A model generated the notes under the pieces. The model ran no database searches. It was not told the origin of the DNA and was given only the letters and a program-made list of their open reading frames with translations. From positions 1-48,818 of the forward strand of contig NZ_JAALJI010000038.1 in the NCBI RefSeq assembly GCF_011064595.1: a stretch of 48,818 nucleotides of DNA. The letters run 5' to 3'. How positions within the stretch are numbered: the first letter of the stretch is position 1; the number at the start of each line of letters is the position of its first letter. This stretch comes from Paludisphaera soli (GTDB lineage Bacteria > Planctomycetota > Planctomycetia > Isosphaerales > Isosphaeraceae). A program made the position numbers and the translations under genes. Shown here piece by piece: positions 1 through 48,818 of the stretch.

Positions 1-700
1 GTTCTCGGAGAAACCGTTTGAACCAGTTGGCCCGGAGATAGAGGCCGGTGGTCAGGACCATCCGCGTCCGGGCCGGCAGGTCGGCGGCTCGCAGCATGCC
101 GACGATCTTCCCGCCCGTCCGCGAGGCGGTCCAATCGTTGATGACGCGGCACGCCTCGCCGGGGCGGCCGGAGAAATCGACGGTTTGAGGGTCGAGGGCG
201 AATCCATTGCGGAGGGTCGCTCGGTAGGTGTCGAGCAGGGGATAGCTTTCCTGGACCCACACGGAGTTCGCCGTGCGGATCTGATACGAATGGTCCTCCG
301 CGTCATCATTGAGGTCGCGAACCAGGCCCGCGTAGGCGCGGTCGTCATCTGGGAGACCATCCGGCTTGTGCAGCACACGGGCGATCTGCCGGGCCGTCTC
401 CCCCCGCGCGCCGACGTAGACGAGGGCGAGCCCGGCCGACAGGCAAGCGGGCGAGGCCAGCAAGTTGCCGGGACGAGCCCGCAACCTGTGGAAGAGGTCG
501 AGCGCGAACGAGTTGTTCGCGCGGACGACGGCCTCCGCATCCTCGCGCGGCGAGGCGGCGGGCCGAAACAGGGGGAGTGTGGCGGGCCAATCCGGCGGTG
601 CGGCCGGCTTGACGGCCTGCGGGGCTCGCCAGCATCCGACGAGCGCGGCGGCAATCAGCGGGACGGCAAGCGACCTCGCCCAGGATGCACCGTCGACCAT
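1..700 (-). CDS. Serpin-family protease inhibitor, predicted lipoprotein (3' end outside the window)
   Basis: Reading the minus strand from the ATG at 700 gives 233 codons before the window edge, so the C-terminal part and the reactive-centre loop are missing. The first 22 residues form a lipoprotein signal ending in LVGC. From about residue 47 the protein follows the serpin fold: NNSFALDLFHRL, then LLASPACLSAGLALVYVGA and GETARQIARVLH (helices A to C), and later INDWTASRTGGKIVGML followed by TRMVLTTGLYLRANW, the well-conserved serpin core. Serpins trap serine or cysteine proteases by a suicide mechanism; here it would act outside the cytoplasm, anchored to a membrane. The start is preceded by a G-rich Shine-Dalgarno (GGGAGGGG). 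Inhibitory capacity cannot be judged without the loop. Confidence 0.85.
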   Translation of the reverse strand, partial: MVDGASWARSLAVPLIAAALVGCWRAPQAVKPAAPPDWPATLPLFRPAASPREDAEAVVRANNSFALDLFHRLRARPGNLLASPACLSAGLALVYVGARGETARQIARVLHKPDGLPDDDRAYAGLVRDLNDDAEDHSYQIRTANSVWVQESYPLLDTYRATLRNGFALDPQTVDFSGRPGEACRVINDWTASRTGGKIVGMLRAADLPARTRMVLTTGLYLRANWFKRFLRE

Positions 701-782
701 CGCTCCCCTCCCGCCGGCGTCGGTGATACGGTCGATGATCCGTGATCGCAGCGTTCTCCGGCGGACCGCACCTTTTGAGATG

Positions 783-1505
783 CTACTCCGCCTTCTGCAG
801 CGTGTAGACCGACACCACCTCGGGGCGGATGACCTTGTCGCCGGACTGGAAGCCGGGGCGGATGCGGGCGGCGAGGGTCTTGGCGAGTGCCGGGTCGGCG
901 GTGGGCACGGTGGCGACGGCGCGCTGGCGGCGGGGGTCGAAGGCGTCGCCGTCGGCGCGGAAGGGCTCGACGCCCTGGCGGTAGAGGACGTCTTCGAGGG
1001 CCGTCTGGATCGAGGCCAGGGTGCCGCGGAACTCGTCGGCGTCGGGGGCGACTGCCGCGGCCATCTTGCCGACGTCGTCGTGGAGCTGGATCAGGTCGAC
1101 GAAGATCGGCCGCTGCATCTTCAGCAGGACGTCCTGCTTGTACTCCTGCAGCTCGGCGTGGAGCCGGTCGACGATCCGCTCGCGATTGGCCTCGGCGCGG
1201 ACCTCGCGGTCGAACTGGGACTGGAGCCCGTCGAGCTTCCGGCCCAGTTGATCGCCGAGTCGGGCGACGGCCTCGCGGATCTCGTCGGCGATCGACGGCT
1301 CAAGGGCCGTGGGCTCCTCGGGCCCGGACTCCGGCTCCAACCCGGCGTCGACGGGGACCGGCTCGGCCTCGGCGGCCAGGGCGGCCTCGACTTCGGCGTA
1401 GTCGGCCGGCGGGACCGCCTCGGGCTCGGCGTCGGTCGGCGCGGTGGCGTAGGGGACCTCGGCCTCGGGCTGGGGCTCGTCGCGATCCTCGGTGTCGGGT
1501 GACAA
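783..1505 (-). CDS. grpE: GrpE, nucleotide exchange factor for DnaK
   Basis: The 240-residue product has an acidic, low-complexity N-terminal third, a predicted coiled coil (about residues 70-130) and the GrpE C-terminal domain: GVEPFRADGDAFDP matches the family's GVEPI..G..FDP strand, and GDKVIRPEVVSVYTLQ matches the terminal RLGDRVLRPAMVVVSK-like stretch. GrpE releases ADP from DnaK in the cytoplasm. I chose the TTG at 1505, with GGAGG nine bases upstream. The frame stays open to 1751, but that extension is entirely repeat-element DNA and would give a proline/arginine-rich tail foreign to GrpE. No dnaK or dnaJ is visible nearby, so the gene stands apart from the usual heat-shock cluster. 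Confidence 0.84.
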   Translation of the reverse strand: MSPDTEDRDEPQPEAEVPYATAPTDAEPEAVPPADYAEVEAALAAEAEPVPVDAGLEPESGPEEPTALEPSIADEIREAVARLGDQLGRKLDGLQSQFDREVRAEANRERIVDRLHAELQEYKQDVLLKMQRPIFVDLIQLHDDVGKMAAAVAPDADEFRGTLASIQTALEDVLYRQGVEPFRADGDAFDPRRQRAVATVPTADPALAKTLAARIRPGFQSGDKVIRPEVVSVYTLQKAE

Positions 1506-1548
1506 GGCCGGGCGCCTCCGGGACGAGGGGTCTCGATCTCCAAAATCC

Positions 1549-1743
1549 TTCCCCCCTGGCGGGGGAAGGTGGCCGAAGGCCGGATGAGGGGGGGACGAGC
1601 GAGAAGGCCGCCGGAGTCGCAGCAAGGTCTTCCCGGGGCCGACGGCTGTGCGGGCCGAGCTTTGAAATCCGAAGCTCCCCGCGCGCGTCCCCCCCCTCAT
1701 CTGGCCGCTCCGCGGTCTGTCTTCCCCCGCCAGGGGGGAAGAC
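1549..1743. repeat. Interspersed hairpin repeat, copy 1 (left and right modules)
   Basis: A left module at 1549-1596 contains two back-to-back hairpins: TTCCCCCCTGGCGGGGGAA and GGCC-GAA-GGCC, then GGATGAGGGGGGG. A less conserved spacer of about 100 bases (beginning ACGAGCGAGAAGG) leads to a right module at 1690-1743 that is an inverted variant, ending in TCTTCCCCCGCCAGGGGGGAAGAC. The same layout recurs at 18566-18762 and 39363-39558. The copy lies just upstream of grpE and downstream of tpx. It has no coding capacity of its own and looks like a REP/MITE-type non-autonomous repeat. Confidence 0.85.
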
Positions 1744-1780
1744 ATGAACACGTCGAAAGACGTTGCTTTGCCTGCTCGTC

Positions 1781-1841
1781 CGCCTTGATTGTCCCCCTCA
1801 TCCGGCCCTGCGGGCCACCTTGCCCCAGCAGGGGGGAAGGG
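1781..1841. repeat. Interspersed hairpin repeat, copy 1, inverted left module
   Basis: This segment starts with CGCCTTGAT and then carries the reverse complement of the left module: CCCCCTCATCCGGCCC, the hairpin GGCCC-TGC-GGGCC, and the long hairpin TTGCCCCAGCAGGGGGGAA. It ends four bases before the tpx stop codon, so in the tpx transcript it would fold immediately after the gene and may act as a terminator or 3'-end protector. The same module, with the same CGCCTTGAT lead, is found at 39588-39650 and 42421-42483. Confidence 0.82.
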
Positions 1842-1845
1842 ATGC

Positions 1846-2376
1846 TCAGGCGCCGGCGGCGGCCTTGAGGGCCTGGAGGGCCGGCTCGTAGTCGGGCTCC
1901 TGGGCGATCTCGGGGACGATCTCGACGTAGGTGATCTTGTTGGAGGCGTCGACGACGAAGACCGAGCGGGCCAGCAGCGGCACGGGGAGGCCCTGGATCA
2001 GCACGCCGTAGTGCTCGCCGAAGCTATGGTCGTGGGCGTCCGAGAGGTTGGCGATATTGTCGATCTGGGCCTCGGTGCAGAACCGGGCCTGGGCGAAAGG
2101 CAGGTCCGTGCTGACGGTGTAGGCGGCCACCTTGTCGCCCAGCTCCTTGAGCACCTCGGCGAAGTGCTTCGTCTGCTTGTTGCAGACCGGGGTGTCGAGC
2201 GAGGGGACGACGTTGAACAGCCGGGGCTTGCCGGCGGTCTCGGCCAGCGTGACGAACGCCAGGCCGGCGCCCACCGCCTTGAAGTCGGGCGCGGCGTCGC
2301 CGGCCTTGAGCTTCGGGCCCGCCAGCTCGATCGGGTTCCCCTTGAAGGTCACTTCGCCCTTGCGCGTCTCGGCCAT
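1846..2376 (-). CDS. tpx: Thiol peroxidase Tpx (atypical 2-Cys peroxiredoxin)
   Basis: The 176-residue protein reduces hydroperoxides with thioredoxin as electron donor. It shows the Tpx signatures: the peroxidatic cysteine Cys65 in SLDTPVCNKQT and the resolving Cys100 in LPFAQARFC, followed by IDNIANLSDAHDHSFGEHYGV; the spacing matches E. coli Tpx (Cys61/Cys95). It is a soluble cytoplasmic or periplasmic enzyme; no signal peptide is seen. The ATG at 2376 is preceded by a weak purine stretch (GAGAGAAC). The frame continues upstream, but the extension is unlike Tpx. It is divergent from mnmG across a 193-base gap; a possible weak -10 (TAAGGT) lies at 2438-2443 on the minus strand. Confidence 0.95.
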   Translation of the reverse strand: MAETRKGEVTFKGNPIELAGPKLKAGDAAPDFKAVGAGLAFVTLAETAGKPRLFNVVPSLDTPVCNKQTKHFAEVLKELGDKVAAYTVSTDLPFAQARFCTEAQIDNIANLSDAHDHSFGEHYGVLIQGLPVPLLARSVFVVDASNKITYVEIVPEIAQEPDYEPALQALKAAAGA

Positions 2377-2569
2377 GGTTCGTTCTCTCGCTCGTGAAAT
2401 CCGGGGGTTCGACGGCCGCGTCTCGCGGTCGCCCTCCACCTTAGCCGCGCGTCGCGAGGCGGTGCAAGCCGCGCCCGGCCGCGTCTCTGGCGTCGATCGC
2501 GAGTCGGCGGCTAAGATGAAATTCGTTCCCGATCCCCGCGCCGCGCGTCCGCATCCGAGATCCGCCCCC

Positions 2570-4423
2570 ATGGCCGTCCGCCGTCACCCTTACGAGTTCG
2601 ACGTGATCGTCGTCGGCGCCGGGCACGCCGGCGTCGAGGCCGCCCTGGCCCCGGCGCGGATGGGCCTGCGCACGGCCGTCTTGACGATGAACTGCGACAC
2701 CGTCGGCCAGATGAGCTGCAACCCGGCGATCGGCGGCGTCGCCAAGGGGCAGATCGTCCGCGAGGTCGACGCCCTCGGCGGCGCGATGGGCGTCCTCACC
2801 GACGCCTCCGCGATCCAGTTCCGGCTCCTCAACCGCGGCAAGGGGCCGGCCATGCACAGCCCCCGCGCCCAGTGCGACAAGAAGGCGTACCAGCTCCTCG
2901 CCAAGCTTACCGTCGAGCGCCAGGCCAACCTCACCCTCCGCCAGGAGATGGTCGAGGGCCTGGTCGTCGAGTCGGGCCGGATCGCCGGGGTCCGATGCCG
3001 GGGGGGGGCCGACTACCGGGCGAAGGCCGTCATCCTGACCACCGGCACGTTCCTCCAGGCCCTGATGCACACCGGCGAGGTCAAGACCCCCGGCGGCCGC
3101 GGGGGGGACGCGGCGGCGATGGGACTCTCCGGGAGCCTCCGGGAACTCGGCTTCGAGCTGCGACGGTTCAAGACCGGCACCCCCCCCCGGCTCAACGGCC
3201 GGACCATCGACTTCGACCGGCTGCAGGTCCAGCCCGGCGACGCTGAGCCCGTCGCTTTCTCGTTCCTCACCGACCGGATCGTGCAGGCCCAGATCCCCTG
3301 CCACATCACCGCCACCACGCCGGCCGTGCACGACCTCATCCGGGCGAACCTGGACCGCGCGCCGATGTACTCGGGGCAGATCCAGTCCACCGGCCCGCGC
3401 TACTGCCCGTCGATCGAGGACAAGGTGGTCCGCTTCGCCGACCGCGACTCGCACCAGATCTTCCTGGAGCCCGAGGGCCGCGACACGCTGGAGTACTACT
3501 GCAACGGCATCTCCACCAGCCTCCCGCGCGACGTGCAGGAGGCGATCATCCCGCTGATCCCCGGCCTGGAACACGCCGAGATCATGCGCCACGGCTACGC
3601 CGTGGAGTACGACTTCGCGCCGCCGGAGCAGCTCGGGGCGACTCTGGAGACCAAGGCCGTCCCCGGCCTCTTCTTCGCCGGCCAGATCAACGGGACGACC
3701 GGCTACGAGGAGGCCGCCGCGCAAGGGCTGGTCGCCGGGGTCAACGCGGCGCTCGGCGTGAAGGGGGAGCCGCCGTTCTTGCCGGACCGCTCCTCGTCGT
3801 ACATCGGCGTCCTGATCGACGACCTCGTGACCCGGGGGGTGGACGAACCTTACCGGATGTTCACCAGCCGCGCCGAGTATCGGCTGCTCCTCCGCCACGA
3901 CAACGCCGACCTCCGCCTGACCGAGTCGGGCCGTCGCGCGGGGCTGGTCGACGACGCCCGCTGGGCCCGCTTCGAGGCCCGCCGCGACGCCATCGACGGC
4001 CTTCGCCAACGGCTCAACGCGACCCGTCGCGGCGGGACGGCCCTCTTCCAGGTCCTCCGCCGCCACGAGACGACCTGGGACGACCTCGTCGCCCTGGACC
4101 CCGAGCTGGCCGAGGCGGGCTACCCCGCCGACGTCGTCGCCCAGGTGACGGTCGAGGCGAAATACGACGGCTACGTCGGCCGCCAGGTCGAGCAGATCGA
4201 GCGATTCAAGCGGCTGGAGGACAAGACGATCCCCGCCGACCTGGACTACGCCGCCGTCGCCCAGCTCCGGGCCGAGGCCCGCGAGAAGCTCGCGCGGGTG
4301 CGGCCGCGATCGCTGGGCCAGGCGGGACGCATCAGCGGCCTGAATCCGGCCGACCTCGCCACGTTGCTCGTCCACCTACGTCGCCGCAACCCCGCGACCG
4401 CCGCGGACGAATCCATCCGCTGA
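2570..4423 (+). CDS. mnmG: MnmG (GidA), tRNA uridine-34 carboxymethylaminomethyl-modification enzyme, FAD subunit
   Basis: The 617-residue FAD/NADH-dependent subunit works with MnmE to modify U34 of certain tRNAs; its usual length is about 620-630. It has the N-terminal dinucleotide fold (VVGAGHAGVEAAL, residues about 13-25), the CNPAIGGVAKGQIVREVDALGG family motif, the second signature GQINGTTGYEEAAAQGL, and the C-terminal tRNA/MnmE-binding helical domain (YDGYVGRQVEQIERF onward). Cysteines of the CNP motif are present. The ATG at 2570 gives the family's standard N-terminus; an in-frame extension to 2132 runs antisense through tpx and was rejected. A possible -10 TAAGAT stands at 2512-2517 without a convincing -35. 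mnmE is not in the window. Confidence 0.96.
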   Translation: MAVRRHPYEFDVIVVGAGHAGVEAALAPARMGLRTAVLTMNCDTVGQMSCNPAIGGVAKGQIVREVDALGGAMGVLTDASAIQFRLLNRGKGPAMHSPRAQCDKKAYQLLAKLTVERQANLTLRQEMVEGLVVESGRIAGVRCRGGADYRAKAVILTTGTFLQALMHTGEVKTPGGRGGDAAAMGLSGSLRELGFELRRFKTGTPPRLNGRTIDFDRLQVQPGDAEPVAFSFLTDRIVQAQIPCHITATTPAVHDLIRANLDRAPMYSGQIQSTGPRYCPSIEDKVVRFADRDSHQIFLEPEGRDTLEYYCNGISTSLPRDVQEAIIPLIPGLEHAEIMRHGYAVEYDFAPPEQLGATLETKAVPGLFFAGQINGTTGYEEAAAQGLVAGVNAALGVKGEPPFLPDRSSSYIGVLIDDLVTRGVDEPYRMFTSRAEYRLLLRHDNADLRLTESGRRAGLVDDARWARFEARRDAIDGLRQRLNATRRGGTALFQVLRRHETTWDDLVALDPELAEAGYPADVVAQVTVEAKYDGYVGRQVEQIERFKRLEDKTIPADLDYAAVAQLRAEAREKLARVRPRSLGQAGRISGLNPADLATLLVHLRRRNPATAADESIR

Positions 4424-4981
4424 GCTTGCCCCGAGCCCGGAAACCGCGAGGCCCCGTCTCCCTTCGCAGACCTTGATCGCCACCCTTCCGTACCCAGTCG
4501 CGGAAGGCAACCGAGATTGACAGAAACCCGCATCCGGTATTTGCTGGGCGGCCTGACGTTCCTTGCCGATCTTCCGAAACCCAAGACCGCAGCCTCCACC
4601 CTCTCCCCTCATCTTCCCATGAAGGGGCGAAATCGGGCGAGGAGGGTCGGAGTTCTCACGGACGGTGCCGGAGTTGGGGAGGGACGGGGGCTCTGGGCCC
4701 GGCTCCTCCTGGATTGACAATCGAAGCCGAGATTTTACAATTGGCTAAATCGGCAATTTCGGTAATTTTTATAGGCTTCGCAGATTTTAACGCTTAGGCT
4801 CTCATCAGGGGCGTTAACGGGCTCGGGACGCAGGATCGCCGCCGCAACGATTTCGGGGACGTGACAGGGACGTTTCGCAAGGAGGCCGAACGGGGCGGGC
4901 GTCGGGATCGCACAGGGTCGCCGAAGAGGCGTGATGCGGGTCCGACTCGACCCCGATTGGATAATCGGGACTCAACCAACC
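4424..4981. other. 558-base intergenic region with an AT-rich block
   Basis: No gene is supported here. The first 290 bases are ordinary GC-rich DNA with a short spurious open frame. From 4711 to 4800 the base composition drops sharply, with runs such as TAATTTTTATA, unusual in this genome; this block holds the promoter listed at 4714-4741 and a second possible overlapping one (TTGGCT at 4741, TAATTT at 4763). The remaining about 180 bases before the ATG at 4982 would be a long leader; I see no known riboswitch in it. Confidence 0.6.
4714..4741 (+). promoter_or_regulatory. Predicted sigma-70-type promoter of the HTH-receiver / kinase operon
   Basis: TTGACA at 4714-4719 is a perfect -35 hexamer, followed after 16 bases by TACAAT at 4736-4741, one mismatch from the -10 consensus. 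Transcription would start near 4748 and leave an untranslated leader of about 230 bases before the ATG at 4982. It sits at the edge of the only strongly AT-rich block in the first 30 kb. Confidence 0.6.
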
Positions 4982-5563
4982 ATGAAGACCGTTTACACGA
5001 CGGGCGAAGCCGCGAAGATCTGCAAGGTCAGCCAGCAGACCATCATCCGTTGCTTCGACTCGGGCCAGCTCAAGGGATTCCGCGTGCCCGGCTCGCGGTT
5101 CCGGCGGATCCCTCGCGAGGCGCTCTATCGCTTCATGAAGGACAACGGGATCCCGACCGACGCGCTGGAGAGCGGTCGCCGGCGGATCCTGATCGTCGAC
5201 GACGATCAGGCGGTCGTCGACCTGGTGGCCGAGGTCCTGGACGCCGACGGCCGGTTCGAGCACAAGGCCGTGAACAACGGCTTCGGCGCGGGGATGCTGG
5301 CCAAGGAGTACCACCCGGACCTCATCATCCTCGACGTGATGCTGCCGGACATCAACGGCCAGGCGGTCTGCGAGCTGATCCGCCAGGACCCGAGCATCTC
5401 CGACATCAAGATCATCTGCATCTCCGGGATGGTCGAGGAAGACAAGATCGCCGACCTGAAGACCTCGGGCGCGGACGATTTCCTGCACAAGCCGCTGGAT
5501 ATCGATCAACTTATCGCCCGGATCTGCCGACACCTGGATATGGAGACCAGCCCCAACGCCTGA
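4982..5563 (+). CDS. Response regulator with N-terminal MerR/excisionase-type HTH and C-terminal receiver domain
   Basis: The 193-residue protein begins with a small winged helix-turn-helix of the BldC/excisionase type (residues 1-55: TTGEAAKICKVSQQTIIRCF, then GFRVPGSRFRRIPREAL). A CheY-like receiver follows at about 66-185: the acidic pocket ILIVDDD, the phosphorylation site Asp118 in LIILDVMLP, the switch serine in CISG and the lysine in HKPLD are all present, so it should accept phosphate. The domain order is the reverse of most DNA-binding regulators. The frame also opens at 4931 (GTG-ATG), but the ATG at 4982 places the protein exactly at the HTH domain. The kinase gene starts 57 bases downstream and is the likely partner. 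Confidence 0.88.
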   Translation: MKTVYTTGEAAKICKVSQQTIIRCFDSGQLKGFRVPGSRFRRIPREALYRFMKDNGIPTDALESGRRRILIVDDDQAVVDLVAEVLDADGRFEHKAVNNGFGAGMLAKEYHPDLIILDVMLPDINGQAVCELIRQDPSISDIKIICISGMVEEDKIADLKTSGADDFLHKPLDIDQLIARICRHLDMETSPNA

Positions 5564-5620
5564 GCGCGGGTCGTTCGTCGTCCGACCCCGACCCATCCGA
5601 GGACGGGGCGGAGGGCGAGA

Positions 5621-7678
5621 ATGGGGTCGGGAAGGAGCCCGATCGTCGTGCGGTTCCAAACGGGACGAAAGCCGCCGGGTGAGCCCCTGCTCAGCCGCCT
5701 GAACGGGCTGACGCACCTGCCGGTGCGCCCCCAGTCGGTCCGCGCCGTGATGGCCGCGCTGGCGGCCGAGCCCGAAGGCGACGACGAGGCGGCCGTCGAC
5801 CGCGCCTCGCGGGCGCTCCTGGACGTCGACCCGGGCTGGCAGCTCGCCGAGAGTTCGCCGGCGAGGCGGGGCCGGGTCCTCGCCCGAGCGGCCGACTCCG
5901 CGTGGTGGCCGTCGACGCTCGCCGTCGGCCCGGCCGCCGAGGCGTTGCAGCGGCTTTGGAGGCACGCCGCGGCCACGGCCCTCGCCTGCCGCAACCTGGC
6001 CCGCGAGCACGACGACCGCGACCCCGCCGGCCTGATCCGTGCGGGGCTCCTGCACGGGCTGGGCCGCTGGGCCGTCGCCGCGGTCGACCCCGACTGGCTG
6101 GCCCGCTGGATGGCCGAGCCCGACCGCGACGCCCGCCGCCGCCGCGAGGCTGTCGACCTGGGCGCCGACCTGCGCGACGTCGGCCGCCGGATCGCCGAAC
6201 GCTGGGGGTGCGAGCCCCTGGTGGTCGACGCCGCCTGGCTCCACGGCGAGGACGACGCGGCCCTCGACGCCGCCGCCCGCGAGCCGCATCGCCTGGCCCT
6301 GGTCCGCGAGGCCGTCCGCCGCGCCGAGGCCACCCCCTGGGCGCTCGACCCGCCCGAGGGACGCGAACCGGGGATGCCCACCGAGCCCCACCTCCGCATC
6401 CTCGTCGCCGAGGTCCAGTCGCGCTGCGGCTCCGCGTTCGCCGCCGACGACGCCACGCCCCACGAGGAGCGGATGACCCGCGAGAACGCCCGGCTGAGAC
6501 TCCGACTCGCCGAGCTTTCCCGAACCGAGGCCAGCCAGCGCCGGCTGATCGAGGCGATCGCCGACTCGGCGAGCGACGAGGACCCCGAGGGCTGGAGCCT
6601 TCGCGCCGGCCGGATGTGGTGCGGCGAGCCCGAGGTCAACGCCGCCCGCGTCGTCTGGCGCGGGCCCCCCGCCGATCCGGCCCAGGCCGCCGACCCCCTC
6701 GAGCTCGAGGCCGAGCCCGAAGCCACGGATCCGTCGCGCCGGGGGGCCTCGTGGACGATCCCCCTGGAGGCGTCCGGCGAGGTCGTCGGCGAGGTCCAGC
6801 TCTGGCTCGACGGCGACGTCGACGCCCTCCGCGATCGGCTCCGACCGACCCGGGTGGTCGACGCCTGGAAGGCCTGGGCCGCCCGCGTCGCCGACCGCGA
6901 CCTGCTGGAACGCCGCCTCCGCGCGGCGGTCGAGGGCTGCCGGGCGTCCGCCCGCGCCGAACGGGGACGCATCCAGGCCGCGAAGCTCGAGGCCCTGGCG
7001 GAGTTCGCCGCCGGCGCCGGCCACGAGCTGAACAACCCGCTGGCCGTGATCGTCGGCCGGTCGCAACTCCTCATGGCCCAGGCCGCCGACCCCGACGCCG
7101 CGCGCTCGCTGGGGATCATCCTCGGCCAGGCCCGGCGCACCCACCGGATCCTCCGCGACCTGATGTTCATCGCCCGGCCGAGCGAGCCCCGGCCCCGGCT
7201 CTGCCGGCCGGCCGAGGTCCTCCGCGCGTGCCTGGCCGACTTCGAGGCCGAATGCGAGTCCCGCGGCATCCGCCTGGAAGGGTCGTTCGACGAGCCCGAA
7301 CTCCAGGCCTGGATGGACCCGGAAGACCTCCGCCACGTGGCCGAGTCCCTCCTGCGGAACGCCATCCAGGCCGTCGCCGCGCCCGCGGGCGGGTCGATCC
7401 AGCTCCGCGCCGGCCGCCAGGGCCGCGAGCTTCGCCTCCGGGTCGCGGACTCCGGCAAGGGTGTGGGCGACGCCGAGGCCGTCCACCTGTTCGACCCCTT
7501 CTTCTGCGGCCGTCAGGCCGGTCGCGGGCTCGGCCTCGGCCTCCCCCGCGCCGCCCGGATCGTGGAACGCGCCGGCGGCGCCCTGTCGTGGACGTCGACC
7601 CCCGGCCAGGGGTCCGTCTTCCAGGTCCGCTTCCCCTGGGGCCGCCCCCCCGAGGAGCCCGCCGCGAAGAGCGCATGA
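5621..7678 (+). CDS. HDOD-domain sensor histidine kinase
   Basis: The 685-residue protein has no obvious signal peptide or membrane span. Residues about 20-220 resemble an HDOD domain (WRHAAATALACRNLA, then AGLLHGLGRW), usually a signalling module. A linker with a short coiled coil leads to a HisKA region with His468 in AGAGHELNNPLAV, then HATPase boxes: N box ESLLRNAIQAVA, G1 VADSGKGVG, and G2 GRGLGLGLP. It would autophosphorylate and pass phosphate to the receiver protein encoded 57 bases upstream. The ATG is preceded by a good Shine-Dalgarno (GGAGGGCGAGA). The soluble nature suggests a cytoplasmic signal, which I cannot name. Confidence 0.87.
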   Translation: MGSGRSPIVVRFQTGRKPPGEPLLSRLNGLTHLPVRPQSVRAVMAALAAEPEGDDEAAVDRASRALLDVDPGWQLAESSPARRGRVLARAADSAWWPSTLAVGPAAEALQRLWRHAAATALACRNLAREHDDRDPAGLIRAGLLHGLGRWAVAAVDPDWLARWMAEPDRDARRRREAVDLGADLRDVGRRIAERWGCEPLVVDAAWLHGEDDAALDAAAREPHRLALVREAVRRAEATPWALDPPEGREPGMPTEPHLRILVAEVQSRCGSAFAADDATPHEERMTRENARLRLRLAELSRTEASQRRLIEAIADSASDEDPEGWSLRAGRMWCGEPEVNAARVVWRGPPADPAQAADPLELEAEPEATDPSRRGASWTIPLEASGEVVGEVQLWLDGDVDALRDRLRPTRVVDAWKAWAARVADRDLLERRLRAAVEGCRASARAERGRIQAAKLEALAEFAAGAGHELNNPLAVIVGRSQLLMAQAADPDAARSLGIILGQARRTHRILRDLMFIARPSEPRPRLCRPAEVLRACLADFEAECESRGIRLEGSFDEPELQAWMDPEDLRHVAESLLRNAIQAVAAPAGGSIQLRAGRQGRELRLRVADSGKGVGDAEAVHLFDPFFCGRQAGRGLGLGLPRAARIVERAGGALSWTSTPGQGSVFQVRFPWGRPPEEPAAKSA

Positions 7679-7681
7679 GGC

Positions 7682-7714
7682 CCCGCGCGACAGGGGCTCA
7701 AGGAGTCGCGCGGG
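7682..7714. terminator. Hairpin between convergent genes
   Basis: The arms CCCGCGCGAC (7682-7691) and GTCGCGCGGG (7705-7714) are perfectly complementary over 10 base pairs with a 13-base loop. It lies four bases after the kinase stop codon and in the gap shared with the convergent HNH-like gene. There is no U-tract, so an intrinsic terminator is likely but not certain; a 3'-end stabilising stem is the alternative. Confidence 0.5.
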
Positions 7715-7737
7715 CCGATCTCATGACGGGACGTCGC

Positions 7738-8037
7738 TCAGGCGATCGCCTGATGAAGCACCATGCCGTCGGCGATCGCGTGGCAGTCCGGGCAGAGGAA
7801 CGTCACGTTCAACGGCTCCTCGTAGTCCCAATGGTGGCGTTGCAGGCGCTGGCGGCGACGGCACCAGGAACAGCACTTGGGGCGATCGATCAGGCCCAGC
7901 GACTCGGCCAGGGCCGCCGCGTAACGCGCCGAGCGCGTCCGCATCCGCCGGGGCTTGAGCGAGTCGAGACAGATCTCCAGATGACGGCCGAGACGGGCGA
8001 AGAGGGCGTGCTGGCGCTTGCGACGGATTTTTTTCAT
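7738..8037 (-). CDS. Small HNH-nuclease-like zinc-binding protein
   Basis: The 99-residue basic protein starts MKKIRRKRQHAL at the ATG at 8037; the frame continues upstream but the extension looks non-coding. Its C-terminal half has the layout of a compact HNH/zinc finger: CSWC, a central HHWDYEEPLNVTFLC, and CPDCHAIAD, giving two CXXC pairs and an HH pair. Such HHWDY..PL...LC..CH patterns occur in short phage-type HNH proteins, where the metal finger holds the nuclease site. No phage genes surround it. Nuclease activity is not shown; it could equally be a DNA-binding zinc protein. It is convergent with the kinase gene. Confidence 0.65.
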   Translation of the reverse strand: MKKIRRKRQHALFARLGRHLEICLDSLKPRRMRTRSARYAAALAESLGLIDRPKCCSWCRRRQRLQRHHWDYEEPLNVTFLCPDCHAIADGMVLHQAIA

Positions 8038-8436
8038 CGTGCGCAACCCGTAGAATGGTGTCGGTGGCCACCTCAGATCGAACGCCGGGAGACGGGACCG
8101 AGCGAGTACGAGCCGCGAGCGGGCTGGATGTGACGTCCCTGAACGACCTCTTCCTGACGGCTCGTTCTCGACATCTCCAGTATAGAGCAAAACCAGGACC
8201 GACCTTGCCCCCTCTACTCACCTTACGAGGACCGGCAGAGGCAGGTTCTCGCAATTAGACCGAATACGCGGGCGAATCAGCGATTCCAGCCTTCCCGCCC
8301 CGCCCTCGCATGACGGCCCGTGCATCGGTACGAGGGCCGGCGCGGCCTGATGTTCCTGGACAGGTAACGGGCACTTCTGCATACTTTGGACGCAGGTCGG
8401 GACCCCGGGGTTCGCACGACGGGAGAGCGCTGGACG
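8038..8436. other. 399-base divergent intergenic region
   Basis: The gap separates the HNH-like gene (minus) from the Mo-enzyme gene (plus). It holds a possible promoter for the plus strand (8357-8385) and an isolated TATACT on the minus strand (8179-8184) that could be a -10 for the HNH-like gene but lacks a -35. I see no other structure. Confidence 0.5.
8357..8385 (+). promoter_or_regulatory. Possible promoter of the sulfite-dehydrogenase-like pair
   Basis: TGGACA at 8357-8362 (five of six to the -35 consensus) is followed after 17 bases by CATACT at 8380-8385 (four of six to the -10). Transcription would start near 8392, about 45 bases before the ATG at 8437. Confidence 0.4.
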
Positions 8437-9642
8437 ATGGCTTCGGATCTTGAACATCGGCCCGATAGGTTCGCGTCGGATCGTCGCGGGTTTCTCGCGG
8501 GCCTCGGGGGCGGTTTGATCGGCCTGGGCGGCCTCGGGCGCGGTGCGTGGGGCCTGGCGAGGGCCGACGAGGCGTCCGACGGCGCGGACCGTCGCATGAT
8601 CGTGCGCACCGAGCGGCCGCTCAACCTGGAATCGCCCTCGGCCGCGCTCGACTCGTTCCTGACCCCGAACGACGCTTTCTTCGTCCGCAGCCACCACGGC
8701 GCGCCGGCGGTGGGGCTGAGGCCGTGGGAGGTCGTCGTGGAGGGCCTCGTCGATCGGCCCCTCAAGTTGAGCCTGGCCGAACTGGGGGCGATGGAACCGA
8801 CGACGGTCCCGGCCGTCCTCCAGTGCGCCGGCAACGGCCGGGGGCTGTTCCGGCCCCGGATGCCGGGCCTGGTCTGGGAGCGCGGCGCGGTCGGCCACGC
8901 GGAGTGGTCGGGCGTGCGGCTCGCGGCCCTGCTGGAGAAGGCCGGCGTGAAGCCCGAGGCGGCCCACCTCCACTTCATCGGCGGCGACGTCCCGCCGACC
9001 ACCAAGGCGCCCCCGTTCATCCGCAGCATCCCGCTGGCCCGCGCGCAGGCCGACGACGTGCTGATCGCCCTGAAGATGAACGGCGAGCCCCTGCCCGTGC
9101 TCCACGGCGGCCCGGCCCGGCTGGTCGTGCCCGGCTGGGGGGGCAACGCCTGGATCAAGTGGGTCCGCCGGATCGTCGTCTCCGCCGAGGAGGCGCAGAC
9201 CTTTTACATGCAGACCGGCTACCGCATCCCGCGCGAGCCGGTCCCGCCCGGCCAGACGCCCGACCCCAAGTCGCTCGTCCCGGTCGAGTGGATGAACGTC
9301 AAGTCGCTCATCACGTCGCCCGACCTCGGCGCGACGGCCCCGCTCGGGCCGATCGAGGTCCGCGGCGTCGCCTGGACCGGCGAGGGCCACGTCGTGAAGG
9401 TCGAGGTCTCCACCGTCGAGGATCCGACCTGGCGCGAGGCCGAGCTGCTGGACGAGCCCCGCCAGGGGAGCTGGCGACGCTTCAAGATCGCCTGGACGCC
9501 CCCCGCCGCCGGGAGCTACACGCTCCAGGCCCGCGCCACCGACTCGAAGAGCCAGGTCCAGCCCGAAGTCCCCCCCTGGAACAAGAGCGGCTACCTCTGG
9601 AACGGCTACGACCGCGTCCCCTGCGTCGTCTCGCGAGCATAA
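8437..9642 (+). CDS. Sulfite-oxidase-family molybdopterin oxidoreductase, Tat-exported
   Basis: The 401-residue protein starts with a twin-arginine signal (DRRGFLAGLGGG, residues about 14-25) and continues with the sulfite oxidase fold: an N-terminal Mo-cofactor domain with VPAVLQCAGNGR, where Cys130 is the expected molybdenum ligand, the GGDVPP..KAPPFIRSIPL stretch, and VPGWGGNAWIKWV, followed by the Mo-co dimerisation domain (about 290-395). It would oxidise sulfite or a related substrate in the periplasm. The next gene, four bases on, encodes a dihaem cytochrome c and is the natural electron acceptor, as in SorAB-type enzymes. Substrate is inferred; the family also contains oxidoreductases of unknown substrate. 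The ATG at 8437 follows GGGAGAGC. Confidence 0.88.
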   Translation: MASDLEHRPDRFASDRRGFLAGLGGGLIGLGGLGRGAWGLARADEASDGADRRMIVRTERPLNLESPSAALDSFLTPNDAFFVRSHHGAPAVGLRPWEVVVEGLVDRPLKLSLAELGAMEPTTVPAVLQCAGNGRGLFRPRMPGLVWERGAVGHAEWSGVRLAALLEKAGVKPEAAHLHFIGGDVPPTTKAPPFIRSIPLARAQADDVLIALKMNGEPLPVLHGGPARLVVPGWGGNAWIKWVRRIVVSAEEAQTFYMQTGYRIPREPVPPGQTPDPKSLVPVEWMNVKSLITSPDLGATAPLGPIEVRGVAWTGEGHVVKVEVSTVEDPTWREAELLDEPRQGSWRRFKIAWTPPAAGSYTLQARATDSKSQVQPEVPPWNKSGYLWNGYDRVPCVVSRA

Positions 9643-9646
9643 ATTG

Positions 9647-10405
9647 ATGAAAACACTCTTGATCTTGGTGACGCTGGCGGCGATCGCGGTCGCGGGCCTC
9701 ATGGTCGGCCAACGCCTCCAGCAGCGACGCGCCCTCGCCGAAGCGGCCGCGGAACGCGCCCATCTCGAGGCGGCCCGGGCTGCCGCGCAGGCCAAGGCCG
9801 AAGCGGCCGCGCCAGCGTCCGAGGACGCCGACGACGACGACGACGACGAGGCCGCCTACCGCGACGTGATGGCGAAGCGGGCCCTCACGGACAACTGCCT
9901 GGTCTGCCACGAGGAAGGCATGTTCACCGGCCAGCGGCTGACCGCCGCTCAGTGGAAGTCCGAGATCGACAAGATGCTGGGCTGGGGCGCCGTGCTCCCC
10001 GAGGCCGACCGCCGGCCCGTCGAGGAGTACCTGACGCGGCACTTCGGCGAGGCGACGCCCGTCCCGCCGCCGGGCCGCGCCCACCTGGCCGACGTGCCGA
10101 CCCACGAGATCCCCGGCGACCCCGCCGAGGGCTCCGCCGGGGCCGACCTCGCGAGCGGCGGCAAGCTCTACCTGGTCGTCTGCGCGAGCTGCCACGGCCC
10201 GGCGGCGCTCGGGACCGAACTCGGCCCGGCGCTCGTCGACCGCGCCGTGCTGACCCACGGCGAGGATTACCACAAGGTCGTCCGCGAGGGCCGTCGCAAG
10301 ATGCCGGCGATGAACAGCCTGCTCACCGCCGACCAGCAGCGCGACATCCTCGGCTGGCTCCGCGGCCTCGACCGCGACGCCGCCGGGGAAGTGGCCTCGA
10401 AGTGA
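9647..10405 (+). CDS. Dihaem c-type cytochrome, partner of the Mo oxidoreductase
   Basis: The 252-residue protein begins with an uncleaved-looking signal anchor (MKTLLILVTLAAIAVAGLMVG), a charged alanine-rich helix and a run of aspartates (about residues 62-70). Two haem c sites follow: CLVCH at 84-88 and CASCH at 179-183, each with its own surrounding helices; the second lies in a typical cytochrome c domain with KMPAMNSLLT as candidate axial methionine. It is expected at the outer face of the cytoplasmic membrane, taking electrons from the upstream enzyme. The stop of that gene and this ATG are four bases apart, and a TTG at 9644 is an alternative start; coupling of translation is likely. 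Confidence 0.87.
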   Translation: MKTLLILVTLAAIAVAGLMVGQRLQQRRALAEAAAERAHLEAARAAAQAKAEAAAPASEDADDDDDDEAAYRDVMAKRALTDNCLVCHEEGMFTGQRLTAAQWKSEIDKMLGWGAVLPEADRRPVEEYLTRHFGEATPVPPPGRAHLADVPTHEIPGDPAEGSAGADLASGGKLYLVVCASCHGPAALGTELGPALVDRAVLTHGEDYHKVVREGRRKMPAMNSLLTADQQRDILGWLRGLDRDAAGEVASK

Positions 10406-10419
10406 ACTGAACGAAGGCC

Positions 10420-11400
10420 TCAGCCCTGGGCGAGCATCTCGCGGGCGAAGAGCGAGGCGCCCAGGACGCCGGCGTCGTCCCCCAGGGCGGCCAGGGCGAA
10501 CTTGATGGTCTTGTTCGGGTCGGTGATGATCTGCTGGCGGGCCGACGCGGCGATCATGTCCAGGAACGGCTGGCCGAGCGCCAGGGCCATGCCGCCGCCG
10601 ATGACGACGATCTGCGGGCCGAAGACGTTGACCAGGCCGCCGAGGCCCAGGCCCAGGTAGAACGCCGCGCGCTCGACCTCGCGGATGGCGACCTCGTCCT
10701 TGTCGCGGACGGCCTGCGCCAGGTCGCCGCTCTTGAGCCGCCCCTTGCGGAGGATCTTCTCGCCCAGCGGGCACGACCGCTTCTTGGCGGCCTTGACCAG
10801 GCGGTTCGACAGGGCGGTCTTGCTGGCGAAGGCCTCCATGCAGCCCTTCGAGCCGCAGCCGCAGCGGGCGCCCCCCGCCTTGACGACGATGTGGCCGATC
10901 TCGCCGGCGTTGTTCGTCGAGCCGGCCACGATCCGGCCGTTCTGGATCAGGCAGCCGCCGATCCCGGTGCCGACGAACGCCGCGATCACGTCGCCGTAGC
11001 CCCGGGCGGCGCCCAGCATGAACTCGCCGTAGCCGCCGACGCGGACGTCGTTCTGGACCCGGACCGGCACCCCGAGGGCGGCCGCCAGCTCGGGGCCGAT
11101 CGGGTAGTTCTTGACGTTCAGGTTGGCGCTGAAGAGGATCACGCCGGCGTCCACGTCGAGCGGGCCGGGCGAGCCGATCCCCCCCGCGGCCAGATCGCCG
11201 CGCCGGAGGCCGGCCTGGTCCAGGGCCTCGTCGACGCATTCCAGCATCGTCTTCAGGATGGCCGGGCCCCCCTCCTTGGCCGGCGTGTTGCGCTTGCCCC
11301 GGCCGAGGATCCGGTTGTCGTCGGCGACGACCCCGGCCATGATTTTCGTCCCGCCCAGATCGACGCCGATCACGGGAGGGCCGCCGCCCTGAACTGCCAT
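10420..11400 (-). CDS. ROK-family sugar kinase (glucokinase-like)
   Basis: The 326-residue cytoplasmic kinase has the ATP-binding motif IGVDLGGTKIMAG at the N-terminus, the catalytic aspartate in VQNDVRV, the second phosphate loop VGTGIGGCL, the sugar-binding ExGH of NNAGEIGHIVV, and the ROK zinc motif CGCGSKGCMEAF. These mark the ROK group that phosphorylates glucose, N-acetylmannosamine or related sugars; closest by motif is glucokinase, but specificity cannot be settled by eye. The ATG at 11400 gives the standard start; an in-frame ATG at 11460 adds an atypical tail. It is convergent with the cytochrome gene (14-base gap) and lies downstream of ftsH on the same strand. Confidence 0.9.
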   Translation of the reverse strand: MAVQGGGPPVIGVDLGGTKIMAGVVADDNRILGRGKRNTPAKEGGPAILKTMLECVDEALDQAGLRRGDLAAGGIGSPGPLDVDAGVILFSANLNVKNYPIGPELAAALGVPVRVQNDVRVGGYGEFMLGAARGYGDVIAAFVGTGIGGCLIQNGRIVAGSTNNAGEIGHIVVKAGGARCGCGSKGCMEAFASKTALSNRLVKAAKKRSCPLGEKILRKGRLKSGDLAQAVRDKDEVAIREVERAAFYLGLGLGGLVNVFGPQIVVIGGGMALALGQPFLDMIAASARQQIITDPNKTIKFALAALGDDAGVLGASLFAREMLAQG

Positions 11401-11526
11401 AGGATGCGCTCCAAGCCCGATTCGCGACCGCGGCGCGACCGCCGCCTCCGTCGTCCGCACGATTCTACCGGACCGCCGCGGTCCGCGTAACCCGTCTGGC
11501 GCCGGCGAGGGGCCGAGGCGCGGCGG

Positions 11527-13401
11527 TCAGTCGGCGAGGAGTTCGTCGAGATCGTCGGCGTTGAGGGTCTCGCGCTCGATGAGCCGGGCGGCCAGGCGGT
11601 CGAGGGCGTCGCGGCGGGCTTCCAGGATCCCCCGGGCCTTGGCCATCGCCTCGTCGACGATCCGGCGGACTTCCAGGTCGATCTCGCGGGCGGTGCGCTC
11701 GCTGTAGCCGCGCGCGGCCGAGGGGCCGCCGGGGCGTGCGGCGTCGCGGTCGCCGCCGTAGCGGAGCCGCCCCAGGACGGGGCTCATGCCGAAGTCCAGG
11801 ACCATCCGCGAGGCGATCTCGGTCGCCCGGCTCAGGTCGCTGGTGCAGCCGTCGGACGCCTCCCCCAGCGCGATCTCCTCGGCGAGCGTCCCCCCCAGCA
11901 GGCCGCAGATCGCGTTCTCCAGGGCGGTCTTCGTGTGCAGGAAGCGGTCGTCCTCGGGGCGGTAGAGCGTGTAGCCCAGCGCCGCCGCGCCGCGGCCGAC
12001 GATCGAGACCTTGTGCACCGGGTCGGTCTGGGGCAGGCTCCGGGCCACCAGGGCGTGGCCGGCCTCGTGGTAGGCGATCCGGGCCTTCTCGTCCGGGCGG
12101 AGGAGCCGCTGGCGCTTCTCGGGGCCGGCGATCAGCCGCTCGATGCCCTCCTCGAATTCGGGCCGGCCGACGTGGTCCTTGCCGCGTCGGGCCGCCAGCA
12201 GCGCGGCCTCGTTCACCAGGTTCGCCAGGTCGGCGCCGACGAACCCCGGGGTCATCGCGGCGATCTGCCGGAGGCTCAGGTCGTCGGCCAGGGGGACGAC
12301 GCGCGAGTGGACCTTGAGGATCTGCTCGCGGCCGACGAGGTCCGGGCGGTCGACGACGACCTGGCGGTCGAACCGGCCGGGGCGGACGAGCGCCGGGTCG
12401 AGGGTCTCGGGGCGGTTCGTGGCGGCCAGGAGGATCACCCCCCGGTCGGCGTCGAAGCCGTCCATCTCGACGAGGAGCTGGTTGAGCGTCTGGTCGCGCT
12501 CGTCGTGGCCGCCGGAGCCCCCCGTCCCCCGGGCCTTGCCGATGGCGTCCAGTTCGTCGATGAAGATGAGCGACGGGGCCTTGGCCTGGGCCCTGGCGAA
12601 GAGGCCGCGGACCCGCGCCGCGCCCACGCCGACGAACAGCTCGACGAAGTCCGAGCCGGAGAGCGAGAAGAAGGGGACGCCGGCCTCGCCGGCCACGGCG
12701 CGGGCGAGCAGGGTCTTGCCGGTGCCGGGGGCGCCGACGAGCAGCACGCCCTTGGGGATCCGCCCCCCCAGCGACTGGAACTTGCCCGGGGTGCGGAGGA
12801 AGTCGACGACCTCGCGAAGCTCGGCGACGACCTCGTCGTGGCCGGCGACGCTCTCGAAGGTGACGCGGGCCTCGTCGGCCCCGTAGACCCGGGCCTTGCC
12901 CTTGCCGAAGGCGAGCGGCGAGCCCACCCCGCCGGAGCGGGCGACCACCAGGGTTAAAACCGCGACCATCATCAGGAACATCGCCGTGGGGAGGGCCATC
13001 GCCCAGGCCGGCGACGGGGCCGATTCGGCGTCGTAGTCGCCGCCGGGGACGTGGGCCTCCAGCAGGCGGATCAGGTCCTCGTCGTGCTCCATGCCGAGCC
13101 GCGAGACCCGGTAGAGCGCGGGGGCGGCCCCCGGCGAGGCCGGGGCCAGGCGGCCCTCGATCGACGTCGGGCCGACGCGGGCCGACGCCACGCCCCCCTC
13201 GGCCAGGCGTTTGCGGAACTGGCCGTAGGGGAGGTCCCGGACGGGGGACCGGAGCGGGGCGGACAGGGCGAACGCCGTCAGGGCGACCGCGACGGCCGTC
13301 GCGAGCAGGCCGAGATTCCGTCGGCCGCGCCGGGTGCGGTGCGAGAGCGCGTGCGACAGGGAGAGCGAGAGCGGGAAGCGATCCGTCGGGGAGCGTTTCA
13401 T
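11527..13401 (-). CDS. ftsH: FtsH, membrane-bound ATP-dependent zinc metalloprotease
   Basis: The 624-residue protein degrades membrane and regulatory proteins. It has two membrane segments (about residues 29-50 and 133-155) flanking an extracytoplasmic domain, then the AAA module with Walker A GAPGTGKT at 223-230, Walker [12 protein letters not shown], and the second region of homology [21 protein letters not shown]. The peptidase site HEAGH is at 445-449, with the downstream acidic ligand expected in the [10 protein letters not shown] helix. Length and order fit the family. ATG at 13401 is preferred; a GTG at 13410 adds three residues. The extracytoplasmic domain is short and divergent, so this may be a secondary FtsH paralogue in a genome with several. 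Confidence 0.93.
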
Positions 13402-13459
13402 GGTGCTCACTTCGTCATGACGATCGAACGGGCGGAAACCATCGGAGAGGACGGGGGCG

Positions 13460-15376
13460 TCACACCGCCGGCGCGTTCTTCCCCAGGCCCCGGGCGGGGT
13501 CCGGGCCCCGGCCGCCGCCCGGCTGCGGGCGCGCGAGGGGCATGTGGGGGAACGACGGCTGGGGCTCGATCCGGCGGGCCTTGGAAAGGTCGATCCGCTC
13601 GTCGCTGAGGTTGACCTCGAAGCGGTGGTTGCCGACGAGCTGCAGGGGGAGGCGGACGGTGAACGTGCTCCCCTGGCCGAGCTGGCTGCGCAGCTGGATC
13701 TCGCCGCCGAGGAGCCGAGCCAGCTCGCGGACGATCGACAGGCCCAGGCCGGTCCCCTGGTGCTCGCGGGTCAGCACGTCGCCGGCCTGGCCGGGGGCCT
13801 TGGCCTGGCGGAACTTCTCGAAGATCGTGTCGCGGTCCTCCTCGGCGATGCCGATCCCTGTGTCCTCGACCTCGAGGACCACGAACCGGCCGTCGGTCCG
13901 CGCCCGGAGGGTCACCCGGCCCCCCTCGGGCGTGAACTTGATCGCGTTGGAGAGCAGGTTGTAGAGGATCTGGCGGATCTTCCCCGGGTCCTGGCGCAAG
14001 AGCGGAATCGCCTCGTCGAGCCGGCATTCCAGCGTCACGTCCTTGCGGTCGGCCATCGGCCTGGTCAGGTTGGTGAGCGCCTCGCAGACGTCGCGGATCG
14101 AGAAGTCCTCGCCGTGGACCTCCATCTTGCCGCTCTCGATCTTCGCCAGGTCGAGGATGTCGTTGATCATCCCCAGGAGCATCTTGCCGGAGGTCTGGAT
14201 GTTCCCCACGTATCGCCGCTGCCGCTCGTTGAGGTTCTCATTGCCGCCCAGGACCTCCGAGAAGCCGATGATCGAGTTCAGGGGGGTCCGCAGCTCGTGG
14301 CTCATGGTGGCGAGGAAGTCGCTCTTCAGGCGGTTCATCTCGTACAGGGCCATGTTCGCCTGGGCCAGCTCGTCGACCTTGTGGTCGAGGTCGCCGTTGA
14401 CGTCGCGCAGCTCCTGCTGCATGGCGACCAGGTTGTGGAGCATGCGGTTGAAAGCGTGGGAGAGGTCCTCGAACTCGTCGCCGGTCTGGATCTGGCTGCG
14501 GATGTTCAGCCGGCCGGCCGCGATGGCGTCGGAGACGTCGCGCAGGTGCTTCACCGGCTTGACGATCACGTAGCGGACGATCATGTACGAGGAGACCATC
14601 GCCAGCACGGCCGTCACCAGGGCCGCGGTGATCAGCACGGCGCGGTTGCTGTTGATGGCCTTCTTGGTCTGCTCCATCGGCACCCGCACGACCACCGCGC
14701 CGGCCAGGTCGCCGGCCTTGACCGGGACGATGTGCTTGCCGTCGGCGGACGGCCGCCAGAAGTGGTTGTTGTCGACGTGGACCTGGCCGCCGCCGAGGTC
14801 GTCCAGGCCGGAGTCGTCGCGGCTGTGGCAGTCCATCAGGCAGCTCGGCTTGAAGGTCACCGCCTGGATGTACTGGTATTCCTTCTGGTCCTGGGAGATC
14901 CGGTCCTCCCACATCTTCGTGCCGTCCGCGAACGTGTAGGGGTTCGGGCGGGGGGTCCCCGTCTTGATGAACGCCTCCTCGTCGGCCGACGCCTTGAGGA
15001 ACCGCGCCAGCGCGGCCCTCTCGAAGTCGTCCGAGGGCTGCTTGGCCGGGTCCTTGTCCTTCTCGCCGTAGGCCTTCAGGACGGTCGCCTTGACGTTCGG
15101 CAGGTCGTCGAGCGGCTGCAGAGCGCCCCACAGGGTGTCGATGATCGATTCGAAGTTGTAGTTGCCCAGCTTCTTGTAATGGATGTTCATCAACGTCGGA
15201 TTGACGAGCATCCGGGCCGTCTGCGTGGTCTGGTTCTTGACCAGGCTCTCCGTCTTCAGGCCGTAGAGCAGGAAGCTGACGACGACCAGCATGAAGATGC
15301 CCAGCCCGAAGATGAAGCGGCATTTGCGCTCCAGGCTGGTCTCGCCGAGCAGGTGCTTGAAGCTGCGATAGGACAC
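13460..15376 (-). CDS. Membrane histidine kinase with haem-type (DUF3365/Tll0287-like) sensor domain
   Basis: The 638-residue kinase has a transmembrane helix at about 22-40, an extracytoplasmic domain to about 245, a second helix at 247-270, HAMP (about 270-325), a coiled coil, HisKA with His360 in [12 protein letters not shown], and HATPase boxes ([29 protein letters not shown]). The sensor domain carries Cys179-LMD-Cys183-His184, a CX3CH variant of the haem c motif, in the position where DUF3365-type domains have CXXCH; it would sense redox or a gas if haem is bound. The GTG start at 15376 has GAGGGA eight bases upstream. The C-terminal tail of about 60 residues is proline-rich and without a domain. 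No receiver gene is adjacent, so its partner is unknown. Confidence 0.88.
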
Positions 15377-15661
15377 CGGTCAATTCCCTCAACCAGGCTC
15401 CGGGGCCGACCGCGGCGCGGCGATCGGGGCCGGGTCCGCGCGGGTCCATGCGACACGACCGAGCTTCCCACCCCCCTGGCGCCGTCGCGAGAGGAATATC
15501 CAACCTAATCGAAACCACCGACCCTGGCCAGTGCGAGATCCGGCCTTCGCGCGGCCGGGCCGCGGGCCCTTGGCGTCCGCCCGAGGGTTCCTGATAGGAT
15601 TCAGGTGGTCGCCGCTCCCGGTCGCCGATCCGCCCCCCCTCCCCTCGCCAGGAGATCCCCG

Positions 15662-15946
15662 ATGTACGTGGTCTACGGGACGTTCGTGAAGCCCTCCTCG
15701 CTCGACGGCTGCCTGGCGCTGGCCGACCAGGCCCTGCGCGACCAGGGGCTGGTCGTGGTGAAGGGGGCGGACGGGGCCGACTACCTGGTCGTGGGGGGCG
15801 ACGACTCCGTGACCCTGACGATCGTCTGCGTCCCCCAGTCGAACGGGACCTGGATCGTCGTCTCGGCCTCGTCGCCCGACGCCGACCTGGCCGCCCGGGC
15901 TCGCGACGTGATCCGGGGGATGATCGAGTCCGCCCCCGCCCCCTGA
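15662..15946 (+). CDS. Small conserved-looking protein of unknown function
   Basis: The 94-residue product starts MYVVYGTFVKPSSLDGC at the ATG at 15662, which has AGGAGA seven bases upstream. It reads as a compact alternating alpha/beta domain with several valine-rich strands (GLVVVKGADGADYLVVGG, VTLTIVCVP, TWIVVSASS) and a C-terminal helix; it has no signal peptide, cysteine motif or known domain I can name. It is divergent from the haem kinase across 285 bases and is followed by the methyltransferase promoter, so it seems to be a single-gene unit. A possible TAGGAT -10 lies at 15595-15600. Confidence 0.65.
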   Translation: MYVVYGTFVKPSSLDGCLALADQALRDQGLVVVKGADGADYLVVGGDDSVTLTIVCVPQSNGTWIVVSASSPDADLAARARDVIRGMIESAPAP

Positions 15947-15978
15947 CGCCGGGCCGGGGCCGCCCGATCGACTTGCGG

Positions 15979-16007
15979 TTGACCGATCTTGAGGATGGAT
16001 CTAAGAT
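15979..16007 (+). promoter_or_regulatory. Predicted promoter of the methyltransferase / phosphatase pair
   Basis: TTGACC at 15979-15984 (five of six) and TAAGAT at 16002-16007 (four of six) are 17 bases apart, the ideal spacing. The start of transcription would be near 16014, about 78 bases before the ATG at 16092. Confidence 0.55.
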
Positions 16008-16091
16008 CCCGCCGATTTCCAGGGGAACATCGGCAGCGCCCGGTTCCCCCTCGGTCCGCCGACCATCCAGGCTCATGGAGGAGCAACGACG

Positions 16092-16910
16092 ATGCGAGAC
16101 CACAACAAGGCGTTCTGCCGCCTTGTGGCCGAGACCTTCGACTGCCCGACGCCCATCGTGGAGTTCGGCTCGTACCAGGTCGAGGGCCAGGAAGGCTACG
16201 CCAACCTCCGGGGGATGTTCGCGGGCAAGGCGTTCATCGGCTGCGACATGCGGCCCGGCCCGGGCGTCGACCGCATCGAGGACGTCTCGGCCGTCGGCAT
16301 GCCCGACGAGTCCGCCGGCGCGGTCCTCTGCATCGAGACCTTCGAACACGTCTTCGAGGTCCGCCGCGCGTTCGACGAGGTCTACCGGATCCTCAAGCCG
16401 GGGGGGGTCTTCGTGATCACCTCGCCCCTGAACTTCCGGATCCACGCCTACCCGGACGACTACTGGCGGATGACCCCGAGCTGCCTCAAGCGCATGATGC
16501 GGCCGTACGACGCCCGCGTCGTCGGCTCGCAGGGCTTCCGGGCGTTCCCGCACTCGGTGATGGCGGTCGGCGTCAAGGCCCCCGCCCCGGCCGACTTCCA
16601 GGCCCGCGCCCGCGCCCTGATCGCCGGCTACGACCGCTGCCTGGCCGAGTTCGAGGCCGCGATCCCGCTCCGCCAGAAGCTCCGCAGGCGGCTGGGCATG
16701 CTGTATCGCTCCAAGGGCGAGCGGCAGGCGGCGGCCGGCTACTACCACACCGAGTTCAGCGTGGAGACCGGCGCCGAGTCCGTCGCGGCGACGTCCGCCG
16801 CGGCCGCGCGGGAGCACCGCGTCGACCCGGCCGCGAACGGCTCCCCCATCCCCATGATCCACGACACCAAGGGCCAAGGCGCATGGCGGCATCCCTCGAT
16901 CGCGTACTGA
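16092..16910 (+). CDS. Class I SAM-dependent methyltransferase (type 11)
   Basis: The 272-residue protein has the Rossmann methyltransferase core: motif I as IVEFGSYQVEG (about 22-32), an acidic end of strand 2 in IGCDMRPGPGVDRIEDV, the type 11 signature CIETFEHVFEVRRAFDEVYRILKPGGVFVITSP. The region after about residue 170 is helical, and its tail is alanine-rich. No substrate can be read from the sequence; the PDDYWRMTP loop after the core is typical of methyltransferases in glycan-synthesis clusters. A strong Shine-Dalgarno (GGAGGAG) precedes the ATG. The last 28 bases overlap the next gene, which points to translational coupling. Confidence 0.88.
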   Translation: MRDHNKAFCRLVAETFDCPTPIVEFGSYQVEGQEGYANLRGMFAGKAFIGCDMRPGPGVDRIEDVSAVGMPDESAGAVLCIETFEHVFEVRRAFDEVYRILKPGGVFVITSPLNFRIHAYPDDYWRMTPSCLKRMMRPYDARVVGSQGFRAFPHSVMAVGVKAPAPADFQARARALIAGYDRCLAEFEAAIPLRQKLRRRLGMLYRSKGERQAAAGYYHTEFSVETGAESVAATSAAAAREHRVDPAANGSPIPMIHDTKGQGAWRHPSIAY

Positions 16911-18544
16911 TCCTCGGCCTCGACGGCGCCACCTGGAGCGTCCTCGACCCGATGCGGCGTCGCGGCGTCATGCCGAACCTCGACGCCCTGCTGGGCTCCG
17001 CGGCGCACGGCGTCCTGACCTCGGTCGAGCCGCCGGTGACGACCGCCGCGTGGACCTCGATGTCCACCGGCTGCACGCCGTCGCGGCACGGGGTCTTCGA
17101 CCACCGCTACTACGACGCCGCCGCCGACCGGATGAAGGTCAACCACTCCGGCCGCGTCCGCACGCCGAACCTCTGGCGGATCCTGTCCGACGCCGGCCGG
17201 TCGGCCGCCTGCCTGAACGTCCCCGGCCTGTTCCCGCCCCCCCGGCTGCCGAACGGCGTGGTCGTCTCGGGCATGGACGCGCCCCACCTCGACGCCGCCC
17301 TGCAGGGCTCGCCCGAGTTCGCGGCGAGGCTCAAGGCCGAGGTCCCGGACTACACCCTCCGCTACTTCTGGAAACGCGCGCCCCAGACCCTCGACGAGCT
17401 GCGGACCAACGCCGGGCTCACCGTCGAGAGCTTCCGGGGACGCGCCGAGGGGGGCCTGCTGGCCGACCGGATGTTCCCGGACTGGTCCGCGCTCATGGTC
17501 CAGTTCCAGAACCTGGACCCGTTCCAGCACCGGGCCTGGCGCTACCTGAACGTGGACGAGACGGGGATCGACGACCCCGAGTGGAACGCCGCCGCCGAGG
17601 GGGTGATGCGCGGCCTCGACCGCGCGATCGGCCTGCTCGGCGAGCTGGCCTCGGCGCGAGGGGCGGCCGTCCTGGTCGTCAGCGACCACGGCTTCGGCCC
17701 CTGCGCGGGCCGGATCGACGTCAACCAGATCCTGCTCGACGCCGGGGTCGCCCAGCGGGCGGGGCTGGGCCGCAAGCTGATCCGTCGCGGCCGCCAGGCC
17801 GTCGACCGGCTGCGGGTCTGGGAGGCCAAGCGGCACGACCCGACGGCGCGTTCGGCGTCGTTCGACCAATCGGTCGCCGGCTCGTTCCCGTTCGACTGGT
17901 CGCGGACCCTGGCGTTCGCCCCGCACCAGGACACGGCGGCGATGGTCTACGTGAACTCGCCCTCGCGACGGGGCTCCACCCGCCACGCCGCCCCCCTGTT
18001 CACCCCCCGCGAGATCGACGAGGCCCGCGGCGCCGCCGCCGACGCCCTCGCCGAGGCCCGCCACCCGGAGACCGGCCGGCCGCTCTTCCCGAAGATCATC
18101 GACACCGCCGAGGCCTACGGCGTCGACCCCGCGCGGGAGGGCTACCCCGACCTCATCGCCCTGCCCGACGCCCCCTTCTGGGTCCGCACCAAGCTGGGCT
18201 CGTCCGGCGCCGGCAGCTGGGTCCACGCCGACCCGAACCTCACCGGCACCCACCGCCCCGAAGGCGTCGTGGCCCTCGCCGGCGCGGGCCTCGCGCCCGG
18301 CCGGAACCTCCACGGCCGCCTGATCGACGTCGCGCCGACGGTCCTGGACCTCCTGGGCCTCCCCGTGCCGTCGTTCATGGAAGGCTCGCCCATCGGCGCC
18401 GCCCGCGCGGTCGGGTCCGCCAGCCGCCTCGACCGGCCGGCCAAGCAGCCGCTCAACGGCCCCCACCAGCCCGCCTTCGAGTACACCGACGAGGAGCAGG
18501 CCATCCTCGAACAGCGGCTCGCCGACCTCGGCTACCTGGAGTGA
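16883..18544 (+). CDS. Alkaline-phosphatase-superfamily phosphodiesterase/phosphatase
   Basis: The 553-residue protein belongs to the type I phosphodiesterase / nucleotide pyrophosphatase branch. The first metal ligand is Asp14 in LILGLDGATW, and the nucleophile region is PPVTTAAWTSMSTG with Thr53 or Thr54, followed by CTPSRHGVFDH; later VVSDHGFGP supplies the Asp-His metal pair, and THRPEGVVALAG and DVAPTVLDLLGL form the usual C-terminal end. It lacks a signal peptide, as do many such proteins found beside polysaccharide or glycolipid genes. The ATG at 16883 lies inside the methyltransferase gene (28-base overlap); the longer frame to 15989 is antisense-like sequence over that gene and was dropped. 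Substrate unknown. Confidence 0.88.
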   Translation: MAASLDRVLILGLDGATWSVLDPMRRRGVMPNLDALLGSAAHGVLTSVEPPVTTAAWTSMSTGCTPSRHGVFDHRYYDAAADRMKVNHSGRVRTPNLWRILSDAGRSAACLNVPGLFPPPRLPNGVVVSGMDAPHLDAALQGSPEFAARLKAEVPDYTLRYFWKRAPQTLDELRTNAGLTVESFRGRAEGGLLADRMFPDWSALMVQFQNLDPFQHRAWRYLNVDETGIDDPEWNAAAEGVMRGLDRAIGLLGELASARGAAVLVVSDHGFGPCAGRIDVNQILLDAGVAQRAGLGRKLIRRGRQAVDRLRVWEAKRHDPTARSASFDQSVAGSFPFDWSRTLAFAPHQDTAAMVYVNSPSRRGSTRHAAPLFTPREIDEARGAAADALAEARHPETGRPLFPKIIDTAEAYGVDPAREGYPDLIALPDAPFWVRTKLGSSGAGSWVHADPNLTGTHRPEGVVALAGAGLAPGRNLHGRLIDVAPTVLDLLGLPVPSFMEGSPIGAARAVGSASRLDRPAKQPLNGPHQPAFEYTDEEQAILEQRLADLGYLE

Positions 18545-18565
18545 TCCGGAAGCGGGACCCCAAAG

Positions 18566-18762
18566 CCTTCCCCCCGCGCGGGGGAAGGTGGCCCGCAGGG
18601 CCGGATGAGGGGGAAGACGAGCGAGAAGGCCGATGGAGCCCTGATGAGGCTCGCCGAGGCCGTCGGTCATGCGGGCCGGACGTCGACTCCCATGCTCCCC
18701 GCGAGCGTCCCCCCTCATCGGGACGCTGCGCGGTCTGTCTTCCCCCGCGAGGGGGGAAGACC
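18566..18762. repeat. Interspersed hairpin repeat, copy 2
   Basis: The left module carries TTCCCCCCGCGCGGGGGAA and GGCCC-GCA-GGGCC, then GGATGAGGGGG; the right module ends GTCTGTCTTCCCCCGCGA and GGGGGGAAGACC. The spacer begins with the same ACGAGCGAGAAGGCCG as copy 1. Compared with copy 1, loops and stem bases have changed on both sides so that pairing is kept. This copy fills the gap between the convergent phosphatase and Fur genes and lacks the third, inverted module. Confidence 0.85.
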
Positions 18763-18784
18763 ATTGCTCCCCACCACGTCGACT

Positions 18785-19285
18785 TCAGATCAGGTCCAGC
18801 CGCCGGCGGGGGCTGTGGGAGCGGTCGCAGGACGAGCAGACGCCCTCGATGAGGAAGCGGTGGCCCGTGGCGCGGAAGCCGTGGGCCCGGCTGACCTCGT
18901 CGCGGAGCTTGAGCAGGTCGTCGTTGCGGAATTCGACCACGCGGTGGCAGACCGTGCAGTGCAGGTGGTCGTGCGCGGGATAGCCGTAGTCGTGCTCGTA
19001 GGCGGAGCGGTTGGTCAGGCGAAGCTCGCGCAGGAGGCCGGCCTCGACCAGCAGGCGGAGGGTCCGGTAAACCGTGGATCGGCTGATGGCGTGACCGGCG
19101 TCGTGCAGGTCGCGGACCAACTCGTCGGCGTCGAAGTGCTTGTGCGAGCTGTAGATGTGCCGGACCAGGGTGCGCCGGGGATCGGTGAGCTTCTCGCCCC
19201 GGATCTCGAGGAACTCGCGGAACTTGTCCTCGGGCGATTCCTTGACGTCCAGCGGGGTCAAGTCGTCGGCTTGAGTCTTCGCCAC
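18785..19285 (-). CDS. Fur-family metal-dependent transcriptional repressor
   Basis: The 166-residue protein has a charged N-terminal extension, a winged helix (about 30-95: GEKLTDPRRTLVRHIY, then SRSTVYRTLRLLVEAGLL) and the dimerisation domain with metal ligands: HDHLHCTVCHRVVEF and CSSC near the C-terminus, the two CXXC pairs that hold structural zinc. Fur, Zur and PerR cannot be told apart by eye. Start is GTG at 19285 with GGAAGGAC upstream. The gene has its own promoter (19363-19391), and an inverted repeat straddles its -10, suggesting autoregulation. The nearest other minus-strand gene encodes a His/Asp-rich secreted protein. Confidence 0.9.
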   Translation of the reverse strand: MAKTQADDLTPLDVKESPEDKFREFLEIRGEKLTDPRRTLVRHIYSSHKHFDADELVRDLHDAGHAISRSTVYRTLRLLVEAGLLRELRLTNRSAYEHDYGYPAHDHLHCTVCHRVVEFRNDDLLKLRDEVSRAHGFRATGHRFLIEGVCSSCDRSHSPRRRLDLI

Positions 19286-19351
19286 GGCCGCGTCCTTCCG
19301 TCCAAGCTGCGAGCTTGCACCTGGGCTCGATCAGATCCATCGCGTATCAAG

Positions 19352-19365
19352 AATGGTTCTCCATT
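19352..19365. promoter_or_regulatory. Possible operator for the Fur-family gene
   Basis: AATGG-TTCT-CCATT is a perfect five-base inverted repeat with a four-base centre. It overlaps the -10 hexamer and the predicted transcription start of the Fur-family gene, the place expected for an autoregulatory site. It does not match the classical Fur or PerR box well, so the call is positional. Confidence 0.35.
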
Positions 19366-19391
19366 GTAGACGACGATCGGCCCGCTGACCA
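19363..19391 (-). promoter_or_regulatory. Predicted promoter of the Fur-family gene
   Basis: On the minus strand TGGTCA (19391-19386) and TACAAT (19368-19363) are 17 bases apart; the -10 differs from consensus at one position. Transcription would start near 19356, about 70 bases before the GTG at 19285. Confidence 0.5.
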
Positions 19392-19477
19392 GTCGGGCGC
19401 GCGGACGGGCCCGGGGACGGTCGCGAGTCCGCGCCGCCCCGGGATGGGTCGATCCGCATGGGCTCCGGCGGGCTGGT

Positions 19478-20476
19478 TCAGCGGGAGTCGGCCGGGGTCA
19501 GGGGGATGACCGGGGCGGAGGTCGCGGGGAGCGGCGGCAGGACGCGGCTGACGCCGGGGGCCGCCAGGGGAGTCCGGCTCGGCGCGGCGAAGGCCGCCGG
19601 GGCGGCGAGCGGCGGCGACGCGGGGCCGGCGGCCGCCGCATCCTCGACCACGGACGCCGGGGTCGAGGCCGCGACGGGCTGGCCGCTGAGCTTGGCCTGG
19701 AGGCCCTCGATCAGCGTGTGCAGTTGTCGGACGGAGGGGTCGCAACCCTGGGGATTGCCGGAGTAGGAGAACGGCTGGGCGGTGAGGCGGCCGAGCCGCC
19801 GTTCGAAGACGACGACGTGGACCTCCTCGATGTAGTCGCTCGACGGGGTGCCGCAGTGGCCGCGGTTCCGCCCCAGCTCGCCCGAGGAGACCAGTTCGGC
19901 GATCGGCCGGAGGTCGGCCGGGGCGAGGCGGTGGACGCCTTCGGAGTCGATGACGGTGCCGTCGGCGTAGATCTGCAGGAACATGCCGAACTGGCCGCCG
20001 TCGTTCGACCGGCCCAGGGCCATGCGGGTCAGGAGCGGGTCGGCGTCGGTCGCGGCGTTGCTGACCCGCGATCGGGGGGTGATCGGCGGGGCGGCCGGCC
20101 CGCTCTCGGCGACCGCCGGGGTGGACGGCCCCTCGCCCGACGGGCCGGCGGGGGGCGTCGGCGGCGACGCGGGGCCCCGGGAGCCGGCGGGGGGGACGAA
20201 GGCGTTCGCGCCGTGGTCGTGGTCGTGGTCGTGGTCGTGCTTGGGGCCGGGGTTGCGCCCGTTCCCGGGCCCGTTGGGGGCGCCGGGCTCGCCGTCGCCG
20301 CCGTAAGGCAGGGGCGCCGGCTTGGACCGGGACGAGTTGGCCCCTCCCAGGCGGAAGAGGCGTCCGAAGAGGCCCGTATCATCGGCCGAGGCGGCGCGGG
20401 GCGCGGCCAAGGCGGCGGCGGCGAGCAGGCTCAAGCCCGCGGCCGAGAGACGTTTGCGGCGATTCTGCGAGTGCAT
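19478..20476 (-). CDS. Secreted His/Asp-repeat, proline-rich protein of unknown function
   Basis: The 332-residue protein has a cleavable signal peptide (about residues 1-31, ending PRAASADD). Residues 79-88 are a strict (HD)4-H run encoded by a GTGGTC hexamer repeat on the other strand (20213-20239), followed by a long proline/alanine/glycine linker. A folded core lies at about 140-255 (GQFGMFLQIYADGTVIDSEGV, then DYIEEVHVVVFERRLGRLTAQPFSYSG), with two cysteines (CGTPSSDY and GCDPS) that could pair. The tail is again Pro/Ala-rich. The His/Asp run could bind divalent metal. It has an ideal Shine-Dalgarno (AGGAGGT) and lies 56 bases after the secretion-type ATPase gene, on the same strand, so they may be cotranscribed. 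I do not recognise the core. Confidence 0.75.
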   Translation of the reverse strand: MHSQNRRKRLSAAGLSLLAAAALAAPRAASADDTGLFGRLFRLGGANSSRSKPAPLPYGGDGEPGAPNGPGNGRNPGPKHDHDHDHDHGANAFVPPAGSRGPASPPTPPAGPSGEGPSTPAVAESGPAAPPITPRSRVSNAATDADPLLTRMALGRSNDGGQFGMFLQIYADGTVIDSEGVHRLAPADLRPIAELVSSGELGRNRGHCGTPSSDYIEEVHVVVFERRLGRLTAQPFSYSGNPQGCDPSVRQLHTLIEGLQAKLSGQPVAASTPASVVEDAAAAGPASPPLAAPAAFAAPSRTPLAAPGVSRVLPPLPATSAPVIPLTPADSR

Positions 20477-20532
20477 GGCCGACCTCCTGTCGGTTCGCCC
20501 GGATCTTCCTTGCGGGGGTCCGTCGGATCGAT

Positions 20533-22068
20533 TCAGAACGAGACCACGCGGTAGACCTCCTCCACCGTGGTGACCCCTTCCAGAATCTTATCGACCGCGG
20601 ACTGCTTCAAAGTTCGCATTCCCAGGTCAACCGCGACGCGACGCAGGACGTCCCGGGGGATCTGCTGGAAGATGAGATCGCGCAACTCCTCGCCGATCAT
20701 CATGATCTCGAAGACGCCGGTGCGGCCTATGTAGCCGGTCTGGAAGCAGGCCGGGCAGCCCGTACCCCGGAAGAGTTCGGCCCCCTGGTGCTCGTCGGGG
20801 TCCAGCTCCAGCGAGAGCAGGAGCTTCTCGTCCGGGGTGAAGCAGACCCGGCAGTTGGGGCAGATCTTGCGGACCAGCCGCTGGGAGACGATCGCCAGCA
20901 GGCTGCTGGAGAGCTGGTAGCCGGGGATTCCGAAGTTGTAGAGGTTGCTGATGGTGCTGGGGGCGTCCGAGCCGTGGAGCGTGCTGAACACCAGCACGCC
21001 GGTGAGCGCCGCGCGGATGCCGATGCGGGCGGTCTCCTCGTCGCGGATCTCGCCGATCATGACGATGTCCGGGTCCTGCCGCAGCATGGCGCGGAGGCCC
21101 TCGCTGAAGCTCATGTCGCCGGGGCCGGAGCCGACCTGGGTCTGGTTGACGCCGGGCATCCGGTGCTCGATCGGGTCCTCGATCGTCATGACGTTGCGCA
21201 GGGGGGAGTTGATCCGCTCCAGGCAGTTGTACAGGGTCGACGTCTTGCCGGCGCCGACGGGGCCGGCGACGAGGACGGCGCCGTAGGGCTGGACGATCAG
21301 GCGGTCGAGGGCCTCGGCCTGGGACTTGTTCATGCCCAGGTGGTGGAAGCCGACGACGTCGGTGAGGACCTCGTGGATTCGGATGACGATCTTCTCGCCG
21401 TAGATCGTCGGGAAGGTGGCCACGCGGAGGTCGCGGGGCTTGCCGTTGTACATGATCGTGATCCGGCCGTCCTGCGAGTGCCGGCGTTCCACGATGTTCA
21501 GGTTGGACATCACCTTGACGCGGCTGAGGGCCGCGGCGGCGACCGACGACTCGATGAAGAGGATGTCCTGGAGCTGGCCGTCGATCCGGTAGCGGACGCG
21601 CAGGCCGTTGTCGAGCGAGTCGAAGTGGATGTCGGTGGCGCGGCAGTCGATGGCGCGCTCGAGGATCTGGCCGATCAGCTCGGGGACGGGGACCGTCTGG
21701 GTGAGGTCCTGCAGCTCCTTGCGGATGTCGCGCTGGATCTGGTCGCGGTCGGGCAGGACCAGCATGGTCTTCGTCTCGGCGGGGGAGGCCGGGGTCGAAG
21801 TCGGGGCCGGGGCCTCGGGCTGGGCCAGGGCGCGGAGCCGCTCGAACGCGAGCTGGTTGAGCCGCTCGGGGGAGATGAGGTTCATCTCCAGGATGGCCTG
21901 CTTGAAGTCGCGGCGGTGCTCCTCGGCGTAGCGGCGGGCCTCCTCGACCTGGTCGCCGGTGAGGACGCCGTTCTTGATGAGGACGGCCGCCAGGGCCGCA
22001 TCCTCGGGCGACGGCGCGGGGCCCGCCTTGGCGGCGGAAGGGGACGAGGGAGCGAGGGTGGGATCCAT
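20533..22068 (-). CDS. PilB/GspE-type assembly ATPase (type II secretion or type IV pilus)
   Basis: The 511-residue ATPase has an N-terminal T2SSE_N-like helical part (about 25-80: AAVLIKNGVLTGDQVEEARRYAEEH), then the GspE core. Walker A is GPVGAGKT at 269-276, the Asp box MTIEDPIE, Walker B PDIVMIGEIRDEETA, the His box LVFSTLHGSDA, and a tetracysteine zinc site (CPNCRVC and CPAC). All catalytic parts are intact. It powers pilin or pseudopilin assembly at the inner membrane. The ATG at 22068 is preferred; the frame is open to 22350 but the extension is not GspE-like. It is not the TadA type, so it need not belong with the Tad-like genes at 45 kb. No other type II secretion genes are adjacent. 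Confidence 0.9.
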   Translation of the reverse strand: MDPTLAPSSPSAAKAGPAPSPEDAALAAVLIKNGVLTGDQVEEARRYAEEHRRDFKQAILEMNLISPERLNQLAFERLRALAQPEAPAPTSTPASPAETKTMLVLPDRDQIQRDIRKELQDLTQTVPVPELIGQILERAIDCRATDIHFDSLDNGLRVRYRIDGQLQDILFIESSVAAAALSRVKVMSNLNIVERRHSQDGRITIMYNGKPRDLRVATFPTIYGEKIVIRIHEVLTDVVGFHHLGMNKSQAEALDRLIVQPYGAVLVAGPVGAGKTSTLYNCLERINSPLRNVMTIEDPIEHRMPGVNQTQVGSGPGDMSFSEGLRAMLRQDPDIVMIGEIRDEETARIGIRAALTGVLVFSTLHGSDAPSTISNLYNFGIPGYQLSSSLLAIVSQRLVRKICPNCRVCFTPDEKLLLSLELDPDEHQGAELFRGTGCPACFQTGYIGRTGVFEIMMIGEELRDLIFQQIPRDVLRRVAVDLGMRTLKQSAVDKILEGVTTVEEVYRVVSF

Positions 22069-22367
22069 GACTCGGGCCTCTCGATACGCCGATGTGTCGC
22101 CGGGCGGCGCCGCGCCGGCGCGACGTCCCCGCCGCCCCGGCGCGCCATCGATCCGGGAGGGAAACGGGCCGCGTTCGTCGCCGTAACGCCTTGAACGGCA
22201 TTCTTTCCCATATCGGGGGGCCGCACAAGACGGAGGTCGGGCCGATTCGCCGATCCGGGGCCTCCCGTCGCCAACCCCGGCTTGCGGCCGAGGCCGATTT
22301 CCGGTAATCGGGACGCTGGAGGGGCCTCCCGGCCCCGCGGATTCCGCCATTCGGGGTAGCCCCTGCC

Positions 22368-23528
22368 ATGAACCCAGCCTCGCGCGGTCACGCCTCGAAG
22401 TCGCCCCACGGGCGGGCCCCCGCCCGGGATCGGTCGTCGCTCCTGGCCTGCGTCGCGCTCCTGGCGGCCCCCTGGATCCTCCCCGACGGCGACCTGATGC
22501 GCTCGGCCCTGGGGCGGCCCCGCCTCGACGGCGAGCTGCGCCACATGGCCACGCGCGGCTATTACGAGGAGCTGATCGACGCCAATCGGGCCCCCGCGAG
22601 CCGGGCCCCGGCGGCAGACCAGCACCCCCCGGGCTGGGTCCCGTTCGGCGCCTCCGGCCTCGTCGAGCCGATCCCCTCGTACCTGCGCTGGCGGCTCAGG
22701 CCCGGCCTGGACGCGAGCTGGAACGGCGAGAGCTTCCGCACCAACGCCCGGGGCTACCGCACCCCCGAGGTCGCGAACCCCAAGCCCGACGGGGTGTACC
22801 GGATCGTCCTCTTCGGCTCGTCGAACACGATGGGCCACGGCGTGGGCGACGACGACGCCTACCCCCGTCTGCTGGAGCGCTGGCTGAACGAGGCCGCGCC
22901 GGCGGGCCGCAGGGTGGAGGTCGTCAACCTCTCGATCTCGGGCGACTCTCCGTCGCGACGGCTGATCCGGATGCGCGAGGAGGCCGAGGCCTACGAGCCC
23001 GACTGGGTCCTCTGCGACGCCACCGTCCTGGACCCCGCGCTGGAGGAGGCCCACCTGGAGACCGTGGTGAAGGGCGAGCCGCCGGTCCCGATCCCGCTGG
23101 AGTACGTCCGCGAGGCCCTGGCCCGCGCGGGGATCTCCCCCGGCGACTCGGCCGAGGCCTTCCGCTCGAAGCTCCAGGGCCAGGCCCAGGCGCTCCTGGA
23201 GGGGGCCTACGCCGGCTGGGGCGAGTTCGCGAGGCGGACAGGCCTCCCCCTGGCGATCGTCCTGATCCCCCGGGCCGATGTGGAGGCCGAGAACCCGGAG
23301 ATCTTCAAGATCATCCGGGCCTCGATCCGCCGCGAGCGGCTCGACCTGATCGACGCCGCCGGGGCCTTCGCCGGCCTCTCGGCCGAGGAGTTCCGGGTCT
23401 CCCCCTGGGACAAGCACCCCAGCGTGCGGGGCCATCGGGCCATCTTCGAGTCGCTCCGCGACGCCCTGTCCCGTCGCGGCTCGCTCCCCGGCCTGACCCT
23501 GGCCCCGCCCGCCCCCCCGGCGGGCTGA
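22368..23528 (+). CDS. SGNH/GDSL-type hydrolase, membrane-anchored or secreted
   Basis: The 386-residue protein has a hydrophobic N-terminal segment (about 23-40), which is a signal anchor or signal peptide. The SGNH core starts with RIVLFGSSNTMGHGV, in which Ser152 is the expected nucleophile in a GSS rather than GDS block, followed by VVNLSISGDSPSRRL; the closing block with the catalytic Asp348 and His350 is DKHPSVRGH. Members are esterases or lipases, often polysaccharide O-acetyl or acyl esterases. The substrate is not evident. It is divergent from the assembly ATPase gene across 299 bases. Confidence 0.85.
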   Translation: MNPASRGHASKSPHGRAPARDRSSLLACVALLAAPWILPDGDLMRSALGRPRLDGELRHMATRGYYEELIDANRAPASRAPAADQHPPGWVPFGASGLVEPIPSYLRWRLRPGLDASWNGESFRTNARGYRTPEVANPKPDGVYRIVLFGSSNTMGHGVGDDDAYPRLLERWLNEAAPAGRRVEVVNLSISGDSPSRRLIRMREEAEAYEPDWVLCDATVLDPALEEAHLETVVKGEPPVPIPLEYVREALARAGISPGDSAEAFRSKLQGQAQALLEGAYAGWGEFARRTGLPLAIVLIPRADVEAENPEIFKIIRASIRRERLDLIDAAGAFAGLSAEEFRVSPWDKHPSVRGHRAIFESLRDALSRRGSLPGLTLAPPAPPAG

Positions 23529-23831
23529 CGGCCCGGAGAAGCCCACGCCCTCCCCCTCGCCGCGCGAGCCCCGGCCGCCGCGCGGTCCTCCCCCTCCGAA
23601 ATCCCCTCGCGACCGTCGCTCCCGCCGCGCGAGGGCCTTGAAAGAGGCCGAATCCGCCGCCCGTCGAGTTCGCACGCCTTCCTCGGCGTTGTAAGGGTGA
23701 AGCATGGCGACCGTGACGGAAGTCCGTCGGGCTCCTACGCCTACGCGCCCGAGGCCTCGACGACGAGGCCCGGTCGGGCCGGCGTCCCTGCGGACGCGCA
23801 TCTCCCGATCCGAAACACCGAGGAATCCCCC
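23529..23831. other. 303-base gap with no recognised feature
   Basis: The region is GC-rich and pyrimidine-skewed at first. I see no convincing promoter: TAAGGG at 23692 with TTCGCA 17 bases upstream is too weak to call. An open frame runs in from 23697, but the protein's proper start is at 23832. Confidence 0.5.
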
Positions 23832-26800
23832 ATGCTTCCCCCCCTCCGGCCCGGCGTCGGCAAATCCTCCCTCGAACGCAAGGGCCGGGAACGCGCGCGG
23901 CGCCGCACGCGCTCCGTCCTGCAGATCGAGCCGCTGGAGAGTCGCCGGCTGCTCACCGCTCGGATCTGGACGGGGGCCGTTTCCTCGCTCTGGTCGAATT
24001 CGGGGAACTGGCAGGGGGGCACGGCCCCGGTGGCGGGGGACACCCTGATCTTCCCCGCCCTCGCCTCCAACCTGATGAACTCCAACGATTTCGCGGCGGA
24101 CACCAGCTTCGCCGGCATCTCGATCGAGGCGTCCGGCTACCACCTCCAGGGGAACGCGGTTTCCCTGGCCGGGTCGCTGACGACGACCCACGTCTCCGGT
24201 ACGGCGATCGTCGAGCTGGAGCTGACGCTGGCGTCCGACCAGACCTTCTCGGTCGACGCCGGGGGGACGTTCCTCCAGTCGGGGGCGGTCGCGGGGGTGG
24301 GGACCGGCCTGACCAAGACGGGCGAGGGGACCCTGACCCTCTCGGGGACGAACACCTTCACCGGCGAACTCCAGGTCGACGGGGGCGTCGTCAACGCCCA
24401 GAACGGCTCCGCGATCGCCGACGCCGCCCGGGTCGACGTGGCCGCGGACGGCACCTTCAACCTGGCCGACGCCGAGGCGATCGGCTCGCTGGCGGGCGAC
24501 GGGACCGTCACGCTCGGGTCCTACACCCTGACGATCGGCGACGACGGGACGTCCACCGAGTTCTCCGGCGTCGTCTCCGGGACGGGCGGGCTGACGAAGG
24601 TCGGGGCCGGGACGCTGACGCTCTCCGGGACCAACACCTACTCCGGCGCCACGCTGGTCGACGCTGGCTCGCTCGCGGCGGCGAGCGACGCCGCCCTGGG
24701 CTCGACGGCCCTGGGGACGACGGTCACGTCCGGGGCCTCGCTCCTCTTCTCCTCGGCTTCGAGCCTCGCGATCGCCGAGCCCATCACGGCCGCCGGGCTC
24801 GGCTCCGCTTCCGGCGGGGCGCTGCGGGCGGCCGCGGGGACGGCGACCCTCTCGGGCTCGATCACGATGACCGCCAACCTCTACCTCGGCGCGGGCGACG
24901 GGGCCGCGCTGGAGATCTCCGGGGTCATCGACGACGACGCTTCGAGCTTCTCGCTCTCGACGATCGGCGGGACGTCGGGTCGGGTCGTCCTCTCGGGCGC
25001 CAACCTGTTCGACGGGGGGGTGACCGCCGCCTCGGGATACCTCCGCGTCGCCGCCGACGACGCCCTCGGCGACCCGACCTCCTCGACCACGGCGACGATC
25101 CAGTCCGGCGCGACCCTCGAGCTGACCGGCGGGATCTCGCTCCCCTCGACCAAGTCCCTCGCCCTGGTCGGGTTGCCGGTTTCGAACACATCCAAAGTCA
25201 TGAACGTGCTCGGCGACAACGCGATCGCCGGCGACGTCTCGCTCGCCGACAACAACCAGGCGTTCGCGGTCGCGAGCGGCTGGGTCCTGACCCTCTCCGG
25301 CGACGTCTCGGGCTCGGTGGACTACGACAAGAACGACGCGGGGACCCTGATCGTCTCGGGGACCACCTCGCATACGGGGAAGATCAACGTCGGCGACGGC
25401 ACCCTGCTGATCTCGGGGGACGTCTCCGCCAGCTCCTCGATCTTCGCGGACGGCCTCCTCGGCGGCGACGGGGCCATGCCGGAGGTCACGATCAGCGCCA
25501 TCGGCACGCTCGCGCCGACCCGGTCCGCGACCGTCCCGACGGCCGGCGACGCCAGCCTCTCGACCGGCGCCAAGTACCGGGTCGTGATCGGCGGGACGAC
25601 GGCCGGGGCGGGCTACACCCAGCTGATCGTCGACGGCCTGGACCTCAACGCCGACTCCGGCGAGGGCGCGACGCTGGAGGTTTCCCTGGACTCCTTCGCC
25701 CCGTCGGCGGGCTCCACCTTCAAGATCCTCGACGCCTCGTCGGCGATCGTCGGGACGTTCCAGGACCTGCCCGAGGGGTCCGTCTTCAGCGTGGGTTCCT
25801 CCAGGTTCCGGATCTCCTACACCGGCGGCGACGTGGTCCTGACGGCCCTCGGGACCCCGACCGTCTCGCCGACCTCTCCGGCGAATCCGAGCGTCTACGG
25901 CCAGGGCGTCGCGTTCTCGGTCACCGTCTCGGGCTCGGGCGTCACGCCGACCGGGACGGCGACGCTGGTCGTGGGCGGCACCCCCATCGAGGCCGTGGAG
26001 CTCGTCTCGGGCTCCGCCACCTTCAGCTCGATCGCGTCCCTCGCCCCCGGCAGCTACAGCGTCGTCGTCGAATACTCCGGCGACGCCGCCTACGAGGCGG
26101 GCTCCGCCTCCCTCACCCAGACGGTGAACCAGGCCTCCACGACCGTCACGGTCGTCGCCGCGCCGACCCCCTCGGTCTACGGCCAGTCGGTGACGTTCAC
26201 GGCGACGGTCGCCCCCGTCTCCCCCGGCGCGGGGACGCCCACCGGCACGGTCACGTTCACGATCGGCTCGACGCCCTACGCGGCGACGCTCTCGGGCGGG
26301 GTGGCGACCCTCACCACCAGCTCGCTCGCCGTCGGCTCGACGACCGTCACCGCCACTTACAACGGCGACGCGAACTACACGTCCAGCACTGGGACCGCCA
26401 CCCAGACGGTGAACCAGGCGACCACCACGACCACCCTGGTCGCCGTCCCGGCCGCGCCGTTCTACGGCCAGGTGGCGACGTTCACGGCGACCGTGGCCGC
26501 GGTCGGCCCGGGAGCCGGGACGCCGACCGGCACGGTCACCTTCACCCTCGGCTCGACCTCCCAGACGGTGGCCCTGGTCGGCGGCGCGGCGTCCTGGACC
26601 ACCAGCGCCCTGTCCGTCGGCTCGAACGGGGTCACGGCCACGTACAACGCCGACGCGAACTACGCCGGCAGCACCGGCTCGACGACCGTGACGCAGATCC
26701 CCGGCCCCACGACGACCACGGTGGTCGGCTCGCCCAACCCCTCGACTTACGGCCAGTCGGTGACGTTCACGGCCGTCGTGACCCCGATCGCCCCCGGGGG

Positions 26801-29264
26801 GGGCGTGCCGATCGGCACGGTCACCTTCATCGCGGGCAGTTCGTCCATGATCGCGGTGCTCGTCGGCGGGGTGGCGACCTGGACCACCAGTGCGCTCGCC
26901 GTCGGGACGCACGCCGTCACCGCGGTCTTCACCGGCGGGGCGACCCACCTGGCGAGCGTCGGCGCGACCGCCCAGACGGTGAATCAGGCCGACACGACGG
27001 TCGCCGTCGTCGGCGCCCCGAGCCCCTCGATCTTCGGCCAGTCCGTCACCTTCACGGCGACGGTGGCCCCGGTCGCATCCGGCGCCGGCACGCCGACCGG
27101 CACCGTCACCTTCGTCATCGGCTCGACGACCGCCACCGTGGCTCTCGTCGACGGCGTGGCGACCTACGCGACCAGCGGCCTCGCCGTCGGCGACTACGGA
27201 ATGTCCGCCACCTACAACGGCGACGCGATCTACGCCGGCTCCGCCGGCGAGGTCGACCATTCGGTCCTCTCGGGCGACACGACGACCACCGTGGTCGGCG
27301 CCCCGACCCCCTCGGTCTACGGCCAGTCGGTCACCTTCACGGCGACGGTCGCGGCCCTGGCGGGCGTGCCGACGGGGGCGGTCGACTTCACGATCGGGTC
27401 CCAGACGACGGTCGTGGCCCTCGTGGACGGGGTCGCCACGCTCACCGTCTCCAACCTGGCCGTCGGGACCAACACCGTGACGGCGACCTTCCCCGGCGGC
27501 GGCGTCTACTCGGCGAGCGCCGGGACGTTCTCGCAGGCGGTCGCCCGGGCCGCGACCGCCGCGACGCTGGTCGCCTCGCCCAACCCCTCGACCCACGGCC
27601 AGGGCGTGACCCTGACGGCGACGGTCGCCGCGACGGCCCCCGGGACGGGCGTCCCGGCCGGCGTGGTCGCGTTCTACGCCGACGCGACGCTCCTCGGCAC
27701 GGCCGCGCTCGGCGCGGGGGGTGTGGCCTCCTTCGTCGCGACGGGGCTCGGGGCCGGGGACCATTCGATCACGGCCGTCTACCTGGGGAACGCGAACTTC
27801 TCCGGGGCGACCTCGGCGGCGGTCTCGCAGGTGGTCCGGCGGGCCGCCTCCACGACGAGCCTGACCTCGTCGCCGATCTCGGGGCGGTTCGGCGACCCGA
27901 TCACGTTCACGGCGACCGTCTCCCCGGCCCGGACCGACGCGACGGTCACGTTCTTCGACGGCGTGACCGCGATCGGCGTCGGCGCGCTCGACGCCTCGGG
28001 CGTGGCGACCTTCACGATCGCGAACCTGTCGGCTGGATCGCACGCGATCTCGGCCCGGTTCGACGGCGACCTGGACGTCCAGCCGAGTCTGTCGGCCCCG
28101 ACCATCGTGACCGTGACCCAGTCGGAGTCGACCGCCGGCGGGGTGGACGCCTCCAGCGGCCAGTTCTACTACGGCGAGGCCGTCGTCCTGTCGATCACCG
28201 TCACGGCGGCCTCGAACGGCGGCGCGGCGATGACCGGGACGGTCGCCTTCTTCGACGGGGACGTCTACCTGGGCTCGGCCCCTCTGACGAGCTTGCCGGG
28301 GGCGGTCGGGGGGCCCATCGCCCAGACGGCGACGGTGAGCGGCGTGGCGGCCCTGCCGGTCCGGCTCTCGGTGGGCGACCACGTCATCCGGGCGGTCTAC
28401 TCGGGCGACGCCCTCTATTCGTCCGCCGAGTCCGAGGCGCCGGTCTCGATCGTCGTCGACCCGGCGACGACGGCGACCAGCCTGGCGGTCGCGGCCACGC
28501 CGACCCAGCTCATCCTGACCGCCCGCGTCGTCGCGACCTCGCCGGGCGACCCGGCGCTCGCCGGCACGGTGTCCTTCTACCAGGGGACGACGCTCCTGGG
28601 GACCGCCCCGCTGATCGACGGCGTCGCGACGCTCGTCGCGCCGGCCCTCCCGCCGGGCGCCTACGCCTACAGCGCGGCCTTCGCCGACGCCGGGGGCAAC
28701 GCGACGGGGAGCGTCGAGACGACGCTCGCCTCGACCGAAGGCCCCCGGGTGGTCGGCCTCAGCCGGCTCGGCTTCCACGCCCAGCCGACGGTCCTGGTCC
28801 TGACCTTCGACTCGCCGCTCGACCCGGCGCGGGCCGAGGACCTGGCGAACTACCGGATCGTCGACTCCCGCGGCCGGGCCGTCCGGCTGGCGTCCGCGAC
28901 CTACGACCCGATCGCGGGCACGGTGACCCTCCGCCCCGCCCAGCGGCTGAACCTGCACGCCGCCTACACGCTGACGGCCGTCGGCGCCGCGCCGAGCGGC
29001 CTGACCGGCTCGACCATGATCCCGCTGGACGGCTCGGGCCGGAATCAGCCGGGGACCGACTTCGTGACCCGCGTGGGCTGGAGGGCGCTCAACGTCCCCG
29101 GCCGGCCGCCGGCGGTGACCTTCGCGAACGGCCGACCGACCGGCGCCTCGACGCCCCGGGGCCTCTACATCGCGACGGTCGTGAAGGCGATCCTCCGCAA
29201 CACGTTCCTGGTCCTGCCCGGCGTCGCGAGCGGGGCGCGGGCCTTCCGGCCGTTCCGGCGTTGA
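23832..29264 (+). CDS. Giant secreted surface protein: LEPR-XLL motif, autotransporter-type beta repeats, about ten Ig-like repeats
   Basis: The 1,810-residue protein opens with an arginine-rich stretch and the planctomycete motif IEPLESRRLLTA (residues 32-43). Residues about 45-660 form a beta helix with autotransporter-associated strand repeats such as GLTKTGEGTLTLSGTNTFTG and GLTKVGAGTLTLSGTNTYSG. From about residue 673 come ten Ig-like (group 3) repeats of about 95 residues, each beginning with a variant of PTPSVYGQSVTFTATVAP and containing TGTVTF and VTATYNGDANY. A C-terminal SbsA-type Ig-like domain follows at about 1637-1750 (VLVLTFDSPLDPARAEDLANYRIVD). There is no autotransporter barrel, LPXTG or PEP-CTERM anchor. 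It is probably a surface or adhesive protein; its export route is unknown. Confidence 0.88.
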   Translation: MLPPLRPGVGKSSLERKGRERARRRTRSVLQIEPLESRRLLTARIWTGAVSSLWSNSGNWQGGTAPVAGDTLIFPALASNLMNSNDFAADTSFAGISIEASGYHLQGNAVSLAGSLTTTHVSGTAIVELELTLASDQTFSVDAGGTFLQSGAVAGVGTGLTKTGEGTLTLSGTNTFTGELQVDGGVVNAQNGSAIADAARVDVAADGTFNLADAEAIGSLAGDGTVTLGSYTLTIGDDGTSTEFSGVVSGTGGLTKVGAGTLTLSGTNTYSGATLVDAGSLAAASDAALGSTALGTTVTSGASLLFSSASSLAIAEPITAAGLGSASGGALRAAAGTATLSGSITMTANLYLGAGDGAALEISGVIDDDASSFSLSTIGGTSGRVVLSGANLFDGGVTAASGYLRVAADDALGDPTSSTTATIQSGATLELTGGISLPSTKSLALVGLPVSNTSKVMNVLGDNAIAGDVSLADNNQAFAVASGWVLTLSGDVSGSVDYDKNDAGTLIVSGTTSHTGKINVGDGTLLISGDVSASSSIFADGLLGGDGAMPEVTISAIGTLAPTRSATVPTAGDASLSTGAKYRVVIGGTTAGAGYTQLIVDGLDLNADSGEGATLEVSLDSFAPSAGSTFKILDASSAIVGTFQDLPEGSVFSVGSSRFRISYTGGDVVLTALGTPTVSPTSPANPSVYGQGVAFSVTVSGSGVTPTGTATLVVGGTPIEAVELVSGSATFSSIASLAPGSYSVVVEYSGDAAYEAGSASLTQTVNQASTTVTVVAAPTPSVYGQSVTFTATVAPVSPGAGTPTGTVTFTIGSTPYAATLSGGVATLTTSSLAVGSTTVTATYNGDANYTSSTGTATQTVNQATTTTTLVAVPAAPFYGQVATFTATVAAVGPGAGTPTGTVTFTLGSTSQTVALVGGAASWTTSALSVGSNGVTATYNADANYAGSTGSTTVTQIPGPTTTTVVGSPNPSTYGQSVTFTAVVTPIAPGGGVPIGTVTFIAGSSSMIAVLVGGVATWTTSALAVGTHAVTAVFTGGATHLASVGATAQTVNQADTTVAVVGAPSPSIFGQSVTFTATVAPVASGAGTPTGTVTFVIGSTTATVALVDGVATYATSGLAVGDYGMSATYNGDAIYAGSAGEVDHSVLSGDTTTTVVGAPTPSVYGQSVTFTATVAALAGVPTGAVDFTIGSQTTVVALVDGVATLTVSNLAVGTNTVTATFPGGGVYSASAGTFSQAVARAATAATLVASPNPSTHGQGVTLTATVAATAPGTGVPAGVVAFYADATLLGTAALGAGGVASFVATGLGAGDHSITAVYLGNANFSGATSAAVSQVVRRAASTTSLTSSPISGRFGDPITFTATVSPARTDATVTFFDGVTAIGVGALDASGVATFTIANLSAGSHAISARFDGDLDVQPSLSAPTIVTVTQSESTAGGVDASSGQFYYGEAVVLSITVTAASNGGAAMTGTVAFFDGDVYLGSAPLTSLPGAVGGPIAQTATVSGVAALPVRLSVGDHVIRAVYSGDALYSSAESEAPVSIVVDPATTATSLAVAATPTQLILTARVVATSPGDPALAGTVSFYQGTTLLGTAPLIDGVATLVAPALPPGAYAYSAAFADAGGNATGSVETTLASTEGPRVVGLSRLGFHAQPTVLVLTFDSPLDPARAEDLANYRIVDSRGRAVRLASATYDPIAGTVTLRPAQRLNLHAAYTLTAVGAAPSGLTGSTMIPLDGSGRNQPGTDFVTRVGWRALNVPGRPPAVTFANGRPTGASTPRGLYIATVVKAILRNTFLVLPGVASGARAFRPFRR
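25853..28460 (+). repeat. Tandem coding repeats (Ig-like units of about 280 bases)
   Basis: Roughly ten units, starting with the words PSVYGQ, PSTYGQ, PSIFGQ, PSTHGQ and weaker variants, follow one another in frame. Units two to six are the most alike at DNA level (the string GGCCAGTCGGTGACGTTCAC recurs), showing recent duplication or gene conversion; units eight to ten have diverged strongly. Confidence 0.82.
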
Positions 29265-29285
29265 TCGGAAGAGAGAGGATCCCCT

Positions 29286-29308
29286 CCCCCGGGCCTCGCG
29301 CCCGGGGG
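29286..29308 (+). terminator. Hairpin terminator after the giant surface-protein gene
   Basis: CCCCCGGGC (29286-29294) pairs perfectly with GCCCGGGGG (29300-29308) around a five-base loop, 22 bases after the stop codon. The tract behind it (CCTTCGATTGG) is poor in U, so termination may be partial. Confidence 0.55.
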
Positions 29309-29321
29309 CCTTCGATTGGGA

Positions 29322-29350
29322 TTGCCGGGCTTGCCGACTTCGACTAAAGT
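29322..29350 (+). promoter_or_regulatory. Possible promoter of the lipoprotein / lipid-transport gene set
   Basis: TTGCCG at 29322-29327 and TAAAGT at 29345-29350 are 17 bases apart (four of six matches each). Transcription would start about 85 bases before the ATG at 29441. Confidence 0.35.
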
Positions 29351-29440
29351 CCGTCGCGCATCGGGACGACCGGGGCGCGATTTCGGCGTCCCGGCGTCGG
29401 CGTTCGGACAGCCCTGTTCACGGAAGAGCAGCGCCCCAGG

Positions 29441-29875
29441 ATGAGACGATCGCTCGCCGCGGCCACGCTGGTCCTGATCATCGCCCCGTCGCCGGGATGC
29501 GGCATGGCGAAGCCGCGGAACTTCCGCAAGATCGAGCATCCCGCGCCCATGGTCCGCGCCCGGGCCCTCAGCCTGGGGGACCGCCGGCCGGGGGCGCAGG
29601 TGGTCCCCGCGCTGGTCGCCCGCCTGGACGACCCCGACCCGGTGGTCCGCCTGGCGGCCCACGAGGAGCTGAAGAAGCGGACCGGCCAGGACTTCGGCTA
29701 CGTCCCCTGGGAAGAGGGGCCCGAACGCCAGGCCGCCGTCGCCCGCTGGCGGGGCTGGATGTCCGGCGATTCGCCGGTCGCTTCGCCCCAGCAGGCCACG
29801 GCGGCGGCCCCCGCGGCCGCGCCCTCGCCGCAGCACCAGCCGACGACCCGGATCCGCCGGACCATCCGGCATTGA
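29441..29875 (+). CDS. Small predicted lipoprotein with HEAT-like repeat
   Basis: The 144-residue protein has a lipoprotein-like signal ending PSPGC (Cys20). The middle resembles one HEAT or PBS-lyase repeat (VVPALVARLDDPDPVVRLAAHEEL), followed by a conserved-looking KKRTGQDFGYVPWEEGPERQAAVARWRGWM, a stretch seen in planctomycete proteins of unknown role, and a Pro/Ala/Gln-rich tail. It is encoded 10 bases before the MlaE-like gene and so probably shares its transcript. The function is unknown; a periplasmic accessory of the lipid transporter is only a guess from position. Confidence 0.75.
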   Translation: MRRSLAAATLVLIIAPSPGCGMAKPRNFRKIEHPAPMVRARALSLGDRRPGAQVVPALVARLDDPDPVVRLAAHEELKKRTGQDFGYVPWEEGPERQAAVARWRGWMSGDSPVASPQQATAAAPAAAPSPQHQPTTRIRRTIRH

Positions 29876-29885
29876 GGCCCCCATC

Positions 29886-30782
29886 ATGGCGATGACCGCG
29901 AGCGCGAACGCGACCCCGACCGGGCCCGCCACCCCGACCTTGCTGGCACCGATCGGCTGGATCGGCCGGGCGGCCTCGGCGATCCTGGGCCACCTCGGCG
30001 CCTCGCTGCTGCTGACGTTCGCGGCGGCGGGGGCCGTCCTGCGGGGCCGCATCCACGCGGACGAGCCGTCGCTCCGCGTCGCGACGATGCACGAGCTGTC
30101 CTGGATGCTGGGCGCGGGGCTGCCGCTGGTGGGCCTGGTCCACGTGGCGATGGGCTCGTTCCTGTCGATGCAGGCGTACTTCGGCAGCACGTTCGTGGAC
30201 GGCACGGGGGCCGTGGTGGGCGTCGGCCTGCTGCGCAACCTGGCCTCGATCATGACCGGCCTGACGCTGGCCGGGCTGCTCCCCGGCCGGATTGTCCCCG
30301 AGCTGCGGCGGGCCCGAAACGCGGCGACCGCCGGCGACGACGCCGCGTCCCGGCCCTCCCCCGGGCGGCTGGCGGCGGCGCGGATCCTGGCGGCGGTCGC
30401 GGCGACCCCGCTGCTCTCGCTCTGGGGCTGCGTGGTGGGGACGGTCGTGGGCTGGAAGTCGTCCGAGGCCCTGATGGGGCTGTCGACGGACATGTACTTC
30501 CTGATGCTCGTGCGGATGCTCTGGTTCCGCGACGTGGTCGGCGTGATCGTCAAGGGGATGACCTTCGGCCTGGTCACGGCGGTCCTGGCCTGCGCCGAGG
30601 GCCTCGCCGACGGCGGCTCGCGCCCCGGGGCCGACGAGGCGGCCGCGCTCACGACGTCGGTCGTGCGGGCGGCGTGCCTGGCGATGGCGGCGATCCTGCT
30701 CATCAACATGACCTGGTTCCTCTTCGTGTACCACGCGGTCCCGATCTACGGGCCTTCGCTTCTGCAACCGCCGACCCCGTGA
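29886..30782 (+). CDS. mlaE: MlaE-family ABC transporter permease
   Basis: The 298-residue integral membrane protein has the MlaE layout: an amphipathic N-terminus (IGWIGRAASAILGHLG), then five or so hydrophobic helices, including GAGLPLVGLVHVAMGSFLSMQAYFG and LLRNLASIMTGLTLAGLL, and a long insert of charged residues in the middle. MlaE permeases move phospholipid or other lipid between membranes. The next gene encodes the MCE-domain partner. The usual ATPase (MlaF) is not encoded here and must come from elsewhere. Confidence 0.87.
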   Translation: MAMTASANATPTGPATPTLLAPIGWIGRAASAILGHLGASLLLTFAAAGAVLRGRIHADEPSLRVATMHELSWMLGAGLPLVGLVHVAMGSFLSMQAYFGSTFVDGTGAVVGVGLLRNLASIMTGLTLAGLLPGRIVPELRRARNAATAGDDAASRPSPGRLAAARILAAVAATPLLSLWGCVVGTVVGWKSSEALMGLSTDMYFLMLVRMLWFRDVVGVIVKGMTFGLVTAVLACAEGLADGGSRPGADEAAALTTSVVRAACLAMAAILLINMTWFLFVYHAVPIYGPSLLQPPTP

Positions 30783-30830
30783 CGGACCGGCCCCCCACGA
30801 CGGGGGGCCGCGGCCGGGGAGGGAGCCCCA

Positions 30831-32117
30831 ATGCCTTCACGAACATCGACGCGGGAAGTGTGGATCGGCCTGCTGGTGCTGGCGGGCCTGGCCGGCGTGG
30901 TCGCCCTGGCGGGGCTGGCCAGCGACGGCCCGGGATTCCTCGCGCCCCACAAGACGCTCGACGTCGTCTTCCGGGACGGCCAGGGGATCCGGATCGGCAG
31001 CCCGGTGCGGATCGCCGGGCTCGACGCCGGCAACGTCGTCGACCTCTCGCTGGTGGAGGTCGAGGGCTCGCTCCGCGCCCGGGTCCGGCTCTCGCTGCCG
31101 GCGGGGCTGCTCAAGAAGCTCAAGCAGGACGTGAAGGTCACGATCGCGCCGGGGCTCACCGGCATGAGCCACGTCAACGTCGTCGCCTCGGGCTCGTCCG
31201 ACGTGGGGCTCGTCGACGGCCAGACGATCCAGGGGGTCGAATCCTCGTTCTTCGACCCGATCATCGAGCAGGTCGGGCTCGGGCCCGAGCAGCGCAGCGA
31301 CCTCAGCCACACGATCGGCGAGGTCCGCCAGACGGTCGACGCCGTGGGCCCCCGGCTGCGGCAGATCCTGGCCTCGTTCGAGGACGCCTCGGGCAACGTG
31401 AAGGAGATGAGCGACGCCCTCCGTCCGGCCGTCGAGACCACCGTCGGCCACGTCGAGGATCTGGCCAAGCGGATCGGCGCCACCGCCCCCCGGATCGAGT
31501 CGGCGATCACCCGGGTCGACGTCATCACCCGCCTCGTCGAGCTGATCCTGGGGGACAACCGCGAGAACGTCCGGCTCGCCGTCGGCTCGGCCAAGGACGC
31601 CGTCGGCTCGGTCAAGGACATCCTCGCCGTCCAGCGGCCCAAGATCGACCGCACCATCGAGCAGGTGGACATGCTCGCCGCCAGGGCCAACCGGGTCGCC
31701 TACCAGGCCGACCTGCTGACGACCCAGGGGGTGCAGATCGTCACCAACGGCCGCGCCGACATCGAGCGCTCGATCTCCAACATCCGCGACGCCACCGACT
31801 GGGGCGACAAGCTCGTCCAGAAGATCTACACCAACCCGTTCGTCCTCAGCCCGTTCTACAAGCCCTCCAACGAGGACCTGCGCGTCCAGGCGGTCTACGA
31901 CACCGCCCAGGTCTTCAGCAAGGGGGCCCAGGAGCTGCACGACGCCGCCAAGACCCTGGACGCCATGCAGGCCAAGCCCGCCAGCCCCGAGCAGCAGCAG
32001 CAGGTGCAGCTGCTCCAGCAGAAGGTGCTCAACCTCACCCAGGGGCTGGGCCAGACCTCGCAGCTCTTGGCCGAGGGCCTCAAGGCCCCGGCGCAGGCCG
32101 GGCGTGTCCGGCGCTGA
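30831..32117 (+). CDS. mlaD: MlaD-type MCE-domain lipid-transport protein
   Basis: The 428-residue protein has one N-terminal membrane helix (about 8-28), an MCE domain (about 38-115: TLDVVFRDGQGIRIGSPVRI, then AGLDAGNVVDL), and a long helical region (about 140-400) with heptad-like spacing that should form a coiled tube or stalk. The tail is glutamine-rich (PEQQQQVQLLQQKVL). MCE proteins form hexameric rings in the periplasm that carry lipids between the membranes. It is separated from the MlaE gene by 48 bases. The long helical extension is unlike the short MlaD of E. coli and is closer to the MCE proteins of actinobacteria and plastids. Confidence 0.9.
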   Translation: MPSRTSTREVWIGLLVLAGLAGVVALAGLASDGPGFLAPHKTLDVVFRDGQGIRIGSPVRIAGLDAGNVVDLSLVEVEGSLRARVRLSLPAGLLKKLKQDVKVTIAPGLTGMSHVNVVASGSSDVGLVDGQTIQGVESSFFDPIIEQVGLGPEQRSDLSHTIGEVRQTVDAVGPRLRQILASFEDASGNVKEMSDALRPAVETTVGHVEDLAKRIGATAPRIESAITRVDVITRLVELILGDNRENVRLAVGSAKDAVGSVKDILAVQRPKIDRTIEQVDMLAARANRVAYQADLLTTQGVQIVTNGRADIERSISNIRDATDWGDKLVQKIYTNPFVLSPFYKPSNEDLRVQAVYDTAQVFSKGAQELHDAAKTLDAMQAKPASPEQQQQVQLLQQKVLNLTQGLGQTSQLLAEGLKAPAQAGRVRR

Positions 32118-32147
32118 GAAGTTGGGATCGGACGAGGGGGAGCCGGG

Positions 32148-33260
32148 ATGTACTTTCGCTCGCTGCAGGTGATGAGGGGCTGCGCGGCCGTCGCCGTGGT
32201 GCTGTACCACGTCGCCGAGTTCACGGCGTCGATCGGCGGGGCCCCCGACACGGTCTTCCGCAACTTCGACAACCGGTTCTCCATGGGGGCCTGGTTCTTC
32301 TTCGCCCTCAGCGGCTTCCTGATGGCGTACATGCTGGACACCTCGTGCGACCGCTTCCTGAGCCGTCGGCTCGTGCGGATCTATCCCACGCTCTGGCTCG
32401 CGGCGGCCCTGACCCTGCTCGGCAAGATCGCGGTCTTCGGCCAGGTCGAGAACCAGGGGCTGATCGGCGCGATGACCCTCCTGCCCCGCGGCGGGAAGGT
32501 GACGTACCCGCTCGGCGTCGAATGGACGCTCGTCTATGAGCTGTTCTTCTACCTGGTGTGCGCCGCGTTCACCCCCCGGAGGCTCCGGGGCTGGTTCCCG
32601 GCGTTCCTGGGAGTCTGGGGGGCGGCGATCGTCGTCGCCAACCTGAGGTTCGGCTTCCCGAGCCCGATGCTCCCCGCGACGAAGCAGATCCCGCTGTCGC
32701 TCTTCAACCTGCTGTTCATCATGGGGGGCCTGGGCTACCACGCGTTCAAGCGCCTCGATTCGACGAGCGTCGTCCGGGCCCTGCTGCTGGCGGCGGCGGT
32801 CGCGGGGATCGCCGCGACGTACTCCGGAGGGAACCGCGAGGTCGTCCGATTCCTCGGCCTCGGGCTGACGTTCGCCGCCGTGATCGTGCTGGGCTCGTTG
32901 CACGACCGCCGGACCCGGCCGCGGCCCGGCGGGTCGTTCTTCGAGAAGCTCGGCGACGCCTCCTACGGCCTCTACCTGATCCACGTCCCGGTCGCCACGA
33001 CGTTGATGGCCTACCTCGTCCACCACCGGGGGATCCGGCAGCCGACGCTGGTCTCGTTCGCGGCGCTGACCGCGGCGCTCGTCGCCGGCTGGTACTTCGG
33101 GAAGGTGGACCTCCGCCTGCACCAGGCCCTCAAGGGCCGCCTGATCAAGGCCCGTATCCCCGCGGGGGGCGGCCTGGCGGGGCCGCATCGCGAACCGGGG
33201 CACCCGGCTCATCGCGAGGCGAGATCGACGCAGTTCGCCCCCACGACGCCTGTCTCCTGA
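32148..33260 (+). CDS. Acyltransferase 3 family membrane protein (OafA/YrhL-like)
   Basis: The 370-residue polytopic protein begins with the signature FRSLQVMRGCAAVAVVLYHVAEF, with the catalytic His21, and GAWFFFALSGFLMAYM. RRLVRIYPTLWLA follows, with the basic residues typical of the family, then about ten hydrophobic helices. These enzymes transfer acyl, often acetyl, groups from CoA to sugars of polysaccharides or glycolipids on the outer side of the membrane. It starts 31 bases after the MlaD-like gene and is likely cotranscribed with it. The tail after residue 330 is hydrophilic and probably disordered. Confidence 0.9.
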   Translation: MYFRSLQVMRGCAAVAVVLYHVAEFTASIGGAPDTVFRNFDNRFSMGAWFFFALSGFLMAYMLDTSCDRFLSRRLVRIYPTLWLAAALTLLGKIAVFGQVENQGLIGAMTLLPRGGKVTYPLGVEWTLVYELFFYLVCAAFTPRRLRGWFPAFLGVWGAAIVVANLRFGFPSPMLPATKQIPLSLFNLLFIMGGLGYHAFKRLDSTSVVRALLLAAAVAGIAATYSGGNREVVRFLGLGLTFAAVIVLGSLHDRRTRPRPGGSFFEKLGDASYGLYLIHVPVATTLMAYLVHHRGIRQPTLVSFAALTAALVAGWYFGKVDLRLHQALKGRLIKARIPAGGGLAGPHREPGHPAHREARSTQFAPTTPVS

Positions 33261-33533
33261 TTGACTTATCTTGCTTGATTTATCCAACTTGACCCTGGTC
33301 ATGAAGCGCGGTTTTTTCCGGTTTTGACTCAACCGGCGGGCCCATGGGGCCGATATTAACGACATCGACGCTCGACCTCGGACGTCTAGGCGGTGAATGG
33401 AGACCGGAACGGGGAGCTTCCGGCTGAGTGTCAGCCGGGCCGCTCTCGCGAGAACTTCAGCCGTCCTCATCGAACGGCACCCAGATCAGCCGAAGGCCCG
33501 GCCTTCGGACACGGCACCCAAACGGAGGCGAAT

Positions 33534-33815
33534 ATGGAAATCTTCGGCGCAGGGGGCGCACAAGGCCCTCAACCCATCTTCCCGCGACTGGCCCCGTTCA
33601 GCGTCGACGCCGGCACCACCGTGCAGGCCGGCGCCCCGCGCGACCAGGTCGAAATCTCGCCGCTCGGCCAGATGCTCGACGGCATCAGCCGCCTGCCCGA
33701 GATCCGTCACGAGCGGGTCGAAGAGATCCGCCGCCAGATCGCCGAGGGGACCTACGACACCCCCGAACGGCTCGAACTGGCCCTCGACCGGATGCTGTCC
33801 GAGTTCCTCGGCTGA
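33534..33815 (+). CDS. flgM: FlgM-like anti-sigma-28 factor
   Basis: The 93-residue protein has a flexible N-terminal half and a FlgM-type C-terminus: DQVEISPLGQMLDGI, then RHERVEEIRRQIAEGTYDTP, then ERLELALDRMLSEF, which is the pattern (VR.EKV..I...I..G.Y......A.KLL) that binds FliA/sigma-28. The ATG at 33534 has GGAGG five bases upstream. An open frame continues upstream, but the sequence there is not protein-like. No flagellar genes are near; in planctomycetes such an orphan could restrain sigma-28 or a related sigma factor. The preceding 273-base gap is comparatively AT-rich and may hold the promoter. Confidence 0.75.
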   Translation: MEIFGAGGAQGPQPIFPRLAPFSVDAGTTVQAGAPRDQVEISPLGQMLDGISRLPEIRHERVEEIRRQIAEGTYDTPERLELALDRMLSEFLG

Positions 33816-34121
33816 TCCAGACCGACCTAGACCCGGCACCACCCGCCGGGCGATCGTAACGACCAGGCCGGCCCCGGACGCACCATGCATGGCGCGCCCG
33901 GGCCGGCCTGTTGACGTTTCGAAGCCTCGCGAAATCGGCTTCGAATTGGCTTCGTTCGCGCGCCGCCTTCGAGCCGATTGTTGAATACAAATCTCAATCT
34001 CGTAACAAGTTGCACCCGCAAAGCCAATTGGCTTCGTTCGACGCGCTTTGATGGGGCCTCGAGACGTCGAGGTGACGAGCCGCCGCCGCGACGGGCGTTC
34101 AAGACGTTGGGAGCCAGGGAC
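33816..34121. other. 306-base gap with short inverted and direct repeats
   Basis: The gap contains a perfect nine-base-pair hairpin (TTCGAAGCC at 33918-33926 and GGCTTCGAA at 33937-33945), which may end the flgM transcript. It also has the direct repeat AATTGGCTTCGTTCG at 33944-33958 and 34026-34040, and the perfect palindrome AGCCAATTGGCT (34022-34033). No gene is supported. Confidence 0.6.
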
Positions 34122-34544
34122 ATGTTTCCCGAACGCGAAGAGGCCGACGCGTTGATGCGCCGGCTCTTGCAGGAGCGCGGGTTCGACTTCGACCGGCCCG
34201 ACCCGGGGACGGCGTGGGCGGCGTTCCTGGACTTCGTCGTCCGGCCCTTGCCGAACCTGGAGACGATCACGATCGGCTATGAGTGCGAGCACGACGCCGG
34301 CCGGGACGGCACGCTCTGGCTGAGCTTCATGCGGCGCGTGACCGAACCCTCGGGAAGCGGATGGGACTGCGGCTGCCTGCTCAGCCTCGACGCGCCGCCG
34401 GAGCTTTGGAACGTCGGCGAATCGTGGTGGTGGTGGGAGGAGCACGGCACCATCGAGGAGTGGAGGGCCGACGTCGAAGGGATGCGGAGCTTCCCAATCT
34501 GCCTCGCCGCGCGCGGCTGGCGCTGGGAGGGCGTCGCCGGGTGA
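34122..34544 (+). CDS. Acidic protein of unknown function
   Basis: The 140-residue product begins MFPEREEADALMRRLLQERG. It has no signal peptide or motif I can place. It reads as a single alpha/beta domain with many aromatic residues (ESWWWWEEHGTIEEWRADVEGM, ARGWRWEGV) and one CDCGC-like cluster (GWDCGCLLSLDAPP). The purine stretch GGGAGCCAGGGAC precedes the ATG. The codon use is like that of its neighbours. Such small stand-alone acidic proteins are sometimes immunity proteins, but no toxin gene is adjacent, so no role is claimed. An ATG at 33978 extends the frame through intergenic repeats and was rejected. Confidence 0.6.
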   Translation: MFPEREEADALMRRLLQERGFDFDRPDPGTAWAAFLDFVVRPLPNLETITIGYECEHDAGRDGTLWLSFMRRVTEPSGSGWDCGCLLSLDAPPELWNVGESWWWWEEHGTIEEWRADVEGMRSFPICLAARGWRWEGVAG

Positions 34545-34997
34545 CCCGGCGACCGCCGTCCGCACTGGCCTGAAAACGGCCCCCTCGGCCGTAACGTCTT
34601 TCCCCAAAAAGAAGAAACGACCCGAACACGCCGCGCGACATCGGCTTCGTCCGACGCGCCACGGCCTCGACCGAGTTCGTCCGCCCCCGGCCGAGCGGCG
34701 TCGTCGCAACCCGCCCGTAAACGAAGCCATCGCACGCCCCCCCCTTCTACAATGGAACTTCGGCGGGGCGCGACGCGACGGCGGAGCCCTCCAGATTGAT
34801 GATGCCTCCGATCGCCGGGTTGGGGGCGCGAGGGGCCGGAAACCGGGGGAATCCGGACGACCGGCCCGGCCGACCCCGTTCCCTCGCCGAGGGCGCGTCC
34901 GCTAGAATCGGACGCGGGACGTCGATACGTGCCGTCACGTCTCCCCTTCTTGCTCCGATCCGCACCCGCATGAATCCCGTCCGAGGGCTCCTCCATC
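34545..34997. other. 453-base intergenic region
   Basis: A six-base-pair hairpin (ACGGCC at 34576-34581, GGCCGT at 34587-34592) followed by GTCTTT may terminate the upstream gene. The string CTACAATGGA at 34747-34756 matches the -10 region of the Fur-family gene, and TAGAAT occurs at 34903-34908; neither has a convincing -35. I see no gene. Confidence 0.5.
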
Positions 34998-37900
34998 ATG
35001 TTGCGCCTCCTGCTGCTGCTCGCGTCGAGCGCCGCGACCGCCGCTTTGGCGGCCGCGTCGGCCGGCACGCGAGCCGACGCCGACTCGCCGCCGATCCGCG
35101 TCCTCTTCCTCGGCGACCGCGGCCACCACGCGCCCGCCGACCGCGCGGCGCAGATCGCGCCGGTGCTCGCCCTGCGGGGCGTCGACGTGACGTACACCGA
35201 GGACGTCGCCTCCGCCCTGAAACCGGAGACGCTCAAGGGGTATGACGCCCTGCTCCTCTACGCCAACATCGACGAGATCGCCCCGGAGCAGGCGAAGGCG
35301 CTGGTCGACTACGTCGAGGCGGGCGGCGGATTCGCGCCGATCCACTGCGCCTCGTTCTGCTTCCGCAACGCCCCGGAGGTCGTCGCGCTGATCGGCGGCC
35401 AGTTCAAGAGCCACGAGACGGGCGAGTTCGAGACCACGGTCGTCGACGCCGAGCACCCGATCATGAAGGGCCTCGCCCCGTTCAAGACCTGGGATGAGAC
35501 CTACGTCCACGAGAAGCACAACGCCGAGGGCCGCACCGTCCTCCAGCTGCGCGACCAGGAGCCGTACACCTGGACCCGCGACCAGGGGAAGGGCCGCGTC
35601 TTCTACACCGCCTACGGCCACGACTCGAGGACCTGGGAGCAGCCCGGCTTCCAGGCCCTGCTGGAGCGCGGCCTCCGCTGGGCGGCCGGCAAGCCGGTGT
35701 TCGACTCGCGGCCGACCGTCGCGTCGGGGCTGAAGCCCGCCGCGGTCGTCGACGCCGGGTCGGACATCCCCAACTACCTCCCCTCGAAGAAGTGGGGCGT
35801 GCAGGGCGAGCCGTACCGCAGCATGCCCAAGCCGCTGAGCCCCGAGGACTCGCTCAAGCACCTGATCCTGCCGAAGGGCTTCGAGGCCTCGTTGTTCGCC
35901 GCCGAGCCGGAGATCGCCAAACCGATCTGCATGGCCTGGGACCACAAGGGCCGGCTCTGGATCGCCGAGAGCTTCGACTACCCCAACACCAAGCAGCGCC
36001 GGGGTTCCGAGGGCCGCGACCGGATCAAGGTCTGCGAGGACCGCGACGGCGACGGCAAGGCCGAGACGTTCACGATCTTCGCCGAGGGGCTGAACATCCC
36101 CACGAGCCTCTGCTACTACGACGGCGGGCTGATCGTCCTCCAGGCGCCCGACACGCTCTTCCTCAAGGACACCGACGGCGACGGCAAGGCCGACGTCCGC
36201 AAGGTCCTGTTCACGGGCTGGGGGACCGAGGACACCCACGCCGGCCCGAGCAACCTTCGCTACGGCCCCGACGGCTGGATCTGGGGGATCGTCGGGTATT
36301 CGGCCTTCGACGGCGAGGTCGGCGGCGAGAAGCACCAGTTCGGCCAGGGGATCTTCCGGTTCAAGCCCGACGGCTCGAAGCTGGAGTTCCTCCGCAGCAC
36401 CAGCAACAACTCGTGGGGCCTGGGCTTCAGCGAGGAAGGGCTGACCTTCGCCTCCACGGCCAACGGCTGCCCCAGCGTCTTCCTGGGCGTCCCCAACCGC
36501 TACTATGAGTCGGTGAAGGGCTGGTCGCCGAGCGTCCTGCGGATGATCGCCGCGACCAACAACATCTACCCCGAGACCGACAAGGTCCGCCAGGTCGACC
36601 ACCACGGCGGGTTCACCGCCGCCGCCGGCCATGCGCTCTACACCGCGAGGGCGTATCCGGCCCCGTACTGGAACAAGACCGCGTTCGTCGCCGAGCCGAC
36701 CGGGCACCTGCTGGCGACGTTCACGCTCCAGCCGAAGGGGAGCGACTTCGCCTCGTACAACGGCTGGAACCTCGTCTCCAGCGACGACGAATGGACCGCG
36801 CCGATCATGGCCGAGGTCGGCCCCGACGGCAACGTCTGGGTCATCGACTGGTACAACTACATCGTGCAGCACAACCCCACGCCCCAGGGATTCCAGACCG
36901 GCAAGGGGAACGCCTACGAGACCCCCCTGCGCGACAAGACCCACGGCCGGATCCACCGGATCGCCTGGAAGGACGCCCCGAAGGCCGCGTGGAAACCGCT
37001 CGACCCGGCCGACCCCGACGGCCTCGTCGCCGCGCTGGGGAGCGACAATCAGTTCTGGCGTCTGCACGCCCAGCGGCTGCTGACCGAGCGCGGCAAGGCC
37101 GACGTGGTCCCGAAGCTGCTCGCCCTGGCCGCCGACCCGAAGGTCGACGCCGTCGGCCTGAACCCCGGCGCGATCCACGCCCTCTGGACGCTCCGCGGCC
37201 TGAACGCCCTGGCCGACGCCGAGGCCCGCGCGGCGGCCGTCGCGGCGCTCAAGCACCCCTCGGCCGGCGTCCGCCGCGCGGCCTTGCAGGTCCTCCCGCG
37301 CGACGCCGACGGCGTGAAGGCGCTGCTCGCGGCCGGCTCGCTGGCCGATGAAGACGCGCAAGTCCGCCTCGCCGCCCTCCTGGCCCTCGCCGACGTCCCG
37401 ACCGACCCGGCGGCGGGCGCGGGGATCGCCGAGGCGCTCGTCGCCGGCCTGGGCGCCCGCGATCGCTGGCTGACCGACGCCGCCACGAGCGCCGCGGCCG
37501 CGCACGCCGAGCCGTTCCTGAAGGCGCTGGCCGCGACGAAGGCCGGGGGCGAGCCCTCGCCCACGCTGCTCGCGGTGGTCGAGCGGGTCGCCGAGCATCA
37601 CGCGCGGGGCGGCCCGGCCGAGACGGTCGGCGGCCTGCTGACGGCCTTCGGCGAGCGGGCCGACGACCCCTTCGTCCGCGCGATCGCCGGCCGCGTCGTG
37701 CTGGGCGAGGCCAAGGGCTGGCCCGCCGACCGCAAGCCGACGCTCGACGCGGCGACCGAGAAGGCGCTCGCCGGGCTGCTGGAGAAGCTCCCGGCCGACG
37801 CCCGGGGCCGGCTGGTCTTCCTCGGCTCGCGGTGGGGGAGCGAGGCCATGAAGGAGGCGTCCGAGGCCGTCGCGAAGACGATGCTGGCGACGATCGCCGA

Positions 37901-39338
37901 CGAGGCCAAACCCGAAGACGAGCGGCTCGCCGCCGCCCGCGAGGTCGTCGCCCTCCGCCCCGAGGACGACGCCGTGGCCGCCGAGTTGATCGACGCGATC
38001 ACCCCCCGCACGCCCCCGGCGCTGGCCGGCGGGCTCGTCGAGGCGCTGGCCAAGGGCCGCGCCCGCGAGGCCGGCAAGGCCCTGCTCGACGGCCTGCCGC
38101 GCATGACCCCCGGCACCCGCTCGATCGCCGTCCGGGCGCTGCTCGGCCGGGCCGACTGGACGGCCGACCTGCTCGCCGCCGTGGACGACGGCCGGCTCGG
38201 CTGGGACGACTTCACGCTCGACCAGAAGCAGGCCCTGGCCGCCCACCCGGACAAGGCCCTGGCCGAGAAGGCCGCCATGCTCATCGCCCGCGGCGGCGCC
38301 CTGCCCGACGCCGACCGCCAGGCGGTCGTCGAACAGCTCATGAAGGTCGTCCTCGAAGGGGGCGACGCGGCGCACGGCAAGAAGGTGTTCGTCGAGCAGT
38401 GCGCCAAGTGCCACAAGCACGGCGGCGAGGGGGGGAACGTCGGCCCCGACCTCAGCGGCATGGCGTCGCACCCCCGCTCCGAGCTGCTCGTCCACATCGT
38501 CGACCCCAGCCGGAGCGTCGAGGGGAACTTCGTCCAGTACACGCTCGCCACGACCGACGGCCGGGTCATCAACGGCCTGATGGCCTCGGAGTCCAAGACG
38601 GCCGTCGAGCTGCTCGACGCCGACGCCAAGACCCACGTCGTCCTCCGCGAGGACATCGACGAGATGGTCGCCTCCAAGAAGTCGCTCATGCCCGAGGGCT
38701 TCGAGAAGCAGATGAAGGAGGGCGACCTCACGGATCTCCTCGCCTTCCTCACCCAGCGCGGCAAGTACCTGCCGCTGGACCTCCGCAAGGCCGCCACCGT
38801 CGTCACGACGAAGGGGATGTTCTACGCCTCCGAGTCCCCGGTGGAGCGGCTGATCTTCCCCGACTGGGGCCCGAAGGAGTTCCAGGGCGTGCCGTATCAG
38901 CTGATCGACCCCAAGGGGGACCGCACGCCGAACGCGATCCTGCTCAACGGGCCGATCGGCGAGGTCCCCCCGAAGATGCCCCGGGCCGTCGAGCTGGACT
39001 GCAACGCGCCGGCGAAGGCGATCCACATCCTGGGGGGCGTGGGCGGCTGGGCCTACAACGGCGGCGAGCCGCGCAAGACGGTCTCGATGATCGTCCGGCT
39101 GCACTACGCCGACGGCAAGACGGAGGACCACCCGCTGCTCGACGGCGTGCACCTGGCGGACTACATCCGCCCGATCGACGTCCCCGGCTCCGATCTGGCC
39201 TTCACCCTCCGCGGTCGCCAGCTCCGCCACGTCCGGATCGCCCCCGAGCGGTCCGAGGCCGTGGCGAAGATCGAGCTGGTCAAGGGGGACGACCAGACCG
39301 CCCCGGTCGTCATGGCCGTGACCGTGGAGACCGAGTAA
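34998..39338 (+). CDS. Planctomycete fusion protein: ThuA, membrane-bound dehydrogenase, HEAT region, cytochrome c domain
   Basis: The 1,446-residue secreted protein has a signal peptide (residues 1-27). ThuA-like domain: about 33-230 (IRVLFLGDRGHHAPADRAAQ, then GYDALLLYANID, then GGGFAPIHCAS). A PQQ/NHL-type beta-propeller dehydrogenase domain follows at about 285-640 (GFEASLFAAEPEIAKPICMAW, WIAESFDYP). An alanine-rich HEAT-like region runs from about 650 to 1100. Next is the planctomycete haem-binding domain with CAKCH at 1135-1139, NVGPDLSGMASHPRSELL and DPSRSVEGNFVQYT. A C-terminal beta-rich domain of about 170 residues follows. Families of this type are numerous in planctomycetes and are assumed to oxidise sugars or related polymers; the substrate is unknown. 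Confidence 0.92.
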   Translation: MLRLLLLLASSAATAALAAASAGTRADADSPPIRVLFLGDRGHHAPADRAAQIAPVLALRGVDVTYTEDVASALKPETLKGYDALLLYANIDEIAPEQAKALVDYVEAGGGFAPIHCASFCFRNAPEVVALIGGQFKSHETGEFETTVVDAEHPIMKGLAPFKTWDETYVHEKHNAEGRTVLQLRDQEPYTWTRDQGKGRVFYTAYGHDSRTWEQPGFQALLERGLRWAAGKPVFDSRPTVASGLKPAAVVDAGSDIPNYLPSKKWGVQGEPYRSMPKPLSPEDSLKHLILPKGFEASLFAAEPEIAKPICMAWDHKGRLWIAESFDYPNTKQRRGSEGRDRIKVCEDRDGDGKAETFTIFAEGLNIPTSLCYYDGGLIVLQAPDTLFLKDTDGDGKADVRKVLFTGWGTEDTHAGPSNLRYGPDGWIWGIVGYSAFDGEVGGEKHQFGQGIFRFKPDGSKLEFLRSTSNNSWGLGFSEEGLTFASTANGCPSVFLGVPNRYYESVKGWSPSVLRMIAATNNIYPETDKVRQVDHHGGFTAAAGHALYTARAYPAPYWNKTAFVAEPTGHLLATFTLQPKGSDFASYNGWNLVSSDDEWTAPIMAEVGPDGNVWVIDWYNYIVQHNPTPQGFQTGKGNAYETPLRDKTHGRIHRIAWKDAPKAAWKPLDPADPDGLVAALGSDNQFWRLHAQRLLTERGKADVVPKLLALAADPKVDAVGLNPGAIHALWTLRGLNALADAEARAAAVAALKHPSAGVRRAALQVLPRDADGVKALLAAGSLADEDAQVRLAALLALADVPTDPAAGAGIAEALVAGLGARDRWLTDAATSAAAAHAEPFLKALAATKAGGEPSPTLLAVVERVAEHHARGGPAETVGGLLTAFGERADDPFVRAIAGRVVLGEAKGWPADRKPTLDAATEKALAGLLEKLPADARGRLVFLGSRWGSEAMKEASEAVAKTMLATIADEAKPEDERLAAAREVVALRPEDDAVAAELIDAITPRTPPALAGGLVEALAKGRAREAGKALLDGLPRMTPGTRSIAVRALLGRADWTADLLAAVDDGRLGWDDFTLDQKQALAAHPDKALAEKAAMLIARGGALPDADRQAVVEQLMKVVLEGGDAAHGKKVFVEQCAKCHKHGGEGGNVGPDLSGMASHPRSELLVHIVDPSRSVEGNFVQYTLATTDGRVINGLMASESKTAVELLDADAKTHVVLREDIDEMVASKKSLMPEGFEKQMKEGDLTDLLAFLTQRGKYLPLDLRKAATVVTTKGMFYASESPVERLIFPDWGPKEFQGVPYQLIDPKGDRTPNAILLNGPIGEVPPKMPRAVELDCNAPAKAIHILGGVGGWAYNGGEPRKTVSMIVRLHYADGKTEDHPLLDGVHLADYIRPIDVPGSDLAFTLRGRQLRHVRIAPERSEAVAKIELVKGDDQTAPVVMAVTVETE

Positions 39339-39362
39339 ACCAAGCGGGCCGGCGACGTCATG

Positions 39363-39558
39363 CCTTCCCCCCTGGCGGGGGAAGGTGGCCGAAGGCCGGA
39401 TGGAGGGGGGACGAGCGAGACGTCCGTCGGAGCTTCCGAAGCGACCTCCCGAGGCCGACGGCCGTGCAAGCGGGCTTCATAGGCCCACGCTCCCCGCGGG
39501 CGTCCCCCCCTCATCTGACCGCTGCGCGGTCTGCCTTCCCCCGCCAGGGGGGAAGACC
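39363..39558. repeat. Interspersed hairpin repeat, copy 3 (left and right modules)
   Basis: The left module has the same TTCCCCCCTGGCGGGGGAA and GGCC-GAA-GGCC hairpins as copy 1. The right module ends GTCTGCCTTCCCCCGCCA then GGGGGGAAGACC. The spacer shares scattered blocks with copies 1 and 2 (GACGAGCGAGA near its start, CCGACGGC and CTCCCCGC later). It starts 25 bases after the stop codon of the dehydrogenase fusion gene. Confidence 0.85.
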
Positions 39559-39587
39559 GTTTTCGGCCGACGCCTCCTCGCGACGTC

Positions 39588-39650
39588 CGCCTTGATGATC
39601 CCCCTCATCCGGCCCTGAAGGGCCACCTTCCCCCACCGGGGGGGAGGGAA
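39588..39650. repeat. Interspersed hairpin repeat, copy 3, inverted left module
   Basis: It begins CGCCTTGAT, then CCCCCTCATCCGGCCC, the stem-loop GGCCCT-GA-AGGGCC, and the stem CTTCCCCCACCGGGGGGGAGG. The distance from the right module (about 30 bases) and the order match copy 1. It ends 25 bases before the start of the GH2 gene and would lie in its 5' leader if transcription begins upstream. Confidence 0.82.
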
Positions 39651-39674
39651 GATGTTGAATCGCAGAATCGTGAG

Positions 39675-41924
39675 ATGGAAAGGATCGACCTCGTGAGACG
39701 CCTCCTCTTCGGCGTGCTGTTGGCCGCCGCGCCGGCGATCGCCCTCGCCGACGACGCCCCGGCCTGGCAGCCCGCACAGGCCGCCCTCAAGACCCGATGG
39801 GCCGACCAGGTCGACCCGGCGACCGTGCATTCCGAGTACCCCCGCCCGCAGCTCGTCCGCGAGCGCTGGGTCAACCTGAACGGCCTGTGGGACCACGCCG
39901 TGCGGCCGTCGGCCGAGGCGCGGCCCGAGGCGTTCGACGGGCCGATCCTCGTGCCGTTCCCGATCGAGTCGGCCCTGAGCGGCGTCAAGAAGGCGGTGAA
40001 GCCCGACGAGACGCTCTGGTATCGCCGGACGTTCGACCTGCAGGAGCCCGCCGCAGGCACGCGGTTCCTGCTCCACTTCGGCGCCGTCGACTGGGCGGCG
40101 ACCGTCACCGTCAACGGCAAGGAGGTCGGCTCGCACAAGGGGGGCTTCGACCCCTTCACGTTCGACGTGACCGACGCGCTCGACTTCTCGAAGGAGGCCC
40201 AGGAGGTCGTCGTCGCGGTGACCGACCCGACCGACACCGGCAGCCAGCCGCGCGGCAAGCAGGTCCTCAAGCCCGAAGGCATCTGGTACACGGCCGTCAC
40301 CGGGATCTGGCAGACGGTCTGGCTGGAGCCGGTCCCGGCGACGCGGATCGACGCGCTCAAGATCGTCACCGACGTGGATGCGAAGGAAGTCCGCGTCACC
40401 CCGACGGTCGTGGGCGAGCCCGGCGCGGCGGTCCGCGTGCTGGTCTTCGACGGCGACGACGTGATCGCCGAGGCGACCGGCCCGGCCGGCGAGCCGATCA
40501 AGATCGCGATCGCCGAGCCCAAGCTGTGGGGGCCCGACTCCCCCTTCCTCTACGACGTCAAGGCGACCGTGGGAGGCGACGGCGGCGACGCGGTGGGCTC
40601 GTACTTCGGCATGCGGAAGATCGCGATCGCCAAGGACGAGGCCGGCGTGCTCCGGCTGATGCTGAACGACAGGCCGCTCTTCCAGTACGGCCCGCTCGAC
40701 CAGGGCTGGTGGCCCGACGGCCTCTACACGGCCCCGACCGACGAGGCGCTCAAGTACGACCTGGACGTGACGAAGCAGCTCAACTTCAACATGATCCGCA
40801 AGCACGTGAAGGTCGAGCCCGCGCGCTGGTACCGCTACTGCGACGAGATGGGGTTCCTCGTCTGGCAGGACATGCCCTCGGCCGACAACAAGACCGACGA
40901 GTCGAAGGAGCAGTTCGGCGTCGAGTGGAAGGCCGTGATCGACGCCCTGCACAACCACCCGTCGATCGTCATGTGGGTGCCGTTCAACGAGGGCTGGGGC
41001 CAGCACGACACCGAACGCGTCGTCGCCTGGACCAAGGAGTACGACCCGACCCGGCTGGTCAACAACGCAAGCGGCTGGACCGACAAGGGGGTGGGCGACG
41101 TCAACGACATGCACAACTACCCCGGCCCCGGCATGCCCGCCCTGGAGGAGAACCGCGCGGCGGTGCTCGGCGAGTTCGGCGGCCTCGGCCTGCCGACCGA
41201 AGGCCACGTCCTGCTGGAGAAGGGCAACTGGGGCTACGTCAGCTTCAAGAACCCCGAGGAGCTGGGCGCCCGCTACCTGGGGCTGGTCGACCGCCTGAAG
41301 GTGCTCGCCGGCCTGGGCCTGGGCGCCGCCGTGTACACGCAGACGACCGACGTGGAGATCGAGGTCAACGGCTTCATGACGTATGACCGCGAGGTGATGA
41401 AGTTCCCGGTCGAGGCCGTCGCCTCGGCCCACGCCGGGCTCTACGACGCGACCCAGCCGCTCAAGGCGAACGTCCTGATCCCCACCGCGCAGACCGCCCC
41501 GCAGGAGTGGAAGTACACGACCGACACGCCGGCCGAGGGCTGGCAAGGGCCCGACTTCGACGACTCCGGCTGGGCGACCGGCCCCGGCGGGTTCGGCACG
41601 AAGGAGACGCCGAATACGGTCATCGGCACCGAGTGGACCACGCCCGACATCCACATCCGCAAGGAGATCGAGCTGGCCGAGGCCCCGACCGGCCAGCTCT
41701 GGCTCTGGATCCACCACGACGACGAGGCCGAGGTCTTCCTCAACGGCGAGTCCGTCGCCAAGCTCGGCAAGTGGGTCACGAACTACGAGTTCGTCCCCCT
41801 CCCCGCCTCCGCCGCCCAGGCTTTGAAGGCCGGCCGGAACGTCGTCGCCGTCTCCTGCCACCAGGACAAGGGGGGCCAGTCGATCGACGTCGGCCTGATC
41901 GAGGTCAAGCAGGCCCAGCCCTGA
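39675..41924 (+). CDS. Secreted glycoside hydrolase family 2 protein (beta-galactosidase-like)
   Basis: The 749-residue protein has a signal peptide (cleaved near ALADD). It shows the GH2 order: N-terminal jelly roll (about 55-225: RERWVNLNGLWDHAV, WYRRTF, VTVNGKEVGSHKGGFDPFTFDVT), Ig-like domain (about 225-320), TIM barrel with GPLDQGWWPDGLYT, the acid/base Glu439 in WVPFNEGWGQ and nucleophile Glu500 in LGEFGG. A C-terminal beta-sandwich (about 600-745) may bind carbohydrate. GH2 enzymes cleave beta-galactosides, mannosides or glucuronides; which one is unclear. The GTG at 39693 has a better Shine-Dalgarno (AAAGGA) and a neater signal peptide, so it may be the true start. Confidence 0.9.
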   Translation: MERIDLVRRLLFGVLLAAAPAIALADDAPAWQPAQAALKTRWADQVDPATVHSEYPRPQLVRERWVNLNGLWDHAVRPSAEARPEAFDGPILVPFPIESALSGVKKAVKPDETLWYRRTFDLQEPAAGTRFLLHFGAVDWAATVTVNGKEVGSHKGGFDPFTFDVTDALDFSKEAQEVVVAVTDPTDTGSQPRGKQVLKPEGIWYTAVTGIWQTVWLEPVPATRIDALKIVTDVDAKEVRVTPTVVGEPGAAVRVLVFDGDDVIAEATGPAGEPIKIAIAEPKLWGPDSPFLYDVKATVGGDGGDAVGSYFGMRKIAIAKDEAGVLRLMLNDRPLFQYGPLDQGWWPDGLYTAPTDEALKYDLDVTKQLNFNMIRKHVKVEPARWYRYCDEMGFLVWQDMPSADNKTDESKEQFGVEWKAVIDALHNHPSIVMWVPFNEGWGQHDTERVVAWTKEYDPTRLVNNASGWTDKGVGDVNDMHNYPGPGMPALEENRAAVLGEFGGLGLPTEGHVLLEKGNWGYVSFKNPEELGARYLGLVDRLKVLAGLGLGAAVYTQTTDVEIEVNGFMTYDREVMKFPVEAVASAHAGLYDATQPLKANVLIPTAQTAPQEWKYTTDTPAEGWQGPDFDDSGWATGPGGFGTKETPNTVIGTEWTTPDIHIRKEIELAEAPTGQLWLWIHHDDEAEVFLNGESVAKLGKWVTNYEFVPLPASAAQALKAGRNVVAVSCHQDKGGQSIDVGLIEVKQAQP

Positions 41925-41940
41925 ATTGCTCCAACCTGCA

Positions 41941-41980
41941 AACGAAGCGGCCCCGCCGGGATCGGCGGGGCCGCTTCGTT
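41941..41980. terminator. Strong bidirectional intrinsic terminator
   Basis: A perfect 17-base-pair stem: AACGAAGCGGCCCCGCC (41941-41957) and GGCGGGGCCGCTTCGTT (41964-41980), loop GGGATC. The T's on the right and A's on the left give short U-tracts in both directions. It lies 16 bases after the GH2 stop codon, and 46 bases beyond the end of the convergent DUF6678-like gene, so it can end both. Confidence 0.85.
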
Positions 41981-42026
41981 TCGAACGCGATGAGTACGCC
42001 ACTCGGCAGCTTTCCGAGGCGCGGCT

Positions 42027-42395
42027 TCAGAGGAATGCGGGCGCGACGCCGGGCCGCAACCATCCCCAGATTCGCACCCTTCCGCCTTCCAGGCTGATCG
42101 GAGCACCGACCTTTTTCAGGGTCGCGATGATCTCGTCACGCCGGAGATCTGGGCCGATATCCAGCCACTCGATGGTCTCCCAGGGCCGGGGATGATAGAT
42201 CCACTCGCGATCCACGGTCGCGGGCCCCGGTTCAAGCCCCTGCAGGTCTTTGATGCGGAAGCCTGGCGGGCCGCCTGCCAACCCACGCATCGCCTCGGTC
42301 GCCTCACGCCACTTGGTGGCGTTCATCGCCGAGACGAGATTCTCACGGGCGACGTACCTTCGCCAGGCCTCGAGTTCCCGTTCTTGAGCCCGCAT
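42027..42395 (-). CDS. DUF6678-like protein of unknown function
   Basis: The 122-residue protein, from the ATG at 42395, contains SAMNATKWREATEAMR, FRIKDLQGLEPGPATVDREW, and then IYHPRPWETIEWLDIG, a pattern I associate with the DUF6678 family (N.TKW near the N-terminus, DREW.YH and IEW.. later). The C-terminal part (GAPISLEGGRVRIWGWL) is short and closes the domain. No catalytic residues can be proposed. A GTG at 42407 is another possible start, and a longer frame to 42458 runs into repeat DNA. It is convergent with the GH2 gene, sharing its terminator. Confidence 0.65.
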   Translation of the reverse strand: MRAQERELEAWRRYVARENLVSAMNATKWREATEAMRGLAGGPPGFRIKDLQGLEPGPATVDREWIYHPRPWETIEWLDIGPDLRRDEIIATLKKVGAPISLEGGRVRIWGWLRPGVAPAFL

Positions 42396-42420
42396 GGGTT
42401 TCGGCACATCCGACAGAGAT

Positions 42421-42483
42421 CGCCTTGATGGTCCCCCACATCCGGCCCTTCGGGCCACCTCCCCCCACCGGGGGGGTGAAGGA
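42421..42483. repeat. Interspersed hairpin repeat, copy 4 (single inverted left module)
   Basis: This module again starts CGCCTTGAT and carries CCCCCACATCCGGCCC, the stem-loop GGCCC-TTC-GGGCC, and the stem CTCCCCCCACCGGGGGGG. The left and right modules of the larger copies are absent, so the inverted left module can exist alone. It lies between the 5' end of the DUF6678-like gene and the 3' end of the FG-GAP gene. Confidence 0.8.
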
Positions 42484-42520
42484 AGGACTTATATCAACAA
42501 CCGATCATGCAACGCCCGAC

Positions 42521-44908
42521 TCACTTCGGCGCGGCGGCGGTCTCGGGGTCTTTCTTGCTCTCGGGGCCGGGGTCCTGGCGGAGGACGACGACGCGGTCGT
42601 GGAGGATGAGGACGAGGTCGGTGCGGCCGTCGCCGTCGACGTCGCCGGCGGCCATCTCGCGGGGTTCGAAGGAGGTGCCGCCCCCCCGGAAGGACTTGCG
42701 CTCGTAGAGCTTGAAGGTCAGGGCGTGGAGCAGGTCCTCGGCGCCGTCGAAGGTGGCGACGTCCAGGGCCTGTTCGACGACGTCGGTGAAGATCACGTCG
42801 GCCACGCCGTCGGCGTTGAAGTCGCCGGCGATCAGGTCGCCGAGCCGGCCTTCGACGGTCCGGGGTTCGTAGGAGGCGATGACCTTCAGGCGGCGGCCGG
42901 TCCCGCCGGTCTGGAGCACGGCGAAGCGGTCGGTGCCGGCGATCAAGAGGTCGTCGCGGCCGTCGCCGTCGAAGTCGCCGACGTGCAGGCCTTCGAAGTT
43001 GATCGAGCCGACCGAGAGCGAGCCGGCCTGGCGGTAGACGCCGTCCTTGGGGGTCAGGAACAGCAGCGATTTGGTGCTGCGGTCGAGCAGGACGAGGTCC
43101 TTGCGGCCCTCGCCCGTGACGTCGAGGGCCGCGGCGCCCTGGACCTGGGCGGTGCCGCGCGCGGAGTTGTACTGGTCCTCGATCCGCCACTGGCCCTGGT
43201 CGTCGAGCCGGACGTGGCGGGCGAACGTGTTCTGCGAGACGATCAGCGCGGGCTTCCCGTCCAGGTCGGCCGCGGTCAGGGCGGCGGGGGTGGAGCCGCC
43301 GAGCGGGCCGAGGCTCCCGGCGAACGGCTTGAGGCCCTCGTCCTTCTGGCCCAGCAGCAGCACCGGCGAGCCGAAGGCGCTGTAGGCCAGCAGGTCGGTC
43401 TCGCCGTCGGCGTTCACGTCGAACGCCCGGATGGCGGTGGGGGCCCCCGAGAGGCCGGCGATCGGCACGGCCTCGGCGTCGCCGAACTTCACCTCGGCGA
43501 ACCCGTCCCGGCCCTCGGCGCGGACGGCCCGCAGCTCGAACGTGTCGGCGCCGGGCTTGGTCCGGGCGGCGTAGACCAGGGCCGGCTTGCCCGACTCCTC
43601 GACGTCGGCGAGGGCCATGGCGACGGGCTCCCCCTTGATGGGGAGGGCGGACGGGAAGGACAGGCGGCCCTCGTCGAACCGGCTGCGGCCGATCTGCTTC
43701 TCCTGCTCGGAGAGGACGTAGACCTCGTCGCGGCCGTCGCCGTCGAGGTCGGCGAGGACCGTCCCCTTGCCCCCCAGCAGGCCGGGGAAGGACTCGCCGG
43801 TGCTCAGGCCCGCCTCGCCGGCCTGGCGGTAGAGCCAGACCTGGGCGTTGGCCGGGTCGGTGACGACCACGTCCTTCCGCTTATCGCCGTCGACGTCCCC
43901 CACGGCCAGGCTGCGGCCGCGCTCGTTCCCCTTGGGGAAGCCGAAGTAGACCAGGCGGCCCCAGCGGTCGTCGGAGTCGGGAGCGGAATCGTCCAGGGTG
44001 TAGACCTTGCCCCGCCCCGACTGCTCCTCGACCGTCAGCAGCTCCACGCCGGGCTTGCCGTCGATCTGGCCGAACGCCAGCGCCCGGGGGCTCGCCAGGG
44101 CGAACTGCCGCTCGGGGCCGAGCTTCTTGTCGGCGGTGGCGAAGCGGACGTGGATCGGGTGGTCGGCGTCGCCGTCCATGATGATCAGGTCGGCCGCGCC
44201 GTCGCCGTCGAGGTCGTGGATCTTGACCATCCGGGGGGTGGTCGCCGTGTGGGGCGCCCGCTCGGGCTCCGAGAGCACGCCGGGCTCGCGCTGGTGGATC
44301 AGCACCAGCTCGCCCTCGGCCAGCAGGGCCACGTCGTCGCGGCCGTCCTGGTCGAGGTCGCCGACGGCCAGGGCGTTGGGGGCCTCCAGGGCGTCGCCGC
44401 ACTTGATCCGCTTCGGGGGGCCGAACTTGCCGCCGCCTTCGTTGGGGAGGATGACGATCTCGGCCGGGGTGCCGTAGAAGATCAGGTCGGCCTTGCCGTC
44501 GCCGTTGAAGTCGCCCGTGTTCAGGCTGACGACCTCGCGGTCGACCGGCAGGTTGGCGGGCCGCATCCGCTTGTCGGACTCCAGGTCGTTGGCCTGCTTG
44601 CGGAAGGGGCGGGCGTCGGCCGCTTCGGCGGGCTTCTCGGTGGAGAGGAGCAGGTCGATCCGCGACCGGGCGTTGTCGGCGACGATCACGTCCTGGATCT
44701 TGTCGCCGTCCACGTCCGCGAGGGTCAGGTTGCTGATCCGGTATTCGAGCTTGTACAGCTCCAGCGGCAGGAAGCCGAAATAGTCGGCCAGCCGCGGCTT
44801 CGCGGCCGGCGCCCCCTCCTCCGCCGTGGCGCGTCCCGCGCCGGCCGCCCCGATCCCGAGGCAGGCACAAAGGAGGAGGATCCCGCGAATCCTGAGCGGT
44901 TTGATCAT
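42521..44908 (-). CDS. Secreted FG-GAP/VCBS repeat protein (beta-propeller)
   Basis: The 795-residue protein has a signal peptide (MIKPLRIRGILLLCACLGIGAAG, cleaved near residue 29). The rest is a chain of FG-GAP units with calcium-binding loops of the DxDGDxxxD type: DVDGDKIQD, DFNGDGKAD, DLDQDGRDD, DLDGDGAAD, DVDGDKRKD, DLDGDGRDE, DVNADGETD, DFDGDGRDD, DFNADGVAD and DVDGDGRTD. This suggests one or two integrin-like beta-propellers outside the cell. Such proteins bind polysaccharide or other proteins. The start at 44908 is the one that gives the signal peptide. It is divergent from the Tad-like operon across 276 bases. I cannot assign a specific ligand. Confidence 0.9.
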   Translation of the reverse strand: MIKPLRIRGILLLCACLGIGAAGAGRATAEEGAPAAKPRLADYFGFLPLELYKLEYRISNLTLADVDGDKIQDVIVADNARSRIDLLLSTEKPAEAADARPFRKQANDLESDKRMRPANLPVDREVVSLNTGDFNGDGKADLIFYGTPAEIVILPNEGGGKFGPPKRIKCGDALEAPNALAVGDLDQDGRDDVALLAEGELVLIHQREPGVLSEPERAPHTATTPRMVKIHDLDGDGAADLIIMDGDADHPIHVRFATADKKLGPERQFALASPRALAFGQIDGKPGVELLTVEEQSGRGKVYTLDDSAPDSDDRWGRLVYFGFPKGNERGRSLAVGDVDGDKRKDVVVTDPANAQVWLYRQAGEAGLSTGESFPGLLGGKGTVLADLDGDGRDEVYVLSEQEKQIGRSRFDEGRLSFPSALPIKGEPVAMALADVEESGKPALVYAARTKPGADTFELRAVRAEGRDGFAEVKFGDAEAVPIAGLSGAPTAIRAFDVNADGETDLLAYSAFGSPVLLLGQKDEGLKPFAGSLGPLGGSTPAALTAADLDGKPALIVSQNTFARHVRLDDQGQWRIEDQYNSARGTAQVQGAAALDVTGEGRKDLVLLDRSTKSLLFLTPKDGVYRQAGSLSVGSINFEGLHVGDFDGDGRDDLLIAGTDRFAVLQTGGTGRRLKVIASYEPRTVEGRLGDLIAGDFNADGVADVIFTDVVEQALDVATFDGAEDLLHALTFKLYERKSFRGGGTSFEPREMAAGDVDGDGRTDLVLILHDRVVVLRQDPGPESKKDPETAAAPK

Positions 44909-45184
44909 CGAACGGTTCCCGACGAGCGGCGATTGGGGCCGGTCGGCCGACGCTTCGGCCTCTTCTCGCCCCAGACTACGAGGCCCGCCCGGAATCGACA
45001 AGTGGGGGGCTTGTCCGGGATTGGGAAACCTTTTCGGCCCCATGCCGGGGTCCCTGGACGATCACGGGATCGCGACTCCGCGCGTCGGCGTCCAGAATAG
45101 TCTCAAGTCGATGGATTGCGGCCGCCGAAGAAGTTCCCGGACGAACCTTGACGATTATTCCGTTTAATCGGCGGCGGACCGCTC

Positions 45185-47113
45185 ATGATGGATTCGCGAA
45201 CGACGAGCCGGAGGACGACCGGAGGCGGGACTGCCGCGAGGGACCTCCTCGCGACGGCGCTGTTGCTCGCGACGTCTGGCCTCGCCGCGACCGCCCAGGA
45301 GGCTCCGGCACCCTCGGCCATGATCCCCCTGCCCCCCCCCCCCCGAGCCGGGGCCGACCTCGACGGCGGCGACGACGCGGCGAGACTGGACGTCCAGGCG
45401 CTCCCCGACGCGGCCTCCTCGGCGCCCGTGCTCTCGGGGTCGAAGGCGGCGGCGGTCATCGAGATCAAGGTCGGCCAGGGACGGTTCCTGACCTTGCCCG
45501 AGGACCTCGCCCAGCCCGACAAGCCCGCCCCCTTCCTCGCCGTCGGCGACCCCATGGTCGCTGACTTCTTCCAGATGGGGCCGAGGCAGGTCCGCCTGAT
45601 GGGCAAGCGGCTGGGGATCACCGACCTGATGATCACCACGGCGACGGGCCGGACCTTCGAGTACGAGCTGCGGGTCGTCCCGGACCTCTCGGCGCTGGGG
45701 GCGGAGCTGAAACGACTCTTCCCGGACGCCAACCTTACCCTGTCGCCGCTCCGCGACAAGGTGGTCGTCGAGGGCCAGGCCCGCGACGCCAGCCAGGTCG
45801 CGCGGATCGTCTCGGCCATCGACGGCTACATCCGGAACGTGCAGCGCGTCATGATCGCCGGCCAGGTCGGCAACGCCCGGAACGCGATCGAGGACGTCGA
45901 CCCTGAAGGCCCTGAGGTGCCGGTCGGCTCGCCGATGGGCGGTGCCGGCGCGCTGATGGGCGGCGCCGGCGCGTTACCCGCCCTGGGCGAGGACCGCCTG
46001 GGAGTCGGCGGTTTCGCCGGCATGGGGGGCATGGGGGGTGGAGCGATGTCGCCCCCGTCCACTCCCGGCTCGATCACGGCCAACCAGATCGCCACCAACC
46101 AGACGCAGGTCATCAACCTGATTCGGCTGCCCAGCACGCAGCAGGTGCTGCTGAAGGTACGCGTGGCCGAGCTGAACCGGACGGCCTTCCGGCAGATCGG
46201 GGCCGATTTCCTGGCGTCGATCCCGGAGTTCGCCACCTTGTTCGGGTCCCAGATCGGCGGCTCCAGCTTCGTGCCGGGCCGGATCGGCCGGACCACCTTC
46301 AACCCCGTCGGCGCCGTGGACCCCCGAAGCCTCACCATCGGGACGGCGTCGACGCTGTTCGGGACGTTCTCCGACGCCCGGTTCACCACGGTGCTCTCGG
46401 CGCTGCGGCGGAACAACATGCTGAAGATCCTGGCCGAGCCGAACCTGGTGACGCTCAACGGCCACCAGGCCGACTTCCTGGCCGGCGGCCAGTTCCCGGT
46501 GCCGATCAACTCGGGCGTGGGGAGCGGCATCGGCGGCAACATCCAGGTGCAGTTCAAGGACTTCGGCGTCCGCCTGGCGTTCCTGCCGTTCGTGGAGGAC
46601 GGCGAGACCATCCGCCTCACCGTCGACCCCGAGGTCAGCTCGATCGACTTCGCGCTGGGGACGACGCTCGTCCCAGGCGGCTCACAGGTGCCAGGGCTGA
46701 ACATCCGGCGTTCGCACACCACGGTGGAGCTGAAGCAGGGGGAGACCCTGGCCATCGCCGGGCTTATGCAGCTGGCCCTCGACGGCGAGACCGAGCGCAT
46801 CCCCGGCCTGGGCGACCTCCCCTACATCGGGGCCTTCTTCAGCAACACCACCAGCAATCGGATCGAGAAGGAGCTGGTGGTCCTGGTGACCCCCTACCTG
46901 ATCGAGCCGATGCGGCCCGGCCAGGTCCCCCCCGTCCCCGGCGAAGAGGTGGACCAACCCAACGACCTGGAGTTCTTCTTCATGAACCGGATCGAGGGCC
47001 GAACGGGGGTCGACGCTCGGGCGACGACCATGTACGACGATCCGCTCCACCTCGTCCGCCCCGCGCTCATCGAGCGCAAGTACCTGAGCGGCCCGGTGGG
47101 GTACTCCAAGTGA
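45185..47113 (+). CDS. cpaC: CpaC-type secretin of a Tad-like pilus system
   Basis: The 642-residue outer-membrane protein has a signal peptide (about residues 20-38, ending AATAQ). The N-terminal pilus-assembly domain is at about 90-165 (VGDPMVADFFQMGPRQVRLMGKRLGITDLMITTATG), a BON-like domain at about 165-220 (TLSPLRDKVVVEGQARDASQ), then a Gly/Met-rich linker, and the secretin core at about 310-580 with VLLKVRVAELNR, LRRNNMLKILAEPNLVTLNG, FLAGGQFPVPI and TVELKQGETLAIAGLM, then GLGDLPYIGAFF. It would form the outer-membrane channel of a Tad pilus. A run of 13 cytosines lies at codons 50-54. The start ATG at 45185 is followed by another at 45188. The next gene overlaps or adjoins its stop. 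Confidence 0.9.
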   Translation: MMDSRTTSRRTTGGGTAARDLLATALLLATSGLAATAQEAPAPSAMIPLPPPPRAGADLDGGDDAARLDVQALPDAASSAPVLSGSKAAAVIEIKVGQGRFLTLPEDLAQPDKPAPFLAVGDPMVADFFQMGPRQVRLMGKRLGITDLMITTATGRTFEYELRVVPDLSALGAELKRLFPDANLTLSPLRDKVVVEGQARDASQVARIVSAIDGYIRNVQRVMIAGQVGNARNAIEDVDPEGPEVPVGSPMGGAGALMGGAGALPALGEDRLGVGGFAGMGGMGGGAMSPPSTPGSITANQIATNQTQVINLIRLPSTQQVLLKVRVAELNRTAFRQIGADFLASIPEFATLFGSQIGGSSFVPGRIGRTTFNPVGAVDPRSLTIGTASTLFGTFSDARFTTVLSALRRNNMLKILAEPNLVTLNGHQADFLAGGQFPVPINSGVGSGIGGNIQVQFKDFGVRLAFLPFVEDGETIRLTVDPEVSSIDFALGTTLVPGGSQVPGLNIRRSHTTVELKQGETLAIAGLMQLALDGETERIPGLGDLPYIGAFFSNTTSNRIEKELVVLVTPYLIEPMRPGQVPPVPGEEVDQPNDLEFFFMNRIEGRTGVDARATTMYDDPLHLVRPALIERKYLSGPVGYSK

Positions 47114-47130
47114 GCGAGGAGCGAACCGCG

Positions 47131-47910
47131 ATGAAGCCGACATCCCGGCGCCGTCGGGCGTCCGCCGCGTTGATCCTCGGGCTGGGCCTGGCCCTCAGCG
47201 CCCGAGACGCCGCGGCCCAGCAGGCCGTCGAGGCGCCGATCGTGATCCCGCCGCCCCGGCCCCCGGTCGCGCTCCCCGCGCCCGTGGTGATCGAGGCCCC
47301 GGCCGACGAGGTGGAGAATCCCCTCGACCGGCCGCCGCTGGACCCGGTGGCCCTGGAGAAGAAGGGGCCGCACTTCTTCTTCAAGAAGATCCGGTCGTGG
47401 CCCTGGCGGCGGGTCCAGGGGAAGATGCTGGGGTATCCCGAGGATTTCAAGCCCCGGCCGCTGGGGTCGTCGGTCTACGCCATGGGCCGGACGATGACGG
47501 CCAACGGTGCCGAGGCCCGGCTGGCCCTCTACGACTACGACTTCGTGCAGGGCTCCGCCGAGCTGAGCGAGCGGGGCCGGGATCAGCTGGAATTGCTCGC
47601 CGCGCAGCTCGCCGCGAGCCCCTACCCGCTGATCGTCGAGCGGACCCCGGGCGACCCGGCGCTGGCCGGCGCGCGTCGGCGGGCCGTCCTGGACGTGCTG
47701 ACCGCCGCGTCGTTCCCGATCGAGGAGGGCCGCGTGCTCGTCGGCCAGCCCATCCCCTTCGGCATGTCGGGCGTCAACGCGCAGATCATCAGCGCGAACA
47801 TCCTGAACCGGACCCAGCAGTACGGGCCGCCGGTGCCGATCAACGCGAACGGGGTGAACAGCCCGAGCGGCGTCACCAACCAGATGGTCGGGGCGGTCCC
47901 CGGGCAATGA
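47131..47910 (+). CDS. Secreted OmpA/CpaD-like protein of the Tad-like operon
   Basis: The 259-residue product, from the ATG at 47131 (AGGAG nine bases upstream; a GTG at 47110 overlaps the previous stop), has a signal peptide to about residue 29 (SARDAAAQQ). A proline-rich linker follows. Residues about 125-205 (LYDYDFVQGSAELSERGRDQLELLAAQLAAS) resemble the OmpA-like fold, as in CpaD pilus proteins, where the GSA.LS..G pattern is common, but the peptidoglycan-binding residues are not clear. The last 50 residues are rich in Asn/Gly/Pro. Its place between secretin and TPR lipoprotein genes supports a role in pilus or secretin assembly. Confidence 0.7.
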   Translation: MKPTSRRRRASAALILGLGLALSARDAAAQQAVEAPIVIPPPRPPVALPAPVVIEAPADEVENPLDRPPLDPVALEKKGPHFFFKKIRSWPWRRVQGKMLGYPEDFKPRPLGSSVYAMGRTMTANGAEARLALYDYDFVQGSAELSERGRDQLELLAAQLAASPYPLIVERTPGDPALAGARRRAVLDVLTAASFPIEEGRVLVGQPIPFGMSGVNAQIISANILNRTQQYGPPVPINANGVNSPSGVTNQMVGAVPGQ

Positions 47911-47963
47911 CGACGACCGTGACGGATCGCACCCGTCGGCCTCAAGACAAGGATGGATCGATC

Positions 47964-48788
47964 ATGCGAACCGCCCTCTCTCCTCGCGTGCGGATCCTCG
48001 GCGGCGGGCTGATCCTGGCGGCCATCGTCCTCGGGGCCGGCTGCCGCGGCGCGGCGGGACGTCGGGCCGAGCACGATTCGGCGAGTCTGCTCAACTCCGG
48101 GGGGCCGGCGAAGGTCTCGCGGCGTCAGGCCGCCGACGTCGAGATCGCGATGGGCCGCACGCTCCAGGAGTCGGGAGATCTGAACGGCGCCGAGGCCGCC
48201 TTCCGCGACGCCCTGAAGAAGGACCCCCGCCGCGCCGACGCCGAGGCGAAGCTGGCGGTGCTGGCCGAGGAGCGCGGCGATCAAGAGCAGGCGGACGCGC
48301 ACTTCGAGCGGGCCCTGAAGCTGGCTCCGAAGGATCCGGAAATCCTCTGCGACCGGGGCTACAGCTACTACCTCCAGCGGCGGTGGGCCGACGCCGAGAC
48401 CTGCCTGCGGAAGGCGCTGCGGGAGGACCCGCGGCACGCCCGAGGTCACAACAACCTGGGCCTGGTCCTGGCCCGCCAGGGAGACGGCGAGGCGGCGCTC
48501 GTCGAGTTCGGCAAGGCGGGCTGCGACCGGGCCGACGCCCAGTCGAACCTGGCCCTGGTGATGGCGATGGAAGGCCGCCTGGACGAGGCCCGCGAGCTCT
48601 ACGCCGCGGCCTCGGCCGCCAAGCCGGGCTCGGCCCCGGCCCGCGAGGGCCTCCGCGCCTCCGGCGCGGCGCTGGCCTCGCGCCTCGCCCCGCCGGCCGG
48701 TCCGCTCGCCGCCGCGTCCGTGACGATCCCGCCGCCGCGAAGGCCGGACCCGGCCGTGATCCGGGCCTCAGCGACGCGCGGCGACTGA
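47964..48788 (+). CDS. TPR lipoprotein (TadD-like)
   Basis: The 274-residue protein has a hydrophobic signal ending VLGAGC, a probable lipidation site, and about four tetratricopeptide repeats (about 75-225: VEIAMGRTLQESGDLNGAEAAFRDALKKDP, EAKLAVLAEERGDQEQADAHF, EILCDRGYSYYLQRRWADAETCLRKAL, GHNNLGLVLARQGDGEAALVEF). The C-terminus is Ala/Pro-rich. TadD is a TPR lipoprotein that helps place the CpaC secretin, and the gene order (secretin, OmpA-like, TPR lipoprotein) fits this. AAGGATGG precedes the ATG at 47964; an in-frame ATG at 47907 is an alternative start. The gene ends 30 bases before the window edge, where the operon may go on. Confidence 0.82.
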   Translation: MRTALSPRVRILGGGLILAAIVLGAGCRGAAGRRAEHDSASLLNSGGPAKVSRRQAADVEIAMGRTLQESGDLNGAEAAFRDALKKDPRRADAEAKLAVLAEERGDQEQADAHFERALKLAPKDPEILCDRGYSYYLQRRWADAETCLRKALREDPRHARGHNNLGLVLARQGDGEAALVEFGKAGCDRADAQSNLALVMAMEGRLDEARELYAAASAAKPGSAPAREGLRASGAALASRLAPPAGPLAAASVTIPPPRRPDPAVIRASATRGD

Positions 48789-48818
48789 CGGGGCCTTCGC
48801 CGTCTCGGCGTCGTCCTA

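Follow-up and report, generated by a model that had tools for sequence, protein, structure and literature searches.

Intergenic double-hairpin repeats in Paludisphaera soli and their apparent link to short DUF559 nuclease genes

Double-hairpin modules in four intergenic gaps

The window analyzed here is the whole of contig C130 (48,818 nt) of the 7.97-Mb draft genome of Paludisphaera soli (G000). Four gaps between its genes contain nine double-hairpin modules of ~50 nt, which are recognized by a covariance model of the module (R1) with E-values from 4.5e-16 to 7.5e-13; R1 was built in part from the window copies themselves, and its tenth-best match in the window has an E-value of 0.05. On re-inspection, repeats are present at all four positions named in a preliminary description of this DNA, and inverted-repeat listing, folding and R1 are concordant on these loci. 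A scan of the window against Rfam at gathering thresholds yielded no matches.

The first locus, a 295-bp composite on the plus strand (1547–1841), lies in the gap between predicted genes 783–1505 and 1846–2376, both on the minus strand. It consists of module A at the left end (1548–1596, plus strand; hairpin 1, hairpin 2 and a GGATGAGGGGG tail; 69.7 bits with R1), a spacer, module B on the minus strand (1688–1741; 66.7 bits), which is the right end of an A–B' element, and module C, also on the minus strand (1789–1839). The same A–spacer–B'–C' composite is found on the plus strand at 39363–39648, between plus-strand predicted genes that end at 39338 and start at 39675, with A at 39364–39412 (plus), B at 39502–39555 (minus) and C at 39596–39647 (minus). 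The locus at 18566–18762 (plus strand) is an A–B' element of ~196 bp (A, 18567–18617, plus; B, 18706–18759, minus) between the convergent predicted genes 16883–18544 (plus) and 18785–19285 (minus), and a solitary module C occupies 42429–42479 on the minus strand. All these modules are identified by R1.

The order left, right, inverted left given in the preliminary description holds, but the “inverted left” module is not plain left, so that three kinds of module have to be distinguished. A (“left”) and B (“right”) are the two non-identical inverted ends of the ~196-bp element, and C (“inverted left”) has a core as in A and a different inner tail (reverse complement of CGCCTTGATGGT). The A–B'–C' order also occurs outside the window, at C110:510443–510730 and, with an atypical A, at C101:68021–68317.

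In each module, hairpin 1 (CTTCCCCC–5 nt–GGGGGAAG) is followed by hairpin 2 and then by the tail GATGAGGGGG (module tail, GATGAGGG); the outer boundary of the element is about AACGG[CT]CTTCCCC. Hairpin 2 reads GGCCC-GAA-GGGCC in A and GACCGC-GCA-GCGGTC or GACCCC-GGGGTC in B. Across the genus, 104 distinct tail-inward pairs provide 196 parsable modules; in 190 of these, hairpin 2 retains a stem of 4 bp or more, and the two arms are identical at hairpin 2 in none of 94 pairs. The fact that the arms are never identical there, with the stems nevertheless kept, points to the local hairpin, and not a long palindrome, as the conserved feature. Folded as RNA, the stretch 39355–39655 has a z-score of −6.95, and 18555–18770, folded as DNA, of −4.77.

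Abundance and placement in the genome

As anticipated from the four window loci, the repeat is present in many copies: the covariance search detects at least 150 modules in this genome, all 150 scored candidates (the best 150 of 16,756 first-look candidates) being modules. Genome-wide, the core pattern GAAGNNNGNCCN{2,9}GGNCNGATGAGGGGG occurs 65 times in forward and 51 times in reverse orientation, and the pattern read backwards does not occur; a profile hidden Markov model gives 100 matches, 98 of them near full length, in 1.196 Mb and none in the reversed sequence. Twenty systematically placed 20-kb stretches contain 19 modules, which extrapolates to ~380 per genome, with the copies being clumped. 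The density is uneven, from none in five stretches of C110 (20–440 kb, 100 kb sampled) to ~13 per 100 kb in C13 and C112, and is ~18 per 100 kb in the window.

Most modules form inverted pairs, with the tails facing inward. In the sampled contigs, the modules fall into 50 groups: 23 simple +− pairs, 11 larger arrays containing +−, a single −+ pair and 15 single modules. One array, L311 (G000:C118:26331–26701), comprises two successive module pairs with the similar junction sequence GGAAGAGATTCCGATCTCAACATC.

The intergenic location extends to the sampled contigs, where only one of the 50 groups overlaps a gene predicted by our custom script. For 41 groups in five whole contigs, both neighboring genes could be assigned; the gaps concerned are convergent in 18 cases, tandem in 20 and divergent in three, compared to 101, 364 and 105, respectively, among all 570 gaps of 30 nt or more in the same contigs. 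Convergent gaps are thus enriched (18/41 vs. 101/570, p = 3e-4). Groups in divergent gaps are fewer (3/41 vs. 105/570), non-significantly so in the same five contigs (p = 0.09); pooling of all groups gives p = 0.03 for this depletion, which we dropped in view of the like-for-like value.

The preference for convergent gaps, along with the stable folds at 39355–39655 and 18555–18770, is compatible with fixed regulatory or structural repeats, i.e., immobile bidirectional terminators or protectors of mRNA 3' ends that are homogenized by gene conversion. The comparison with related genomes bears directly on this explanation.

Distribution and spread among related genomes

Each of six genomes of the genus contains at least 105 modules (148 in G247 and at least 150 in G249). 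In the family, 19 of 45 genomes have matches at 1e-5, the strongest one outside the genus with 57 matches and a best E-value of 4.7e-10, and in a phylum-wide sample searched with stricter filters, 3 of 246 genomes, P. soli itself included, have matches at 1e-6.

The gap orthologous to that at 39363 is devoid of modules in G246, G247 and G248 and contains a different, B...A' element in G250. In G249, this gap (L097, C85:21805–24087) holds 2.3 kb of other sequence, in which two matches to the module are weak (34.9 and 25.5 bits). Within L097, another double-hairpin family (CCCTCTCCC...GGGAGAGGG and GGGTGAGGGTCG) is observed, as well as ~1 kb of apparently internally repeated coding sequence. The gap orthologous to that at 18566 has no module in G246 and G248 and elements of its own in G247 and G249; in G250, the two genes are separated, with one module beside the left gene. 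The orthologous gaps are too diverged for insertion points to be read at the window loci.

In a tree of 54 A–B' elements, the species labels require four changes, the minimum possible number, against a mean of 21.3 for shuffled labels. Of the 29 P. soli copies, 28 form a single clade (96/93), and the G247 element from the orthologous 18566 gap falls outside it; the sample was picked by similarity to the P. soli copies, and the bootstrap values are rough. The A–B' spacers group by species, as produced by proliferation within each species; gene conversion could give the same pattern.

These comparisons make fixed, immobile repeats quite improbable: at 39363 the orthologous gap has no module in three congeners and a different element in a fourth, and the spacers are species-specific without an evident need for their conservation, although the latter could also result from gene conversion.

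Short DUF559 genes are bracketed by modules

The preliminary description had found no transposase gene in the window, and indeed, whole-genome searches with PF01797 (Y1 transposases) and PF04480 (DUF559) give no matches on C130. Interspersed, multi-copy repeats with no transposase in the window would have to be moved in trans or to be domesticated.

A gene that might act in trans is found within the repeats themselves. We inspected three unusually wide module pairs of P. soli, and two of these, C143:137671–138221 and C143:260729–261304, enclose a DUF559 gene (for the former, PF04480 with an E-value of 4.7e-31), the third pair, on C79, having none. The gene-bearing element spans 551–631 bp in six simple cases, and DUF559 is the only open reading frame (ORF) seen in the simple brackets. 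A PF04480 search identifies 15 distinct genes in five of the six genomes of the genus. All nine short DUF559 genes (L324, L325, L326, L327, L329, L330, L331, L333, and L334) have modules to their left and right, no farther than ~155 nt from the domain match; seven brackets are simple +...− pairs, two (L329 and L333) include extra nested modules, and L334 is a broken copy at a contig edge. The base rate of such an arrangement is low, given that none of 779 predicted genes (876 kb) has modules within 200 nt of both ends. None of the six long DUF559 proteins (ORFs of 278–377 aa with a partial match) is bracketed, one having a module at the edge of its locus; this long group consists of the protein encoded at G000:C143:170470 and five others. 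A nuclease gene within the bracket is not what would be expected of a terminator.

The P. soli genes L325 (in the element C143:260729–261304) and L330 have a core module on both sides, and the tails allow a closer comparison with the window. The A tail of 1548–1596 is identical at 20 of 26 positions to the left end of L326, a DUF559 element of G246, and that of 18567–18617 at 20 of 26 to the left ends of L326 and L331, also from G246; the comparison covers two of the three A modules of the window, the tail of 39364–39412 being unparsed. Against the end of L325, the C tails match at 15 (1789–1839), 16 (39596–39647) and 18 (42429–42479) of 26 positions, and B tails reach 14–17 of 26 against the ends of DUF559 elements, the shuffled comparisons having a mean of 12.4, a 95th percentile of 14 and a maximum of 17. 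The A tails are closer to G246 elements than to those of P. soli, and there is no B-type end among the DUF559-element arms read. Judging from these alignments, gene-less and gene-bearing copies appear to have ends in common, C within the same genome, A most closely with a congener, and B not clearly.

The two kinds of copies do not always occur together. In G249, PF04480 has no match despite at least 150 modules and closely related copies, which implies that the enzyme of this genome has been lost, is unassembled or is a different one, and G247 encodes long DUF559 only.

Predicted fold of the DUF559 protein

As a stand-in for the proteins of the genus, the homolog from Mesorhizobium ciceri was modeled (mean pLDDT 74, three sequences). 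The nearest structure is that of a DUF559 protein, 3HRL (Z 15.7, 2.2 Å over 94 residues; 3.9e-31 by sequence), followed by the catalytic domain of the homing endonuclease I-Bth0305I (Z 11.6, 2.7 Å over 92). Vsr (1CW0) has a Z-score of 9.4 (3.9 Å over 112), level with two mitoribosomal chains of T. gondii (Z 9.7 and 9.1). The short DUF559 nuclease is accordingly predicted to adopt the fold of Vsr and the EDxHD homing endonucleases. Three aligned proteins and six copies from the genus read on the right strand retain the D and E-x-D residues around YxxDF and L-V-V-E-x-D-G, and by comparison with related nucleases we take these residues to be catalytic.

Double hairpins and DUF559 brackets in other bacteria

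A degenerate version of the core pattern is found in at least 120 stretches of other genomes. Among 86 matches in the first 80 loci, hairpin 1 has a stem of at least 6 bp in 72, hairpin 2 of at least 4 bp in 66, and both stems reach these lengths in 57; by record title, these loci come from alpha-, beta-, gamma- and deltaproteobacteria, Acidobacteria, Clostridia and Planctomycetota. In 20 distinct cores of equal length, 94% of the hairpin-2 cells are paired, compared to 77% in shuffled sets, and the covariation reaches 0.367 compared to 0.082 (0 of 500 shuffles) and to 0.047 at most in slid versions, with two of the five pairs changing on both sides. Hairpin 2 is thus under constraint to remain base-paired.

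Three DUF559 genes were detected among the 120 pattern loci, each having a module or a related hairpin no more than ~150 nt away on one side at least, and the M. ciceri gene (L220) alone having modules on both sides; the custom DUF559 profile included L329 read on the wrong strand. In a PF04480 search, 29 of 34 genomes, which were chosen for holding the core pattern, proved positive. Thirty DUF559 loci were fetched, four of which were untestable (ORF or flank beyond the locus), and among the 26 tested, 12 have an inverted repeat with a score of at least 13 across the gene, compared to one of 115 displaced windows. Further DUF559 loci from five of these genomes reach this score in 10 of 20 cases, and those from a plasmid collection (12 of 30 matches) in five of 12, compared to five of 200 random windows. 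These counts are non-independent, six positives being a single Caulobacter endophyticus family, and several positive scores come from the palindromic hairpin 1 alone, with ambiguous orientation (e.g., L355, L364, L367, L389, L398, and L399). The remaining 14 of 26, 10 of 20 and 7 of 12 loci, that of E. coli included, score below 13. With about half of the tested DUF559 loci lacking the repeat, stand-alone forms must exist.

The clearest brackets are a perfect 53-bp double-hairpin repeat around DUF559 in a Brevundimonas metagenome-assembled genome (MAG; L369), a 62-bp repeat with one mismatch in a Reyranellaceae MAG (L396), a 66-bp repeat with seven mismatches in Novosphingobium (L345), the end of which is found at six places on its plasmid, and a perfect 40-bp repeat in Pseudanabaena (L347), with its end at seven places on the plasmid. 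In L390, the hairpin-2 sequences of the two arms (GGCGGC...GCCGCC and GGCCGC...GCGGCC) have diverged by changes that are paired. Comparison of these sequences indicates that they vary among groups and that the double-hairpin grammar is kept. PADLOC returned weak matches only.

Evidence bearing on mobility

The most informative family is that of Caulobacter endophyticus (G315), where six copies of 513–530 bp (~525 bp) are located at six places with unrelated flanks. They have common ends, CCCTCTCTCTT–N–GAGAGAGGGAGGGGCCCGCCGC and its inverse, and homology stops at the hairpins. Five copies encode a 113-aa DUF559 protein; in the sixth, a short stretch close to the regular start is deleted, and an ORF of 122 aa is left that begins farther upstream. 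The dN/dS ratio is 0.13–0.23 in the 10 pairs formed by the five copies, and DUF559 is under purifying selection in this family. A TGA triplet is located within 6 nt before the left end in five of the six copies, which fits insertion, or survival, right after stop codons.

No target-site duplication beyond noise was detected in 104 elements with all offsets tried, although old copies could have lost one; in C. endophyticus, three of the six copies have 2-bp flank matches (AC, AT, and AA). Comparison of the element of Novosphingobium THN1 with strains ES2-1 and DSM 12444 reveals no clean empty site: the left gene is common, a different module is retained in ES2-1, and the flanks on the right are dissimilar. 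The Azospirillum L343 region is largely covered by seven records, in all of which the DUF559 gene is present, and for L346 and L347, no other record among the matches listed spans both flanks.

Y1 transposases and the repeats

Linkage of a copy to a RAYT (REP-associated tyrosine transposase), for which the preliminary description proposed to look, is not seen in the genus: none of the 14 Y1 loci detected with PF01797 in P. soli and five congeners has a module within ~1.5 kb. These loci represent 13 genes, two entries being one gene, and one locus stops at a contig end. There are no PF01797 matches in G247. The two Y1 genes of P. soli, L031 (C1:210251) and L032 (C154:171009), have no module nearby and are associated with palindromes (GTAGGGTGGGCACCGCCCACC, and CACGGGTTC...GAACCCGTG) of two families, both distinct from the module. 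These RAYT-like genes with palindromes of their own suggest that the genome harbors two additional, distinct REP families. In G248, the Y1 loci L122 and L124 reside in long inverted repeats (scores 78 and 41) with a CTCGCTGGCGCTTCGAGCTTGTA-like palindrome and are possibly Y1 elements of the type with terminal inverted repeats (TIRs).

One alternative is that the ends are moved in trans by a Y1 (RAYT/TIRYT) or another host transposase, DUF559 being cargo or an accessory nuclease, for which TnpB of IS605 offers a comparison. In this respect, it is relevant that the module-rich G249 has Y1 genes and no DUF559 matches. Nevertheless, we regard movement by such a transposase as unlikely, considering that modules are found near none of the 14 Y1 loci detected with PF01797, the transposase family searched, that any repeats flanking the Y1 genes belong to other families, that G247 combines 148 modules with the absence of Y1 matches, and that DUF559 is the sole ORF seen in the simple brackets and evolves under purifying selection in the Caulobacter family. 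In other bacteria, Y1 genes between long TIRs, some of these double-palindromic and some sharing GGGGWSAS, have been described (PMC3733652), and this precedent speaks for the Y1 alternative.

The repeats also resemble REPINs, hundreds of short, palindromic, intergenic and non-autonomous inverted pairs with one presumed single-gene partner. The inverted hairpin pairs, the hundreds of copies, the 3' intergenic sites and the GTGG that precedes hairpin 2 in A would all suit REPINs of the classical kind, the RAYT having disappeared or having diverged beyond recognition by PF01797. However, the GTAG-type tag at the foot of the REPIN hairpin is absent here, A ends having GTGG before hairpin 2 and B ends ACAG, so that GTRG is missing from this position in B modules (ACAGACC); a Y1 gene flanked by the same repeat, by which REPINs are recognized, is found at none of the 14 Y1 loci in the six genomes; and both RAYT-like genes have palindromes of their own. 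Moreover, the ends are tandem double hairpins, the partner suggested here is a Vsr-fold nuclease and not an IS200/IS605-like Y1 HUH transposase, and a REPIN origin leaves the DUF559 bracketing unexplained. We therefore find a classical REPIN family very improbable.

A putative DUF559-driven mobile element

Taken together, the window loci, i.e., the pairs, the composites and the solitary end, are probably non-autonomous copies of a mobile element, the full form of which carries a short DUF559 nuclease. We infer that DUF559 is the mobilizing enzyme. Under this scenario, the few intact copies would make the nuclease, which would recognize the two folded hairpins of each end, as single strands or cruciforms, and would cut or nick at the ends, at an intergenic target close to a stop codon, or at both. 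Repair would then leave a new copy in another gap, without a detectable target duplication. Internal deletion would reduce the element to two ends and a spacer, as in the window, and such derivatives would be copied too, solitary ends such as 42429–42479 being remnants. Copies that are harmless to genes would persist, often between convergent genes.

This organization is reminiscent of MITEs, which are small, gene-less, present in many copies, and have inverted ends resembling those of a larger element that does carry a gene, as is the case here, within the P. soli genome included. Unlike in MITEs, no target duplication is seen and the ends are hairpins of unequal sequence, and unlike in a classical insertion sequence, the enclosed ORF is DUF559 and not a DDE, HUH, serine or tyrosine transposase. 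The nearest non-DUF559 fold, that of the EDxHD homing endonuclease I-Bth0305I, also belongs to a selfish nuclease gene (PMC3943268). In contrast, DUF559 elements are intergenic and come with hairpin inverted repeats and gene-less relatives, and the DUF559 protein has no room for a long DNA-binding region such as that of I-Bth0305I (PMC3943268).

Intergenic palindromic repeats of this short kind are widespread among bacteria, and several large families lack a known enzyme. Similarly to the repeats described here, the CGTC-tagged REPs are palindromic repeats without a findable transposase, and, in the available text of the paper describing them, no enzyme is known for these repeats (PMC3733652). 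They have stems of 8–9 bp that begin with two A-T pairs, the CGTC tag and mostly a CCA tail (PMC3733652), a combination that is absent from the module consensus, where hairpin 1 is CTTCCCCC/GGGGGAAG. The rhizobial RIME elements, the function of which is called unknown in the available text of PMC2573895, come from another phylum. Rhizobial pattern loci show the double-hairpin grammar, with a DUF559 gene between such modules in M. ciceri, and hairpin 1 at these loci is mostly CCTTCTCCC and not CTTCCCCC.

Among open-licence papers, we found nothing that ties DUF559 to palindromic repeats or mobility. In Caulobacter, the SOS response that follows loss of a DNA methylase is reported to require the DUF559 protein VsrA (PMC12907096), which suggests that DUF559 proteins can damage chromosomes; a link of this protein to intergenic repeats was not found in the available text of that paper.

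We give about even chances to the broader proposal that these are representatives of an undescribed class of transposable elements, in which a lone DUF559 nuclease of the Vsr/EDxHD fold, encoded between tandem-hairpin inverted ends, would move itself and spread gene-less copies. DUF559 would then be the missing enzyme of many “orphan” palindromic repeats in Planctomycetota, Alphaproteobacteria, Cyanobacteria, Deinococcota, Clostridia and other groups. If this is the case, a family named for a domain of unknown function would gain a role, the origin of the orphan palindromic repeats would become directly testable, and there would exist a route of transposition that relies on a restriction- or homing-type nuclease alone.
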